NCBI RefSeq assembly: GCF_023028105.1
Contig: NZ_CP095491.1
Coordinates: forward strand, 3,100,001 to 3,164,000
Length of the DNA stretch: 64,000 nucleotides
From: Halosolutus gelatinilyticus
GTDB lineage: Archaea; Halobacteriota; Halobacteria; Halobacteriales; Natrialbaceae
Direction of reading: 5' to 3'
Shown: positions 1-64,000 of the stretch, piece after piece
Layout of the letters: every line of letters starts with the position of its first letter
Numbering within the stretch: the stretch's first letter is position 1
The notes under the pieces: generated by a model
Database searches by the model: none
Told to the model about the DNA's origin: nothing
Seen by the model: only the letters and a program-made list of their open reading frames with translations
Translations under genes and position numbers: made by a program

Positions 1-47
1 TGTCCGCGGTCGTGACCGTCCGTCCGATCGTCGTTCCGATCCGGCAT
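1..47 (-). CDS. Start of a further pilus-operon protein (partial)
   Basis: Only the first 15 codons lie in the window (MPDRNDDRTDGHDRG). The ATG overlaps the TAA of the preceding leftward gene (TAATG), the tight coupling expected inside an operon. An in-frame ATG two codons upstream (base 53) is an alternative start. It is probably the next small surface or pilin-like protein of the secretion cluster. The fragment is too short to name a family. Confidence 0.5.
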   Translation of the reverse strand, partial: MPDRNDDRTDGHDRG

Positions 48-682
48 TACCATAGTATCACCCGCACTTCGACGAGATTGTAGACGCCGCTGTCGCCGCT
101 CGATCGCTGCGAAATCGGGTACTCGGTGGTCTCCGCGAGCGTCGGTTTGGCACCTGACTCATTCGGCCTCGTGAGGAGGTCGTCCTCGTACAGCGTCACC
201 ACGTGACTCGCGGTGAACGCGTCCGACGGCGGCGATCCCTGGTACACCATGTAGGTGCTCTCGAACCCGTCGACGCTGTCGTTGTAGGAGACGAGTTCGA
301 CGTTGTAGCTCCAGCCGTCGTTGGTGTACCGATCGTGCAGGATCGCGCCGAGCCTGGACTGATTCGCGAACTCGGACGCCGTGTATGTCTTCTCGTCCTG
401 TCCGCTGGCGGGTTCGGTTGCGTTGTAGAACGCCCCGTCCGATTCGTTCCAGTTTCGGATCGTCTCCGATAAGTTTCCGTCCTGGCTGGAGACGGTGAGC
501 GCGTCCTGGGATTCCTGTTGCAGCTGCGCCTTGACGGTCCGATCGGCCAGACCGCCGGTCGTCGGCGTGATCACGACCGCCTGCAGGGCGAAGAGGACCG
601 CCAGCAGAAGGATCATCGCGCCGATGAACCCCTCGAGCGTGTACGCCTGTGCCCGTTCCGTTTGCACTGTCCTGTCGAGCAT
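47..682 (-). CDS. Pilin-like membrane-anchored protein of the Tad-like operon (haloarchaeal DUF7288-type)
   Basis: A 211-residue protein with one hydrophobic N-terminal segment (about residues 14-40) preceded by the polar stretch QAYTLEGFIGAM, and then a long polar, presumably extracytoplasmic, domain. This is the layout of type IV pilin-like subunits or minor pseudopilins. It is fourth in a leftward operon behind a secretion ATPase, a TadC-like protein and another small membrane protein; the gap to its upstream neighbour is 4 bp. I believe it belongs to one of the haloarchaeal domain families annotated beside such operons (DUF7288-like), but that is from memory. A role as a minor pilin or assembly factor is inferred from context. 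Confidence 0.75.
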   Translation of the reverse strand: MLDRTVQTERAQAYTLEGFIGAMILLLAVLFALQAVVITPTTGGLADRTVKAQLQQESQDALTVSSQDGNLSETIRNWNESDGAFYNATEPASGQDEKTYTASEFANQSRLGAILHDRYTNDGWSYNVELVSYNDSVDGFESTYMVYQGSPPSDAFTASHVVTLYEDDLLTRPNESGAKPTLAETTEYPISQRSSGDSGVYNLVEVRVILW

Positions 683-686
683 GGTC

Positions 687-1232
687 TCACCAGACCCTCA
701 CGATGAGCCGACAGGCCGGCTCGCAATCGATCGAGTCGTCGACGGTGACGATGCGAGCGGAACTGGCCGCCGATTGGTTCCCGTACGTGTGCCCGCCGTT
801 CCAGTTGGATCCGACTGGGGTGCCGTCGAGTCGTTCGACCGTGACGTTGACCCTGTCGAAGACGGCATCGACGTCACCGCTCGCATCTTTGCTCGCCCGG
901 AGGCCGAGCGTCGCGACCAGCTCCTCGGAGTCTCCCGTGTAGTTGCCCTTGAAGGTGGTCGCGTTGAGCTCGTTGGGCCGCTCGGTGCTCGCGTTCTCGA
1001 CGATCCGGTCCGCGATCCGATCGGCCTGCGCCGTTTCGGCGCCGCTGATCGACGACTCGTGGGGCGCCGACAGCGACGGGACGTACATGAAGACGAACGC
1101 GACCGTCAGGATGAAGATCCCGATCCCGACCGCGAAGTCCTGCGTGGTCTGGCCCCGATCCGAGCGAGGGACCGAACCGGTCTTCGCCCCTCCGGTCCCG
1201 GATCGGGATCCCGAGCGGTATCTGCGCGTCAT
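687..1232 (-). CDS. Pilin-like membrane-anchored protein of the Tad-like operon (haloarchaeal DUF7287-type)
   Basis: A 181-residue protein. A basic N-terminus (residues 1-25) is followed by RGQTTQDFAVGIGIFILTVA, which resembles the processing and assembly region of archaeal type IV pilins (basic residue, Gly, polar residues, then about 20 hydrophobic residues). The remainder is a polar domain with Asn-rich patches typical of exported haloarchaeal proteins. It begins 1 nt after the stop of the TadC-like gene, so translation is probably coupled. The assignment to a minor pilin-like or assembly role is inference from signal architecture and operon position. Confidence 0.75.
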   Translation of the reverse strand: MTRRYRSGSRSGTGGAKTGSVPRSDRGQTTQDFAVGIGIFILTVAFVFMYVPSLSAPHESSISGAETAQADRIADRIVENASTERPNELNATTFKGNYTGDSEELVATLGLRASKDASGDVDAVFDRVNVTVERLDGTPVGSNWNGGHTYGNQSAASSARIVTVDDSIDCEPACRLIVRVW

Positions 1233-1233
1233 G

Positions 1234-3297
1234 TTAGGCCACCACTGCCCAGCCCACGAGTGCGATCGTCGCGAGGATGATCACGTACTTGAGTCCGCTC
1301 AGCAGGTCCGCGTCCCGGATGTAGCCGCTGATGAACCCGGAAATGATCGCCTGCAGCGTCACGGCGTGAAAGAACAACACCGACAGCAGGTCGATCTGGA
1401 CGTTCTCGCTCAAGTTCGCCTGGGCGAGTTCCCCGCCGGCACCGCCGGTGTCGACGTCCGAACCGCTGGTCTCGAGGCCCGCCATCGTGTCGATGAACTG
1501 CGTCTTGAGGATCGCGATCACCGCGAGCACCGTCATGAACGTCATGATGATGATCACGACCTGCATCCGGGTTCGCGACTTGCGCTCGCGCTCGATGTCG
1601 TCGTGGTTCTCGCTGGCGCGAGCGGCCGTCCGGAGCACGTCCGAAATCTGGTTCGACGCCTCCTGTGCCTCCGTGATCAGGCGCGTCGTTCGGGCGAGTC
1701 GTGGAATGTGGTACTTGTTGTTGAACTCGATGAGCGCCTCCTTCAGGCTCATCCCGTAGTTGACCTTCGTGTGCATCATCTCGAACTCGCGGGCCAGCTT
1801 CCCGCTCGTCGTGTCCGAGACCGACTTGAGCGACTCGAGCAGCGTGAGCCCGGTGTCGTTCGCGCTCGAGAGCTTCCGCAGGTCCTCCGAGAGCTTGTTG
1901 ACGACGGTGTTCCGGTGGCGAACGTTCCACTCCCGGAAAATCGACAGCGGAATCGCGACGACGTACAGCGGGAGGTACAGGTAGACGAACGTCCCCCAGA
2001 CGGGGTTGGCCAGCAGCCCGTCCCAGGACGTCGGCGCCGAGCTGGACACCATCGCCGTCACGACGACCACCGTCGCGATCGGGACCGTCAGAAACAGCGT
2101 GTACAGCGGATCGTCCCGGAAGAAGATGTGCGGCCGCGTCAGGACGGTCATCGTCTCGTGGGTCCCCTCGCGGTTTTTGATCCGATCGAAGACGCTGTGC
2201 TCGCCGGTGAACTGCTCGACGAGCCCGAGGTTGAGCAGCCCGCGCTCTTGCTCGCTCCGGACGCGGCGATCGCCCCCGCCCAGGCTCAGGTAGCCGTCGC
2301 CGGGTTCGTCGTGTTTGACCGTCGAAACGAGGACGATAAAGCCGACTCCGGTCAGCGGAATCAGCCCGTAGACGGTCAGGTAGAGCATCTCGTTCGTCAC
2401 GCTCGCTTGCGGCATCATCTGCATGATGACCATGATGATGATCAACAGCAGCGGGAACAGCGACAGTGTCATGTACATCTCGCCGAACAGCTCGAGCGTC
2501 TCGAGGGTGAGCTCCTGTTCCTGTTTGGCGGTCCGCATGTGCTTTTCTTTCTTGTCCTCGAGGAAGCTCTCCATGTCGCCGCCGCTGTTGACGATCGAGA
2601 GCATGTCGGTCAGGAACTGCGAGAGTTCGTCGCTCGGCGTCTCCAGTGCCTGCTTTCGGATCGCCGTCCGGTAGTCGACGTCGAAGTACTCCGTCTCCTT
2701 GACGATGCTCTGGAACTCCTTTGCGACCTCGCCGTAGGTGTCATCGGCCTGTGCCATCGCCTCGATGATCTCGAGTTGGTTCAACCCGCCGACGGACAGC
2801 GCGTACATGAACGAGACCGAGTCGGTCAGGAGCATATTGATCTCGCGCTTGCGCGTCGACGCCCGCGAGTAGGGGATCGCCGCCAGCGAGCCGAACCCGA
2901 GCGCGAATCCGATCGTCCCGAACAGGATTCCCGTCCCGATCACCAGCGCGGGAACCCGAAGGGTGTCGATCAGATGGAGGAGTTGCTCGTTGCCGATCGG
3001 AATGCCGAGGAGTGCGTCGACGCGGACGAGGCCGGTGGCGAACAGCCCGTACCCGAGCATCAACCCGAGCAGCCAGAGCCCGAGGCCGGCGATGAAGCCG
3101 ACGCCGAGCGCCCGGGAGAGGTAGAGCTCGACCGTGTCGGTCATCCGCGCCTGTGCGAGTTTTTTCTCGACGTCGGCGACGAACTCGCTCTCCTCGCCGA
3201 ACAGGCGAACGTACAGCGGATAGAACCGCTCGCCGAACGCGTCGGAACTCGTCGAGACGTCACTGGAGCCGCCGCTCGTGTCCGTTCGCAGGCTCAT
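1234..3297 (-). CDS. Type II/IV secretion system membrane protein, TadC/GspF-like
   Basis: A 687-residue polytopic membrane protein with two T2SSF-type modules, at roughly residues 150-330 and 470-640. Each module is a cytoplasmic helical bundle followed by hydrophobic segments such as LSLFPLLLIIIMVIM and VVIIIMTFMTVLAVIAIL. In archaeal pilus and archaellum systems this protein is the inner platform coupled to the ATPase. Its ATG overlaps the stop of the ATPase gene by 4 bp (ATGA), so the two are almost certainly co-translated. The doubled F domain is normal for archaeal platform proteins. Specific assignment to adhesion pili rather than another secretion machine is not possible here. Confidence 0.9.
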   Translation of the reverse strand: MSLRTDTSGGSSDVSTSSDAFGERFYPLYVRLFGEESEFVADVEKKLAQARMTDTVELYLSRALGVGFIAGLGLWLLGLMLGYGLFATGLVRVDALLGIPIGNEQLLHLIDTLRVPALVIGTGILFGTIGFALGFGSLAAIPYSRASTRKREINMLLTDSVSFMYALSVGGLNQLEIIEAMAQADDTYGEVAKEFQSIVKETEYFDVDYRTAIRKQALETPSDELSQFLTDMLSIVNSGGDMESFLEDKKEKHMRTAKQEQELTLETLELFGEMYMTLSLFPLLLIIIMVIMQMMPQASVTNEMLYLTVYGLIPLTGVGFIVLVSTVKHDEPGDGYLSLGGGDRRVRSEQERGLLNLGLVEQFTGEHSVFDRIKNREGTHETMTVLTRPHIFFRDDPLYTLFLTVPIATVVVVTAMVSSSAPTSWDGLLANPVWGTFVYLYLPLYVVAIPLSIFREWNVRHRNTVVNKLSEDLRKLSSANDTGLTLLESLKSVSDTTSGKLAREFEMMHTKVNYGMSLKEALIEFNNKYHIPRLARTTRLITEAQEASNQISDVLRTAARASENHDDIERERKSRTRMQVVIIIMTFMTVLAVIAILKTQFIDTMAGLETSGSDVDTGGAGGELAQANLSENVQIDLLSVLFFHAVTLQAIISGFISGYIRDADLLSGLKYVIILATIALVGWAVVA

Positions 3298-6200
3298 GTG
3301 TCGCTCTCCTCGTCGCTCTCACCGAAGATTCCGCCGTCGGCCTCCTCGTCGGTTTTGAAGATCGAATTGTCGTCGGTGTCGTCGGCCGCATCGAACAGCG
3401 ATCCGTCGTCGTCGGCCGCGTCGTCCTCGTCGTCGCTGAAGATCGAACTCGATTCGTCGCCGAATATCGAGCCGTCCCCGCCGTCGTCGGCGCGGTCCGC
3501 CGCCACCGACTCGTCGGGAGTCGCAGCCTCGTCTCGACTGTCGTCGGCATCCGCAGTCCCGATCGGCTCGTCCGTCGACCCCGGCGGGTCGTCCGCCTCG
3601 ACCGGGGGCGATCGATCGCCGTCGAGCTCGCTGCCTTCCGCGTCGTCCTCGGCAGCCGATTCTTCGCCGAGTTCGATCGTCGGCGGCGTCGGCTCGTCCT
3701 CGTCGACTGGTTCCTCGCTGCGATCGTCCGCCAGCTCCGAAGCATCGAACCGCACGGTGACGTCGGTCGACTCCCCGCTGGTTTCGTCCGGGTTCAACTG
3801 ATCGCTGAAGTCGTCCGTTTCCCGTTCGTCTCCGTCCGGATCGAAGATGGAGTCGAGGTCGTCGTCGGGGAACAGCGAGTCGAACGCGGACGTATCGCGC
3901 GCCGGTGCTCCCTCGGTCGCTTCGGCCGGCGGCGTACCGACTGCCTCGTCGAGTTCGTCCAGGGTTTCACCCATGTCGTCGAACAATCCGCCGAGATCGC
4001 CATCGTCGGCGTCGTCGGACGGGAGAACCCCCGACTCGCTCTCGGCGCTGGCGGTTCCGGTTTCGGGGTCGGGTGCGAGGGCCCCGCTCCCGTCACCTGG
4101 TTCGGCGTTCGCGCCGGACGCGCGTCCGGGGAGCGCCGGCGTCTCGTTTTGCGCGCCGCTCGGGCCCGCGTTCGCGGCTGGTGCCGTCGCGTTCGCACCG
4201 ATCGCGTCGGACTCGGCTTCGGCCGTCGCCCCGTCGTCCCCGTCTCCGTCGAGGTCGAACCCGCTGTCGTCGCTGAGCCACGCGGGATCCTCCGACTCGG
4301 CGTCGGCTCCGGCGCCGAACGCGATCGACCCGTCGCCGAGTTCCCACTCGTCTTCCTCGATGCTACTATCGACGGCCCCCGCGAAGTCGAAGTCGTCCGA
4401 CTCCGCACGGCCGACGCCGATCGGGTCCACGTCTTCGAGGTCGCTCAGGGCGCTCGCGAGTCCGCTCGGGGTTTTGCCGCGGTACTCCTCGAACAGCGAC
4501 TCCTCGGCCCGTTCGAGGATGTCCATCGAGAGGTTGTACGTCTCTGTCGTCGATCCCGGTCGCGGGACGAGTTCCTCCTTCTCCGGATCGACGTCGATCA
4601 GCACGCTCTCCATCTCCCGGAGGTCCTCGAGACTGTCCTCGAGCTTGCCGTTCGCGATCAGCGTGAGGATCGTGTCGGGATCGTTGATGAACGCCTGGAC
4701 CGTCGCGGCGACCTCCGCGTACGTGTTCAGTTCGTTCTTGATGAGGTACGCGATGATCACCTGTCGCTTGAACAGTTCCTCCTCGAGTTTCTCCGAATTC
4801 CAGCCCCGATCGAACTGGATCTCCTCTAAGGTGTTCGAGTCCCCCATCTTGAGGTACTCGTCGGTCTCGGCCTGCCACTGGTAAACGTCCTGGACGTTGA
4901 TCTCGTCGTGTTCGGCCTCGTAGTGGTTGATCTCCGTCAGGGACTTGTTCCGGCGGACCTTCGATCCCTGGACCCGAGTCTGGGTCTGGATCGACACCAG
5001 ATCCAGCGCGGTGAACATCGTCTTCGAGACGTTGATCGGGTCGGTCGTGAACCGCTTCAACACCTCGTCGACGGAGTCCGCGTGGAACGTGGTGTAGGTC
5101 GTGTGGCCGGTCGACATGACCTGGAACAGTGTCCGTCCTTCCTCGCCGCGGATCTCGCCCATCACGATGTAGTCGGGACGCTGACGGAGCGCGGCTTCCA
5201 GCAGGTCGAACTCGTCGACGTCGCCCTGCTCGTCGTCGGCGAACGACGGCCGGGTGACGCTCGCGATCCAGTTGCGCTGGGGTAGTTCGACCTCGCGGGT
5301 GTCCTCGATCGAGACGATCTTCGCGTTGCTCGGAATGAACAGCGAGACGGCGTTCAGCGACGTCGTCTTCCCGGACGCGGTACCGCCGGCGAAGATCAGG
5401 CTCTTGTGGTTCTCGATGCAAAGCCAGAGGAACGCCATCTCGTCTAAGCTGAACGTGTTCCAGTTGATGAGGTCGACCGGCGTGAACGGGACGTCCTTGA
5501 ACTGCCGGATCGTGTAGTTGGTCCCGTGGTCGGACACTTCTTGCCCGAGCGTCAACTGGGCGCGGGAGCCGTCGGGGAGCGTCGCGTCGACCTGCGGGAG
5601 CCGCTTGCTGATACCCTTCCCCGATCGCTGGGCGAGTTTGACGACGAAGTCGTCGAGCTCCTCTTTGCCGTGGTAGATGTTGGAGATGATCTGCTCGTAC
5701 TCCGAGTGATAGACGAAGACCGGCGAGTTGTAGCCGTCACAGGAGATGTCCTCGACGTTGATGTCGTGTTTGATGCCGTCGATCCGCTCGTAGCCGATGA
5801 AATCGCGCTTCAGCAGGTACAGCAGTTTTTCGACCTGGTACTCGTTCAGCGTATCCGGGTCGTCCTCGAGGATCGCCGGTTCCGGTCGAACCTCGATCCC
5901 CTGGAGTTGTTTCGGTCCTTCGATCCCGTCGGTCTCGTCGTCCTCGTCGTCGAGGAGGTTCCGGACCGTCTCCAACAGCCCCATCGTCGTCGTCCCGTCC
6001 GACGATCGTTCGAAGAGATCGTACCGCTTTAACAGCCGCTGGGTCTCTTCCTCGATGACCTCGCGTCGGCCGTCCTCGCTCGCTTTCTCTTTGATTCCCT
6101 CGTCGGAGTATTTGATCGCCGTCCTGAGTTTGCCGGAGAGGAACTCCTGAAGTTCCTCTTCGATCTCGTTGCAGTACGGCTCGATCACGGAGTACTTCTT

Positions 6201-7016
6201 CTCGTTTTCCTTCTCGGAGTGGAAGATGACCACGCAGGCGTAGGGTTTGTTCACCCAGTAGCGCTCGACCTCCTGGAAGTGGGTCTTCTTCTCCATCGGG
6301 ACGGCCTTCTCGAGGTCGTAGCGATTGGTGACGGTGGTGTTGCCGTCCGCCGTCGAGAAGAACTCGTCCTCGTCGAAGTCATCCTGGACGTTGACCGTCC
6401 GCTCCTCGACGATGTCGTCGAGTTCCATCGCGATGTCGTCGCCGATCGAAAGCCGGCTCTCGAGCGTGTCAGGGTCGAATCCGAGGGCGTCTTCCTCGTC
6501 GTGACGGATGATATCGCCGTCGCCATCGCGGGGTCGACTGCCGTCGTCCTCGTAGTAGTACTCCCACTTGTAGTGCTCCCACGTGTAGACGTCCTTGACG
6601 ACCGGCGTCGTCTCGGGGTCGACGTAGTCCAAAAAGACGTCCCAAAGCGCCTCGGCGTTCGGTTTCGCGGGGTCCGCGACGATCGATTCGAGGATGTCCG
6701 GGTGGAATCCCAGGTACGATGCGGGGTCGAACTCGACCCGCTCCCAGTCCGCGCCGCGCGGAATCGCCGGTTCGGCCGCCCCGGCGGTATCGAGACCGAG
6801 TTGATCCTCGGCCCCGGGTGAATCGTCGGGGTAGAGCTTCGATACTTCGTCCCCGTGCCCGTGTTCTGCCATGAAATCCGCCCACGTGTAGTCGCCGACA
6901 CGGACGCTCGAATCCGAGTCTGACTCGTGGAATCGTTTGTCCTCCGACGCAGAATCGGACGCCTCGCCGTCAGAAAAGTGCCCGGCATCCGACTGGTCGG
7001 CCTCGTCAATAGCCAT
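3294..7016 (-). CDS. Type II/IV secretion ATPase (TadA/VirB11-like) with long acidic tail
   Basis: A 1240-residue ATPase from the chosen ATG, which sits just behind GGGTGG; a GTG 21 bp upstream is the alternative start. The Walker A GGTASGKTTS has its Lys near residue 550. It is followed by an Asp box and the Walker B/His-box region (VMGEIRGEEGRTLF, TGHTTYTTFHADS). The order fits an archaeal pilus assembly ATPase. After the core (ending near residue 830) comes an Asp/Glu/Ser-rich, probably disordered tail of about 400 residues. Its last 232 residues hold eight short (S/G)(I/L)F motifs flanked by acids. It is the first gene of the leftward operon. Ordinary family members are considerably shorter, so the tail is the odd feature. 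Confidence 0.9.
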   Translation of the reverse strand: MAIDEADQSDAGHFSDGEASDSASEDKRFHESDSDSSVRVGDYTWADFMAEHGHGDEVSKLYPDDSPGAEDQLGLDTAGAAEPAIPRGADWERVEFDPASYLGFHPDILESIVADPAKPNAEALWDVFLDYVDPETTPVVKDVYTWEHYKWEYYYEDDGSRPRDGDGDIIRHDEEDALGFDPDTLESRLSIGDDIAMELDDIVEERTVNVQDDFDEDEFFSTADGNTTVTNRYDLEKAVPMEKKTHFQEVERYWVNKPYACVVIFHSEKENEKKYSVIEPYCNEIEEELQEFLSGKLRTAIKYSDEGIKEKASEDGRREVIEEETQRLLKRYDLFERSSDGTTTMGLLETVRNLLDDEDDETDGIEGPKQLQGIEVRPEPAILEDDPDTLNEYQVEKLLYLLKRDFIGYERIDGIKHDINVEDISCDGYNSPVFVYHSEYEQIISNIYHGKEELDDFVVKLAQRSGKGISKRLPQVDATLPDGSRAQLTLGQEVSDHGTNYTIRQFKDVPFTPVDLINWNTFSLDEMAFLWLCIENHKSLIFAGGTASGKTTSLNAVSLFIPSNAKIVSIEDTREVELPQRNWIASVTRPSFADDEQGDVDEFDLLEAALRQRPDYIVMGEIRGEEGRTLFQVMSTGHTTYTTFHADSVDEVLKRFTTDPINVSKTMFTALDLVSIQTQTRVQGSKVRRNKSLTEINHYEAEHDEINVQDVYQWQAETDEYLKMGDSNTLEEIQFDRGWNSEKLEEELFKRQVIIAYLIKNELNTYAEVAATVQAFINDPDTILTLIANGKLEDSLEDLREMESVLIDVDPEKEELVPRPGSTTETYNLSMDILERAEESLFEEYRGKTPSGLASALSDLEDVDPIGVGRAESDDFDFAGAVDSSIEEDEWELGDGSIAFGAGADAESEDPAWLSDDSGFDLDGDGDDGATAEAESDAIGANATAPAANAGPSGAQNETPALPGRASGANAEPGDGSGALAPDPETGTASAESESGVLPSDDADDGDLGGLFDDMGETLDELDEAVGTPPAEATEGAPARDTSAFDSLFPDDDLDSIFDPDGDERETDDFSDQLNPDETSGESTDVTVRFDASELADDRSEEPVDEDEPTPPTIELGEESAAEDDAEGSELDGDRSPPVEADDPPGSTDEPIGTADADDSRDEAATPDESVAADRADDGGDGSIFGDESSSIFSDDEDDAADDDGSLFDAADDTDDNSIFKTDEEADGGIFGESDEESDT
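3297..3992 (-). repeat. Coding array of eight acidic (S/G)(I/L)F short motifs in the ATPase tail
   Basis: Reading the C-terminal 232 residues of the secretion ATPase gives GGLFDD, DSLFPDD, DSIFDPD, GSIFGDE, SSIFSDD, GSLFDAA, NSIFKTD and GGIFGES, each set in Asp/Glu-rich sequence. The last five fall within 60 residues. The DNA is not a perfect tandem repeat, so the peptide pattern rather than the nucleotide sequence appears to be kept. Confidence 0.75.
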
Positions 7017-7274
7017 TGGAACCACCCTATCACTCACCCTTCAAAAAATTCATGCACACATTACCACTTCTGATAATTTCAGCGGGTGGAGGCCGTAACA
7101 TCTACTTCTGGAGTCACACGCCAGGATGTTTCAGTTCCATCATATGATCGGAGAAACGAATGCCCGAAGAGTAAGTTCTGTATCATAACACCTCGTATGG
7201 TATCGTCAATCGAGGTCCGCCGATCGGAAAGGTCGACAAGAACGGCCCTCGTGAGGGACGACACGTGGCAGTTC

Positions 7275-8042
7275 ATGAGTGAACTCTTCGACCTCTCCGG
7301 ACGAGTCGCACTGGTAACCGGCGGCGGCCGCGGCATCGGTCGCGCGATCGCCGTCGAACTCGCGACCGCGGGTGCGGCGGTCGTTCCCGCAGCCCGATCG
7401 ACCGACGAGATCGAGACGGTCGCCGAGACGATCGACGACGACGGCGGCGACGCGCTGGCCGTCCCCGCGGACGTAACCGATCCGGACGACGTGACGAACG
7501 CGATCGCCGCGGCGGAGGACGCCTTCGGCCCCGTCGACGTGGTCGTCAACAACGCCGGCTTCAATCCCGACGACGCGCTCGGCCGCCCGGAGGACGTCCC
7601 CGCGGAGAGCTTCGATCGGGTACTCGGCGTGAATCTCGACGGCGCCTACGAGGTGACGACCGCGGCCGCCGACTCGCTGCTCGAGAGCGACGGCGGATCG
7701 GTGATCAACGTCGCCAGCGTCGGCGGCCTGGTCGGCCTCCCGCGCCAGCACCCGTATGTCGCGTCGAAACACGGCCTGGTCGGCCTCACGAAGAGCGTCG
7801 CGCTCGACTGGGCGCCCGACGTGCGGGTCAACGCGATCGCTCCCGGCTACGTCTCGACGGAACTGACCGAGGACCTCGAAGCGAACGAAGAACTCCGGCG
7901 GTCGATCCTCGATCGCACGCCGCTCGGTCGGTTCGCCGATCCGGAAGAGATCGCCGGGCCGGCGGTCTTCCTCGCGAGCGACGCCGCGAGCTACGTCACC
8001 GGCGCGGTGCTCGCCGCCGACGGCGGCTGGACGGCGCGGTGA
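7275..8042 (+). CDS. Short-chain dehydrogenase/reductase (SDR), FabG-like
   Basis: A 255-residue classical SDR. The chosen ATG gives MSELFDLSGRVALVTGGG; the open frame upstream is non-homologous leader. The NAD(P)-binding motif TGGGRGIG is at residues 15-22, NNAG at 92-95, catalytic Ser148, and YVASK with Tyr161 and Lys165. The C-terminus (PEEIAGPAVFLASD, VTGAVLAADGGW) is typical of FabG-type 3-oxoacyl or sugar/polyol reductases. The substrate cannot be read from sequence. It is divergent from the pilus operon across about 260 bp of AT-richer DNA and is followed by an acyl-CoA dehydrogenase on the same strand, so an acyl-CoA-related substrate is possible. Confidence 0.9.
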   Translation: MSELFDLSGRVALVTGGGRGIGRAIAVELATAGAAVVPAARSTDEIETVAETIDDDGGDALAVPADVTDPDDVTNAIAAAEDAFGPVDVVVNNAGFNPDDALGRPEDVPAESFDRVLGVNLDGAYEVTTAAADSLLESDGGSVINVASVGGLVGLPRQHPYVASKHGLVGLTKSVALDWAPDVRVNAIAPGYVSTELTEDLEANEELRRSILDRTPLGRFADPEEIAGPAVFLASDAASYVTGAVLAADGGWTAR

Positions 8043-8472
8043 TCGTTCACGGTCCCGTTGGTAGAGTCGGCTAGAAAACCGGTCGGGAACGCGCCGTCGA
8101 TTCGCACCGCCGGAGCGAACGCAACGGCGGAATTCGAGACCGAGATCGCGCGGTTATCCGCCGTCTGCCCCGTCGACGAGGCTCGTCGCCGTCGCCTTCG
8201 AGTTGGCGCCGCGGAACCACCTCGCCGAAGGCGACCACCTCGTAGATCGTCGACGCCGCCCGGAACCGGGCTCGTCCGAGCGTCCCTCGTCGAGCCGATC
8301 GGTCTCCAGCCAATCTGATCGCGCCAGATTTCCAGCCGTCAATATGATTCTCATGGTGCTGTTCTCGTAAGCTAAATTGGCCAAAATAATTACCGAAGGT
8401 AGAATATTTGGCGTTTTGCTTACCACATCGAACGGCAGATATACCTGTTGAGAGTGCGAACGAAGAGCGAAC
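8043..8472 (+). promoter_or_regulatory. Intergenic region with promoter of the acyl-CoA dehydrogenase
   Basis: A 430-bp gap. The first 280 bp are GC-rich with no convincing gene. From about 8320 the DNA turns AT-rich and holds TTACCGAAGGTAG (8390-8402), which is shared with another fatty-acid gene promoter. A TATA-like GATATACC near 8437 lies about 30 nt before the ATG at 8473, indicating a leaderless transcript. Confidence 0.5.
8390..8402. promoter_or_regulatory. Putative operator TTACCGAAGGTAG (copy 1 of a shared fatty-acid gene motif)
   Basis: An imperfect palindrome, TTACC-GAA-GGTAG, about 40 bp upstream of the TATA-like element of the acyl-CoA dehydrogenase at 8473. It matches 11 of 13 positions with the site upstream of the acyl-CoA ligase operon (55549-55561). 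A role as a regulator-binding site is inference from this match and from the type of genes it precedes. Confidence 0.45.
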
Positions 8473-9708
8473 ATGCGATACGATGACTCGGATCAGGCTC
8501 GGGAACTCGCCCAGCGCGCACACGATCTGATGGAGGAGGTGGTGCTTCCGATCGAACGCGAACGCGCCGGCGGCACGGCCGTCTCGAACGGTACGGTGGC
8601 GGAGCTTCGCGAAGCGGCGCGCGAGTACGGCGTCTACGCGCCCCAGATTTCCGAACCGCACGGCGGCATGGGGATCGACTTCCGAGACGCGCTGCCCGTC
8701 TTCGAGGAGGCCGGACGCAGCGTTCTCGGCGCGATCGCGATGCGCGTCGACGCGCCGGACGAGGGGAACATGCACCTCCTCGAGCTCGCGGGCGACGAGA
8801 CGCAAAAGGAGCAGTACCTCGAACCGCTCGTCGCGGGCGACATCAAATCGGGATTCTCGATGACCGAACCCATGCAGGGCGCCGGATCGGACCCGAAGAT
8901 GATTCGGACCACCGCCGAGAAGGACGGCGACGAGTGGGTCATCGACGGCCACAAGTGGTGGACCACCCAGGGCGTCGAGGCCGACGTCCTGTTCGTCCTC
9001 GCCCGGACCGACGAGGACGCCCACCCCTACCAGGGCTGTTCGATCTTCGTCGTCCCCGCCGACGCCGACGGCGTCGAGATCGTCCGGAACGTTCCCCACA
9101 TGGGCGGCGGCGCTCGCAGCGAGTCCCACGCCGAAATCGTCTACGACGGCGTCCGCGTCCCCGAGGAACACCTGCTCGGCGAACTGAACGAGGGCTTCAC
9201 CCACGCACAGGAGCGACTCGGCCCCGCTCGACTCACCCACTGCATGCGGTTCTCGGGGATGGCCCAGCGATCGCTCGACATCGCGAAAGCCTACACGAGT
9301 GAGCGCGAGGGGTTCGGCTCGACGCTGTCGGACAAGCAGGCGCTACGCCACCGGATCGCCGACGCGGAGACGCGACTGCACGTCGCCCGGACGGCGATCC
9401 GCGACGCGGCCGATCGGATCAGCGCCGGCGATCAGGCCCGGGTTCCCGTCTCCATGTGCAAGGTATTCACCGCGAACGTCGCGCAGGACGCGATCGACCT
9501 CGCCGTCCAGTGTTGCGGCGCCAACGGCATCGGGAAGGATCTGCCGCTGTCCGACTTCTACGAATCCGTCCGCCAGTTCCGCATCGTCGACGGCGCCGAC
9601 GAGGTCCACCGGCGCGTCATCGCGCGAAACGCCTTCGAGGACGTCGACGAGGCCGAACTCGAACCCGTCACCCGGTTCGGCGAACCGAGCAAGCCGCTCG
9701 ACGGCTGA
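8473..9708 (+). CDS. Acyl-CoA dehydrogenase family protein
   Basis: A 411-residue FAD-dependent acyl-CoA dehydrogenase. Recognisable parts are the middle-domain motif SMTEPMQGAGSDP, WVIDGHKWWTT near residue 155, and a C-terminal helical domain with CCGANGIGKDLPLSDFY and VDGADEVHRRVIARNAFE. The length and C-terminus resemble ACAD10/11-like or long-chain enzymes rather than the short 383-residue type found at 36.6 and 42.8 kb. It oxidises an acyl-CoA to the 2,3-enoyl-CoA and passes electrons to ETF. The ATG at 8473 is about 30 nt behind a TATA-like box. Acyl chain specificity is unknown. Confidence 0.9.
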   Translation: MRYDDSDQARELAQRAHDLMEEVVLPIERERAGGTAVSNGTVAELREAAREYGVYAPQISEPHGGMGIDFRDALPVFEEAGRSVLGAIAMRVDAPDEGNMHLLELAGDETQKEQYLEPLVAGDIKSGFSMTEPMQGAGSDPKMIRTTAEKDGDEWVIDGHKWWTTQGVEADVLFVLARTDEDAHPYQGCSIFVVPADADGVEIVRNVPHMGGGARSESHAEIVYDGVRVPEEHLLGELNEGFTHAQERLGPARLTHCMRFSGMAQRSLDIAKAYTSEREGFGSTLSDKQALRHRIADAETRLHVARTAIRDAADRISAGDQARVPVSMCKVFTANVAQDAIDLAVQCCGANGIGKDLPLSDFYESVRQFRIVDGADEVHRRVIARNAFEDVDEAELEPVTRFGEPSKPLDG

Positions 9709-9738
9709 GCGACGGATCCGACGGCGGCGACAGCCCCA

Positions 9739-10965
9739 TCACTCGCGATATCGGTACTGATCCGCGAGTTCCGCGGGCGTAGCGATCGAGAGGTCGCCGG
9801 CGGATTCCCGGTCGACGAGGGCGTCGACGATCTCCGAGAGGTCGCTGGCGGATTCGTCGTCGAGTCGGTGGAAGACGAACGACGTGATACCGCCGAGCTC
9901 GGCCGTTAGGTCCATCAGCGCGCTCGCGTCGTCGGCGTTCGGACCGATGACCCGCGGAACCAGGGACGGGTTAGTGACGTATCCGTGAACGGCGCCTCGT
10001 CCCCCGAACGCGAGGTCGTGATGCGTCTCCGCCAGCGCCAGAACGGACTCGTCGTACCGCCCCGTCGGATACGAGAGGAACCGGGCGCCGTCGCCGTATC
10101 CGTTCGTCTCGAGCCACCGGCCGGCGCCGACGACGTCCGCCGTCGGATCGCTCACGTTCGTGAGCGCGAGCCCGCGGGCCGAGTGACTGGCGATCGTCCA
10201 GCCGGCGTTCGCGAGCGTCTCGACCTGCCCGACCGTCAATCGATCGCCCTCGTGTGCGGGGTCCCCGCGAAGCCGATCGGGCGTGACGAACGTCGTCGCC
10301 GGGACGCCGGCCTCCTCGAGGATCGGCAGCGCGCGCGTGTAGTCCGTCTCGTAGCCGCCGTCGAACTGGAGCAACACGACGCCCGCGTCGGGTCGGGGAA
10401 CGAAGTGCAGGTCGTCGACCCAGACGTCGGCCGCCGACTCGTCGCCCGCCGGTCGACTCAGTTCGATCCGGGAAATCGCCGTTAGATCCGGCTCCCCGGC
10501 GACGTACGAGACGCCGAAATTGTGGCGCATGATGGGGAGGCCGCCCTCGACCCGCGTCCGGTACCTGACGAAATCCCCGTCGCCGTCGTAGACCTCCACG
10601 CGAAGGGGCGATGCCTCGTCCGCGGCCACCGCTAGTCCGGGGACGTGTCCGGACAGGTCCAGCGATCGATCGGGCGCGGTGACGATGCCGACCCGGTCGT
10701 CGGCGTCGGTCGCCTCGAGCCGCGCCGATTGCGAGCCCGTATACGCCCGGTTCTCGTCCGCCTCGAGCGACCCCGCGGCGACCAGCCAGTCGTCGAGCTC
10801 GTCGAAGTCGTCGTACGTGCCGGCCTCGACGGCGACGGATTCCGCCGCTCCCTCGCCGAACTCGCTCGTCCCGTCGTCCGATTCGGTTCCCTCCGGGTCG
10901 GTACCGTAGTCCATACAGCCGCCGAGCGAGAGCGTCACCGTCGCGAGATACGTCCGCCGATTCAT
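9739..10965 (-). CDS. Polysaccharide deacetylase-family lipoprotein
   Basis: A 408-residue protein from the ATG that gives MNRRTYLATVTLSLGGCMDY, a short signal with a lipobox-like LGGC; the longer open frame upstream is not supported. An acidic linker is followed by a beta-rich module (about residues 45-190) resembling a carbohydrate-binding jelly roll. A NodB-like domain then follows (about residues 195-400) with LLQFDGGYETDY, IASHSARG and YPTGRYDESV. Canonical deacetylases have paired Asp residues in motif 1 (FDDG); here the second position is Gly. It probably acts at the cell surface on polysaccharide or protein glycans, but activity is uncertain because of that change. Confidence 0.8.
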   Translation of the reverse strand: MNRRTYLATVTLSLGGCMDYGTDPEGTESDDGTSEFGEGAAESVAVEAGTYDDFDELDDWLVAAGSLEADENRAYTGSQSARLEATDADDRVGIVTAPDRSLDLSGHVPGLAVAADEASPLRVEVYDGDGDFVRYRTRVEGGLPIMRHNFGVSYVAGEPDLTAISRIELSRPAGDESAADVWVDDLHFVPRPDAGVVLLQFDGGYETDYTRALPILEEAGVPATTFVTPDRLRGDPAHEGDRLTVGQVETLANAGWTIASHSARGLALTNVSDPTADVVGAGRWLETNGYGDGARFLSYPTGRYDESVLALAETHHDLAFGGRGAVHGYVTNPSLVPRVIGPNADDASALMDLTAELGGITSFVFHRLDDESASDLSEIVDALVDRESAGDLSIATPAELADQYRYRE

Positions 10966-11279
10966 CACCCTCGATACGATGGATACGAACGACGCGGAAA
11001 GTAATGCGTCGGCTACGCGATCGATCCGGTACCGGCGGCCGTCGGACGGATCGGCAGCGCTCGCGAAGCGGCTGACGGCGTCGCGAGCGCGACGAGAGTG
11101 ATCGCCGAGCACGACCGGACGGTGCGATCGTGTCCGGCGTTGCTCGCAGGCGTCGTTGCTCTTCCGTGCGATCTCGGGCGTGGCGGGATTCGAACCGTGA
11201 GCGGACGTGCTCGCTTCGCTGCTCCCTGATTTGAATCCCTGGGCCGTTTTCACTGCTCGCGCTGTCGCTCGCAGGAAAA
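10966..11279. other. Intergenic stretch containing a tRNA-Arg 3'-end fragment
   Basis: About 314 bp without a gene. It holds the partial copy of the adjacent tRNA-Arg (11176-11196), then a repetitive stretch of alternating GCTCGC/GCTGCT-like words. It ends with AAAAC immediately after the tRNA; read on the minus strand this is GTTTT, a plausible short U-tract terminator for the tRNA. Confidence 0.5.
11176..11196 (-). repeat. Partial copy of tRNA-Arg 3' end (T-loop to acceptor)
   Basis: Twenty of 21 bases match 11281-11301, the acceptor, T-stem and T-loop of the tRNA-Arg gene 105 bp away; the single difference is G for A at the eighth base. A short duplicate of a tRNA 3' end is the usual footprint of tRNA-targeted integration, although no integrase is visible in the window. 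Confidence 0.7.
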
Positions 11280-11352
11280 CGGGCGTGACGGGATTCGAAC
11301 CCGCGATCAGAAGGTTAGGAACCTCCTGCCCTCTCCGCTAGGCCACACGCCC
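11280..11352 (-). tRNA. tRNA-Arg (anticodon CCT)
   Basis: On the minus strand the 73-nt sequence folds as a cloverleaf. The acceptor arm pairs GGGCGTG with CACGCCC, the D-arm is GCC...GGC, and the anticodon arm GGAGG-TTCCTAA-CCTTC places CCT at positions 34-36. The T-arm has loop TTCGAAT, and the discriminator is G with no encoded CCA. It decodes AGG. A run of T follows directly on the transcribed strand. It lies between the deacetylase and tatA, all reading leftward. Confidence 0.95.
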
Positions 11353-11363
11353 CGGCGAAAACG

Positions 11364-11675
11364 TCAGTTGGATCCGGTTTCCGATTCGGTTTCTGATTCG
11401 ATCTCCGATTCGGTCTCCTCGCGGGTGACCGGTTCGGTGTCGACGAAGTCGTCCTCTTCGTCCTCCTCCTCGAAGCCCTGGTCGCGCATCTCTTCGAGTT
11501 CCGTTTCGACCTTTTCACGCCCCTTCTGGAATTCGCCCATCGCCTCGCCGGTCGAGCGGGCCAGCTTCGGGATCTTGTTCGCCCCGAACAGCAAGATGGC
11601 GATGAAAAGGATGATCAAGAGTTCCGGACCCCCGGGTGCGCCGGGGATGAACAGCGGTGCGATTTCGGCTACCAT
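11364..11675 (-). CDS. tatA: Twin-arginine translocase subunit TatA/TatE family
   Basis: A 103-residue protein from the ATG giving MVAEIAPLFIPG. One N-terminal hydrophobic helix (PELLIILFIAILLFGANKIP) is followed by the amphipathic helix KLARSTGEAMGEF and an acidic tail ending in ESE/TESET repeats, the standard TatA plan. It forms the translocation pore for folded Tat substrates, the dominant export route in haloarchaea, and several Tat-type lipoproteins are encoded in this window. No tatC is present here. A TATA element (TTATAATT) 26-33 nt upstream indicates a leaderless message. Confidence 0.93.
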   Translation of the reverse strand: MVAEIAPLFIPGAPGGPELLIILFIAILLFGANKIPKLARSTGEAMGEFQKGREKVETELEEMRDQGFEEEDEEDDFVDTEPVTREETESEIESETESETGSN

Positions 11676-11700
11676 CTCTATGCGTGGCTTACCGGCTGGC

Positions 11701-11708
11701 AATTATAA
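11701..11708 (-). promoter_or_regulatory. TATA box of tatA
   Basis: TTATAATT on the minus strand lies 26-33 nt upstream of the tatA ATG, the spacing expected for a haloarchaeal leaderless transcript. It directly abuts the 30-bp repeat copy at 11710-11739. Confidence 0.6.
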
Positions 11709-11709
11709 C

Positions 11710-11739
11710 CTTTTTGGACCGCTCAGCTAGGAACGTCCC
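11710..11739. repeat. Direct repeat, copy A (upstream of tatA)
   Basis: This 30-bp segment (CTTTTTGGACCGCTCAGCTA followed by GGAACGTCCC) matches 13329-13358 at 28 of 30 positions in the same orientation. The two copies bracket a 1.6-kb AT-richer patch. Confidence 0.85.
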
Positions 11740-11817
11740 AGCTACGTCCCGTTTCCGCGATCGACGCGGAACGCGGCGGGTTGGACGTCGATCAGCGACC
11801 GAACGGAAGTGGTGCGG

Positions 11818-12753
11818 TCACTTGGGATCGAAATCGTCGCGAAAGGCGTCGCGGTACTCGGCGAATCGTTCGTAACCGGTCAGATGGTACAGATCGTCTA
11901 GTTGAATAATATGGGTGTGATGATATGACTCGTCCTGAACCTCGTGTTTCAGGCAATACAGGCTCACATCTCCCGGAACGCGGAAGTCATCGATAGTTTT
12001 AGATATCGTATCCATTGCTGCGAGAGTGTGATTTTTGACGGTCTCTCGGTCGGTAACGCGCCAGTATTCGTACAATCCCCAGACGGCGAACAGTTTGCCG
12101 TTCAGCGTGTGTGCAGGGGGGTGAATCGGATACTCTTCGATCCAATACTGGCCGTCCTCGATCGTCACGACCCAAGGATCATCTGTATCGCTTGGGCGCG
12201 GGGTCGCGAGCGTCGTCCAGATTCGATCGGCGATTCCGTAATAGTACTGGTCGTCGGTCAGATGTGCAAGCCGGGCGAAGGCGCTGAGGGCGATACCCTG
12301 GCCCATCCCGCTGTACCACGGGGCAGTGAGAAGCTCGTCTTCGTCGCCGTGTAGAGGGAAGTCGAAATCGTATGGAAAATACAGACCGTTCTGGGGGCCG
12401 GTCGCCGCGGTGTCGACGAATCGCTCGGCGTAGCGACGACTTGCCTCCGCGTAGACGCTGGAGTCGGATTCGCTATGACGGATGCACTGGGCGAGATCGA
12501 TCAGCGTTCGTGCTGATTTCGTCGCGTGGACTGATTCGGCATCGTCCTCACCGTGCGTCTTTAAATCGAGAGTCAGCGCCGTCTCGGGATCAAAACGGAC
12601 TGCGTTAGTCGTCCGTTGGGGCCACGCGTTATAGTCGAATTCGTTGAGTGTGAGGTTCGTTTCTATTTGCGTTGCCCTCGGCGTCGCACACCCGCCTACG
12701 GCTACTGCAAACGGAGCAGTCAAGGACCGCAGGACCGAACGGCGGTCTATCAT
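11818..12753 (-). CDS. D-glucuronyl C5-epimerase-like Tat lipoprotein
   Basis: A 311-residue protein. The N-terminus MIDRRSVLRSLTAPFAVAVG ends in GGC, a twin-arginine signal with a lipobox. The body is an all-alpha barrel-like domain with APWYSGMGQGIALSAFARL and the C-terminal LDDLYHLTGYERF, which resemble the C-terminal domain of D-glucuronyl C5-epimerases that convert glucuronate to iduronate in glycans. An extracellular glycan-modifying role is inferred. GC content is visibly lower than in neighbouring genes, and it sits inside the patch bracketed by the 30-bp repeats, so recent acquisition is plausible. No glycosyltransferase cluster adjoins it. Confidence 0.75.
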   Translation of the reverse strand: MIDRRSVLRSLTAPFAVAVGGCATPRATQIETNLTLNEFDYNAWPQRTTNAVRFDPETALTLDLKTHGEDDAESVHATKSARTLIDLAQCIRHSESDSSVYAEASRRYAERFVDTAATGPQNGLYFPYDFDFPLHGDEDELLTAPWYSGMGQGIALSAFARLAHLTDDQYYYGIADRIWTTLATPRPSDTDDPWVVTIEDGQYWIEEYPIHPPAHTLNGKLFAVWGLYEYWRVTDRETVKNHTLAAMDTISKTIDDFRVPGDVSLYCLKHEVQDESYHHTHIIQLDDLYHLTGYERFAEYRDAFRDDFDPK

Positions 12754-13098
12754 GTTTCTGGCGTACTATGTAGACCGGGTTAAAGAGTTGTACCCCTGAG
12801 ATCTGATTTCACGGAATCGTGAATTTTGTTGCTAACTCGGATCGGGAACGGTCGAACCCATCAACAGTTGGTGTGGATTCTAGACTCAATGACTGTCCGA
12901 GAGCTAGTCCGGAAATATAACTGCCGGTGTCTTTCTGAAATCGGTGCAGCGACGCCCCGTTTCGGTTGGCGACGTGGAACCGGATCGGAGATCGCCCCAA
13001 ACGTCGGGGGTTGTAGTTTGGGATACCAAGAGCGGAGATGGGTTGCAGCGGTCCGTCGCAACTGCCACCACGCGGAAGTCCGTGGCGTCGATGCACCA
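12754..13098. other. AT-richer non-coding stretch behind the epimerase-like gene
   Basis: No convincing gene. It contains the leftward promoter of the epimerase-like gene (a TTTAACC element near 12780) and a small perfect inverted repeat, TTCACG-GAAT-CGTGAA, at 12808-12823. A 97-codon leftward open frame (12809-13102) has basic composition unlike haloarchaeal proteins and is not called. Confidence 0.4.
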
Positions 13099-13341
13099 TC
13101 ATCTAGCTATTCCTGACGTATAGTACGCTGAAGCAAGCCCATATAACAGATGCGCATTATGACGGAGAGATCCGAAACCCTGCCAGTCTGGGTGCGGCCG
13201 TGGTTCTAAATTTGAGTGATCGTGTTGTTCGACGATTTCGAGAGATTGCTTTCGAAGATCACTTTGCGGAAAATACCTCCAGAGAGCATATACGTAGTAA
13301 CTTATTCCTAACCTATGGGGAAAATAATCTTTTTGGACCAC
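13099..13341 (-). pseudogene. Truncated ORF in the AT-richer patch
   Basis: Eighty codons, GTG start, containing GISYYVYALWRYFPQ and SLRHNAHLLYGLASAYY. This looks like the C-terminal part of a larger helical enzyme rather than a complete protein. Its first codons (VQK) lie inside the copy-B repeat, so the coding sequence appears cut off and fused to repeat DNA. I do not recognise the family; a carbohydrate-active enzyme would fit its neighbour but that is a guess. It is probably a non-functional remnant. Confidence 0.5.
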
Positions 13342-13358
13342 TCAGCTAGAAACGTCCC
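13329..13358. repeat. Direct repeat, copy B
   Basis: CTTTTTGGACCACTCAGCTA followed by GAAACGTCCC. It matches copy A at 11710-11739 at 28 of 30 positions. Copy A abuts the tatA promoter; copy B abuts the 5' end of the truncated ORF at the far edge of the AT-richer patch. Confidence 0.85.
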
Positions 13359-13478
13359 CGACGCAGCGCCTTCATGGACGTTATCGAACCGGAACGGTCC
13401 TTCGACGGAACCCCGCCGGAGTCGACGTCGGTTCCGACGAGATCGAAGCAGGTCGTCGCACGACGACCCGCCGACCGG

Positions 13479-13661
13479 TCAGATCCATCGGTCGCGATCG
13501 CTGGCGCTCGTCTCGCGACAGGCATAACACAGCCCAAGTCGTCGATCCGTCGCCGATCGTTTCTTGTGGTTACAGCGGGCCGCCGGGCTCTCGACGTCAC
13601 GGTCGTGCTCGCAGTCAGAATCGCCGTCGACCGGCCGGCGGTGGCTTCCGTTCGTTCCCAT
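13479..13661 (-). CDS. Possible small Cys-rich (zinc-ribbon-like) protein
   Basis: A 60-codon leftward frame, MGTNGSHRRPVDGDSDCEHD..., with Cys-Glu-His, a second Cys-Asn-His and a final CYAC pair in LGLCYACRETSASDRD. Haloarchaea encode many such small zinc-binding proteins. No clear promoter is visible and the start is uncertain (a longer frame begins at 13799), so this is a tentative call. If it is not real, 13359-13856 is non-coding apart from the peroxiredoxin promoter. Confidence 0.35.
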   Translation of the reverse strand: MGTNGSHRRPVDGDSDCEHDRDVESPAARCNHKKRSATDRRLGLCYACRETSASDRDRWI

Positions 13662-13856
13662 CCCCTGCCGTAGGATCTCGGCGCGTACCCTTGAGCTTCT
13701 GCCCTGAAATCGTCGGTACGACTCCGTTCTCGATCGCCACCCCGCGGATCCCTGCGATTTCGTTCTGGAGGTCACTTCCCCATGCTCCCCCGCGAACACC
13801 CGATTTCCGTTCCGCGAACGAAACTGTCTTTCCGTCTTACTCGCAAGTGGACTACG

Positions 13857-14336
13857 ATGGCAACGACCGGAGACGCCACACCGGACTTCACGGCACCGCT
13901 CGCAAACGGCGACATCGAATCGTTCACCCTCTCTGAGCGCCTGGCCGACGAGGCACCGATCGTCCTCGCGTTCTTTCCCGGGTCGTTCACCAGCGTCTGC
14001 ACCGAGGAGATGTGTACGTTCCAGGACCGCCTCGCGGCGTTCGAGGACGTCGACGCCACGGTCTACGGCGTCAGCCGCGACTCCCCGTTCACGCTGAACG
14101 AGTTCCGCGAGCAGAACGACCTCGAGTTCGGCCTCATCAGCGACCTCAACAAGGAGCTCATCGAGGACTACGACGTCGAGATGGACTTCGCCGACCTCGG
14201 CGTCTACGGCGTCGCTAAACGCTCCGTCTTCGTCGTCGACGGCGACGGTCAGATCGCCTACGCGTGGGTCAGCGACGATCCTGGGGTCGAACCGGAGTAC
14301 GACGAGGTCGAGGACGCCGTCGCCGACGCCGCCTAA
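13857..14336 (+). CDS. Peroxiredoxin (AhpC/TSA family)
   Basis: A 159-residue thiol peroxidase from the ATG giving MATTGDATPDF. The active-site signature FFPGSFTSVCTEEMCTF places the peroxidatic Cys at residue 48, with another Cys at 53. VYGVSRDSPFTLNEF and FVVDGDGQIAYAWV are typical of bacterioferritin-comigratory/AhpE-like enzymes. It reduces hydrogen peroxide and organic peroxides in the cytoplasm. With KatG at 25.4 kb it gives the window two peroxide-removal systems. The longer frame upstream (from 13782) is unsupported. Confidence 0.93.
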   Translation: MATTGDATPDFTAPLANGDIESFTLSERLADEAPIVLAFFPGSFTSVCTEEMCTFQDRLAAFEDVDATVYGVSRDSPFTLNEFREQNDLEFGLISDLNKELIEDYDVEMDFADLGVYGVAKRSVFVVDGDGQIAYAWVSDDPGVEPEYDEVEDAVADAA

Positions 14337-14383
14337 TCTACCACCGTCGCAGCGCTTTTTTAGTCCGCACCCGAGGTTCGTGT

Positions 14384-15199
14384 ATGAGCGATTCTGTCGA
14401 CGACGAGAGTGCCGGCCGCGTCTACGATCCCAACGCGGAGCACGATTTCCCCGACGAAAAACTCAATCGCGTCCTCGAATTCGTCGATACCGACGAGGAG
14501 ATTCAGACCTACCTCGAAGCGCAAAACGTCAACGCCGTCGATCGGATGCGCTACAACGACCACGGCGTGAAACACATCGAGATCGTCCGCAACCGCGCGC
14601 TCTGTCTGTACGAACTCCTGAAGGCCGGCGACGTGGACTTCAACGGGGCCCGCCAGCAGGGTCTCGACGAGGAGGACGAGTCCGTCATCATCGCCCTGGC
14701 CGCGGCGCTGCACGACATCGGCCACGTCGTCCACCGCGACGAACACGTCTACTACTCGATCCCGCTCGCGGCGGACGTCCTCGATCGCATCCTCCCCGAG
14801 TTCTACGACCTCGCCGAGCAAGTCCGCGTCAAGGCCGAGGTGCTTCACGCGATCCTCTGTCACCACAAGGCCGAGACGCCGCTGACGACCGAGGCGGGCG
14901 TCATCCGCGTCGCCGACGCCCTCGACATGGAGCGCGGCCGATCGCGGATCCCCTACGAGTACGGCGGTCGCGGCATCAACACCCTCTCGAGCCAGGCGAT
15001 CAGTAGCGTGTCGCTGCAGGAGGGCGACAGCCGGCCCGTGATGGTCGAGATCGCGATGACCAACGCGGCGGGCGTCTACCAGGTCGACAACCTGCTCAAG
15101 GCCAAACTCCGGGGCTCGGGGCTCGAAGACGAGATCCGGATCGTCGCGGTCAACACGAACGAAAACCACGACCAACTCGTCGAGCGGATCGAACTGTAG
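14384..15199 (+). CDS. HD-domain phosphohydrolase family protein
   Basis: A 271-residue protein. The HD superfamily metal site is visible as NDHGVKHIEIVRNR (His60, His64), ALHDIGH (His110-Asp111, His114) and later HHKAET and VADALDMERGRSR. A C-terminal region of about 70 residues (VMVEIAMTNAAGVYQVDNLL) is probably a small regulatory or dimerisation domain. The family hydrolyses phosphate esters, often nucleotides, but the substrate is unknown. A TTTTTTAG element about 25 nt upstream of the ATG suggests a leaderless transcript. It follows the peroxiredoxin by 47 bp yet has its own promoter. Confidence 0.85.
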   Translation: MSDSVDDESAGRVYDPNAEHDFPDEKLNRVLEFVDTDEEIQTYLEAQNVNAVDRMRYNDHGVKHIEIVRNRALCLYELLKAGDVDFNGARQQGLDEEDESVIIALAAALHDIGHVVHRDEHVYYSIPLAADVLDRILPEFYDLAEQVRVKAEVLHAILCHHKAETPLTTEAGVIRVADALDMERGRSRIPYEYGGRGINTLSSQAISSVSLQEGDSRPVMVEIAMTNAAGVYQVDNLLKAKLRGSGLEDEIRIVAVNTNENHDQLVERIEL

Positions 15200-15274
15200 G
15201 TCGCGTCTCCCGGGCACCGGCCGGTCGCAGCGCCAACGGAACGCCCCCGGCGCTGGGTCGGACGACGGCACCGA

Positions 15275-15499
15275 TCAGGTGATTTCGAATCCCCGATTGG
15301 TCCGCTCTAAGTGTCCCTCGCCGCGGAGCGTTCCGGTGATCGAGAGCACCGTCCCCCGGCTGAGTCCGAGCGCCGATCGGAGCTCGTCGACCGTCGTGGC
15401 GCCGTGTAGCGCGACGTACAGGTAGACGAGCTTCGCACGCGCGGAATCGAGATCGTCGGGAACCGAGACGTCCTCCCCCCGTGACGGTGACGCGCCCAT
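15275..15499 (-). CDS. Small winged-HTH (TrmB/MarR-like) regulator
   Basis: A 74-residue protein from the ATG giving MGASPSRGED. Its core, LVYLYVALHGATTVDELRSA, continues into LGLSRGTVLSITGTLRGEG, a complete helix-turn-helix with wing as in TrmB or MarR N-terminal domains, and nothing else is present. It is divergent from the XapX gene about 135 bp away. Ligand and targets are unknown. A longer frame to 15643 would overlap the divergent gene and is not preferred. Confidence 0.7.
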   Translation of the reverse strand: MGASPSRGEDVSVPDDLDSARAKLVYLYVALHGATTVDELRSALGLSRGTVLSITGTLRGEGHLERTNRGFEIT

Positions 15500-15633
15500 G
15501 TGCGGTGGATTCACGTGTGCGCTGTTAGTCTTTCTGCCCGTCTCCGACGATTGTCGATCGAGCGTCGGTCCATCCCCGACGGGACAGGCGCGATGCTTTT
15601 GTAGTCGCCGCGAAAAATCAGCAGGAAGAACCG

Positions 15634-15828
15634 ATGTCAACACACATTACCGTCCTCGCACTCGTGACCGGACTGCTAACCGGGGCGCTGTTTCGCTTTC
15701 TCAACGTTCCGATCCCCGCACCGCCGGAACTCCCCGGCGTGATGGGAATCGTCGGAATCTTCGTCGGCTACAAGCTGATCGACTACTTCGGCGTCGGTGT
15801 GGACCTCCTCGAAGCCCTCGGCAGTTGA
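15634..15828 (+). CDS. XapX-domain small membrane protein
   Basis: A 64-residue protein with two hydrophobic segments, ITVLALVTGLLTGALF and GVMGIVGIFVGYKLIDYF, joined by the Pro-rich loop VPIPAPPELPG. This matches the XapX (DUF1427) family. Function is unknown; some members neighbour xanthosine transport genes in bacteria, but nothing here supports that. It is divergent from the small HTH protein. Confidence 0.8.
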   Translation: MSTHITVLALVTGLLTGALFRFLNVPIPAPPELPGVMGIVGIFVGYKLIDYFGVGVDLLEALGS

Positions 15829-15883
15829 TCGCGGGGCCCGGCGATCGGTCGCAAAAAGTCGTCGAAATCGCCCGCGGTTTGGC

Positions 15884-17722
15884 TCAGTAACTGCGGATCT
15901 TTGGCTCGTAGGTCTTCTCCTTGCCCTCGAGGATGACGGGGCGGTAGAAGATCTCCGGCTCGCCCTCGTTCCACGAGATGAGCGTGTGCTTGAGCCAGTT
16001 CTCGTCGTCGCGCTCCTGGTTCTCCTGGCGCCAGTGGGCGCCGCGGAATTCGTTGCGCACGAGCGCGCCGAGGGCGATCGTCTCGGCGACGTCGATCAGG
16101 TTCCGCGTCTCGATCGTGTGCTGGAGGTCGGTGTTGAACGTCCGCGACGGGTCGTCGACGTAGACGTCCTGGTACTCCTCGCGGCACTCGCGGATGATCC
16201 GCAGCGCCTTCTTGATCCCGTCGCTCGTGCGGAAGACGTTCACGTAGTCGGTCATCGCGTTCTGGAGCTTCGATCGGATCTCCGCGTGCTGGATGCCCTC
16301 GTTTTTGTCCATCAGCCGATCGACGCGTTCGCGCTCCCGCTCGACGGCGCGCTCGAGGCTACCCTGGGCGTCGGCCGAGACCCCGCCGTCCGCGGCGACG
16401 CCCTCGTCCGCGCCGAGACCCGCGTCGCCGGGTTCGACGGGGAGGTCGACGCCGTCTTCGACCTCGACGTCCTCGCCGAAGCCGGTCTTGATCTCCGGAT
16501 CGCCGAGGTCGGCGCCTGCGGCGTGCTGACCGGCGCGCTTGCCGAAGACGATCAGTTCGGGCAGGGCGTTCCCGCCCAGGCGGTTGGCGCCGTGGACGGA
16601 GACGCAGGCGCACTCGCCCGCCGCGTAGAGGCCCTCGATGCAGGTCTGGCCGTTTTCGTCGGTCTCGATGCCGCCCATCGCGTAGTGCTGGCCGGGCTTG
16701 ACCGGCATCGGCTCGACGAGGCCGTCGACGCCCTCGAAGTCCTCCGCCAAGTGGAGGATGTTCTCCAAGCGATCGATGATGCGCTCCTCGCCGAGGTGGC
16801 GCATGTCGAGGTGGACGTACTCGTCGTTGACGCCCCGTCCCTCCGCCACTTCGGTGAGTTCGGCGCGGGCGACGACGTCTCGGGAGGCGAGTTCGCCGGA
16901 GTTGTTCGCGTAGCCGTACTCGAACATGAAGCGCTCGCCCTCGTTGTTGTAGAGGATGCCGCCCTCACCGCGGACGCCCTCGGAGATGAGCACGCCCGTC
17001 GAGGGGAGCGACGTCGGGTGGAACTGGATGAACTCCATGTCCTCGAGCGGCGCGCCGGCGCGGTAGGCCATCGCGTGACCGTCGCCGGTACAGGAGACGG
17101 CGTTGGTGGTGTGGTCGAACGCCTGCCCGGGCCCGCCGGTCGCGAGGACGACGCCGTTTCGCGCCCGGAAGCCGTCGATTTTGCCGGACTGGACGTCGTA
17201 GGCGACGACGCCGTGGCAGGTGCGATCGTTCGGATCGGGTTCGTCGGTCGTCGCCAGGTTCATCACGTACCACTCGTCGTAGACCTGGATGCCGCGCTTG
17301 ACGACCTGCTCGTACATCACGTGCAGCAGGTGGTGACCGGTCTCCGCGCCGGCGTAGGTCGTCCGCGGGTAGGAGAGGCCGCCGAACGGCCGCTGGGAGA
17401 CGCGACCGTCGTCCTCGCGGGAAAAGGGCATCCCCCAGTGTTCGAGGTTGATGGTCTCCTCGGGAGCGGTCTTCGCGAGGGTCTCGACGGCCGGGGCGTC
17501 GCCCAGGTAGTCCGACCCCTTCATCGTGTCGTAGGCGTGCAGTTCCCAGTCGTCGCCTTCCTGGAGCGCCGCGTTGATGCCGCCCTCCGCAGCGCCGGTG
17601 TGGCTGCGGACGGGGTGGAGCTTCGAAACCATCGCCACGTCGGCGCCCGCTTCGTGCGCTGCGATGGCGGCCCGGAGGCCGGCGCCGCCGGCGCCGACCA
17701 CGATAACGTCGTGTTCGTACAT
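15884..17722 (-). CDS. sdhA: Succinate dehydrogenase flavoprotein subunit
   Basis: A 612-residue flavoprotein. The FAD-binding start is VIVVGAGGAGLRAA, and RSHTGAAEGGIN contains His41, which aligns with the covalent FAD histidine. Substrate-site motifs include HPTSL and the capping-domain region GERFMFEYGY. The C-terminal third has a run of acidic residues (about residues 405-425), a haloarchaeal adaptation. It catalyses succinate oxidation to fumarate in complex II, facing the cytoplasm. It is last in sdhCDBA, beginning 8 bp after sdhB. Confidence 0.97.
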   Translation of the reverse strand: MYEHDVIVVGAGGAGLRAAIAAHEAGADVAMVSKLHPVRSHTGAAEGGINAALQEGDDWELHAYDTMKGSDYLGDAPAVETLAKTAPEETINLEHWGMPFSREDDGRVSQRPFGGLSYPRTTYAGAETGHHLLHVMYEQVVKRGIQVYDEWYVMNLATTDEPDPNDRTCHGVVAYDVQSGKIDGFRARNGVVLATGGPGQAFDHTTNAVSCTGDGHAMAYRAGAPLEDMEFIQFHPTSLPSTGVLISEGVRGEGGILYNNEGERFMFEYGYANNSGELASRDVVARAELTEVAEGRGVNDEYVHLDMRHLGEERIIDRLENILHLAEDFEGVDGLVEPMPVKPGQHYAMGGIETDENGQTCIEGLYAAGECACVSVHGANRLGGNALPELIVFGKRAGQHAAGADLGDPEIKTGFGEDVEVEDGVDLPVEPGDAGLGADEGVAADGGVSADAQGSLERAVERERERVDRLMDKNEGIQHAEIRSKLQNAMTDYVNVFRTSDGIKKALRIIRECREEYQDVYVDDPSRTFNTDLQHTIETRNLIDVAETIALGALVRNEFRGAHWRQENQERDDENWLKHTLISWNEGEPEIFYRPVILEGKEKTYEPKIRSY

Positions 17723-17730
17723 AGTTTCGG

Positions 17731-18594
17731 TTACCAGAATTTCAGGTTCTTCTTCACGGCCTCACGCTTGAGCTCCTGAATGTGCTCGGTGAGGGGAATG
17801 TCCTTCGGGCACACCTCGGTGCAGGAGAACTGAGTCTGACACCGCCAGACGCCGTGTTCTTGCTCCAAGATGCGGAGTCGGTGCTCTTTGATCTCGTCGT
17901 CCTCGCGCTCGTCCATCGCGAACCGGTAGGCCTTGTTGATCGCCGCCGGGCCCAGGTACTCGTTGTCGCCGGCCGCGATGTTACAGGAGGAAACGCAGGA
18001 GGCACACCAGATACAGCGCGTCGACATCTTGACCTTCTCGCGGTTCTCCCGCGACTGGCGCTGCTCTTCGAGGTCGCCCTCGGGAAGGTCCTCCTGCTGG
18101 AAGTACGGCTCGACGGCGTGCATCTGGTCGTAGAAATGGTCCATGTCGACGACCAGGTCCTTTACGACCTCCTGGTGTGGCAGCGGTTCGATCCGAACCG
18201 GCTGTTCGAGGTCCGCGATCTGGGTCTTACAACCCAGCCGCTGCTTGCCGTTGACGAAGAAGGCGTCGGAGCCGCAGACGGCCTGTCGACAGGAGTGACG
18301 GAACGTCAGCGACGAGTCATACTCGTCGCGGGCGTACATGACCGCGTCGAGGACCGTCATCCCTTTCTCGAACGGTACGTAGAAATCGTCGAAGCGGGGC
18401 TCCTGCTTGTCCGCGACCTCGGGGTCGTACCGGAACACCTTGATGTGGACCGTCTCCCCCTCGAGGTCGGAACGATCGACCGCCGTCTGGTCGACCATCC
18501 CGCCTTCCCGCTCTCGTTCGTCGACCGGAGACTTCGCGCCCTTCATCTCCGGGTCTTCCGGTGCTTCCTGGGTTTCGGGTTGTTGCGTGCTCAT
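17731..18594 (-). CDS. sdhB: Succinate dehydrogenase iron-sulfur subunit
   Basis: A 287-residue protein. The [2Fe-2S] site is CRQAVCGSD...C (Cys102, Cys107, Asp110, Cys122), with Asp in place of the third Cys as in other succinate dehydrogenases. The C-terminal [4Fe-4S]/[3Fe-4S] domain shows CIWCASCVSSC (194-204) and CTEVCPKD (258-264). It relays electrons from SdhA to the quinone site. An N-terminal extension of about 45 residues is acidic and charged. It begins 1 nt after the sdhD stop. Confidence 0.97.
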   Translation of the reverse strand: MSTQQPETQEAPEDPEMKGAKSPVDEREREGGMVDQTAVDRSDLEGETVHIKVFRYDPEVADKQEPRFDDFYVPFEKGMTVLDAVMYARDEYDSSLTFRHSCRQAVCGSDAFFVNGKQRLGCKTQIADLEQPVRIEPLPHQEVVKDLVVDMDHFYDQMHAVEPYFQQEDLPEGDLEEQRQSRENREKVKMSTRCIWCASCVSSCNIAAGDNEYLGPAAINKAYRFAMDEREDDEIKEHRLRILEQEHGVWRCQTQFSCTEVCPKDIPLTEHIQELKREAVKKNLKFW

Positions 18595-18595
18595 G

Positions 18596-18961
18596 TTAGC
18601 TCCACCCTGCCATAGCGATCGCGACGTAGATACCCTGTCCGACGAGTGCGACGCCGGCGATGACTAATACCGCCAGGACGACCTTCTTTTGCGTGCCGTC
18701 CAGTCCCTGGTTGACCAGCGCGTTGTAGACGCCGTTGACGCCGTGGAAGGCGGCGGCGATCAGGAACAACACCATCGTCAGGAAGTATCCAACGTTCTCC
18801 ATTCGGAGCTGCGTGCCTGCAAAGGTTACGTCCGCCGCGTGGGTGACGAAGTGCAACTGGAAGAAGTGGAAGGCGAGAGTGACGACCAGAAACGCCGCCG
18901 TGATCCGCTGGAGGAACCACGCGGTTCCGCCGGGCGTGAACGAAGAGTAGCGCTCGGCCAT
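18596..18961 (-). CDS. sdhD: Succinate dehydrogenase membrane anchor, SdhD-type
   Basis: A 121-residue membrane protein, [20 protein letters not shown], with three hydrophobic helices. These include ITAAFLVVTLAFHFFQLHFV, which carries His residues suitable for haem or quinone binding, and VVLAVLVIAGVALVGQGIYV. Its ATG overlaps the sdhC TAA (TAATG). It anchors SdhAB and forms part of the quinone site. Confidence 0.9.
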   Translation of the reverse strand: MAERYSSFTPGGTAWFLQRITAAFLVVTLAFHFFQLHFVTHAADVTFAGTQLRMENVGYFLTMVLFLIAAAFHGVNGVYNALVNQGLDGTQKKVVLAVLVIAGVALVGQGIYVAIAMAGWS

Positions 18962-19389
18962 TAGATGCTCACCCCGACCAGGAACGTCGGCACGCTGGCG
19001 ACGGTGATCGCACCCGTCAGGACCAGCGAGGCGTAGAAGCTCTTGTCCTGTGCGTCGAGTCCGACGCCGAGGTCGATCATCAACAGGCGAAGGCCGTTCA
19101 GAATATGGAAGACGGCCACCGCGAGCAGGCCGACCTCGAGGATGCGGACGATAAAGAGCTCTTCGAGGCCCTGGATCGTCGTCGTGTACATATCCGTCTC
19201 CGCTGCGATCATCCCATCGCCCTGGCTCGCCGCGCCGATAGCTGTACTCAGCACCGCGATGTGGGTAAACAGGTAGCCGATCAGCATCCACCCGGTGAAC
19301 TTGTGGAAGATCCACGCCCACATCCCGGCCGAGAACTCCTTCCACCGACCGAAGTCCTCGATGAGGCCGCGATTGTAAGACTGACTCAT
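18961..19389 (-). CDS. sdhC: Succinate dehydrogenase cytochrome b subunit, SdhC-type
   Basis: A 142-residue protein from [20 protein letters not shown]. Three hydrophobic helices are visible; [18 protein letters not shown] and [18 protein letters not shown] carry the His residues expected as haem b ligands. It is the first gene of sdhCDBA. The region upstream (to 19571) contains CTATA about 40 nt before the ATG as a likely promoter. A longer frame reaches 19530 but its sequence is not family-like. Confidence 0.92.
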
Positions 19390-19571
19390 ACGCTCATGTG
19401 GATCGTTTGACCGTGACGGTATAGAAGTTACTTTTGCCGTCTCGCAGTTCCGTTCCCTTCCGGAAAAGAGTACTCGAATCCCGATAGTTTCTCGTCCGGC
19501 TCCGAACCCGATCGGGTTCGGGCCGGACACAAATCAATTCAGCTCTCTCGGGACGGACCGACGAACCGCTC

Positions 19572-20687
19572 TCAAGCGAACGACTCGGGACCGCCGTTTT
19601 CGAGTCGCGTCTGCGACTGTTGCGGTCGGCGCTCGCGCTCGAGGGCCGTCAGCGTATCCGGCGAGAGGCCGACGAGGTGACAGAGCGGGTTCCCCGGATA
19701 GACGACGGGATTCTCGAGGACGCCGACGATCAGCCCGGTGAACGGCGCTTCGACGGTGACGATGTCGTCTTCTTCCTTGAACGGGTTGGTGATCGTACAG
19801 ATCACGTCGCCCTCGTCGACGAGCGCGCCGCGACCGCGTTTCATGTCGACGATGCCGCCCGCGTCCGCGCGGAGCCAGGTCTTCTCGTCGTCGTCGTAGA
19901 TCACGGTCCGCCAGCCCGGCCAGTGGACCGACGAATCCGGGTGGAGGCCGAACTCCGCGAGGATGCTCGCGACGCCGGTCAGCGCCCGATCGATCAGGCT
20001 GCGCTGGAACCGGTGAGCCTCGCCCATCTCGACCGTGATCGTCGGGACGCCGGCGGCGGTCGCCTCGCGCCGGAGCGTCCCCGACGGCCCCTCGCCGGCG
20101 ATGATGACGTTCGAACTGAACGCGTGGGCGAGTCGGTTGACCGTCGGATTCTCGACGTTCGCCCTGACGTGAAGCATGTTGGTTCGCCCGCGCGTGGAGG
20201 TATGGAAGTCGACGCCGATATCGCAGGGTTCGATGAAGTTCGTGAAGATCCGGTGGGCCATCCGCCTCGCGCTCGTCGAGCCTTCCCGGCCCGGGAACGA
20301 TCGGTTGAGGTCGCGATCGTAGATGGGGAGGTAGCGCTCCTGGGCGAGAAAGCCCGGAACGTTCATCACCGGCAGACAGATGAGCGTCCCGTGGAGCTCC
20401 GAGTGATCCCAGTCGTGGGCCACCTCGCGGACGACTTCGATCCCGTTCAGTTCGTCGCCGTGGGCCGCCGCGGAGAGGAACACGGTCGGCCCGGGGTGTT
20501 CGCCGTTTATCACCGTGACCGGAATCCGGACGGGATCGCCGAGGTAGGTTTCGCTGATTCCGTAGCGGATGTTCGCCGACTCACCGGGGTCGACCCGGCC
20601 GCCGTTGTACGTAAACGCGTCCGCAATCGGGTCGGAGTCGCCGGGATCGGATCGATCGTCGGGAGGGTCGTCGGGCGTGTCGCTCAT
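19572..20687 (-). CDS. Succinylglutamate desuccinylase/aspartoacylase family protein
   Basis: A 371-residue zinc carboxypeptidase-fold enzyme from MSDTPDDPPD. The metal site is AAAHGDELNGIE (His and Glu) with a later His in DFHTSTRGR, and TITVEMGEAHRF carries the catalytic Glu region. A C-terminal beta domain (about residues 270-350) with LRADAGGIVDMKRGRGALV resembles a lipoyl/barrel-sandwich module, as in many archaeal members. It hydrolyses an N-acyl or amide bond of an unknown substrate. It is convergent with nothing and lies alone between sdhC and the GNAT gene. Confidence 0.85.
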   Translation of the reverse strand: MSDTPDDPPDDRSDPGDSDPIADAFTYNGGRVDPGESANIRYGISETYLGDPVRIPVTVINGEHPGPTVFLSAAAHGDELNGIEVVREVAHDWDHSELHGTLICLPVMNVPGFLAQERYLPIYDRDLNRSFPGREGSTSARRMAHRIFTNFIEPCDIGVDFHTSTRGRTNMLHVRANVENPTVNRLAHAFSSNVIIAGEGPSGTLRREATAAGVPTITVEMGEAHRFQRSLIDRALTGVASILAEFGLHPDSSVHWPGWRTVIYDDDEKTWLRADAGGIVDMKRGRGALVDEGDVICTITNPFKEEDDIVTVEAPFTGLIVGVLENPVVYPGNPLCHLVGLSPDTLTALERERRPQQSQTRLENGGPESFA

Positions 20688-20887
20688 ATACCAGTCTCCG
20701 GCGGCAGTAATGTGAATCTTCTCCCCCCGGCGATTCCGGTGACGCCGGGCCCGCGATCGCCGGTCGGCGGCGGCAACTCGCCGTCTCCGCGATCCGGGGC
20801 GAAGTCGTTTCCGACCGCCCGAGCGCGACGGGGGCGATTTTGTCCCCCTGGGCATACGTTTAGTACCATGCCGTGCTATACTGGCTC

Positions 20888-21640
20888 ATGGAAATACGGG
20901 AAGCAACGGAGACGGACGTCGACGACATCCGCTCGATCGCCCGCGGTTCGCTGAACTCCACGTACACCGACTTTCTCGACGAGGAGACGATCGAGGACGC
21001 GATCGAACAGTGGTACGGCGACGAGTTGATCGACGCGATCGAGGCCGATCAGACGCTCTTTCTGCTCGTCGAGCGCGAGGGCGAACCGGTCGCCTTCTCC
21101 CAGAGCGAACTCGTCGGCGAGCGCCGCCGAACCGGTCAGATCCTCTGGCTCCACGTCGATCCCGACCACCGCGGCGCGGGAACCGGCGTGCGGCTGCTGG
21201 TTCGGACCCGCGAGAAACTCCTCGATTCGGGAGCCGATCGGATACAAGGGTTCGTCCTGGAGGACAACGAGGGCGGCAACGGGTTCTACGCGGACCACGG
21301 CTTCGAACGCGCCAGCCGGCGCGAGGTCGAGATCGGCGACGAGACGTTCACCGAGAACGTCTACGTCGAAGGGGAGATCGAAAGCGGCGAGGAGTGGGGA
21401 GCGGTCGACGAACTCGAACTCGACGGCGAAACGATCTACGTCAGCTACAGTGAAGCCGCCCGCGGCTCCAAATCGCCGTTCTACGCCGCCTACGAGACGC
21501 TGGACGCGTCCGAACGCTACGGCTGGTTCTGCGGCAACTGCGATTCGCTCGAGAACGCGATGGACACCATGGGTCGCATCCAGTGTAACACCTGCGGCAA
21601 CCGCCGGAAGGGAACCCGGTGGGACGCGTCCTACCTCTGA
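20888..21640 (+). CDS. GNAT N-acetyltransferase with C-terminal zinc ribbon
   Basis: A 250-residue protein from MEIREATETDVDDI. The GNAT core (residues 1-150) has the acetyl-CoA loop LHVDPDHRGAGTGVRLL and NGFYADHGFE. A separate C-terminal domain begins near residue 170 and includes WFCGNCDSLEN and QCNTCGNRRKG, a CxxC...CxxC zinc ribbon of the kind named DUF5816 in haloarchaea. The acetyl acceptor is unknown; the ribbon may bind nucleic acid or the target protein. The upstream ATG at 20873 is a less likely start. Confidence 0.85.
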   Translation: MEIREATETDVDDIRSIARGSLNSTYTDFLDEETIEDAIEQWYGDELIDAIEADQTLFLLVEREGEPVAFSQSELVGERRRTGQILWLHVDPDHRGAGTGVRLLVRTREKLLDSGADRIQGFVLEDNEGGNGFYADHGFERASRREVEIGDETFTENVYVEGEIESGEEWGAVDELELDGETIYVSYSEAARGSKSPFYAAYETLDASERYGWFCGNCDSLENAMDTMGRIQCNTCGNRRKGTRWDASYL

Positions 21641-21958
21641 AGGGGCGGCCTTCGCTACCGGTGCCGTTCACACCCCGCTCGTTTTCGCCTCGACGGTTCG
21701 GTCAGCACCCCGTTGAATTCAGGTGTAATTGACCATTTCGGCTGCTGTTGAGTCCCGCTACCGACCGTTTCGCTGGGGCTACAGTCGTCGGCCGGCCGTT
21801 GTCCTCTGCATTACAATTGACCACTCGGTCGACCGTTCGGGTACGACGGCTCCATCGACAGTCGATCGCTCTCGCCCGGCCAGCCGCTCCCGACCACTCC
21901 CTCGGCGGCACCGTTGACGGGAGCGTGCGGGCGTTCAGACGTCGTCGATTCCATTCGA
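21641..21958. promoter_or_regulatory. Intergenic region before the flippase gene
   Basis: A 318-bp gap. It contains two direct copies of AATTGACCA (21727-21735 and 21815-21823), 88 bp apart, in an otherwise GC-rich stretch. The second follows TTAC and may form part of a promoter, but it lies about 140 bp before the flippase ATG. No gene is recognised. Confidence 0.35.
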
Positions 21959-23428
21959 ATGAATAGAGCTGAGCACATCGTTCGCGGGTTCAAGGCAACG
22001 TTCGTCGCTCGAGCCGTGTACATGGTTTCGAGCGGGCTACTGATGTTTCTACTGGCGCGGTACCTGCTCGAGCCCGACGCCTATGGGGCGCTCTACTGGG
22101 CGATCGGAATCCTCGCGATCATCCAGCTGTTCGCGGATCTCGGGGTGGGCAAGTCCGCGGCGCGGTACATCTCGGAGTACCGCGAAGCGGACCCGGGACA
22201 GATTCCGCACCTGATCCGGTCGACGATCGCGTTCAAACTCGTCGTGCTCACGATCGTGGTCGGCGTGTTGCTCGGGTTTCACGAGGAGATCGCGACCCTG
22301 CTGCGCGACGAGCAGGTCGCGCCGTTTCTCGCGGCCGGCGTCCTCTACGTCGTCGCCTTCTCGTTTAGCACCTACACGCAGATCTCGTTCCAGGGATTCA
22401 ACCATCTCGGTTACAGCGCGACCGTCCAGGCGATCAGCGGCGCCTCGCGGCTGATCTTCGCCGTCTCGTTCGCCCTGCTCGGACTCGGCGCGCTCGGCGC
22501 GTTCTTCGGCTACATCGTCGGCTACGCGATCGCGGCCGCCGTCGGCCTGACTATCCTCTATCTCGAGTTCTACCGCGAGTACGAACCGGCGGACGAGTAC
22601 GAGGAGGGCCTCGCGCGACGGCTGCTCGAGTACAGCGTACCGCTGACGGCCACGCGGAGCGCCAACGTCATCGACAAGCGGATCGACATCGTCCTCGTCG
22701 GCTACTTCCTCTCGCCCGTCGCGGTCGCCTTCTACACTCTCGGAAAACAGATCACGGACTTCGTGCTCGCGCCGGCACAGGCGCTCGGGTTCACCATCTC
22801 GCCGAACTTCGGCGAGCAGAAGGCGGCGGGCGAGCTCGAGGAGGCGCGGGATATCTACGAGACGTCGCTCGAACAGATGATGCTGCTCTACATCCCGGCC
22901 GCGGTCGGCCTCGCGATCGTCGCCGACCCGCTCGTGACGATGGTGTTCGGCGCCGACTACGCCGGCGCGGTGCCCGTCCTGCAGATTCTCTGTGGCTTCG
23001 TCGTCCTCATGGCGATCACGAACCTGACGAGCGACGGATTGGACTACCTCGGGCGCGCTCGTTCGCGGGCGATCGCGAAGGGAGCGGCGTCGCTCGCGAA
23101 CTTCGGACTGAACCTCCTGCTCATCCCGACGGTCGGCGTCGTCGGCGCCGCCGCGGCGACCGTCGTGACCCACACGTTCTACGTCGCGGTCAACCTCTAC
23201 ATCGTCCACAGCGAACTCTCGCTGCGGGTCGAACGGCTTGCGCGCCGGATCGGGCTCATCTGCGCCATCACCGGCGTGATGGCGATCGCCGTCCTCCTCG
23301 TGACGCCGCTGATCTCGGGGGTGGTGATGCTCGCCGCGGCGATCGGCGTCGGCGCGCTCACCTGGGCGGTGCTCGCCGTGGCGAGCGGCCTGGTCGATCC
23401 GAGCCAGGTCCGATCGGTGGTGACGTGA
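21959..23428 (+). CDS. Polysaccharide/oligosaccharide flippase (Wzx/MATE-like)
   Basis: A 489-residue membrane protein from MNRAEHIVRGFKATFVAR with about 12-14 hydrophobic helices, for example VYMVSSGLLMFLLARYLL and VVLTIVVGVLLGF. The N-terminal ALYWAIGILAIIQLFADLGV and the later TATRSANVIDKRIDIVLVGY are typical of lipid-linked oligosaccharide exporters. It probably flips dolichol-linked glycans for S-layer N-glycosylation or exopolysaccharide. No glycosyltransferases adjoin it, so its pathway partners are elsewhere. A frame beginning at 21914 adds 15 residues without support. Confidence 0.9.
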   Translation: MNRAEHIVRGFKATFVARAVYMVSSGLLMFLLARYLLEPDAYGALYWAIGILAIIQLFADLGVGKSAARYISEYREADPGQIPHLIRSTIAFKLVVLTIVVGVLLGFHEEIATLLRDEQVAPFLAAGVLYVVAFSFSTYTQISFQGFNHLGYSATVQAISGASRLIFAVSFALLGLGALGAFFGYIVGYAIAAAVGLTILYLEFYREYEPADEYEEGLARRLLEYSVPLTATRSANVIDKRIDIVLVGYFLSPVAVAFYTLGKQITDFVLAPAQALGFTISPNFGEQKAAGELEEARDIYETSLEQMMLLYIPAAVGLAIVADPLVTMVFGADYAGAVPVLQILCGFVVLMAITNLTSDGLDYLGRARSRAIAKGAASLANFGLNLLLIPTVGVVGAAAATVVTHTFYVAVNLYIVHSELSLRVERLARRIGLICAITGVMAIAVLLVTPLISGVVMLAAAIGVGALTWAVLAVASGLVDPSQVRSVVT

Positions 23429-23573
23429 GTCGGGCGAGCGGCGATCCGCGGTAACGCGACCCGAGCGGCGGCTCGATCGGAACGTGCTATCGGACTGTAG
23501 AATCGGCCGAAAACGCGGTGCAGGGTTGCGGTTCAGTGCTAATATTTATCCGCACAGTTGCCCTCTATCGGAT

Positions 23574-24914
23574 ATGGCCGCCGATTCTGTCACCGTGGGG
23601 GTACTGAGTTTACACACGAGCAAGGAAACGAAAGCGATCCTCAACGCCGTCGAGGCGCTGGATCACGACACGGCCTGGCTGCGAACAGAGAACACGTCGA
23701 TCAGCGTCACGGACGGGAGCGTCGTGATCGAACCGGAAGTCGACGTGATCGCCAACCGGATGTTGCTCTCGAAGACGGAGCATCCGGCCGAAGAGCTCGG
23801 GCTCGCGAACACGTTTTCGAAACTGGTACCGACGCTCAACGCACCCGACGCGGTGCTCACCGCGCTCCACAAACTCTCGACGGCGACGGCACTCGCCGCG
23901 AACGACGTCCGAGTCCCCGACGTCACCTTGGCGCTCAGTAACGAGAACCTGAACGCCGTCCGAGACCGATACGGCGAGGAAGCCGTTTACAAGACGGCGA
24001 TCGGCACCCACGGCGGCGGCACGTGGAAGATCGGCCCCGGCGAACCGATCAACGCGAAAGTCGGCAACCGATACGCCTTCCTGCAGGAACTCATCGATCG
24101 CGACGACGCGCGACACCGCGACGTCCGGGTCTACGTCGTCGACGACCGGATCATCGGCGCGATGTACCGGTACGCCCCGGACAACGACTGGCGGACGAAC
24201 GTCGCACTCGGCGGGTCGGTCGAGGACGCTACCAACGACCTGCCCGAAGAAGCCCGCGAGATGGCTCGGCGCGCCGCCACCACCGTCGATCTCGATTACG
24301 CTGGGGTCGACCTCGTCGAGGGCGAAGAGGGCTGGTTCGTCCTCGAGGTCAACCCGACGGCGGGATTCAAGGGCCTCTACCAGGCGACGGGGGTCAGCCC
24401 GGCGCCGTACATCGCCCAACTGGCGATCGAACGGGCCGGCGGCGAGGTCGATACCGATCGCGTTCGCGACCTTTCCGCGGTGCTCGACGACTCCCAGCCG
24501 ACGGCGCTCCCGGTGGAGATGACGACGGCGGACGAGGAGCCGGCCATCATCGGTTACACCGAGGAGGTCGTCCTATCGGGAACCAGCGGCTCGACGACCG
24601 TCTACGCCAAATCGGACACCGGCGCAACCCGGACGAGTATCGACACGTCCCTCGCCGCCGACATCGGCGCCGGGCCGATCAAAGCGATCACGAAAGTCAA
24701 ATCCGGCAGCCGAAAGACCGCCAAGAGCCGCCCCGTCGTCGACATCGTCGTCGGCGTCGGCGGCAACCAGCACACCGTCACCGCGAGCGTCGAGGATCGC
24801 AGCCACATGGATTACCCCGTCCTTCTGGGTCGGGACATCTTGGAGAACTACCGCGTCGACGTCAGCCGACGCGTCGATCGGGACGTGCCCGATACGCCCG
24901 AAGAGGAGGAGTGA
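23574..24914 (+). CDS. RimK-type ATP-grasp ligase fused to a retropepsin-like domain
   Basis: A 446-residue protein from MAADSVTVGVLSL. Residues 1-290 form an ATP-grasp fold: VYKTAIGTHGGGTWKI (ATP-binding loop), VRVYVVDDRIIGAMYRY, and GWFVLEVNPTAGF (metal-binding Glu/Asn). After a linker, residues 325-435 form a small aspartic-protease-like domain with YAKSDTGATRTSID (Asp348-Thr-Gly) and DYPVLLGRDIL, as in the RimK-associated zinc/aspartic protease family (COG4067-like). The ligase would add amino acids to a protein or peptide, and the protease half could process the same target. TATTTATC about 27 nt upstream of the ATG indicates a leaderless transcript. Confidence 0.87.
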   Translation: MAADSVTVGVLSLHTSKETKAILNAVEALDHDTAWLRTENTSISVTDGSVVIEPEVDVIANRMLLSKTEHPAEELGLANTFSKLVPTLNAPDAVLTALHKLSTATALAANDVRVPDVTLALSNENLNAVRDRYGEEAVYKTAIGTHGGGTWKIGPGEPINAKVGNRYAFLQELIDRDDARHRDVRVYVVDDRIIGAMYRYAPDNDWRTNVALGGSVEDATNDLPEEAREMARRAATTVDLDYAGVDLVEGEEGWFVLEVNPTAGFKGLYQATGVSPAPYIAQLAIERAGGEVDTDRVRDLSAVLDDSQPTALPVEMTTADEEPAIIGYTEEVVLSGTSGSTTVYAKSDTGATRTSIDTSLAADIGAGPIKAITKVKSGSRKTAKSRPVVDIVVGVGGNQHTVTASVEDRSHMDYPVLLGRDILENYRVDVSRRVDRDVPDTPEEEE

Positions 24915-25001
24915 ACGGCGAGGACACGCCCGAGCGGGACTGAGAGATTTGACTTTCTATTTCGGAAGCTATCTTGGCTGCTATAGAAAATCTATCGTTT
25001 C

Positions 25002-25018
25002 GAATGTAAATTACATTC
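25002..25018. promoter_or_regulatory. Perfect inverted repeat GAATGTAA-A-TTACATTC
   Basis: Eight-base arms around a single A, in AT-rich DNA 88 bp after the ATP-grasp gene and 407 bp before katG. The length and symmetry suit a dimeric regulator or a short hairpin. The distance from katG makes direct control of katG uncertain. Confidence 0.45.
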
Positions 25019-25338
25019 AATTCTCTCGTTCCGGTTCCCGTCCGGTCGGGCGCGATATCGCGGTGACCAGCGAAATCCCCAAAAAACGCGAATTCGGTGA
25101 CCACAGGGTGCGTCTCACCGAACCGAGAGGGAACGGAAGCCGCTCCCGACCGGCTCCGACGAACTCGGGCCGAACGATCGGAACTTCCGCAGCACCGATT
25201 CAGAGGGGGCCGTTGACTGACACCATCTGCGCCCTCGAATAGGGAGCGCGGTCAACCTCGTTGAAACCCGCGACGAGAGACGGATTACAGCGGCCGTGTC
25301 GAATAGACGGCGCGAACACGCTACTGAAGAAAATTTAC

Positions 25339-27611
<2,273 letters not shown>

Positions 27612-28150
27612 TCGCAGCCGAGCGTCCGGATCGATAGCCGCGTCCGACGTCTCGGTGGAACGTAGCCACGGTCCCCGATCCGGTCTCGCAACGCCCTCGG
27701 CATCGACAGCGGGTCGATCGTCGACGACGGCCGACTCGACCATCTCGCTCTCGATCGGGTCCCGTTCGACGATCAGCGTTTGGACGACCTGCGTCTCGAC
27801 GGTTCGGTCGTCACGGTCTCGCCCCGCCGGAGTGAATCCTCGAACTCGTCCCGACCGAGATCCGCGCGAGCGAACGAGTGGCCGGGCCTTCGCCGCCGCG
27901 AATCCGGACGAACGGTGGCACGCACTTCGGCCCACTCCCTGATCCGTTCGGGGTCGGTGGTCATCCGTCGCCGTTCCGGTTCGCACGCGTCGGCCGGTGG
28001 TGTGTCGTTCGCCATCGCGCGCTGGCACGGTCGACGTCCGGGGATCACTCCGCGGCTCTGCAGTCGACACCGCCGCTTCGGGACTCGGAAATCTCGACTC
28101 GCATCGCCTATCAACGTCCTTTTGGTCGGTCGGACCGAGTTACTGTCACG
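27612..28150. other. Ambiguous intergenic region between katG and the AlkA-like gene
   Basis: A 539-bp gap with GC-rich, codon-like sequence on both strands but no frame that is clearly a gene. The best short leftward frame is listed separately (27773-27964). On the plus strand 27690-27850 also reads as open protein-like sequence without a good start. It may hold remnants of a decayed gene. Confidence 0.35.
27773..27964 (-). CDS. Possible small hypothetical protein
   Basis: Sixty-three codons beginning MTTDPERIREWAEVRATVRP. The opening resembles that of short haloarchaeal hypothetical proteins (charged helix with an IREWAE motif), whereas the second half is Arg/Ser-rich and less convincing. 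An in-frame ATG at 28015 adds 17 residues. It could be a decayed or frameshifted copy. No function can be proposed. Confidence 0.3.
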   Translation of the reverse strand: MTTDPERIREWAEVRATVRPDSRRRRPGHSFARADLGRDEFEDSLRRGETVTTEPSRRRSSKR

Positions 28151-28762
28151 ATGGCTGACCCCGACCCCGCCGTCCGGAACGATCCGGAAACCATCCTTCG
28201 GGAGGACCCCGTGATGGCTACCGTCATCGATCGTCACGATCCCCATCCGCTCGAACCGGTCGAGAACGAGTTCGAGCGCCTTTGCGTGTCGATCATCAAC
28301 CAGCAGTTGTCAACGGCCAGCGCGGCCGCCGTCCGCGATCGCGTGTTCGAAACGCTCGACGGCATCGTCACCCCGGAGTCGATCCTCGTTGCACCGCGAG
28401 GCGAGTTGCTGGACGCGGGACTCTCCCGGACGAAAGTCGACTACGTTCGAAACGCCGCTTTCGCGTTCCAGGAGCGCGATCTCACGCGCGAGGGGCTTGC
28501 CGACTACACGAACGACGAGGTGATCGCCGAACTCACGGATATCAAGGGAATCGGCGCCTGGACCGCCCGTATGTACCTCATGTTCGTCCTGCAGCGGCCC
28601 GACGTGCTCCCGCTCGGCGACCTCGCGATCCGCCGCGGCATCGAACGGCTGTACAACGAGGGCGAGGAACTGACCCGGGCGGAGATGCGCGAGATCGCCG
28701 AGCCGTGGCGGCCGCACCGAAGCCTCGCGTCGCGGTACATCTGGGCCGAGTACGAAGGCTGA
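28151..28762 (+). CDS. DNA-3-methyladenine glycosylase II-like (AlkA/HhH-GPD)
   Basis: A 203-residue protein from MADPDPAVRNDPETIL. The HhH-GPD fold is shown by SIINQQLSTASAAAVRDRVF, the helix-hairpin-helix IKGIGAWTARM (131-141) and the following PLGDLAIRRG with catalytic Asp157. It removes alkylated purines in base excision repair. It is compact, lacking the N-terminal AlkA extension, as is common in archaea. No [4Fe-4S] Cys cluster is present, which argues against the Nth/MutY branch. Confidence 0.9.
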   Translation: MADPDPAVRNDPETILREDPVMATVIDRHDPHPLEPVENEFERLCVSIINQQLSTASAAAVRDRVFETLDGIVTPESILVAPRGELLDAGLSRTKVDYVRNAAFAFQERDLTREGLADYTNDEVIAELTDIKGIGAWTARMYLMFVLQRPDVLPLGDLAIRRGIERLYNEGEELTRAEMREIAEPWRPHRSLASRYIWAEYEG

Positions 28763-28940
28763 CCGAACGCCGAGACCGCCGAGGGGTTCGCGCGGCGTGA
28801 CGTCGCCGTCCGACGCCGCGAGATCGTCAAGGGTCCAGAACTTGCGTTCCGCGAGCGAACGCTGGGCGCCGATGAGTTCCGGGTCGGTACTCGGTCTCAG
28901 GCGCTGAATTTAGCACGGTGGCGCCGGTACCGGAGAGCGG

Positions 28941-29468
28941 ATGCAGCCGATCGTCCATCCCGTCGTCGGATACGTCTGCTACGCGGCCTACGTGCGCCTC
29001 GATCGGGGAGAGGCGCCCGCGTCGGCGCCCGCGATGGTCGCCGCGCTTGGCGCCACAGTCCCGGACCTGATCGACAAACCGCCCTGGCTGCTCGGCGCGG
29101 TCGACGTCGGTCGAACTGTCGGCCACTCGCTGCTGTTCGCGATTCCCGCGGTCGTCGCGGTCTGGCTGCTCGCACGGCGTCGCGGACACGATCGGCTCGG
29201 CGTCGCGTTCGCGATCGGCTACTGCTCCCACGTCGCGACGGACGTTCCGTGGCACGTGCTCGCCGGCGATTACCGCGAACTCGGCTTCCTGCTCTGGCCG
29301 ATCACGCCGATGCCACCGTACACGGGAACGAAAGTGCTCGGAACCCTCGCGGGTGTCGAGGTTACGACGCTGTGGCTCGAAGCGATCGTTCTCGTCGCCG
29401 GCGTCGCGCTGTGGTGGCGGGACGGTCGACCGGGACTCGAATCGATCCGGCGCGCGGTCCAAGGATAG
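28941..29468 (+). CDS. YdjM-like membrane-bound metal-dependent hydrolase family protein
   Basis: A 175-residue protein with about four hydrophobic segments and conserved charged positions typical of the YdjM/LexA-binding membrane hydrolase family: PDLIDKPP, GRTVGHSLLF and YCSHVATDVPWH, where the His/Asp residues would bind metal. A second member of the same broad family is encoded at 44.1 kb. Catalytic function has not been established for the family as far as I know. The gap before it (28763-28940) shows a TTTAGC element about 30 nt upstream. Confidence 0.75.
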   Translation: MQPIVHPVVGYVCYAAYVRLDRGEAPASAPAMVAALGATVPDLIDKPPWLLGAVDVGRTVGHSLLFAIPAVVAVWLLARRRGHDRLGVAFAIGYCSHVATDVPWHVLAGDYRELGFLLWPITPMPPYTGTKVLGTLAGVEVTTLWLEAIVLVAGVALWWRDGRPGLESIRRAVQG

Positions 29469-29534
29469 CGCTATCCGAAGCCGCCGCGAGTAGCGCGCAC
29501 CGCCGAGGGGAGCGCGGAAAACGGAACCGGCGAG

Positions 29535-30113
29535 TCAGATCGCGTACCCGTCGTTTCGCAGCGCGAGTTCGACCGCGCGATCGAACCGCCCGCGCAGGTC
29601 GGGGTCGAACGTCTCAACGCGCTCGTCGGGTTCCGTCAGTTCGAGGCGGCGTTCGGTCCCGTCACCGTCGCTATCGACGGGGCGGTACGTCTGGGTGAAC
29701 TTTCGGCTGTCGTTTCCGTAGGCGGTCACCGTCACGTCGTCCACGTCCGACTGTCCGCTCACGTTCACCCGCTCGAAATCCGTGAGGTTCGTGCTGAGCC
29801 CCCCCGTTGCGAGCTTTCGTTCGAGCGACTCGCGGTCCCACTCGCGGCGCTCGCCAGTTTCTCGCTCCGTCCCGATGACCGTCGTCGGCCCGATCGTCTC
29901 GATCGTCCACTTCCTGAGTGACCCGGACGCGAGTTCCTCCGCCGTTCGCGCGCGGATATCACCCTCCTGGACCGTATCGCCCTCTTCGATGCGGATGTAG
30001 CGCGGGTTCGCCGCCGGGACGTCGAGAACGATCTCGCCGGAGTCGGTGCTGACGAGCGCTTCGACACCTTCGATCGTCCGAGGCTCCAACTGCCGTTCGC
30101 TGTTGTGGCTCAT
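29535..30113 (-). CDS. Conserved-looking haloarchaeal hypothetical protein
   Basis: A 192-residue soluble protein, acidic, with no membrane segment or signal. The N-terminal half (residues 15-60) has beta-rich sequence such as NPRYIRIEEGDTVQEGDI, and the C-terminus is a helix DPDLRGRFDRAVELALRND. Codon use matches neighbouring genes, so it is very likely real. I do not recognise the fold. The ATG is preceded 4-13 nt upstream by the perfect palindrome TGTGATCACA (30118-30127), which could be a repressor site over the start. Confidence 0.7.
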   Translation of the reverse strand: MSHNSERQLEPRTIEGVEALVSTDSGEIVLDVPAANPRYIRIEEGDTVQEGDIRARTAEELASGSLRKWTIETIGPTTVIGTERETGERREWDRESLERKLATGGLSTNLTDFERVNVSGQSDVDDVTVTAYGNDSRKFTQTYRPVDSDGDGTERRLELTEPDERVETFDPDLRGRFDRAVELALRNDGYAI

Positions 30114-30256
30114 GTGGTGTGATCACATTCACATAGGTGCGGAACTGTATCTAAGGATGACGCCGAACCCGTGGATCACGGTGCGGCGGGCGGCACGCTC
30201 GGGAGTCTCTACCTTACCTACAGATTCGGAGAATTCCTCCGGGATACCGACGGCTA

Positions 30257-32872
30257 CTATCGGGGGCTCGACTCGTTTCTCGCGCAGTGCGAGTCCGAAC
30301 AGCACCGCTCTTCGTCCCGTTTTTCGAACCGATCGGGAACCTCCGGGTCCACGTGCGCGAGCCGCATCGCGTTGCCCGTCACGCCGAGGCTCATCCCCAT
30401 ATCGCCGATGACGACCGCGTGGATCACCGTCACGATACCGAGCGGGGCCCCAGCAGCGAGGACGGCCTTGACCGCCAGGCTCGACCAGATGTTCTGGCGG
30501 ATGACGTCGTTCGCCGTCCGCGAGAGGTCATAGAGGTAGGGTAGTCTGGTGAGGTCGTCGCCCATGAGCGCGACGTCGGCCGTCTCCAGCGCGGTATCGG
30601 TCCCGGCAGCACCCATCGCGATGCCGACCGAGGCGCTCGCGAGCGCCGGCGCGTCGTTGATGCCGTCGCCGACCATCGCGACGCGACCCTCCCGATCGTC
30701 GCCATCCCGTCCGTCGTCGGTCCGGCGCTCCAGCCGATCGATCCACTCGAGCTTCTCGTCGGGGAGCAGTTCGGCGTGGTACTCATCGATGCCGACGTCG
30801 GCCGCGATCGCGCGGGCGGTTCCCTCGTTGTCGCCGGTGAGCATCACCACGCGAACGCCCTGGGCCTGCAGCCGCGAGACGGCCCACTTCGCGTCGGGGC
30901 GGACTCGGTCGGCGACGCCGACGACGCCGATCGGCCCGTCCTCGGTGCCGACGATCACGACGGTCTTGCCCTCGGCCTCGAGATCGGGGACGACCTCCGA
31001 CAGAACGTCCAGACAGCCCTCGCGATCGCACTGCGGCCGATCTTGCCCGTCGTACCCGAGTTCGGCGAGCGACGTACCGCCGTCGGTGGTCGCGTGCGCG
31101 TGTTCGAGATCCGCGAGCCCGTCGAACAGGTCCGGCTTGCCGACGTAGTGGGTTCGCCCGTCGACGTCGGCGCGAACGCCCTTGCCCGTCAGCGCCTCGA
31201 AGTTCGAGACGTCGAACTCGGCGACAGCGACGCCCCGCTTCTCGGCGTAGCCGACGATCGCCTGCCCGATCGGGTGTTCGCTGCGACGTTCGACGGCGCT
31301 CGCCCGGCGGAGGACGGTCTCCTCGTCGGCGCCCTCGAGCGGGATGACGTCGGTCACCGAGAGGTCGCCCTCGGTGAGCGTTCCCGTCTTGTCCACGGCG
31401 AGGACGTTGCTCTCGGCGATCGCCTCGAGGTGGCGACCGCCCTTGATCAGGACGCCGTTACGGGCGGCGCTCGTGATCCCCGAGACGACGCTGACCGGCG
31501 TCGAGATGACGAACGCACAGGGGCAGGCGATGACGAGGAGGGTCAAGCCGACGATGAACCAGTAGTTCCAGGACGCCCCCAGCAGGGGCGGCACGACGGC
31601 GAAACCCACGGCGAGCGCGACCACGATCGGCGTGTACACGTTCGCGAACCGATCGACGAACTGCTCGCGCTCGGTCTTCTCGCGTTCGGCGTCCTCGACC
31701 ATGCGGACGATCCGGGCGATCGTCGAGTCGTCGGCCTCGCTCTCGACCTCGACTTCGAGGTAGCCCGACTCGGGGATCGTCCCGGCGTACACCTCGTCGC
31801 CGACCGCCTTGTCGGCGGGGACGCTCTCGCCGGTGATCGGCGACTGGTCGATCGCGCTTTCGCCTTCCAGAACCGTGCCGTCCGCGGGAATTTTGTCGCC
31901 GGGTCGAACGACGACGACGTCGCCGCGCTCGAGCGTCTCGACGGGCACCGTCTCCTCGGTTCCGTCGTCGCGCTTGACGGTCGCCGTGTCCGGCGAGAGG
32001 TCCATCAACTCCCGCAGCGAGTCGCGCGCGCGGTCCATCGAGAATCGCTCGAGCAACTCGGCGACGCTGAACAGCACCGCGAGCGTCGCGCCCTCGAAGG
32101 GGTGGTGAGCCGCCACGCTCGCGACGATGCCGGCGCTCATCAGGAAGTCGATGTCGAGACTCCGATTTCGCGCCGAGTAGTAGCCGTTTCGCAGGATCGG
32201 CGCCCCGGCGATCGCCGCGGCCGCGACGAACAGTATCGCGGAGAGATCGTAGGTGCGACCGATCGCGGCGAACAGCGTCGGATCGGCGGCCGGAAGCAGG
32301 TATTCGAGCACCAGGCCGACGCTCAGGAGGACGGCGCCGACGCCGGTCGAGACGGCGCGGCGGCTCTTCCAGACCGGGTCCTGATCGCCAATCGAGTCGC
32401 GCTCGTCGCTCACCGGCGTCGCGTCGTAGCCGGCGGAGCCGATCGCGTCGACGACCGCTTCGGGGCCGGTCTCCTCGGAGACGGTGACGGTGACGCGGCC
32501 AGACGTCGGGCGAGCCTCGATCTCGCGGACGCCGTCGACGCTCGCGAGGGCGTTCTCGACCTTATTCGCACAGGAGGCGCAGTCCATCTCCGGAACCGAA
32601 ACCGTCAGTTCCGATTCCGCGTCGTCGATCGCGTAGCCGGCCGCGCGGACCCGATCGCGGATCTCGGCCTCGGAGGCGCGGGTCGGGTCGTACGCGACGA
32701 CGAGGCGGCCGCTGGTCACCTGCGCGTCGATGTCGTCGATCCCGTCGAGTCGCTCGACGCTGTTCGTCACCTTGCCGGCGCAGGAGGGACAGTCCATCTC
32801 CGGGACGCGCAACTCGAGTGTCCGGGCCGCGTCGGGCGGCGTATCGGGAGATGAGGGAGTAGACGCAGTCAT
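30257..32872 (-). CDS. Heavy-metal P1B-type ATPase, Zn2+/Cd2+ subgroup
   Basis: An 871-residue exporter. Two N-terminal HMA domains carry MDCPSC (Cys28/Cys31) and MDCASC (Cys98/Cys101). The membrane metal site is CPC (450-452) in CPCAFVISTP, phosphorylation Asp494 is in DKTGTLTEGD, and the hinge is MVGDGINDAPAL. CPC followed by SxP plus Lys and the Asp in VIGDMGMSL near the end point to the P1B-2 (Zn/Cd/Pb) group rather than Cu. A Cys/His-rich insert lies near residues 585-620 (HAHATTDGG, PQCDREGC). It is preceded by a palindromic operator and a Cys-rich regulator gene. Confidence 0.92.
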   Translation of the reverse strand: MTASTPSSPDTPPDAARTLELRVPEMDCPSCAGKVTNSVERLDGIDDIDAQVTSGRLVVAYDPTRASEAEIRDRVRAAGYAIDDAESELTVSVPEMDCASCANKVENALASVDGVREIEARPTSGRVTVTVSEETGPEAVVDAIGSAGYDATPVSDERDSIGDQDPVWKSRRAVSTGVGAVLLSVGLVLEYLLPAADPTLFAAIGRTYDLSAILFVAAAAIAGAPILRNGYYSARNRSLDIDFLMSAGIVASVAAHHPFEGATLAVLFSVAELLERFSMDRARDSLRELMDLSPDTATVKRDDGTEETVPVETLERGDVVVVRPGDKIPADGTVLEGESAIDQSPITGESVPADKAVGDEVYAGTIPESGYLEVEVESEADDSTIARIVRMVEDAEREKTEREQFVDRFANVYTPIVVALAVGFAVVPPLLGASWNYWFIVGLTLLVIACPCAFVISTPVSVVSGITSAARNGVLIKGGRHLEAIAESNVLAVDKTGTLTEGDLSVTDVIPLEGADEETVLRRASAVERRSEHPIGQAIVGYAEKRGVAVAEFDVSNFEALTGKGVRADVDGRTHYVGKPDLFDGLADLEHAHATTDGGTSLAELGYDGQDRPQCDREGCLDVLSEVVPDLEAEGKTVVIVGTEDGPIGVVGVADRVRPDAKWAVSRLQAQGVRVVMLTGDNEGTARAIAADVGIDEYHAELLPDEKLEWIDRLERRTDDGRDGDDREGRVAMVGDGINDAPALASASVGIAMGAAGTDTALETADVALMGDDLTRLPYLYDLSRTANDVIRQNIWSSLAVKAVLAAGAPLGIVTVIHAVVIGDMGMSLGVTGNAMRLAHVDPEVPDRFEKRDEERCCSDSHCARNESSPR

Positions 32873-32907
32873 TACGAACCAGTAGTAGCCCGGGACCCAT
32901 ACGGATT

Positions 32908-32925
32908 ATTTGGCGCACGCCAAAT
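32908..32925. promoter_or_regulatory. Palindromic operator ATTTGGC-N4-GCCAAAT over the ATPase promoter
   Basis: A perfect 7-bp inverted repeat with spacer GCAC. On the minus strand GCCAAATAATCC continues from the right arm, so the palindrome overlaps the BRE/TATA-like element (AAATAATC) that precedes the ATPase ATG by about 35 nt. The position is ideal for repression or metal-controlled activation. The likely binder is the regulator encoded immediately upstream, but that is inference. Confidence 0.6.
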
Positions 32926-33002
32926 CCGGCGCCCGTTCGGAATGGGGTCGTCCCGGACCGAACGGACTTCGGCGCGACCGAGCCGGCTCGATTCGATCGC
33001 GA

Positions 33003-33764
33003 TCAGATCCCCGCGGTTTCGGAGGGAGCGGTCAGCGTTTCGATCGATGCGTCCTCCGCGACGAACGTCGACGCGAGGCTGGCCTCGGCCCGCCGGAGCC
33101 GGTAGGAGAGGGTCGATCGCGGCACGTCGAGTTCGTCGGCGAGGTCGGAGAGTTCGATCCGGCGCGGCGTCTCGTAGTAGCCGCGTTCGACGGCCGCTCG
33201 CAGCGCCTCGCGCTGTTCGTCCGGTAACTCTCCCTCGGACTCCGGACGGTTTCGATCGGGATCGAGTTCCGTCACCCGCAGCATCTCGATGCCCGTACAC
33301 TCGCCGACTTCCTCGCCGAGGGCGTCGAAGAACTCGTGGATCGGCGCGTCGCTGCCGAGGACGATCCGCCAGCGGTAGCGCCGCCCCTCGCGGTAGGTCT
33401 CGAACAGGAGGCCCTCGCCGAGGTACTCGAGCGCGACGTGGGGAACCGACGTGCAGACGTTCGTCCGCTCCCAGTAGGTGTAGACGACCAGCGTCCCGTT
33501 CGATCGATCGAGCACCTGCACCTCGCAGTCGGCGCCGCAGTCGTCCTTGACGAGACAGTCCGCGAAGTAGTCGGCCGTCTCGTACGCGGCTTCGAGTTCC
33601 GCGAGCGCCTGCTCGGAGCCGGTGGCGTGATCGACCCGCCAGAGGCTGTCGCTCGTGACGTGACACGACAGCGATCGGATCGTCGTGTCCGGGTGGTCCG
33701 CGAGCACGTCGGCGACGGGGTTCGTCCCGGGTTCGTACTCGAGGGCGAAGACGAATTCTCTCAT
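33003..33764 (-). CDS. Bat-type HTH regulator with Cys-rich sensor domain
   Basis: A 253-residue protein. The C-terminus (about residues 190-235) is an HTH_10 domain of the bacterio-opsin activator type: RGYYETPRRIELSDLADELD then PRSTLSYRLRRAEA. The N-terminal domain contains SLSCH (Cys34), DCLVKDDCGADCEV (Cys70, Cys76, Cys80) and NVCTS (Cys104), a cluster suited to binding a thiophilic metal. It lies 130 bp upstream of the P-type ATPase on the same strand, so it probably regulates that exporter in response to Zn, Cd or a similar ion. Confidence 0.85.
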   Translation of the reverse strand: MREFVFALEYEPGTNPVADVLADHPDTTIRSLSCHVTSDSLWRVDHATGSEQALAELEAAYETADYFADCLVKDDCGADCEVQVLDRSNGTLVVYTYWERTNVCTSVPHVALEYLGEGLLFETYREGRRYRWRIVLGSDAPIHEFFDALGEEVGECTGIEMLRVTELDPDRNRPESEGELPDEQREALRAAVERGYYETPRRIELSDLADELDVPRSTLSYRLRRAEASLASTFVAEDASIETLTAPSETAGI

Positions 33765-33877
33765 ACGAGCGAATACGCGGTCGCGCGGAATAGGGTTCCC
33801 GGTTCGCGAGGTCGTTTTCAGGCCCTGAAATCTGACGGGATATTCATTGCTGCATGTCAGTACCTTGTTCGTGACTT

Positions 33878-35749
33878 ATGCCGGGAAGATACAACTCGTC
33901 GGACGGGGAACGAAAACGCGGAAACGGCGTAAACGGCGGAAACATGCCGGGGATCGATCGTCGGCGATTCCTCGCGCTCACCGGAACGACGGCCGGCGCG
34001 ATCGCGGTCGGATCGGCCCCGGCGACCGCGGCTCGGGAGTATCAGGAGGTCACCGACGTCCCCGGCTTCAGTTGCGATCACCCGCAGTTCACCTGCGGGC
34101 AGGAGGTGACCGCCGCGGGCGGGATGGTCTCGACGGTCGATCCGATCGCCGGCGGCGTCGCGGCGCGAATTCTCCGGGAGGGCGGGAACGCGATCGACGC
34201 CGCGATCGCGCTCCAGTACGTCCTGACCGTCACGCAACCGCACGGCTCGGGGATCGGCGGCGGCGGGTTCATGGTCGTCTACGACGCCGAGTCGGATTCG
34301 GTCGACGTCGTCAACAGCCGCGAGCGCGCCTCGCAGGGGGCGACGCCGGACATGTTCCTCGACAACCAGGGGGACGAGATCCCCTTCGACCAGGCGATCC
34401 AGACCGGCGAGGCGATGGGCGCACCCGGAACGGTAAAAGGGCTCGAGACGGCGCGCGACCTGTACGGCAGCAAATCCCGACAACGGTTGATCAACCCGGC
34501 GATCAAACTGGCCCGCGACGGCTTTACGGTCGACTGGTTCCTCGCCGAGCAGATCGCGACCAACGCAGCGAAGTTCAACGAGGCGGCCCTCGACGTCTTC
34601 ACCGACGAGAACGGCGCCCTCTACGAAGAGAGCGACACGATGACCAATCCGGATCTCGCCGGGACCCTCGAATGCATCAAACGCGACGGAGCCGACGCGT
34701 TCTACGAGGGACCGATCGCCGAGGATCTCGCGGCCGAGATCCAGCGCCACGCCCGCGACCCAGAGCGCGCCGTCGACGCGGACGACCTCGCAGAGTACGA
34801 TGTGACCCTCGACGAGCCGGTCCGCAAGGAGTGGCGCGGCGTCGAACTCGTCGGGCAGCCGCTCCCGAGCTCCGGCCCGTCGGTCGTGGCGATGATCCTC
34901 CGGATGCTCGAGTTCCTCGGTATCGACGAGTACGAGCTCCGATCGCCGGAGCTGTACCACCTGATCGCCGAGGCGACGATCGTCGCGTGGGGCGATCGGA
35001 TGGAGCACATGGGCGACCCCGAGTTCGTCGACGTCCCGATCGACGAACTGCTCTCGGACGAGTACCTGCAGGAGCGCGCGGACCTGATCGAACTGGGCCG
35101 ATCGGTCATGGACGACACCGAGGGCTGCTTCGGCGGCGGCAATCCGGGGGAAATCCACGACGACGGGCAGACGACCCACTTCTCGGTCGTCGATCGCTGG
35201 GGCAACGCGGTCTCCTATACCTCGACGATCGAGCAGTTCATGGGCTCGGGCAAGATGGTCCCCGGTCGCGGATTTATGATCAACAACGAGCTCACGGACT
35301 TCGACTTCGCGCCGGGCGGCGCGAACCAGCCGAACGCCTGGAAGCGTCCGCTGAGCAGCATGAGTCCGATGCTGGTCCTGCGCGACGGCGAGCCGGAGTT
35401 CACCGCCGGGTCGCCCGGCGGCTGGTCGATCATCTCCACGACGCTGCAGACGATCCTGTACCGGTACGTCTACGGACTCGGCCCGCTGGAGGCGGTCACG
35501 GAGCCGAACATCTACACCCACTACTGCGGCGGGATCGGCTGGGACGAGGGCGTCCCGGCGGCGGCCCGCGACACCACCACGGCGTGGGGGCAGGACTGGG
35601 ACGACGAACCCAGCACCCTTGGAAACGTCCAGGTCATCGACATCGGCGAGGACGAATTCACCGGCGCGGCCGATCCGAACCGCGCCGGCCAGGCCGTCGG
35701 CCTCGATCGACCCGGCAGCGGTGGCGGATGCGGACCCGATCGGGACTGA
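33878..35749 (+). CDS. Gamma-glutamyltransferase, Tat-exported
   Basis: A 623-residue Ntn hydrolase. The N-terminus carries DRRRFLALTGTTAGAIAVGS, a twin-arginine signal; an in-frame ATG at 33944 is an alternative start just before it. The autoprocessing and catalytic Thr is Thr433 in GQTTHFSVVDRWGN, and PLPSSGPSVV and SSMSPMLVL are further family landmarks. It would be cleaved into large and small subunits and act on extracellular gamma-glutamyl compounds (haloarchaea use gamma-glutamylcysteine) or poly-gamma-glutamate. It is monocistronic. Confidence 0.93.
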   Translation: MPGRYNSSDGERKRGNGVNGGNMPGIDRRRFLALTGTTAGAIAVGSAPATAAREYQEVTDVPGFSCDHPQFTCGQEVTAAGGMVSTVDPIAGGVAARILREGGNAIDAAIALQYVLTVTQPHGSGIGGGGFMVVYDAESDSVDVVNSRERASQGATPDMFLDNQGDEIPFDQAIQTGEAMGAPGTVKGLETARDLYGSKSRQRLINPAIKLARDGFTVDWFLAEQIATNAAKFNEAALDVFTDENGALYEESDTMTNPDLAGTLECIKRDGADAFYEGPIAEDLAAEIQRHARDPERAVDADDLAEYDVTLDEPVRKEWRGVELVGQPLPSSGPSVVAMILRMLEFLGIDEYELRSPELYHLIAEATIVAWGDRMEHMGDPEFVDVPIDELLSDEYLQERADLIELGRSVMDDTEGCFGGGNPGEIHDDGQTTHFSVVDRWGNAVSYTSTIEQFMGSGKMVPGRGFMINNELTDFDFAPGGANQPNAWKRPLSSMSPMLVLRDGEPEFTAGSPGGWSIISTTLQTILYRYVYGLGPLEAVTEPNIYTHYCGGIGWDEGVPAAARDTTTAWGQDWDDEPSTLGNVQVIDIGEDEFTGAADPNRAGQAVGLDRPGSGGGCGPDRD

Positions 35750-35836
35750 GAGTCGCGCTCGGTCGTAATCGGTCCCCGGGCAACCGGGGCCGACGCGCAC
35801 TAACGGATTTCCCTCCGGGGAACGTACGTCGCTTTG

Positions 35837-36334
35837 ATGGCGTCACCGACGGTCGACGGACGACTCCGCGGCTTCTGGTCGTTCTACCGACGGTACACGA
35901 CCACGCCGATCCACGCCGCCGCCGCCGCCGCCCTGACGATCTTCGGCATCCTCGTCTTCGTCGACCCGTGGTTCGCGGCGCTCGCGATCGGCGCCTACGT
36001 CCTCCCGCCCGTCGTGCTGTACGTCTTCGACGCCGACGCCGTGCCCGAGGGACGGACGTCGCCGGCAGTGACGGAGCCCGACCGGAGGGATCGGGCGCCG
36101 GCCACCCAGGAGTACGCGCCGGCGGTCGATCGCGCGAGGACATCCGGTGGCGGCGATACGGATACCGATTCGGATACGGATCGGGACGACGGCGACACGG
36201 ACTCGGACAGCGACGACGGGGACACTGATTCCGATACCGACGACGGAGATACGGATTCGGATTCTGACGACGGAGATACGGATTCGGATTCCGACGACGG
36301 CGATTCGGATTCGGACTCCGATTGGAACAGTTGA
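35837..36334 (+). CDS. Small membrane protein with Asp/Ser repeat tail
   Basis: A 165-residue protein from ATG (MASPTVDGRLRGFWSFYRRY); the TTG before it is not required. Two hydrophobic helices (HAAAAAALTIFGILVFV, FAALAIGAYVLPPVVLYVF) are followed by an acidic tail from about residue 118 made of nine-residue units DGDTDSDSD. The membrane part resembles short haloarchaeal conserved membrane proteins; the tail comes from a DNA minisatellite. Function is unknown. Confidence 0.75.
   Translation: MASPTVDGRLRGFWSFYRRYTTTPIHAAAAAALTIFGILVFVDPWFAALAIGAYVLPPVVLYVFDADAVPEGRTSPAVTEPDRRDRAPATQEYAPAVDRARTSGGGDTDTDSDTDRDDGDTDSDSDDGDTDSDTDDGDTDSDSDDGDTDSDSDDGDSDSDSDWNS
36188..36322 (+). repeat. 27-bp coding minisatellite, five units
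   Basis: Five consecutive 27-bp units start at 36188, 36215, 36242, 36269 and 36296, each encoding a variant of DGDTDSDSD. Units three and four differ by a single base, which suggests recent duplication. The array forms the C-terminal tail of the membrane protein at 35837. Confidence 0.85.
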
Positions 36335-36385
36335 GAGTTGTGAACGAAACGCCTCAGATACGAGTGGGCCGACGACTGATGTGGA

Positions 36386-36402
36386 GGCCCGCTACGCGGG
36401 CC
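36386..36402. other. Strong hairpin in structured intergenic DNA
   Basis: GGCCCGC-TAC-GCGGGCC forms a 7-bp GC stem with a 3-nt loop just downstream of the membrane-protein gene. The surrounding 36340-36596 has further paired words, including GAAATTTCAC (36504-36513) and GTGAAATTC (36570-36578). It may be a terminator or 3' structure; no T-run follows directly. Confidence 0.45.
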
Positions 36403-36596
36403 GGAACGGAGGGAGAAGCGTCTTCGTGAGCGGAGCGAACGAAGGCTCGGAAGGCGCAGCCTGCGAACGACGTGAGCAGGGCCGTCTTCCGTAGCTTTTG
36501 ATCGAAATTTCACCGAGTGACAACACCCCGCGTGGCAGCTATGCTGCCGTCGGATCGCAAGAACGCAACGTGAAATTCTCAGGGGAAATTCCGGCT

Positions 36597-37748
36597 CTAG
36601 AAGCCTTTGCCGAGCAGTTCGCGGGCGATGATGTTCTTCTGGATCTCGGTGGTGCCCTCGTAGATCTGGGTGATCTTGGCGTCGCGGTAGAGTCGCTCGA
36701 CGGGGAAGTCGTTAACGTAGCCGGCGCCGCCGTGGATCTGGACGGCCTCGTCGGCGACCTCGACCGCGACGCGGGAGGCGAACTCCTTGGCCATCGAGGC
36801 GAGTTTGGTGATGTCGTTCTCCTCGTCGACGTTCCAGGCGGCCTTGTAGGTCAGGTTGCGCGCGGCTTCGGTCTGGGTGGCCATCTCGGCGAGTTTGTGC
36901 TGGATCGCCTGGAACTCGCTGATCGACTTGCCGAACTGCTCGCGGTCCTGGGCGTACTCGAGGGCGGCCCGGGTCGCGCCCTTCGCGATGCCGACGCCCT
37001 GCGCGGCGACCGCCGTTCGAGTCTCGTCGAAGAACTGCATCTGCTGCATGAACGCGGCGTCTTCGGTGCCGATGAGGTTTTCCTCGGGTACGCGGACGTC
37101 GTCGAAGATGAGTTCGGCGGTGTCGGAGGCGCGGATGCCGAGTTTCCCGGTGATCTTCTCGGCCGAGAAGCCGTCCCGATCGGACTCGACGACGATCTGA
37201 CTGAAGCCGTTGTACCGACCCTGGGCATCCGGATTGGTCTTACAGAGCACGACGAAGAAGTCGCCGACGCTGCCGTTGGTGATCCACATCTTGTTGCCGT
37301 TGATCACCCACTCGTCGCCGTCCTTCTCGGCGCGGGTCGAAACCGACGAGACGTCCGACCCGGTGTCGGGTTCGGAGATCGCGGCGCCGGAGATCTTCTC
37401 GCCCATCGCGACGGGTTCGAGGAACCGTTCCTTCTGGTCTTCCGTCCCGAATCGGAGGATGGCTTCGGTCCCGAACGACGTCGAGACGATCGAGAGCGCG
37501 ATGCCGGGGTCGTAGGAGAACAACTCCTCCGTGATGATCGCGGTGTCGAGGATGGAGTAGCCGGCGCCGCCGTACTCGATCGGGATATACGCGCCGGTGA
37601 GCCCCATCTCCGCAGCCTTCTCGACCACGTCGTGCGGATACTTCTCTTCCGTGTCGTACTCCTCGGCGACGGGCACGATCTCGTTTTCCGCGAACCGCTT
37701 GACTTCGTCGCGGATCTGTTGCTGCTCTTCGGAGAGACCGAATTCCAT
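36597..37748 (-). CDS. Acyl-CoA dehydrogenase, short/medium-chain type
   Basis: A 383-residue canonical acyl-CoA dehydrogenase. Features are the N-terminal [20 protein letters not shown], the FAD/substrate motif [26 protein letters not shown], and [15 protein letters not shown] with the catalytic base Glu364. It introduces the 2,3 double bond in beta-oxidation and reduces ETF. It is divergent from the HADH/ECH fusion, sharing a 115-bp promoter region with a symmetrical TTTATATC/GATATAAA element, so the two steps are probably co-regulated. Confidence 0.95.
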
Positions 37749-37758
37749 AGATGTTCGT

Positions 37759-37776
37759 TACCATTCCTCCGGTAAA
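37759..37776. promoter_or_regulatory. TTACC-N8-GGTAA half-sites in a divergent beta-oxidation promoter
   Basis: TTACC and GGTAA arms as in the sites at 8390 and 55549, but with an 8-bp rather than a 3-bp spacer. It lies between the TATA-like element (about 37791) and the ATG (37748) of the acyl-CoA dehydrogenase. The spacer difference makes it a weaker member of the motif set; part of it (GGAGG on the minus strand) may simply be a ribosome-binding site. Confidence 0.3.
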
Positions 37777-37863
37777 ATCCTTTGTAACCAGATATAAACC
37801 TAAATGTAGTTTCTTCGATCGATGAGGGAAACGTTGAAAGAGGTTGCGATAGCATACGTGACC

Positions 37864-39843
37864 ATGGAGCTGGAAGATATCAACACCATCGCAGTTCTCG
37901 GAGCGGGGAACATGGGTCACGGTATCGCGGAGGTCGCGGCGATCGCCGGCTACGACGTGAACATGCGCGATATCAAAGACGAGTTCGTCCAGAACGGCTA
38001 CGAGTCGATTGAGTGGTCGCTCGGCAAACTGGCCGAGAGCGACCAGCTCAGCCAGGAGGAAGCCGACGCGGCGCTCGATCGCGTGACGCCGCTGGTCGAC
38101 ATGGAGGAGGCCTGCGGGAACGCCGACGTCGTCATCGAGGCCGTCCCGGAGAAGATGGAGATCAAGAAGGACGTCTACGAGGAACTCGAGGAGGTCGCAC
38201 CCGACCGCGCGATCTTCGCGACGAACACCTCCAGCCTCTCGATCACGGAACTCGCGGGAGTGACCGAACGCCCCGAGCGGTTCTGTGGTATGCACTTTTT
38301 CAACCCGCCGGTGCGGATGCAGCTGGTCGAAGTCATCTCCGGGGCCGAGACCGACGAGGAGACGCTCGAGGTGATCGAGGACCTCGCCGAGGACTTCGGC
38401 AAGTCGCCCGTGCGCGTCCACAAGGACTCGCCGGGCTTCATCGTCAACCGCATCCTCGTGCCCCTGATGAACGAGGCCTGCTGGCTCGTCCACGAGAACG
38501 AGGCCACGATCGCCGAGGTCGACTCCACGACGAAGTATGGGATGGGGCTACCGATGGGGAGTTTCGAGCTGGGCGACCAGGTCGGCAACGACGTCAGCTA
38601 CCACGTGCTCGACTACCTGCACGAGGTGCTCGGCGACGCCTACGAGCCGTGTCCGCTGCTCGAGGAGAAAGTCGAGAACGAGGAACTCGGCAAGAAGACC
38701 GGCAAGGGTTTCTACGACTACGAGGACGGCGAGGGCGCCAAGATCCCGACCGACGAGCAGTCCGAACTGGTCGAGAAGCGCCTGATCGCGTCGATGGCCA
38801 ACGAGGCCGCCAAGCTGATCGGCGGCGACGTCGCCCCGCCGGAGTCGATCGACGAAGCGACGCAGCTCGGCGCCGGCTTCCCCGACGGCCCCGTCAAGGT
38901 GGTCGACGAGTTCGGCCTCGGGAACGCCCTCGAGACGCTCGAGGAGGCCCACGAGAAGAGCGGCCACGAGCGCTACGAGCCCGCCGATTACCTCCGAGAG
39001 CGCGCCGAGGAGATCGGCTCGTTCTACGAGCCCGACGCGGACGACGAGGCCGGCGTCGAGTTCGATACGATCCGCGTCGAGTATCCGGGCGAGATGGTCG
39101 GCCACGTCGTCATCGATCGTCCCCACCGCATGAACACGATCAGCGACGACCTTCTCGAGGAACTCTCCGAGGCGATCGATCTCCTGGAAGACGACGACGA
39201 GGTTCGCGCGATCCTCCTCACCGGCGAGGGCGAGAAAGCGTTCTCGGCCGGCGCCGACGTTCAGAGTATGGCCGCCGGCGGCGCAGATCCGCTCGGCGGC
39301 GTCGAGCTCTCGAAGAAGGGCCAGGAGGTCTTTGGCAAACTCGAAGCGTCCGAGCTGCCGGTCGTCGCCGGAATCGACGGCTACTGTCTCGGCGGCGGGA
39401 TGGAGCTGGCGACCTGCGCCGACATTCGCGTCGCCAGCGAGCGCTCCGAATTCGGCCAACCCGAACTCAACCTCGGCCTGATCCCCGGCTGGGGCGGCAC
39501 CCAGCGGCTCGCCAACGTGATCGGTGAGGGGCCGGCCAAGGAGATCATCCTCACCGCGGAGCGCTACGAGGCCACGGAGATGGAACGGTTCGACTTCGTC
39601 AAGGAGGTCGTCAACAACGACGAGCTCGAAGACGCCGCGTTCGACCTCGCCGCCGACCTCGCCGGCGGACCGCCGATCGCGACCAAGTACACCAAGCGCG
39701 CGATGCTCGCCGGCCGCCACGACACCGACGCCGGACTCGAGTACGAGGCCGCCGCGTTCGGCCAGCTGATGGCGACCGACGACCTGATGGAGGGGATCAC
39801 CGCGTTCATGGGCGACAGCGAGCCCGAATTCGAAGGCAAGTGA
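37864..39843 (+). CDS. 3-hydroxyacyl-CoA dehydrogenase / enoyl-CoA hydratase fusion
   Basis: A 659-residue bifunctional enzyme from MELEDINTIAVLGAGNMGHG, whose NAD motif is GAGNMG. The N-terminal HADH (1-380) includes FCGMHFFNPPVRMQLVEVI and DSPGFIVNRILVPL. The C-terminal crotonase domain (about 400-655) has AFSAGADVQSM and GYCLGGGMELATCADIR with the oxyanion-hole glycines. The domain order HADH-ECH is the reverse of bacterial FadB and is common in archaea. It performs two consecutive beta-oxidation steps. An ATG at 37822 would add 14 residues and sits about 25 nt behind GATATAAA, so a leaderless longer form is possible. Confidence 0.93.
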   Translation: MELEDINTIAVLGAGNMGHGIAEVAAIAGYDVNMRDIKDEFVQNGYESIEWSLGKLAESDQLSQEEADAALDRVTPLVDMEEACGNADVVIEAVPEKMEIKKDVYEELEEVAPDRAIFATNTSSLSITELAGVTERPERFCGMHFFNPPVRMQLVEVISGAETDEETLEVIEDLAEDFGKSPVRVHKDSPGFIVNRILVPLMNEACWLVHENEATIAEVDSTTKYGMGLPMGSFELGDQVGNDVSYHVLDYLHEVLGDAYEPCPLLEEKVENEELGKKTGKGFYDYEDGEGAKIPTDEQSELVEKRLIASMANEAAKLIGGDVAPPESIDEATQLGAGFPDGPVKVVDEFGLGNALETLEEAHEKSGHERYEPADYLRERAEEIGSFYEPDADDEAGVEFDTIRVEYPGEMVGHVVIDRPHRMNTISDDLLEELSEAIDLLEDDDEVRAILLTGEGEKAFSAGADVQSMAAGGADPLGGVELSKKGQEVFGKLEASELPVVAGIDGYCLGGGMELATCADIRVASERSEFGQPELNLGLIPGWGGTQRLANVIGEGPAKEIILTAERYEATEMERFDFVKEVVNNDELEDAAFDLAADLAGGPPIATKYTKRAMLAGRHDTDAGLEYEAAAFGQLMATDDLMEGITAFMGDSEPEFEGK

Positions 39844-40195
39844 CCGGAACCGCTTGGAGGATCGGCTCCGTCCGGAGGGGTGTCACCGTACCGTCACGCG
39901 CGGCGAAGTTGCCTGACGGGTCGTGAATCGGGTTCCCGACGATCGATCGCACCGACAGGCGATAGCAACTCGCAGATGGCCGGATTCGAACTCGAGGCGG
40001 AAGTCGTCGAGGTGACGGCGGTTCCGAATCCGGCACGTTCCCCGACGCGATAGGTTGCCCATCGAGACGGCGAAACGAGGAACCGAGCGGCCGTGTCGTA
40101 TCCCGAATTTGATGCGTGGTCGCGAGGTTTATCACACAGAGGATCCATGTGTCGGCCGTGGCTGCAATCGATGACGGAAACGGAGGGATCAGCCA
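39844..40195. other. Intergenic region before the HalX response regulator
   Basis: A 352-bp gap without a recognisable gene. A TTTATCAC element near 40128 is the best TATA candidate for the regulator, leaving about 40 nt of leader. No repeats of note. Confidence 0.35.
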
Positions 40196-40768
40196 ATGAG
40201 TGACGGGCCCGAGGTGCTCGTCGTCGACGACGAGGCTCGTCTCGCCGATCTGTTTGCAGCCTGGCTCGACACCGACTGGACGGTCGAGACGGCCTACGAC
40301 GGATCGGAAGCCCTAGAGATGATGACCGCATCCGTCGGCGTCGTCCTGTTGGATCGACGAATGCCCGGGCTCTCCGGCGACGACGTTCTGGCCGAAATCC
40401 GGGATGCGGGCTACGACTGTCGCGTCGTCATGGTGACGGCGGTCGATCCGGACTTCGACATCATCGAGATGGGATTCGACGACTACCTCGTCAAACCGGT
40501 CTCGAAGGACGAACTCCTGAGGATGGTCGACGACGTCGTCGGTCGATCGGATTACGAGACGGACATCCAGGAGTACTACGCACTCGTCTCAAAGAAGGCG
40601 CTGCTGGAGTCCGAAAAGGCCGATCGGGAACTCGTCGACAACGAGGAGTATCGGACCCTCTGTGAGCGCGTCGACGAACTCGAACGCCGGGTCGACGAGA
40701 CGGTTTCGGGAATGACGTCCCACGACGATTTCGTCGGCGCGTTCCAGAACCTCCAGTCGGAGAACTAG
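40196..40768 (+). CDS. HalX-domain response regulator
   Basis: A 190-residue protein. The receiver domain (1-120) has the acidic pair Asp11-Asp12, the phosphoacceptor Asp53 in LLDRRMPGLSG and the conserved Lys in DDYLVKPVS. The C-terminal 70 residues (YYALVSKKALLESEKADREL) form the haloarchaeal HalX helical domain. No DNA-binding domain is evident, so output is probably by protein interaction. Its stop overlaps by 4 bp the stop of the convergent histidine kinase, the likely partner. Confidence 0.9.
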   Translation: MSDGPEVLVVDDEARLADLFAAWLDTDWTVETAYDGSEALEMMTASVGVVLLDRRMPGLSGDDVLAEIRDAGYDCRVVMVTAVDPDFDIIEMGFDDYLVKPVSKDELLRMVDDVVGRSDYETDIQEYYALVSKKALLESEKADRELVDNEEYRTLCERVDELERRVDETVSGMTSHDDFVGAFQNLQSEN

Positions 40769-42690
40769 CCGCCGGTTTCGAATTCGAACCGAGCCCCTCC
40801 GTTCTCGCTTTCGGTCGCCGTGACCGACCAGCCGTGTCCCGTCGCGACCTCTCTGACGATCCAGAGGCCGATTCCCAGCCCCTCCGAAGACGACGAGACC
40901 GACGGATCGAAGATCCGCTCTCGTAACTCCTGCGGGAGGCCCCGGCCGTCGTCTTCCACGAAAAATCCTCGCGAATCGTCGGTCTCTCCGAGGGGGCCGA
41001 CGCGGACGGTGACGGCGTTGCCGCCGTGTTCCACGCTGTTCCGGAAGCAGTTTTCGAGCAGCCGGAGAAATCGCGAGCGATCGGCCGCGATCGACATGGT
41101 CTCGTCGGTCGAAAGCGTCGCCTCTCGCGTCGAGACGTGCTCCCACGCCTCGTCGGCCGTCCGTTCGAGATCGACGACGTCGACGTCGGCCGCCCACTCG
41201 CCGTCCCGAGCGATCGCGAGGACGTCCTCGATGATCGACTCTATGCGATCGAGCCCGTCGCGGACGTTCTCGACGTGTTCGAGCGACTCCGTTTCCGCCA
41301 CGAGATCGAGGTAGCCCTGCGAGACGCCGAGTGGGTTCCGAAGGTCGTGGCTGACGATCTGAGCGAACGCGTCGAGACGTTCGTTCTGCTCGCGGAGTTT
41401 CCGTTCGCTGCGTTTTCGCTCCGTAACGTCGCGGGCGACGCCCACGGTGCCTCGAAACGTTCCGTCCCGAACGAGGGGTGCGATCGTGATCTCGCAGGGG
41501 ATCGTCGAGCCGGTCTTCGTCTTGAGGGACAGTTCGAGTGCGGCGGAGCGATCGCCGCGCTCGAGAAGGGTTCGGATCGTCTCCTCGCCGGCCTCGACGT
41601 CGTCCTCGTCGAACAGCAACGAGACGTGTTCGCCGAGCAGCCCCTCGCGACTGTAGCCGGTCATCTCCGCGCCCGCGTCGTTGACCGTCGTGAAGTGTCC
41701 CGTGGCGTCGAGGACGCACATGCCGTCGCCCGCCGTCTCGACCAGCCGTTCGTACCGGTGAAGCGCCTGTTCCTGCTGGTCGAGTCGACCGCGAACCACG
41801 ATCGACTCGAGCACGTGTGACGCGGTCTCGGCGGCCGACGCGATCGTCTCCCGTTCGGGCGGCGAAAGTGACTCGTGTGCGTACACGACCAACACCCCGT
41901 AGAGATCCATCGCCGACGCGAGCGGGGCGATCGCGACCGATCGGACGCCCTGCGCAACGGCGTGGTCGCCGAAGGGCACGGCGGAACCGTTCCCCGCGAT
42001 GGGCTGGAGGTGCTGCAGGTCCCGGTCGTGCATCGCCCGTTCGAGCAACGGCTGTTCGCCGTCGCCGATCGCGAACGTCCGTTGCATCGGCCACTCCATC
42101 GCCTCGGGGTCGGTCAGCCACGGAACGACCGCTCGCTCGCCGTGATCGTACTCGCCAACCCAGGCGAAGGTGAACGCCTCGCTCTCGGTAAACTCCTCGC
42201 GGAGCACCCGTTCGACGGTGACCGGCGACGTCGCGCCGACCAGTTGGCGTCTGATCCGGCCGACGATGGCGTCGAGTTTGGACGCCCCCTTCTCGACGGG
42301 TATGGCACTCGCGTCACCGCTCGACGGCCCTGCTCCGCCCGTTTCCGCGAGTCGGTCGGTGATCACGGCTGCGAGTCGGCCCGTGGAATCCGCATCGACC
42401 TCGCAGCCGACGACCTCGCCCAGCACGCCGATGGAGCCATCGTCGCTCCAGCAGACGAACGTCGGCGTCTCGGGCGCCGCAGACTCGATCGACGCGACCA
42501 GATCGGAGAGCCGGCCGATCGAATCCGCGTCGACGAGGATCGCGTCGATCGACTCCCGCTCGAGGCGGCGGACGGCCGTTTCGGTATCCTGCGCGATGAC
42601 CACGTTGATTGGCGTGTCGGTCAGTGCGAGGGTAATCGACGCCCGAGCCGAGCGATCGCTACTCACGCAGAGGACGCGCGGCCGGTTCAT
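40765..42690 (-). CDS. GAF/PAS sensor histidine kinase with N-terminal receiver-like domain
   Basis: A 641-residue soluble kinase. Residues 1-115 look like a receiver (VLCVSSDRSARASITLAL, AILVDADSIG), though surrounding residues are divergent. A GAF-like segment (about 150-300, VAIAPLASAMDLYGVLVVYA) is followed by a PAS domain (310-430, GYSREGLLGEHVSLLF), HisKA with His448 in IVSHDLRNPLG, and HATPase_c (FRNSVEHGG, DDGRGLP, GLGIGLWIV). No membrane helices, so it senses a cytoplasmic cue. The gene is convergent with the HalX regulator and overlaps it at the stops. Confidence 0.92.
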   Translation of the reverse strand: MNRPRVLCVSSDRSARASITLALTDTPINVVIAQDTETAVRRLERESIDAILVDADSIGRLSDLVASIESAAPETPTFVCWSDDGSIGVLGEVVGCEVDADSTGRLAAVITDRLAETGGAGPSSGDASAIPVEKGASKLDAIVGRIRRQLVGATSPVTVERVLREEFTESEAFTFAWVGEYDHGERAVVPWLTDPEAMEWPMQRTFAIGDGEQPLLERAMHDRDLQHLQPIAGNGSAVPFGDHAVAQGVRSVAIAPLASAMDLYGVLVVYAHESLSPPERETIASAAETASHVLESIVVRGRLDQQEQALHRYERLVETAGDGMCVLDATGHFTTVNDAGAEMTGYSREGLLGEHVSLLFDEDDVEAGEETIRTLLERGDRSAALELSLKTKTGSTIPCEITIAPLVRDGTFRGTVGVARDVTERKRSERKLREQNERLDAFAQIVSHDLRNPLGVSQGYLDLVAETESLEHVENVRDGLDRIESIIEDVLAIARDGEWAADVDVVDLERTADEAWEHVSTREATLSTDETMSIAADRSRFLRLLENCFRNSVEHGGNAVTVRVGPLGETDDSRGFFVEDDGRGLPQELRERIFDPSVSSSSEGLGIGLWIVREVATGHGWSVTATESENGGARFEFETGG

Positions 42691-42824
42691 CTCGGGCGGG
42701 TTCGGTATGCGTGACCACCTCCGTCACGACGGGTTCGGTCGGGTATAGTCGCCCCATCGACGAGGGAACGGATTGTTCTTTCGACCGAACCGTCGCTCCG
42801 AGCGATACCCGCGGCCGTCGCGCC

Positions 42825-43976
42825 TCACGGGGCCTGTCCGTAGACCAGATTCCGCTGCACCTCGTTGGCGCCCTCGTAGATGACCGGGATCCGCGCGTCC
42901 CGGTAGACGCGGGCGATCCGCCGCTCGTCGAGGATCGATCGGCCGCCGTGGAACTGCATGCCCTGTTCGGCGACGTCGACGGCTGTCTCGGTCGCCTTCG
43001 TTTTGGCCATTGCCGCCCAGTAGCCCGCGTGGTCCCGGTTTTGTACCTTCTCGCAGGCACGCCACGCGAGCGCGCGGGCGCTCTCGAACTCGATGAGCAT
43101 GTCCGCCAGGCCGTGCTGGACCGCCTGGAACTCGTTGATCGTCCGGCCGAACTCCTCGCGATCGTGGGTGAACTCCCAGGCTTCCTCGATCGCGGCGGCG
43201 GCGAGCCCGAGGCCGTGACCGGCGACGGCGATGCGACCGTGATTGAAGAAGTCGGCGAGCATCATGAAGCCGGTTCCCTCGGAACCGATCAGGTTCTCCT
43301 CGGGGATCCGGCAATCGTCGAACGTGATGTGGGCCTGCTTCGAGGCGCGCATCGCCATCTTCTCGGGGATGTGTTCGGCCTCGTAGCCGTCTGTGTCCGT
43401 CGGAACGATGAACATCGAGTGGTTGGCGTACCGGTTGTCCTCGTCGTCGCCCGTCCGCGCGTAGAGGGTCACCCAGTCCGCCTCGACGCCGTTGCCGATC
43501 CAGTACTTCTCGCCGTTTAAGACGTACTCGTCGCCGTCCTTCTCCGCGCGGGTCTGCATCCCCGCCAGGTCGCTGCCGGTCTCCGGCTCGGAGACGGCGA
43601 GCCCCGAGATCTGCTCGCCCTCGGCGACCGGCCGAACGTACTCCTCGCACTGCTCGTCGGTCCCGAACTCGTAGGTGATCTCGCACCCGAAACTCGCGAG
43701 CTGCAGCGTCAGCGCGATGCCGGCGTCGGCCCGGTAGAACTCCTCGGTGAGCGCGAGCAACTGCGGGAGGTCGAACCCCCGACCGCCCCACTCCTCGGGG
43801 ATGTCCTGGGCGACGAGGTTCGCCTCCTGGCCCGCTTCGAGGATCTCGTGTGGGTACTCGCCGGACTGGAAGTACTCCCGGGCGTTCGGTTCGATGTGCT
43901 CACGGGCGAACTCGCGGGCTTCGGCCTTGACGCCGCGCGCGCGTTCCGGGACGATGCTGTCGTCGAGCAGATCCAT
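42825..43976 (-). CDS. Acyl-CoA dehydrogenase, short/medium-chain type (second 383-residue enzyme)
   Basis: A 383-residue enzyme with AVSEPETGSDLAG, YVLNGEKYWIGNG and IYEGANEVQRNLVYG, catalytic Glu368. It shares the family plan with the dehydrogenase at 36.6 kb but differs clearly in sequence, so it probably handles another acyl chain, for example a branched or short one. It has no visible TTACC/GGTAA site. It is monocistronic, leftward, next to the kinase gene. Confidence 0.94.
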   Translation of the reverse strand: MDLLDDSIVPERARGVKAEAREFAREHIEPNAREYFQSGEYPHEILEAGQEANLVAQDIPEEWGGRGFDLPQLLALTEEFYRADAGIALTLQLASFGCEITYEFGTDEQCEEYVRPVAEGEQISGLAVSEPETGSDLAGMQTRAEKDGDEYVLNGEKYWIGNGVEADWVTLYARTGDDEDNRYANHSMFIVPTDTDGYEAEHIPEKMAMRASKQAHITFDDCRIPEENLIGSEGTGFMMLADFFNHGRIAVAGHGLGLAAAAIEEAWEFTHDREEFGRTINEFQAVQHGLADMLIEFESARALAWRACEKVQNRDHAGYWAAMAKTKATETAVDVAEQGMQFHGGRSILDERRIARVYRDARIPVIYEGANEVQRNLVYGQAP

Positions 43977-44061
43977 GTGGTGTCAGTCGGCCGCAACGCC
44001 CAAATAGGCGGTGGACACCGATGCAAGCCGGTTCCGTCTTCGATCGGCGAATCCGGCCATC

Positions 44062-44526
44062 CTAGCGGACCTCCCGAATCAGTTCGTCCGTCGACAGGTT
44101 CGCGTGGCGATCGAGCCGCCAGATGTCCCAGGCGACGTCGGTGACGACGTGAACGTAGAGCACGACGCCGGTGACGATCGCGATCGGGACGCTCGCGAGG
44201 GCGAGCAGCGGAACGACGAGGCCGGCGATCAGGAGGTGGCTCAGCAGCCGCGAGAGCACGCCGACGTCGCCGGGGTCGAAGATCCGGCGCTGGTCGGCGA
44301 CGGCGGCGATCGGATCGGCGAGGCAGAACCGAACGGCGTCCCAGGTCCCGGTCTTGAAACGAGCGATCAGCAGGTGATCGAGGTCGACGAAGACGCCGAC
44401 CGCGGCCCCGTACGCGACCACGAGCGGCGTCGGAACCGTCGTTCCGGCGACGGCGATCGGCGCGAGCGCGTAGCCGAGCAGTCCGGCGACGACGAGCGAG
44501 ACGACGGCGTGGTGTTTCGAGTACAT
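44062..44526 (-). CDS. Membrane-bound metal-dependent hydrolase family protein
   Basis: A 154-residue protein with about four hydrophobic helices (VVSLVVAGLLGYALAPIAVA, VAYGAAVGVFVDLDHLLIA, LIAGLVVPLLALASVPIAIV). Candidate metal ligands are DLDHLL, LLSHLL and HVVTDVAWD. It belongs broadly with the YdjM-like protein at 28.9 kb. Substrate unknown. It lies between an acyl-CoA dehydrogenase and a cupin, with 57 bp to the latter. Confidence 0.7.
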   Translation of the reverse strand: MYSKHHAVVSLVVAGLLGYALAPIAVAGTTVPTPLVVAYGAAVGVFVDLDHLLIARFKTGTWDAVRFCLADPIAAVADQRRIFDPGDVGVLSRLLSHLLIAGLVVPLLALASVPIAIVTGVVLYVHVVTDVAWDIWRLDRHANLSTDELIREVR

Positions 44527-44583
44527 CCGCTCATCCGTCGAGGACGACGCGGGGCTACAAAACCCTCCGGCTTCCGATCTTGG

Positions 44584-44958
44584 CTAGCCGGCGAACCCGG
44601 AGAGCAGCCACTCGTCGTCGCCCTCGTCCTCGCCGAGGCTCGGTGCGCTGACGAGCACGAACGCGCTCTCCCGGCCGCCGTTGCGGATCTGTCGCGTCGC
44701 CGCCGGCGGGATCCAGAGGGCGTCGCCGGTCTCCATCGAGACGGGATCGTCGTCGACGATGACCGTCGCCTCGCCCTCGATCAGCACGTAGATCTCCTCG
44801 TGGCGGTTGTCGGTGTGGTCGTGGGGCTTGCTCTTCCAGCCGGGATCGCAGCGAGCGATCGTCACCCCCACCTGCTCGGTTTCGAGCGGATCGCTGAGAA
44901 AGTGCATCGCGCTCGAAACCTGATCGACGTCCTCGTAGTTCACCTTCCGGTAAGCCAT
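44584..44958 (-). CDS. Cupin-domain protein
   Basis: A 124-residue single-domain cupin from MAYRKVNYEDVDQVSSAMHF. Motif 1 is seen in KPHDHTDNRHEEIYVLIEGE (two His spaced by five, then Glu) and motif 2 in METGDALWIPPAATRQIRNG, where the usual second-motif His is replaced. It may be a metal-dependent dioxygenase, isomerase or binding protein; the family does not allow a substrate call. It precedes nikR-like 45066 with an intervening 107-bp gap. Confidence 0.85.
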   Translation of the reverse strand: MAYRKVNYEDVDQVSSAMHFLSDPLETEQVGVTIARCDPGWKSKPHDHTDNRHEEIYVLIEGEATVIVDDDPVSMETGDALWIPPAATRQIRNGGRESAFVLVSAPSLGEDEGDDEWLLSGFAG

Positions 44959-45065
44959 GATCAGATCCTCTACGGGAAGACAGTAAAATGATACTGATCC
45001 CGTCGGAGCGGAGCGCGGTCGCCGGGATGCGCCAATCGCCCTACTCGGCCGGCGACGCCGCGCCG

Positions 45066-45491
45066 TCACTCCCGGGCGATCGGGTCGAACCCGTCGACGG
45101 GGGTGACAGAGTAGTCGACGGTCAGGGCGTCCTTGGTTGCCCTGATCTTCCCGACGAACGTCGAGATGTCCGCGAGTTCGCCCTCGAGGACGAACAGCTC
45201 CATGCAGTACCGGTCGCCGACGTGGCTGTGAAAATTCGACGCGACGAGGTCCTCGTGCTCGTGGCGTAGGTGCATCATTCGCTCCTCGACGCTCGTCGTT
45301 TCGTAATCGAAGAGGACGGTGACGATGCCCATCAGCTCTCGCTCCTCGAGTCGAGTGTCCTCGAACTCTCCGAGGAGGTTCCGCGAGGCTTCCCTGACGA
45401 CTTCGCTTCGGCCCGTGTAGCCGTGTTCCTCCGCGAACTGGTCGAGTCGCTCGAGGAGTTCGTCCGGCATGGAGACGCTGACGACTGCCAT
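45066..45491 (-). CDS. nikR: Nickel-responsive regulator NikR
   Basis: A 141-residue protein. The N-terminal ribbon-helix-helix ([20 protein letters not shown], then GRSEVVREA) is joined to an ACT-like nickel-binding domain. All four square-planar ligands of E. coli NikR (His76, His87, His89, Cys95) have counterparts with identical spacing: His77, His88, His90 and Cys96. It should repress nickel uptake when Ni is abundant. TTAATA about 30 nt upstream of the ATG suggests a leaderless mRNA. No nickel transporter or urease lies in the window. Confidence 0.9.
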
Positions 45492-45659
45492 GTAATAATC
45501 CGACCGGGACAAACTATTAAGGCTTATCATCGATTTTCGATCGAGAAGGCCGAGGCGCGATTCGACGGGGATTGGAACGGGGATGACGGGCGCCCGTCGA
45601 GCGCGAGCGAGCGGCCGGACAGCCGCTGCCGTTTTCCGGATCCGCGGCGACGAGTACCC

Positions 45660-46451
45660 ATGTATCTCCCGCACCAGACCTGGCCCGACCTCTCGAGGTA
45701 CGTCGACGAGGAGTCGGTCGCGATCGTCCCGCTCGGATCGACCGAACAGCACGGTCCGCAGCTCCCCGAGGGGACCGATTACCTGATCGCCGAAGCGCTC
45801 GCGCGCGAGGCGGCCGATCGGACCGGGTTCCTCTGTACGCCGGTGCTGCCGATCGGCGTTAGCTCCCACCACCGGCAGTTTCCCGGGACGATGTGGGTCG
45901 AGGCGCCGGTCTTTCGGGACTTCGTCGAGAGCTTCTCGCGGAACCTGACCTACCACGGGATCGATCGCATCGTCTACGTCAACGCCCACGGGGGCAACGT
46001 CGCCCACCTCCGGGAAGTCGGTCGGCGGTTGCACGAGGACGGGACGGCGTACGCGATCGAGTGGATGTGGGACGAGTCGATCCCCGGACTGATCGATGAG
46101 GTGTTCGAGACGCTCGGCCCCCACGGCGGCCCGAAGGAGACGGCGATGTGCATGCACATCGCTGGGGAGCTGGTCGGGGAGGATCGACTCGAGGAGGCTC
46201 GCGACGGCGGCGCGACCTTCGATCACGAGGTCGCCCGCGTCCACGGCGCACGGACGTTCTACGACGCGATCGAGAACAGCCCGAACGGCGTCTTCGGCGA
46301 CCAGACCGACGCGACGCCCGAGATCGGCGAACGGTTGTTCGACGCCGCGACCGAGCAACTGGTTTCGCTGCTCGAGTGGCTCGACGATCGGCCGATCGCG
46401 GACCTCCTGCCGGAACCGCACGTCGAGTCAGGGGCCGAAAACGGGGTATAG
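45660..46451 (+). CDS. Creatininase family amidohydrolase
   Basis: A 263-residue protein from [15 protein letters not shown]. The metal site [15 protein letters not shown] gives Glu29, His31 and Asp40, and [16 protein letters not shown] and [10 protein letters not shown] complete the fold. The family includes creatininase, F420/riboflavin-pathway ArfB formamide hydrolase and mycofactocin MftE. Archaeal members often act in riboflavin/F420 biosynthesis, so an ArfB-like role is one possibility but no other pathway gene is adjacent. It is divergent from nikR across 168 bp. Confidence 0.85.
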
Positions 46452-47078
46452 CGGAGTGCTAAGCGCAACACGCGCACACGGCTGGATCGGTCGGCTAATG
46501 GTCTATTACCGAACTCATCACTCAAATTGAACGTGTTCGGATCGGATTGCGTCGTTCGCCGATCGAGCGGTCAGCCGATCGCCGGTTCCGAACACGAACC
46601 GCCGCGAGGTAGCCGCCTAACCCGCCTCTTTCGGCGTTTTCGTGACGACGGTCGGTTTCGACGAGCAGCCGTCGATCGTCTCCCGAACGACTTCGGTGAA
46701 ACCCGGCGGTCCGGGTCCGGAATCGGCTTCGTTACCGGCTGCGGAGCGATGGCGATCATGAACGAAACTCGGTAGATACGGTCGATCGGCTGGTGCCGGG
46801 TCGGCCGAGACCGCGACGGAAAAACTGACCCGGTCGATACTCTTGACGTCAACTCTCTGTTATCGCGAGCGGGCGCAGTGATCTCGGATCGCTCCGATAC
46901 GGCCCGGCTCGCTTGTCGCGGCGACTTCTCTCCCTACGGCGCCGCGTTTCGGTCGCCGCGCAATTCGCGATAACGCACACTTCAATCGACGCGCCGTCTC
47001 CAGGACGAACAGGTTATTTTCGTGATGGTTTAATAGACACTCAATTACGAAGGCTGGACGCGACAACGGCGTTCACAC
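46452..47078. other. Long intergenic region before the mechanosensitive channel
   Basis: A 627-bp gap. A leftward frame open from 46859 to 46617 reads as protein-like sequence (GFTEVVRETIDG, TVVTKTPKEAG) but contains no ATG, GTG or TTG, so it may be a gene remnant. The right end (46990-47078) is AT-richer with GGTTTAATAGA about 45 nt before the channel ATG, a likely promoter. Confidence 0.35.
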
Positions 47079-47894
47079 ATGGTACCGATACAACCCGCCC
47101 AACAGGCACAGGTTCCTGAATGGTTGCAGGATCCCGTCGCGGATCTCGTCACGTTCCTCCCGCGGTTAGTCGGCGCGATCGTGATCCTTCTCATCGGCTG
47201 GATTCTCGGCCGCATCGCCGCGGGCATCGTTCGCCGGATCGCCGACGGCATCGAACTCGACCGAATGGTCCTCGAGACGCCGCTCGGGCGCATACTCGGC
47301 GGCACGGAACGGGCCGTCTCGAGCGCATTCGGAAAGCTCGCGAAGTGGTTCGTCTACGGCCTCGCCATTCTGGCGGCCGCGAACGCCCTCGCGATCCCGA
47401 CGCTGTCGGAGTGGATCTCGACGGCCGTCGCGTACTTGCCGGCCTTCATCGCCGGGTTGCTCGTGATCGTGCTCGGCTTCGTCGTCGCCGACTTCATCGG
47501 TGACGCCATCGAACGCACGCAAGCCGCCACCCAGAGCGCGTACGCGGGCTGGTTCGCCAACGGCGCGCGAATATTCCTCTACTTCACGGCGCTCGTCATC
47601 GGCCTCGACACGATGGGGATCGACGTCGGCATCCTCTACGTCTTCGCGCGAGCGCTCGCGTGGGGACTCGCCGCCGCCGTCGCGATCGGCGCCGGCGTCG
47701 CGTTCGGCTGGGGCGGCAAGGACTACGTCTCCCAGAACATCGATCGCTGGATGGGACGGACGTCCTCGGTCGCGCCGAACGAGGAGGGTTCCGGCGGATC
47801 GAGAGGAGCGGAAAGCCCGACCGGAGGTCAGACCCGGAGCAGCGATCGCGAACCCGGCTCCGAACCCGGTCCCGGCCCGAGCGAAGACGACTGA
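47079..47894 (+). CDS. MscS-like mechanosensitive ion channel protein (TM-helix repeat type)
   Basis: A 271-residue membrane protein with four or five hydrophobic helices carrying the repeated conserved channel helix: LVGAIVILLIGWILGRIAAG and YLPAFIAGLLVIVLGFVVAD are two copies of the same motif. The region AAVAIGAGVAFGWGGKDYVS is the end of the pore module, and a polar Ser/Gly/Pro tail follows. It lacks the full MscS beta domain, so it is the shorter 'conserved TM helix' class. Probably an osmotic release channel. Confidence 0.85.
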   Translation: MVPIQPAQQAQVPEWLQDPVADLVTFLPRLVGAIVILLIGWILGRIAAGIVRRIADGIELDRMVLETPLGRILGGTERAVSSAFGKLAKWFVYGLAILAAANALAIPTLSEWISTAVAYLPAFIAGLLVIVLGFVVADFIGDAIERTQAATQSAYAGWFANGARIFLYFTALVIGLDTMGIDVGILYVFARALAWGLAAAVAIGAGVAFGWGGKDYVSQNIDRWMGRTSSVAPNEEGSGGSRGAESPTGGQTRSSDREPGSEPGPGPSEDD

Positions 47895-47912
47895 ACCGCT
47901 CTTCGGTCGCCG

Positions 47913-48401
47913 TTATTCCGCGGGCGATCGAACCCGCGACGCTCTCGCAGCGGAATCGCGCGGAAAGAGCGGTTTAACCGGGACGACGACGAAGGATTTA
48001 ACGAGCCGACTTCCCGCCGGTCGCCACTTCTCGAGTCGCGCCACCGAGTGCGTCCCGGCGTAACACGCCTCGAGGCGATCGAGGGTCGTCTCGAACGCGT
48101 CCCTGTCGAACTGGTCGGCCGGGACACGATCGCTCACCACCGCGATCCCGTCCGTCCGGGCGTACACGTCGAGCCGGCCCTCGAACACGCGCTCCAGGTC
48201 CTCGACGCAGTCGTGGATCTCGCCGTCCCCCGGTCGATCGCCGTCGATCGGGAGGGAGACGTACGCCTGGTACCGATCGGGGCGCTCGCGGACGCGGCGC
48301 TTCCAGAACCGTTTCGCGATCGCTACCCACCGTCGCCCGGGGAGCCGCGTCTCGTCGCCCGCGTTCCCCGAGTCTCCGCGAGTCGCACTCCCGCTCCACA
48401 T
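47913..48401 (-). CDS. Haloarchaeal hypothetical protein
   Basis: A 162-residue soluble protein; the N-terminal 25 residues are weak and the real start may be further in. The core QAYVSLPIDGDRPGDGEIHD, DLERVFEGRLDVYARTDG and the conserved-looking SRLVKSFVVVPVKPLFPR indicate a folded alpha/beta domain. No family is recognised. It is convergent with the channel gene across 18 bp. Confidence 0.65.
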   Translation of the reverse strand: MWSGSATRGDSGNAGDETRLPGRRWVAIAKRFWKRRVRERPDRYQAYVSLPIDGDRPGDGEIHDCVEDLERVFEGRLDVYARTDGIAVVSDRVPADQFDRDAFETTLDRLEACYAGTHSVARLEKWRPAGSRLVKSFVVVPVKPLFPRDSAARASRVRSPAE

Positions 48402-48541
48402 TCGTTCTCACGTTCGACTCGGCGGCACCGGTAATACGTCCTTTGTTGTCGACCGGCGCCGCGGACCGTTGTCGATCCAGGCGATCCGAGCGCGTGAATT
48501 CGCGAGAGTTTTGTACGGCTGTCTGCTACCGCCCAGCAGCC

Positions 48542-48991
48542 ATGGACCGGCCGTTTTCGCCCCTCCGATCGCCGCTGCACGTCGGGTCCGTCGCCCTCGT
48601 CACGCTCGGCGTCGCGAGTAATGCCGCGTTAGCGTCGCCGTATCGGCAGCTCCCCGCGTTGCTCCTGATCGCCCTCGGCGTCGCCGGCGTCGCTACCGCC
48701 GCCCGAGAGCGCGCCCCCGACCGACTCCGAACCGCGACCCGCCGCTGGTGGCTGCTCGCGTTCGCGGCGTTTCTGCCGTACGCGCTGGCGACGGCCCCCG
48801 CGAGCGGTTCGGCCGCGGCCGTCGGCGCGGCGCTCGACGGACCGATCGCCGCGGTGGCCCTTGAGTCGATCGCCGGCGCGACGGTCTGCTGTGCGGTCGC
48901 GATGACGGTACTCTACGGTTTCGCCGCGTACGGTATCCATCCCGGTGCGCCGACGCCCGAAGAGCGCATCCTCTCGGAGGGGGACGAGTAG
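48542..48991 (+). CDS. Four-helix membrane protein, paralogue of 49600-50202
   Basis: A 149-residue membrane protein from MDRPFSPLRSPLHVGSVALV with four hydrophobic helices and the C-terminal signature FAAYGIHPGAPTPEERILSE. A TTTTGTAC element about 25-30 nt upstream of the ATG points to a leaderless transcript. The C-terminal motif recurs in the protein at 49600 as FREYGAQPGADAPEEQVLDS, so the two are paralogues. Function unknown. Confidence 0.75.
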   Translation: MDRPFSPLRSPLHVGSVALVTLGVASNAALASPYRQLPALLLIALGVAGVATAARERAPDRLRTATRRWWLLAFAAFLPYALATAPASGSAAAVGAALDGPIAAVALESIAGATVCCAVAMTVLYGFAAYGIHPGAPTPEERILSEGDE

Positions 48992-49049
48992 CTCACTGCC
49001 GCGTTCACCGGGGGATCGACGGACGGTGCGCGAGCGGGAGGAAATCGAA

Positions 49050-49562
49050 TCACAGCTTCTTCGCGACGATCGATCGTCGAATAAGATAGTAACTCAGAAC
49101 GGCGATCGACACGTAAAGCGACGTGAAATACCCGACGACGAGAACGAACGGATAACTCTGCCACATCGGGGTCCAATCCGAACCGCTGTTTTGCAAGTAC
49201 AGATGATCGAATACCACGCACGGGACGAAGACGACGGTCAGCGGGAGCACGATCAACACGACCAGCGTTTCGGGTACCCATCCCGAGACGGATGCGATAG
49301 CTGCCGCGTTCACTACTACCAACGCGAGTAATAAGAGAACCGGACCGTACCACCACCACTCGTTTTTGATTCGGGTGGTCTCGTAGAACTCTTCGAATTG
49401 GGTACGGATCGAGTCGGCACGAGTGGCGTAGATCCCGATCGCGGCCACGGCTGCGAGACTGCCGAAAACCGGTCCCGCGATGACCGAACTCAATCCGCTG
49501 GTGTACAACCCTATCGACAGCAACGTCGCCGGGCTGCCCTCGTACGTGTGCGATCGGCTCAT
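49050..49562 (-). CDS. Membrane protein of unknown function
   Basis: A 170-residue protein with about five hydrophobic helices (VIAGPVFGSLAAVAAIGIYA, YGPVLLLLALVVVNAAAIAS, LVVLIVLPLTVVFVPCVVF, YPFVLVVGYFTSLYVSIAVL). Its GC content is lower than that of the flanking genes, which may mark acquisition. It sits between two paralogous membrane proteins and is divergent from the second one by only 37 bp. I recognise no family. Confidence 0.65.
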   Translation of the reverse strand: MSRSHTYEGSPATLLSIGLYTSGLSSVIAGPVFGSLAAVAAIGIYATRADSIRTQFEEFYETTRIKNEWWWYGPVLLLLALVVVNAAAIASVSGWVPETLVVLIVLPLTVVFVPCVVFDHLYLQNSGSDWTPMWQSYPFVLVVGYFTSLYVSIAVLSYYLIRRSIVAKKL

Positions 49563-49599
49563 ACGACAGCTATACCCCCTTCAGGTTATATTTATTAGG

Positions 49600-50202
49600 A
49601 TGGCGTTTGGAACATTCGATCGAGCAGAGATCCTGCTGCCGGATCTCGATCGATTCGACCACTTCGGCCCGTTCGATCGCGCCGCGCTATCGCCGATCGC
49701 GGACAGCCAACAGGTATTTATCCGATGGGATACTGCCCTCACGAAAACGGTGCACGACGTGATTCCGACTCTCACTCGTTCGGATCGACACCTGCTCGCT
49801 GTTTCGTCCGGTTGTTTCGCCGGTGCCGGCGCCGCGACCGCCACCGTCGACGCCCTGGCTCCGACGCTCGGAGCGACCGCGCTCGCAGTCGCAGGCGTCT
49901 ACTGCCTCGCGAGGTACGCGAACGCGGTCTCTCGGCGGACGCTCGCGTCCTGCGCGCTCGCCTGCTGGGTCGCCTTTCTCGCGGTCGCCGGGGTTCACGC
50001 CGTCGGCCTCGAAGCCGTCGGATCGGCCGCCCCGGGGCCCTCTGGCGCGATCGTACTCGCGCTCAGCGGGGCGACGTGGGCGGCGTTGCTCTCTGCGTGT
50101 TCCGCCACGGCGTTTCTCGGCTTTCGGGAGTACGGCGCCCAGCCCGGCGCCGATGCGCCGGAAGAGCAGGTCCTAGACAGCGAGACGGCGTCCGACTACT
50201 GA
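49600..50202 (+). CDS. Membrane protein, paralogue of 48542-48991
   Basis: A 200-residue reading from the first ATG. Homology to the paralogue covers only about the last 140 residues (from HLLAVSSGCFAGAGA). A second TATA-like TATTTATC at about 49714 lies some 30 nt before an in-frame GTG at 49750 (VHDVIPTL). The true start may therefore be 49750, giving about 150 residues, close to the paralogue's 149. Four hydrophobic helices, C-terminal FREYGAQPGADAPEEQVL. Function unknown. Confidence 0.7.
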   Translation: MAFGTFDRAEILLPDLDRFDHFGPFDRAALSPIADSQQVFIRWDTALTKTVHDVIPTLTRSDRHLLAVSSGCFAGAGAATATVDALAPTLGATALAVAGVYCLARYANAVSRRTLASCALACWVAFLAVAGVHAVGLEAVGSAAPGPSGAIVLALSGATWAALLSACSATAFLGFREYGAQPGADAPEEQVLDSETASDY

Positions 50203-50206
50203 GTTC

Positions 50207-50872
50207 TCAGTCGACGCGGTAAGTCACGGCGATCCCCTCTCCGAGCGGAAGCACGATCGTCTCGAACGCCGGATCGGTCCGCACGCGATCGAGGTAGTCG
50301 GCGATCCCTCGCGTGTGCTCGTTGACCTCCTCCGGGGTCTCTCCCTCGGCTATGGCGAGCAACTTCTCGAACTCGATCGGGCCGGCCGCAATCGCGTTGT
50401 CGGCGACGATAACGCCGCCGACGGGAACCTTCTCCCGGATCGCGTCGAAGGCGTCCGCGTACCGGTACTTCTGGTGATCGATCAGCACGACGTCGAACGG
50501 GCCGTCGTAGCGGTCGACGGTCGCCATCGCGTCGCCGAGTTCGTACCGGGCGAGGTCGTCGTAGCCGCCGGCGGCCATGTACTCGCGGGCGAGGTCGAGT
50601 TCGTCCTCGTCGACCTCCGTGAGGACGACCTCGCCGTCCTCGGGGAGCACCTCGGCGAACCAGTAGGCGGAGTAGCCGTAGCCGGAGCCGAATTCAAAGA
50701 TCCGTTCCGCGTCGGCGAGACGGGCGACGAACCGGAGGAATGCGCCGACCTCCGGGCCGACGTGGGGGAACCCCTCACGTTCGGCGTAGGCGTCCATCTC
50801 GCGCAGCGTCTCGTCCGGTTCGGGGCCGATCGCGCGAACGAATCGTTCGACGTCGTCGGGAAGAACTGACAT
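50207..50872 (-). CDS. O-methyltransferase (caffeoyl-CoA/catechol type)
   Basis: A 221-residue class I SAM-dependent methyltransferase. The SAM motif is FEFGSGYGYSAYWFAEVLP, acidic ribose-binding ELTEVD-type residues occur in VVLTEVDEDELD, and DVVLIDHQKYRY plus ADNAI give the metal-binding Asp pair typical of the catechol/caffeoyl-CoA O-methyltransferase family. The acceptor is unknown. It is convergent with 49600 across 4 bp. Confidence 0.88.
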   Translation of the reverse strand: MSVLPDDVERFVRAIGPEPDETLREMDAYAEREGFPHVGPEVGAFLRFVARLADAERIFEFGSGYGYSAYWFAEVLPEDGEVVLTEVDEDELDLAREYMAAGGYDDLARYELGDAMATVDRYDGPFDVVLIDHQKYRYADAFDAIREKVPVGGVIVADNAIAAGPIEFEKLLAIAEGETPEEVNEHTRGIADYLDRVRTDPAFETIVLPLGEGIAVTYRVD

Positions 50873-51005
50873 ACGGTGTGACGCGACCCGACAACACCTA
50901 ACCGTTGGGGTGCGCGTCGACGCGGGCGAGCGGCCCTCCCCGAGGCGGTCTCGCCGCCGAACGCTGCGACGGCCGCCGTCGAACCCCGGTCGCGGTTCCC
51001 GTGTC

Positions 51006-52211
51006 TCACCCCGAACTATCGTTCGTCGACGAGGGAACGGAGCCGCTCGCTTCGGCGCGGGCGACCGCCCGCTTCAACAGCGACGGGGTCAGGAGCACCG
51101 ATATCACGAAGACGACCAGATAGGCCACGAAGATCCGCTCGTCGATGATGCCCTGGGTAACGCCGAGCGCGACGATGGCGATGCCGGACTCGGAGCGCGG
51201 CAGTAACGCGAACCCGAAGATCAGCGAGTGTTCCCGCGGCCCCCCGGCGAGGAGGTTTCCGACGTAGCCCGCGGCGAAGTTCGAGAGGAGGCCGAAAATC
51301 GCGAAGACGACGATGAACGAACTGATGGTCAGAGCGCCGAGGTCCATTCGGGCGCCGATGGCGACGAAGTAAAGCGGGATGAACACGCCGTAGGCGATCC
51401 CGTACACGTTCGACTGGAGGTCCTTGCCCTCGAGTCGCTTGTTCGTCGAGACGATCAGCCCGATCGCCAGCGCGCCGATGAAGTACGAGAGGTTCGCCGC
51501 GTTCGACGCGTAGCCGAAGACGAACAGGAGCCCGAGAACGGCGATGAAGTCCGCCTCGTCGACCTGAAAGTTCGCGAGAAGGTTCGCTATCGGATCCAGG
51601 AGGAACCGGTAGAACACGACCAAGGCGACGAAAAAGAGGACGGCCAGTCCGAGTGCGGAGAGGGTCTGCCCCGTCCCGCCGGCGACGAAGAACAGGGGAA
51701 GGAGGGAGATTCCGAGGAGCCCGATGATGTCGTCCACAGCCGACGCGCCGAGGATCCACCGGCCGTACTGCGTGTCGAGCTTGTCGAGCGCCAGGAGCGT
51801 CCGAACGACGATCGAGACGGAGGTGACGGAGAGGATGAGCCCGAGATAGAGACTCGCCTCGAGTCCGAAGCCGTAGAACGTGCCGATCACGTAGCCGACG
51901 ACGAAGGGGAGTATCACGCCCGAGAGCCCGATTATCAGCACCGGCCGGAACGCGGCCAGCAACTGGTCCAGGCTGATCTGCTGGTAGCCGGCGTCGAAGA
52001 ACAGGAGGAGCCCGCCGATGGTCGCAATGAGGATGAACGGGCTCGTTTGATCCGTGGTGCCGATGAGCGCGAGCACCGACGGCCCGAGCAGAATGCCGGC
52101 GACGATCTCCCCGAGAAAGCCCGGTTCGCCCAGCCGTTCGATCGCCTCGCTCAGGACCAGCGAGACCAGCAGACTCGCCCCGACGACCAGAAACAGTTCG
52201 AGCGACGCCAT
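51006..52211 (-). CDS. Kef-type cation:proton antiporter (CPA2)
   Basis: A 401-residue membrane protein with about 12 hydrophobic helices. The N-terminal GFLGEIVAGILLGPSVLALI, LLLFDAGYQQI and the core GASAVDDIIGLLGISLLPLF carry the Asp-Asp pair of CPA2 exchangers. There is no C-terminal RCK/TrkA domain. It exports Na+ or K+ in exchange for H+. It is divergent from the dCTP deaminase-like gene. Confidence 0.92.
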   Translation of the reverse strand: MASLELFLVVGASLLVSLVLSEAIERLGEPGFLGEIVAGILLGPSVLALIGTTDQTSPFILIATIGGLLLFFDAGYQQISLDQLLAAFRPVLIIGLSGVILPFVVGYVIGTFYGFGLEASLYLGLILSVTSVSIVVRTLLALDKLDTQYGRWILGASAVDDIIGLLGISLLPLFFVAGGTGQTLSALGLAVLFFVALVVFYRFLLDPIANLLANFQVDEADFIAVLGLLFVFGYASNAANLSYFIGALAIGLIVSTNKRLEGKDLQSNVYGIAYGVFIPLYFVAIGARMDLGALTISSFIVVFAIFGLLSNFAAGYVGNLLAGGPREHSLIFGFALLPRSESGIAIVALGVTQGIIDERIFVAYLVVFVISVLLTPSLLKRAVARAEASGSVPSSTNDSSG

Positions 52212-52534
52212 CTACGAGACCCTCCTCGCGAGGCCAGCGCGAGCAACAGCCATGCCATCGTCCGTTCGCCGATGGGCGGCATTAGTAATGGGTGCGTATG
52301 CTCGGTTCCGGCGCTCACGCGACGGAAAGCGATCGACGACGGCGGCCCGATCGGACTCGAGCCGCTTCCGGGAGTCGTGACGCAGCCCGTTCGGCCCGTC
52401 CTACCCGTCGTTTCGCCGTAAACACGGCGTTTCACGGCTCGGTACGGAAGGCCGCGGACGGACGACGGCGAACGTCGCCGGGCGACGGGACGACGCGAGA
52501 TTTTTTGCCGTTCCGGACCGTCGATAGCGTTGAA
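52212..52534. promoter_or_regulatory. Divergent promoter region, antiporter / dCTP deaminase-like gene
   Basis: A 323-bp gap. The antiporter side has CATTACTAATG near 52281-52291 as a TATA candidate. The other side has GATTTTTTGC about 30 nt before the ATG at 52535. A perfect hairpin, CGCCGT-AAAC-ACGGCG, lies at 52414-52429. No gene seen. Confidence 0.4.
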
Positions 52535-52975
52535 ATGAGCGACGAACATCCGCTCGTCGGTTTCGTCGATAACCTGGTGTACGAACCGGTACAGGTCCAC
52601 GAGCACGGGATCGATCTGACGGTCAGCGCCGTTTACGAGGTCGCCGACCCCGGTCGGATCGACTTCGGCGGCGACGAACTCGAGGACGCCGACCTCGATC
52701 CCGTCCCGACGGAGCTCCGGGACCCCGACGACGAGTACGGCTGGTGGACGCTCGAGGGCGGCCGGTACGTCCTCCAGCACAACGAGTTCCTGACCGATCC
52801 CGACGCGCCGCTGCTGTGTCAGCCGCGGAACGAACTTCTGGCGCGAGGCGGCTCCCACCCGACCGTGCAGGTCACCTCGCACCTGCCGCTGTTCCCGCTT
52901 TCGGTCCCGGACGGCGGCCTCGAACTCAAGGAGAACGCCCGCGTGTCGACGCTGCTGCCGATCGGTAGCGAGTAG
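52535..52975 (+). CDS. dCTP deaminase/dUTPase-family protein
   Basis: A 146-residue protein from MSDEHPLVGFVDNLVY. The family hallmark HGIDLTVSAVYEVADPGRI is followed by GGRYVLQHNEFL and CQPRNELLARGGSHPTVQV, the trimeric dUTPase-fold core as in archaeal dCTP deaminases. The short length and altered central motif leave activity open: it may deaminate dCTP, hydrolyse dUTP, or be a non-catalytic relative. Leaderless promoter 30 nt upstream. Confidence 0.75.
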   Translation: MSDEHPLVGFVDNLVYEPVQVHEHGIDLTVSAVYEVADPGRIDFGGDELEDADLDPVPTELRDPDDEYGWWTLEGGRYVLQHNEFLTDPDAPLLCQPRNELLARGGSHPTVQVTSHLPLFPLSVPDGGLELKENARVSTLLPIGSE

Positions 52976-53089
52976 CGCCGACCCTGTCGGACCCCGAAGC
53001 GTCCGCTCGATCGCGCTCGATCGAACGTCGTAGGTCGCTCTGTCGCCCGCGGGCGACGACCGGTGAGTGACGGCCGACGGCGCCCGTCG

Positions 53090-53890
53090 TCACCGGCCGA
53101 CGTACTCCGGGTCGCGATCGTCGAAGAAGGCGGCGACGCCCTCCTCGTGATCGTCGGTGCCGAAGACGATCCCCTGCGCGACCGCCTCGTCGGTCATGGC
53201 CCGTTCGACGGTCTTGTCGAGGCCCTCGCCGACGAGCCGTTTCGTGTGGCGCATCGCAACCGGCGGCCCGGAGACGATCCGCTCGACGAACGCGTCGACC
53301 TTCTCGTCGAACTCGTCGTCGGCGTAGACGTGATTGACGAGCCCGAGCTCCGCCGCGCGATCGGCGTCGACGATCTCGCCGGTCAGGGCGAGTTCCTTCG
53401 CCACGTTCTCGCCGACGATCCGCGGCAGGAGGTAGGAGGTACCGGCGTCGACGCTCAGACCGACCTGCCGGAAGACGAAGCCGAACGCGGCGTCCTCGGT
53501 CGCCAGCTGCATATCGCAGGCCAGCGCGAGATTCGCCCCCGCACCGACCGCCGGACCGTCGACGATCGCGATCGTCGGCAGCGGGAACTCGATCAGTCGA
53601 GCGATCGTCCTGCTGGTCGTCCGTTCCAGGGTTCGGACCCGATCGTCGATCGGGACGTCCTCCTGAATCCCCTCGACCATCGCCTCGATGTCACCGCCGG
53701 CGGAAAAGGCCCCGCCGGAACCCTCCACGACGATACAGCGGGCGTCGCTATCTTCGATCTCCTCCAGAGCCTCGACGATCCCCGCGCCGATCTCTCTGGA
53801 GAGCGCGTTCCGGCGATCGGGCTGGTCGAGCGTGATCGTCGCGGCGCCGTCGGCCTCGATCTCGAGGCGCACCGCGTCACCGAGGGTCAT
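53090..53890 (-). CDS. Enoyl-CoA hydratase/isomerase family protein
   Basis: A 266-residue crotonase from MTLGDAVRLEIEADG. The oxyanion-hole segments are GAFSAGGDIEAM and GPAVGAGANLALACD, and the C-terminus has FGTDDHEEGVAAFFDDRDPE typical of hydratases. Its ATG overlaps by 4 bp the stop of the acyl-CoA ligase gene (ATGA), so the two form an operon for acyl activation and hydration. The usual catalytic Glu pair is not obvious, so an isomerase or other crotonase reaction is possible. Confidence 0.9.
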   Translation of the reverse strand: MTLGDAVRLEIEADGAATITLDQPDRRNALSREIGAGIVEALEEIEDSDARCIVVEGSGGAFSAGGDIEAMVEGIQEDVPIDDRVRTLERTTSRTIARLIEFPLPTIAIVDGPAVGAGANLALACDMQLATEDAAFGFVFRQVGLSVDAGTSYLLPRIVGENVAKELALTGEIVDADRAAELGLVNHVYADDEFDEKVDAFVERIVSGPPVAMRHTKRLVGEGLDKTVERAMTDEAVAQGIVFGTDDHEEGVAAFFDDRDPEYVGR

Positions 53891-55479
53891 TCGCCGGCCT
53901 CCGCCGTCCCCTCGCGCTCGCGGAGTTTGAACTTCTGCACTTTGCCGGTCGTCGTCCGCGGGAGTTCGTCGACGAACTCGACCTCGCGGGGGTGTTTGTA
54001 CGCCGCGAGGCGAGTCAGGCAGTACTCCTTGATATCGTCCTCCGTGACGCCGGCGTCGGGCGCGCGGACGACGTACGCCTTGACCGTCTCGCCGCGGCGC
54101 TCGTCCGGGATACCGGCGACGGCGGCGTCGGCGACGGCCTCGTGCTCGAAGAGGAGTTCCTCGACCTCCCGCGGATAGACGTTGTAGCCGCCCGTGACGA
54201 TCATGTGCTTCTCGCGATCGACGACGTAGAAGAAGCCGTCCTCGTCGCGGTACCCGACGTCGCCGGTGTGGAACCAGCGTCCATCGCCCTCCTCGGTGAA
54301 GGCCTCCTCGTTCGCGCCGGGCAGGCCGTAGTAGCCCTTCATCACGTTCGGCCCCGACACGACGATCTCGCCCGCGATCTCGTCGAGGTCCGCCTGGGCT
54401 TCGTCTATCGGCCCCCGCTCGACGGGAGCGAGCTCCTCGAACTCGTCGTCGACGATCTTCGAGTCGACGCCGGGGACGGGCTTGCCGATGCTTCCGACGC
54501 GGCGGCCGTCGATCGGGCTGTTGAAGTGGGTGATCGGGCTGGTTTCGGTCAGGCCGTACCCCTCGTAGATCGTCACGTCGTAGAGTTCCTCGAACTGCCG
54601 GAGGACCTCCACGGGGATGCCGGCGCCGCCGACGCCGCAGAGCCGCAGCGAGGAGAGGTCGAACGTCTCGGCGTTCGGCTGGTTGATGATGTCGTTGTAC
54701 ATCGCCGGAACGCCGTGCATCAGCGTCAGTTCCTGCTCCTCGACGATCGAGACGGCCTCCTGGGCGTCCCACTGGGGAACCGCGTAGTAGGTGCCCCCGC
54801 TGAACAGCGTCGCGTTCATCACGACGGTCATTCCGTAGATGTGAAAGAGAGGCAGGACGCCGAGCTGTTTGTCGTCCGGGCCGATTCCGTCGGGGATGAG
54901 CTCGTCCGCCATCGAGGCGTTCGAGGCGAGGTTCTCGTGGGTCAACTGGACCCCCTTCGGCGTGCCCGTCGTCCCGCTCGTGTACGGTTGGACCGCGACG
55001 TCGTCGCCGTCGCGATCGACGATCTCGGGATCGCCCCGGACGAGGAACTCCTCAAACGGCGTGACGCCGTCGGCCTCGCCGCCGTCCGTCTCACCCACGC
55101 TAACGACGTGTTCGACGTCGGTCTCGTCCTGAACCTCCTTTACGAAGGGGACGAGATCGGCCAGCGCGACGACGACCGTTGCGCCGCTGTCGCCAAGCAG
55201 GTGGCCGATTTCGCGGGCCTTGTACTGCGGGTTCATCGGCACGACCACGCCGCCGGCGCGAAGCGTTCCGTGGAAGGCGATCACGAACGGGGGAACGTTC
55301 GGCAGGTAGATCGCCACGCGATCGTCCGCGCCGACGCCCCGTTCCTCGAGGGCGGCGGCGAACGCTCCCGCCTGCGCCCAGAACTCCTCGTACGACGTCT
55401 CCGTACCCTCGAATCCGATCGCGGTGGCGTCCCCGTGCTCCTCGACGGCCGCCGCGATGCTCGTGACAAGATTTGCCAT
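53887..55479 (-). CDS. Long-chain fatty-acid/acyl-CoA ligase
   Basis: A 530-residue ANL-family enzyme. The P-loop YTSGTTGTPKG spans 166-176, and further motifs are YEGYGLTETSPITHF, GDVGYRDEDGFFYVVDREK and the C-terminal RTTTGKVQKFK containing the adenylation Lys. It forms acyl-AMP and then acyl-CoA, feeding beta-oxidation. It leads the operon with the enoyl-CoA hydratase. The promoter region upstream contains the TTACCGTAGGTAA palindrome. Confidence 0.93.
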   Translation of the reverse strand: MANLVTSIAAAVEEHGDATAIGFEGTETSYEEFWAQAGAFAAALEERGVGADDRVAIYLPNVPPFVIAFHGTLRAGGVVVPMNPQYKAREIGHLLGDSGATVVVALADLVPFVKEVQDETDVEHVVSVGETDGGEADGVTPFEEFLVRGDPEIVDRDGDDVAVQPYTSGTTGTPKGVQLTHENLASNASMADELIPDGIGPDDKQLGVLPLFHIYGMTVVMNATLFSGGTYYAVPQWDAQEAVSIVEEQELTLMHGVPAMYNDIINQPNAETFDLSSLRLCGVGGAGIPVEVLRQFEELYDVTIYEGYGLTETSPITHFNSPIDGRRVGSIGKPVPGVDSKIVDDEFEELAPVERGPIDEAQADLDEIAGEIVVSGPNVMKGYYGLPGANEEAFTEEGDGRWFHTGDVGYRDEDGFFYVVDREKHMIVTGGYNVYPREVEELLFEHEAVADAAVAGIPDERRGETVKAYVVRAPDAGVTEDDIKEYCLTRLAAYKHPREVEFVDELPRTTTGKVQKFKLREREGTAEAGE

Positions 55480-55548
55480 GGTTAGAGAGATGTGTTTCCG
55501 TGTGTCGTAAAAAAGGTTTACATCGTTTGGCTAATAGGGCAATTTGAT

Positions 55549-55561
55549 TTACCGTAGGTAA
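55549..55561. promoter_or_regulatory. Putative operator TTACCGTAGGTAA (copy 2 of a shared fatty-acid gene motif)
   Basis: A perfect inverted repeat with arms TTACC and GGTAA and spacer GTA, 70 bp upstream of the acyl-CoA ligase ATG and about 55 bp before the TATA-like element of the divergent usp gene. It matches 8390-8402 at 11 of 13 positions. It probably controls the ligase operon, but usp cannot be excluded as target. Confidence 0.55.
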
Positions 55562-55643
55562 CCATTCCCGGCGAGTCGGGCCGAGGCGATCGCCCGCGCA
55601 ACTCGAGAGTATTTACGGGCGTGCTCCTAACGTCCGTCACGCG

Positions 55644-56258
55644 ATGTACGAGGACGTCCTCATCCCGACGGACGGAAGCGACGGCACGCGCCGGGTGATC
55701 GACCACGCGCTGACGATCGCCGATCAGTTCGACGCGACGGTCCACGCGCTGTCGATCGTTCCCGAAGGCCCCTTCGGCACGCTCGAGGGCGAGGAGGCGA
55801 TCGAATCCGCGCGGGCCGCGGTCGCCAGAATCGAAGCCGACGCCGAGGGGAAGGGACTCGCCGTGCGGACGTCCGTCGAGCGGGGCGTTCCGCACGAGGA
55901 GATCCTCGACTACGTCGACGCCGAGGGGATCGACATGATCGTCATGGGAACGCAGGGCCGGACCGGACTCAACCGGGTCCTGGCCGGGAGCGTCACGGAA
56001 CGGGTCGTCCGGATGGCCGAGGTGCCGGTCGTCACCGTCAGACTGTCCGACGGGATTCGGGTCGACGACGCCGCGGAGGCGACTCGCCTCGCTCGCGAGG
56101 CGGCGACGGACGCGGGATACGAGGGCGTCTCGGTTCGCGAGGAGCCACACCGGACCAGCGCCTCGTGGATCGTCGCCCTCGAGACGGCGTCCGGACCGGT
56201 GCAGGTCCACGTCGACGCCGTCAGCGGGGACGCGCGGATCGCGAGTCGGGACGACTGA
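55644..56258 (+). CDS. Universal stress protein UspA with PepSY-like C-terminal extension
   Basis: A 204-residue protein. Residues 1-134 form a normal Usp domain: start YEDVLIPTDGSD and the ATP-binding signature GTQGRTGLNRVLAGS. A separate segment, about 137-200, has a helix (DDAAEATRLAREAATDAGYE) then the beta-rich SASWIVALETASGPVQVHVD and AVSGDARIA, which is the helix-plus-strands pattern of PepSY domains. The fusion is unusual. A TATTTACG element about 30 nt upstream of the ATG suggests leaderless transcription. Cytoplasmic stress protein; ligand unknown. Confidence 0.88.
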   Translation: MYEDVLIPTDGSDGTRRVIDHALTIADQFDATVHALSIVPEGPFGTLEGEEAIESARAAVARIEADAEGKGLAVRTSVERGVPHEEILDYVDAEGIDMIVMGTQGRTGLNRVLAGSVTERVVRMAEVPVVTVRLSDGIRVDDAAEATRLAREAATDAGYEGVSVREEPHRTSASWIVALETASGPVQVHVDAVSGDARIASRDD

Positions 56259-56387
56259 CGGCCGATCGCGCCGATTTGTCCCGACGATCGTAGCGCTGTC
56301 CGCGGGCAGACGCGCCCGTCGCGGCGGCGAATCGGGCGCCGGGGCGATCGACGCGCCGCGAGAAAGGAGTCGACCGTTCCTCGGCGA

Positions 56388-57656
56388 TCACTCCGACGTC
56401 ACGTACGAGACGACGGGCGTAGCCGTGACGCCGTGGACGACGATCGAGACGAGCACGACGGCGCCGACGATCGCCCAGACGAGTTCGGCGCCGACGAACG
56501 CCGCCTCGTTCAGGCCGTGGGCGAGGTAGTAAAAGGAGCCGATCCCGCGGACGCCGAAGAAGGCGATCGTGCCGCGTTCGACCCACGGGCAGTCGTAGCC
56601 GAGCAGGCCGGTGAGGCCGGCCAGCGGGCGGACGACGAAGACGATCGCCAGCACGGCGACGATTGCCTCGGCGCCCAGCGGGGAGAGCAACCCCCCGGCG
56701 ATCGCGCCCCCGAAGAACACCATGATCACGCCGAGCAGGAGCTGCTCGGAGAGTTCCGAGATCTCGTGGAGGGTCTCGTTGTATTCGTGCGTTCGTTCGT
56801 ACTCCCGGAGTGCCGTCGCCGCGACGAAGACGGCGATGAACCCGTACGCGCCGATCAGTTCGGTGATCCCGTAGACGATCAGGGTGCCGGCGATCGCTTC
56901 GACGCCCTTGACCGACTGGCCGACCCGCGTCTCCGGCATCGTCGCGAAGATGATCTTCGCCAGCACCCAGCCGAGGCCGGCCCCGAGAACCGCGCCGACG
57001 ACGATCTTGTAAGCGACGTCGACGAGCAGCCACTCGCCGAGCCAGTTCCCCGGGGCGATTCCGACGAGGGCCGTCGCGATCGCCAGGTTCGTAAACGGGA
57101 ACGCGAAACCGTCGTTCAATCCCGCCTCGGAGGAGAGGGCGAACCGGACCTCGTGTTCGCTGTTTACCGCCGTCTCCTCGGGATCGTCCTCTTCGACTTC
57201 CTCGATCCCCTCGCCCGGATCGTGAACCTGCACCTCCGACGCCAGAACCGGGTCGGTCGGAGCGATGACCGCCCCGAGGAGGATCGCCGACGGGAGGAGG
57301 AGTCCGACGAGCCACCAGCCGAGCAGCGCCGCGCCGGCGATCGACAGCGGCATCGTGATCGCCAGCAGTCGCCACGTCACCGACCACCGCCGCAGTCCGA
57401 CCGGGCGATCGATCTTCAGCCCGAGCGCCAGTAGCGCGACGATGACGCCGAGTTCGGCCAGCCGCTCGGTAAGGTGACTCTGTTCGAGCGGGTCCGGCGC
57501 CGGAAACCACGGGAGCGCGAAGACGGCGATGCCGAACGCGACGAAGAACAGCGGCATCGAAATGGGTCGCTTGGCGACCACCCGCGGCAGGACGGCGATC
57601 CCGAGCAACGTGATCCCCACCACGACCAGGAGCACGTCGTACAACTCGACGGCCAT
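56388..57656 (-). CDS. NhaP-type cation:proton antiporter (CPA1)
   Basis: A 422-residue membrane protein from MAVELYDVLLVVVGITLLGI with about 12 helices. APTDPVLASEVQVHDPGEG is followed by an acidic loop (EEVEEDDPEE), and SSEAGLNDGFAFPFT gives the conserved Asn-Asp exchanger pair. FFGVRGIGSFYYL is also a CPA1 hallmark. It exports Na+ or K+ against protons for salt and pH homeostasis. The upstream frame to 58019 is spurious and overlaps the next gene. Confidence 0.92.
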   Translation of the reverse strand: MAVELYDVLLVVVGITLLGIAVLPRVVAKRPISMPLFFVAFGIAVFALPWFPAPDPLEQSHLTERLAELGVIVALLALGLKIDRPVGLRRWSVTWRLLAITMPLSIAGAALLGWWLVGLLLPSAILLGAVIAPTDPVLASEVQVHDPGEGIEEVEEDDPEETAVNSEHEVRFALSSEAGLNDGFAFPFTNLAIATALVGIAPGNWLGEWLLVDVAYKIVVGAVLGAGLGWVLAKIIFATMPETRVGQSVKGVEAIAGTLIVYGITELIGAYGFIAVFVAATALREYERTHEYNETLHEISELSEQLLLGVIMVFFGGAIAGGLLSPLGAEAIVAVLAIVFVVRPLAGLTGLLGYDCPWVERGTIAFFGVRGIGSFYYLAHGLNEAAFVGAELVWAIVGAVVLVSIVVHGVTATPVVSYVTSE

Positions 57657-57756
57657 GTACCTCGCCCTACCACGAACGCGCGGAAAAGCCTTCGAGAGCC
57701 GGCCGTCGCTACCTGCAACCCGATCGTTTTTCGGAGTCCCCGTTGCAGGACGGCAC

Positions 57757-58371
57757 ATGCGCCGGTCCGCCGATCGGGAGCGGTCGGTCACCCGCGGGAC
57801 GAGCCGCCGGTCGGCCCTCCGTCGGGGGGCCGCCGCGATCGCCGGGACGATCGCGCTGGCCGGTTGTACGGAGGACGTCGGCGAGGAACTCCCGCCGAAC
57901 GAACACTGGCCGATCGTCGAGGCCGTCCCCGACCTGCCCGTCCGCCAGCGATCGGACGTCCTCGAAGCGCGGATCGAGGAGCTATCGGGGCTCGAAATCG
58001 CTGACGTCGACGGCTTCACCGCGGCGCTCGAGGAGCGAGGCGTCGCGTTCGAGACCGTCGAGGAGGAGACCGAGCAACTCCACCTCGAGTACGTCGAGAC
58101 GGCGCCGGAGCGCCACGGAACGCTCGAAATCGTCGGCTCGATCGCCGGCGCGTACGCCGCGCTCGTCGACGCGGGATTCCGGGCGCTCGCCCTCGAACTC
58201 GTCTTCCTCGAGCCCGACGGGGAGACGATCGGCGTCGCGGAGATCGCGACGGAGTGGGCGGTTCGGTACGTGCAGGATCGGCTCTCGGCCGGCGAGTACG
58301 GCGAACTCGTCGCGGGGACGATCGAGACGCGGCGAGAGCCGCCCGAGCCCGACGTGGCGCCGGGCGAGTGA
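57757..58371 (+). CDS. Lipoprotein of unknown function with Tat signal
   Basis: A 204-residue protein from MRRSADRERSVTRGTSRRSA. A twin-arginine region (SRRSALRRG) precedes AAAIAGTIALAGC, a lipobox. The mature part is acidic and alpha/beta with LRQRSD-like segments and LEIVGSIAGAYAALVDAG. It is probably a cell-surface lipoprotein. It is divergent from the NhaP antiporter by 100 bp. No family recognised. Confidence 0.75.
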   Translation: MRRSADRERSVTRGTSRRSALRRGAAAIAGTIALAGCTEDVGEELPPNEHWPIVEAVPDLPVRQRSDVLEARIEELSGLEIADVDGFTAALEERGVAFETVEEETEQLHLEYVETAPERHGTLEIVGSIAGAYAALVDAGFRALALELVFLEPDGETIGVAEIATEWAVRYVQDRLSAGEYGELVAGTIETRREPPEPDVAPGE

Positions 58372-58543
58372 CCGCGACTCTGCTGGAGCGGGATCGCCGG
58401 CGGCAGCTGCTGGTCGGTCCGCGATCCCCGGTATCGCGACTACTGCGCGATCGTACGGACACGGCGACCGCGTCGCCGGTAGGCGCAGCTTCGGAGTGAT
58501 CGACACGCTTACACGTTCGTTCCGCGATCGATTTCACTGTGTA

Positions 58544-58774
58544 ATGAGGGGCTCCGAGAAAATTATCGCGGTTTCGCGCCGAGTGGAATCCGCAACGGCG
58601 ATCGATTCGAGGTGGATCAGGGCGGCCATCGGCGGCGTTTCCGGGCTCGTCAGCGTCGGGATCGCGAAGTCGACCGTCGCTTCGCTCCCCGTTCGACTCG
58701 CGATCATCTTCGTCGTCACGATACTCGCGTCGACGGCGATCTCTTATATCGTCCGATCGCTGGTCTCCTCGTAG
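58544..58774 (+). CDS. Small two-helix membrane protein
   Basis: A 76-residue protein, MRGSEKIIAVSRRVESATAI, with two hydrophobic helices (WIRAAIGGVSGLVSVGIA and LAIIFVVTILASTAISYIV) separated by a short polar turn. Codon use and the presence of the membrane pattern support a real gene, but the size and lack of a recognised family leave it tentative. It sits between the lipoprotein and the methyltransferase. Confidence 0.5.
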   Translation: MRGSEKIIAVSRRVESATAIDSRWIRAAIGGVSGLVSVGIAKSTVASLPVRLAIIFVVTILASTAISYIVRSLVSS

Positions 58775-58850
58775 GATTCGACGCGCCCGGTACGGTCGCC
58801 CAACCCCGTCCGACCGGAACGCCTATTCAGGACACCTTACACGTTCGCGC

Positions 58851-59435
58851 ATGGATGAGGTTTCGCGAACCCTCGACGCGTACGAGTCCGATCCCGACGC
58901 CTACGTCGAGAAGTACCGCTCCGTGTCGATCGCGGCCCGGTTCGGCGACGCGTTCTTCGACGCGCTCGACGGCGATCGGATCCTGGACGTCGGCTGTGGC
59001 CCCGGATCGGACCTCGAAACCATGGTCTCGGCGGGGTACGACGCGACCGGCCTCGACATCACGCCGTCGTTCCTCCGCGCGGCGAGCGATCGGCTCCCCG
59101 CGACGTCGCTGGCGCGCGGCGACATGCGCCGGCTTCCCTTTCGAAACGGCGCGTTCGACGGCGTCTGGAGTTGCGCCTCGTTCCTGCACGTTCCGCGGCC
59201 GGACGCGGTCGAGACGCTTCGCGAGTTCCGGCGCGTCCTCGCCGACGCCGGAATCGTCTACCTCTCCGTGAAGCGATCGGAGACGGAACCGCGGGACGGC
59301 GAGGATCGGTACTTCGAATACTACGGTCCGGACGAACTCCGGAGCGCGCTCCGGGAGGCCGCACTCGAGCCGAGGCGCGTCGACGTACACGAGAACTGGG
59401 TTTCGGCGATCGCGGAGAACGCCGGCCGCGGGTGA
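58851..59435 (+). CDS. Class I SAM-dependent methyltransferase
   Basis: A 194-residue protein. The SAM loop is ILDVGCGPGSDLETMVSAGY, motif II GLDITPSFLRAAS, and GDMRRLPFRNGAFDGVW with SCASFLHVPRPD completes a Methyltransf_11/25 fold. The acceptor is unknown; quinone, lipid and small-molecule methyltransferases all share it. It is convergent with accC/BCCP gene at 59.5 kb. Confidence 0.88.
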   Translation: MDEVSRTLDAYESDPDAYVEKYRSVSIAARFGDAFFDALDGDRILDVGCGPGSDLETMVSAGYDATGLDITPSFLRAASDRLPATSLARGDMRRLPFRNGAFDGVWSCASFLHVPRPDAVETLREFRRVLADAGIVYLSVKRSETEPRDGEDRYFEYYGPDELRSALREAALEPRRVDVHENWVSAIAENAGRG

Positions 59436-59509
59436 TCGGACGGCCGTTCCGATAGAGCGTCGAGATCCGATCGAAAACGGTGACTTTCGGGGACTCGCGG
59501 GCGTCGGGA

Positions 59510-61342
<1,833 letters not shown>

Positions 61343-61407
61343 TGCTGTTGAAAGCGTCACGGGGCCACTACCTTACTTTTTCGCAACACCGAAGCGCCCC
61401 GGCCCCG

Positions 61408-62085
61408 TCAATTCGCTGATAACCGGCGGTTAACGAGACGACGCATCAGCGCGGACTCGGCCTTTTGCAGGTGGTTCGATACCGTGCTCGCCGCGCAGTC
61501 GAGCCGATCGGCGACGTCAGCGACCGACCCCGTTCTCGGAACGTCGTAGTAGCCGCAGTCGACGGCCGCGGCGATCACCTCCAGTTGACGGTCCGTGAGA
61601 TCGCCCGCGATCGAGGGGTAGCGTCGATCGTACTCCCCGACCTCGTGGACGGTCGACTTGATCGCCGGCGGGAGGTGTTCGAGCAGCGCCCGGAGGTCGG
61701 CGCCCGCGCCGACGATCGTCATCCGCATCGCGGCGTCCTCGTCGTAGACGATCGGCGGCACGACCACGAGGTTCAACTCGGAAAACGCCCGGCGAAACAG
61801 CCGATCCTCCGCCCGGGTCTCCTGGCAGACGTAGACGTAACACGCCTCGTCGTCGATCTCCACGAGATCGTACGACCGGACGGAGTCGGTCGACTCCAGG
61901 CGATCGACGTACCGATCGCGATCGGTCGTCTCGACGTAGAACAGTTCGTACTCCACGTCCAGATCGGGGGCGAGGTTCCACGCCCGCAGTTCGTCCCGGA
62001 CGACCGCGTCCTCGTGACGGATGAGTCGCTGCATCGGGTGGAGCATCCGATCGGGCTGGCGAAACGCGACGTCGAGGTACTTCAC
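61408..62085 (-). CDS. Bacterio-opsin activator-type HTH regulator
   Basis: A 225-residue protein starting at GTG (VKYLDVAFRQPDRML), about 25 nt behind the TATA-like TTTAAGTA, the start seen in relatives. The N-terminal domain has HEDAVVRDELRAWNLAPDLD and VELFYVETTDRDRY-like segments; the C-terminus (about 170-220) is HTH_10 with ITDRQLEVIAAAVDCGYYDV-type sequence and CAASTVSNHLQKAESALMRR. It is divergent from the P450 gene and may regulate it. The ligand is unknown. The frame extends to 62148 but upstream codons are unlike the family. Confidence 0.85.
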   Translation of the reverse strand: MKYLDVAFRQPDRMLHPMQRLIRHEDAVVRDELRAWNLAPDLDVEYELFYVETTDRDRYVDRLESTDSVRSYDLVEIDDEACYVYVCQETRAEDRLFRRAFSELNLVVVPPIVYDEDAAMRMTIVGAGADLRALLEHLPPAIKSTVHEVGEYDRRYPSIAGDLTDRQLEVIAAAVDCGYYDVPRTGSVADVADRLDCAASTVSNHLQKAESALMRRLVNRRLSAN

Positions 62086-62175
62086 GCTCCACCGAGCGTT
62101 CGGTTCGCTGGTACTTAAACGGGCTAGTGTATTCGACCGAAGCGCCATCGGCGATCGGTTCCTACCGCCGTTCGT

Positions 62176-63576
62176 ATGAGCAACACGGACGCCTCGGCGG
62201 CGAAACGCCGATCGACGGAGACCGGCGATCGAGACGGGACGGACAGTTCCGACGGCGAGGCCCCGCCCGGGCCGGACGGCTGGCCCGTGATCGGGAACAC
62301 GCTCCAGTTCGTCCGCGACCCGTTCGCGTTCTACGACGACCTGGCGAGCTACGGCGACGTCGTCCGGTACCGCCTCGCCGGCCAGACGTGGACGACGCTG
62401 TTACACCCCGACCACGTCGAACGGGTGCTCGTCGAGGACGCCCACCGGTTCGAGCGCTACAACTTCGAGGAGTTCGGCCCCGAGTTCGCCCCCGAAGGGC
62501 TGCTGATGACCCGCGGCGAACGGTGGCGGCGCCAGCGCGAGCTCATCCAGCCGGCGTTCACCCCGGCGAAGGTCGCCGCGTTCGCCGACGCGATCGTCGA
62601 TCGTACGGTCGACGCGGTCGAGGACTGGACCGACGGCGAGACGATCGCGGCCAACCGCGAGTTCTCCGGTCTCACCCTCGAGATCCTCACGAAGACGCTG
62701 TTCGACCTCGATCTCGACGACCGTCGCGACGCCGTCACGGCCGCCGCACGCGAACTCAACGAACGCGGCGACTCGCGTCGCCTCTCGGCGTTCCTCCCGA
62801 TGTGGGTGCCGACGCCCGGAAACCTCCGGTACAAACGGCGAATGCGCAGGTTCGACGAGGCGGTGGAAACGCTGATCGCGGAGCGCCGCGCCGCTGGCGG
62901 CGACGATCGAGACGACCTCCTGTCGACGCTGCTCGACGCTGAAGACGAGAACGGGGCCGCCCTCTCGGACGCCGAAGTTCGCGATCAACTCGTCACCTTC
63001 CTCTTCGCCGGCCACGAGACGTCCTCGCTGGCGCTCACCTACGCCGTCCTCCTGCTCGCCCGGCACGACGGCGCTCGCGCCCGCCTTGAGTCGGAAGTCG
63101 ATCGCGTCTGTCCCGATCGCGATCCGACGATAGCAGACCTCTCGAACCTGGAGTACGCGGGGAAAGTGGTCGACGAGGCGATGCGACTCTACCCGCCGGC
63201 GTTCGTCCAGTTCAGAGAGGCGATCGAGGACGTCACGATCGACGGCTACCGCATTCCGGAGGGTTCGAAGATTTCGCTGCCGCAGTTTCGCCTGCACGTC
63301 GACGATCGGTTCTACGACGATCCCGACGAATTCCGGCCCGAGCGCTGGACCGACGAGATGCGCGAGTCGCTGCCCGAGTACGCGTACTTCCCGTTCGGCG
63401 GCGGGCCCCGCCACTGCGTCGCGATGCGCTTCGCGCGGATGGAACTACAACTCGTGCTGGCGACGATCGCCCGGCGCGTCCGGTTCGACCTGGAGAGCGA
63501 TCCGGACCCCGAACTCAAAGTCGCGGCCACGCTGGCGCCCGTCGAGGACGTGCTGGTGACGGTTCGAGAGCGATAG
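62176..63576 (+). CDS. Cytochrome P450
   Basis: A 466-residue P450. The I-helix oxygen-binding motif is LFAGHETSS, ExxR is in DEAMRLYPPAF, and the haem loop FPFGGGPRHCVAMRF carries the ligand Cys414. The acidic N-terminus (first 45 residues) has no membrane anchor, so it is soluble. Substrate and redox partners are unknown; carotenoid, lipid or xenobiotic hydroxylation are family possibilities. The HTH regulator begins 91 bp away in the opposite direction. Confidence 0.93.
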   Translation: MSNTDASAAKRRSTETGDRDGTDSSDGEAPPGPDGWPVIGNTLQFVRDPFAFYDDLASYGDVVRYRLAGQTWTTLLHPDHVERVLVEDAHRFERYNFEEFGPEFAPEGLLMTRGERWRRQRELIQPAFTPAKVAAFADAIVDRTVDAVEDWTDGETIAANREFSGLTLEILTKTLFDLDLDDRRDAVTAAARELNERGDSRRLSAFLPMWVPTPGNLRYKRRMRRFDEAVETLIAERRAAGGDDRDDLLSTLLDAEDENGAALSDAEVRDQLVTFLFAGHETSSLALTYAVLLLARHDGARARLESEVDRVCPDRDPTIADLSNLEYAGKVVDEAMRLYPPAFVQFREAIEDVTIDGYRIPEGSKISLPQFRLHVDDRFYDDPDEFRPERWTDEMRESLPEYAYFPFGGGPRHCVAMRFARMELQLVLATIARRVRFDLESDPDPELKVAATLAPVEDVLVTVRER

Positions 63577-63814
63577 CGATCGACCGCCGAGAGCACCGGC
63601 GCCCGCGCCGACGATCGCGAACCGCCGGTGACGGCGCTTCACGCGGTGAACGTCGTTCATCGAATGAGTATATCGCCGCTCGAGCCGTCGGTGCGGTCGA
63701 CCGAACGGCGCAGCATCGAGTTCTCGCGGGCGTCGGCCCGCGGCGACCGCAGGCTGGCGACGTCGATCGCCACGTCGGCGCGACCGGCTCGATGGGTCCG
63801 TTCCCCGAATCATC

Positions 63815-64000
63815 ATGGATTCCGATCACCGTTCCGACGGCCGGTACCGTAGACGACGACTCCTCGCACTGATGGCGCTTGCGGGGACGAGCGCACTTGC
63901 CGGGTGTACCAGCGACGCCGCCGAGAGCGACAAGGCAGACGACACCGACGGCGAATCCGCGGACGGAGCCGATCGAGACGCCGACGGCTCCGGCGACGCG
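63815..64000 (+). CDS. Tat lipoprotein, partial at the window edge
   Basis: The first 62 codons, MDSDHRSDGRYRRRRLLALM followed by ALAGTSALAGC, a lipoprotein signal with an RRRR run and lipobox Cys. An Asp/Ser-rich linker follows (DKADDTDGESADGAD), a common haloarchaeal spacer between lipid anchor and functional domain. The domain itself is outside the window, so function cannot be named. The preceding gap (63577-63814) shows no gene. Confidence 0.75.
   Translation, partial: MDSDHRSDGRYRRRRLLALMALAGTSALAGCTSDAAESDKADDTDGESADGADRDADGSGDA

Follow-up and report, generated by a model that had tools for sequence, protein, structure and literature searches.

Zinc and cadmium efflux in bacteria is controlled by ZntR, CadC and SmtB, dedicated switches for their exporters that have MerR or ArsR folds and act at bacterial promoters. 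Haloarchaea encode numerous HTH_10 proteins, few of which have been characterised. NarO of Haloferax volcanii and DmsR of Halobacterium salinarum are short HTH_10 activators, one-component regulators of the bacterio-opsin-activator kind lacking PAS and GAF domains, which control denitrification and DMSO respiration (PMC11218638). The bacterio-opsin activator Bat combines its HTH_10 DNA-binding domain with a longer REC-PAS-GAF-BAT-HTH_10 architecture (PMC5847659). At gas-vesicle promoters, the leucine-zipper-like GvpE activates from a two-part upstream site (UAS) beside the BRE, and the close UAS-BRE distance is essential (PMC4390858). Metal control in haloarchaea has been described for copper, in which the Lrp-TRASH protein VNG1179C of Halobacterium activates the P1B ATPase YvgX on Cu (PMC3551603, PMC3600143), and for manganese, which involves SirR (PMC3600143).

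The locus described here lies in a 64,000-nucleotide stretch of Halosolutus gelatinilyticus DNA (the whole stretch analysed, hereafter the window) and comprises a P1B ATPase gene, a palindrome in its promoter and an HTH_10 regulator gene upstream. Its regulator resembles NarO and DmsR as these are described, and shares HTH_10 with Bat. The palindrome has the two-part, BRE-adjacent character of the GvpE site, which differs in sequence and involves no metal; the regulator would, like VNG1179C, act on a haloarchaeal P1B ATPase, but belongs to another protein family, and YvgX is a Cu pump. Regulator and palindrome very probably constitute a hitherto undescribed switch by which pump expression is turned on, most likely under metal excess. 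The literature searched contains no named haloarchaeal regulator of zinc or cadmium export and no description of this regulator-operator pair, its site or metal control by HTH_10 proteins; the single paper in which HVO_2928 turned up records an antisense transcript for that gene (PMC8303175).

The ATPase and its upstream regulator

CPC, a lysine in TM7 and DMG in TM8 are marks of P1B-2 pumps. The 871-residue P1B-2-type (Zn/Cd/Pb) ATPase encoded at 30257..32872 (minus strand) has two CxxC HMA domains, CPC in TM6, QNIWSSLAVK in TM7 and GDMGMS, with its DxG, in TM8, and orthologous ATPases retain CPC, the TM7 lysine and the TM8 DMG. Its top NCBIfam matches are Zn/Cd/Hg/Pb-type P1B exporters, with high scores that fall below the cut-offs of the E. 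coli-type equivalogs. The protein next to the palindrome is best interpreted as a Zn/Cd/Pb-type (P1B-2) efflux pump, its metal selectivity being a prediction from sequence.

Upstream of the ATPase, on the same strand, lies the gene for a 253-residue regulator (33003..33764, minus strand) with an HVO_2928_N sensor domain (PF24281; residues 3-168, 33261..33758; E 5e-65, 218.5 bits against a gathering score of 27) followed by an HTH_10 domain (PF04967; residues 182-231, 33072..33221; E 5e-18, 65 bits against a gathering score of 23.1). Both domains score above the Pfam gathering score and are the only ones over cut-off. The initial annotation had called this regulator Bat-type, which is accurate for HTH_10 and not for the rest of Bat, as no REC-PAS-GAF-BAT precedes HTH_10; a Pfam match to the Lrp HTH or to TRASH, as in the copper regulator, was likewise absent. 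It had also been described as Cys-rich, with five cysteines; the richness is borne out, and the number is six (positions 34, 70, 76, 80, 104 and 156), of which three are universal, while C34, C80 and C156 vary among regulators. An alignment of 177 regulators shows C70, C76, C104 and H109 (33438..33557, minus strand) without variation and H35 (33660-33662, minus strand) almost without it, making these residues candidate metal ligands; three cysteines with one or two histidines would suit Zn or Cd.

The sensor domain has a predicted alpha/beta fold with a ferredoxin-like order of elements, according to an AlphaFold model of modest quality (pLDDT 76). Its nearest fold in the PDB is Ta1207 of Thermoplasma (Z 10.7, 137 residues, rmsd 3.1), a likeness that is uninformative on function, and the HTH part of the model resembles sigma region 4. 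A sequence search of the PDB with the regulator gave no useful match.

Palindrome and promoter geometry

The 18-bp palindrome ATTTGGCGCACGCCAAAT is located exactly at 32908-32925; on the ATPase strand its first base precedes the start codon of the ATPase gene (at 32872) by 53 bp. It had been read as a 7-4-7 palindrome; its position and exactness hold, and its arms are one pair longer, giving an 8-2-8 arrangement, ATTTGGCG-CA-CGCCAAAT (32908..32925, no strand assigned), whose conservation is fixed in position. It is the sole match in the window with up to three mismatches allowed, and its conserved 14-bp core TTGGCGYRCGCCAA (32910-32923) has a single exact occurrence in a whole-genome search. 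Elsewhere in the same genome, TTGGCGGCCGCCAA (L002:1501-1518; G000:C1:338206) differs from the palindrome only in the central two bases and precedes an open reading frame that may encode an HTH protein.

Dinucleotide shuffling of the 130-bp intergenic region produced palindromes with arms of at least 8 in 3.5% of versions and with arms of at least 7 in 12%, and 35 equally long palindromes are present in the window compared with 16-33 in shuffles. Significance of the palindrome by itself was rejected, about 3% of shuffled intergenic regions being equally good. The palindrome alone is weak evidence, and the case for an operator depends on its conservation across loci.

Haloarchaeal genes mostly give leaderless transcripts, from promoters that combine BRE and TATA with a WW -10 element (PMC4983044), a pattern that the elements of the ATPase promoter fit. 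These comprise a BRE-like ATAA (32906..32909, minus strand; -37..-34 from the start codon), directly downstream of the 14-mer and conserved in the CG class of operators described below; a TATA-like GTAT (32899..32902, minus strand; -30..-27), which the aligned sites keep as [GT]TAT at offsets 8-11 beyond the 14-mer; and, near -12, a TA (32883..32884, minus strand), conserved at offset 26-27 and possibly the WW -10 element. The 14-mer occupies -51..-38, directly upstream of the BRE. An operator over both TATA and BRE had been proposed; the alignment places the palindrome 6 bp upstream of the TATA-like GTAT, leaving TATA free, whereas the BRE region is abutted and slightly overlapped.

The start codon of the window ATPase follows the 14-mer by 37 nt, and in an alignment of sites this distance is 37-38 nt in about 125 of 140 unique sites, a count that takes GTG at 34 as gtgATG. 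Near-identical spacing occurs at the unrelated promoters of four paralogs (L216, L218, L219 and L220). At the ATPase and at paralog promoters alike, the site thus has the placement of a UAS, immediately ahead of the BRE and at a constant distance, and such a position upstream of BRE and TATA is read here as activator geometry. Some promoters have two tandem operator copies about 16-23 bp apart (L154, L153 and L223:3229-3258), and one ATPase (L099:311-499, G140) is preceded by six identical tandem 35-bp units of operator plus TATA element, an apparent promoter amplification.

Conservation across Halobacteriales

The loci surveyed were fifty named ones from Natrialbaceae, Haladaptatus and Halocatena, together with about 130 from 243 Halobacteriales genomes. 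In nearly all of them a regulator homologue lies upstream of a P1B ATPase; 164 loci (145 distinct) in Halobacteriales have an HVO_2928_N/HTH_10 regulator in this position. Among the 145 distinct loci in which both genes could be seen, 129 have strict TTGG-N6-CCAA ahead of the ATPase, and the other 16 have one- or two-base variants (such as TTGCTGCACAGCAA in L174 and TCGGTACGCACCAA in L044 and L121) or a decayed copy (L087); L132 and L143 also carry the operator. Where other genes, spanning roughly 1-5 kb, separate regulator and ATPase (L009, L013, L020, L045, L118, L133 and L221), the palindrome remains at the ATPase.

ATPase orthologs with 57-64% identity to that of the window occur in 33 genomes without a close regulator homologue, and among the 30 examined none has the palindrome or a near-match. 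These regulator-less ATPases are as similar to the window ATPase as most regulator-linked ones outside Natrialbaceae, and at least as close to it as many regulator-linked ones; no consistent neighbour that could be a common replacement regulator was seen beside them. The difference between 129/145 and 0/30 (Fisher p ~2e-22) is descriptive, as related genomes are non-independent. Comparison shows a position-fixed putative operator that depends on the presence of the regulator, and the predicted regulator-site pairing is well supported. The palindrome, the ATPase promoter and the adjacent Cys-rich HTH_10 regulator had been proposed as a unit, to be abandoned if the palindrome were missing at orthologous loci; the strict and near-variant sites establish it as a conserved one.

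Operator classes and their helix signatures

The outer bases TTGG/CCAA of the operator are constant, and the inner bases form three classes, usually altered on both sides: AA..TT (TTGGAATATTCCAA), the commonest; CG..CG, in Natrialbaceae and a few others; and TR..YA, in Haladaptatus and relatives. Each class is accompanied by its own signature in the HTH_10 domain, which in the window regulator is PRSTLSYR (residues 215-222, 33099..33122, minus strand), matched to its CG-class operator. PRSTLSYR pairs with CG operators in 64/64 cases, PRSTL[TAN]YR with AA operators in 68/68 and PGST[LF][SA]YR (PG) with TR operators in 11/11, a match without exception in 143 regulators. On a tree of the sensor domain the three classes form three groups, requiring a minimum of two switches, and the helix-operator match was rejected as independent evidence because only these two evolutionary switches underlie it. 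The comparison shows predicted specificity classes that match the recognition helix perfectly, but over few events. In both G203 and G206, a single CG site and a single AA site occur in the same genome, each next to a regulator homologue, which indicates that operator class tracks the regulator and not the genome.

Number of sites and paralogs

A search of 243 genomes located the commonest operator, TTGGAATATTCCAA, in 67, mostly as a single copy and nearly always beside a regulator homologue, the reversed control giving 0. A composite of operator and TATA element, TTGGCGNNCGCCAAAYAANNNGTAW, occurs once in each of 35 of the 61 Natrialbaceae genomes (control 0), and this near single-site distribution suggests that the regulator has one main target. 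The stretches examined around the other P-type ATPases of the H. gelatinilyticus genome (CopA-like CPC, CPH type and a plasmid copy) contain no TTGG-N6-CCAA. In the same genome, a CPH-type, His-rich P-type ATPase has another HTH_10 regulator (HVO_0513_N) immediately upstream (L232:2609-5790); TTGG-N6-CCAA was not found there.

Autoregulation in the ATPase-linked clade was considered and rejected, the operator being present upstream of the regulator gene in 0/152 loci. Paralogs L219 and L220, 37% identical, do carry it before their own start, and also before a SUI1-family gene (L219:1983, L219:2853, L220:3171 and L220:4014). Paralogs of about 48% identity, with helix PRSTLSYR, diverge from a COX1-type gene bearing TTGGCGCACGCCAA (L216:2613-2626 and L218:3125-3138), whose start codon is 37 nt downstream. 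The same type of regulator precedes a different P1B ATPase, with APC and HEGSELL motifs, in L091, L096 and L101, at which the operator is TTAGAATATTCCAA. A 43%-identical paralog in the H. gelatinilyticus genome (L181; G000:C1:1450614-1451117) has the helix PLSTLQYR and lies beside a thioredoxin-reductase-like gene and DoxX; TTGG-N6-CCAA was not found at this locus.

Proposed mode of action and alternatives

The regulator is probably a dedicated metal-responsive activator of the Zn/Cd efflux pump that acts through the palindrome, as judged from sequence comparison. The HVO_2928_N sensor and HTH_10 domain would form a dedicated one-component switch for the downstream ATPase gene, a role in which it would parallel ZntR, CadC and SmtB. 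A regulator dimer would use both of its HTH_10 domains to bind TTGG-N6-CCAA. In each half-site the two inner bases, CG at this locus, would be read by the recognition helix, PRSTLSYR in this regulator. From -51..-38, where it would adjoin the BRE of a leaderless promoter whose TATA box is poor, the bound dimer could recruit TFB/TBP and bring about transcription of the pump gene, the signal most likely being excess Zn(II), Cd(II) or Pb(II) on C70, C76, C104 and H109, perhaps with H35. Direct binding, dimerisation, activation in preference to repression, a metal signal and the identity of the metal are all inferred. Activation is preferred because haloarchaeal activators are known to act from BRE-adjacent sites and because NarO and DmsR have been described as activators.

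ArsR-kind regulators of efflux pumps are repressors, and a regulator dimer on the palindrome, which abuts and slightly overlaps the BRE region, could similarly block access of TFB to the BRE until metal releases it, in the manner of ArsR/SmtB or CadC. Such a metal-releasable repressor is unlikely given the near-invariant spacing to TATA across many families, the poor TATA boxes, the same spacing at the unrelated targets of paralogs and the record of characterised HTH_10 proteins as activators. A chance or structural palindrome, or one belonging to another regulator with incidental synteny, is highly improbable: chance would give an equally good palindrome in about 3% of such intergenic regions, but this reading would leave the contrast of 129/145 with 0/30, the half-site changes on both sides and the match of helix to operator without explanation.

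The nature of the signal bears on a further alternative. Paralogs that have a thioredoxin-reductase-like protein, DoxX, rhodanese or COX1 as neighbour, and no metal pump, retain the Cys/His set as well, which means that the regulator could instead respond to redox or sulfur. The regulator would then be a sensor of thiol redox, sulfur or oxidant-released metal that induces the pump within a stress response, without sensing metal directly, a role compatible with the family-wide conservation of the cysteines and with the action of the related NarO in oxygen control (PMC11218638). This is less probable still than repression, as nearly the sole recognisable target in the ATPase-linked clade is a metal ATPase, including one of a second class, and genomes with the operator usually have a single copy of it.

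Implications for haloarchaeal metal homeostasis

Beyond the single locus, we lean slightly towards viewing HVO_2928_N/HTH_10 proteins as a new haloarchaeal family of metal-sensing activators. Its members would share a modular TTGG-NN..NN-CCAA code at -51..-38 of a leaderless promoter, with two or three helix residues setting the inner bases, and would have been redeployed to Zn/Cd pumps, a second class of P1B ATPase, a COX1 gene and some of their own genes. If the proposed activation is correct, it would name a regulator of zinc and cadmium export for a large part of Halobacteriales and give HTH_10 proteins a predicted DNA code that is testable residue by residue. It would also provide a nearly single-target promoter of fixed geometry for studies of archaeal activation and for metal-inducible expression in haloarchaea.
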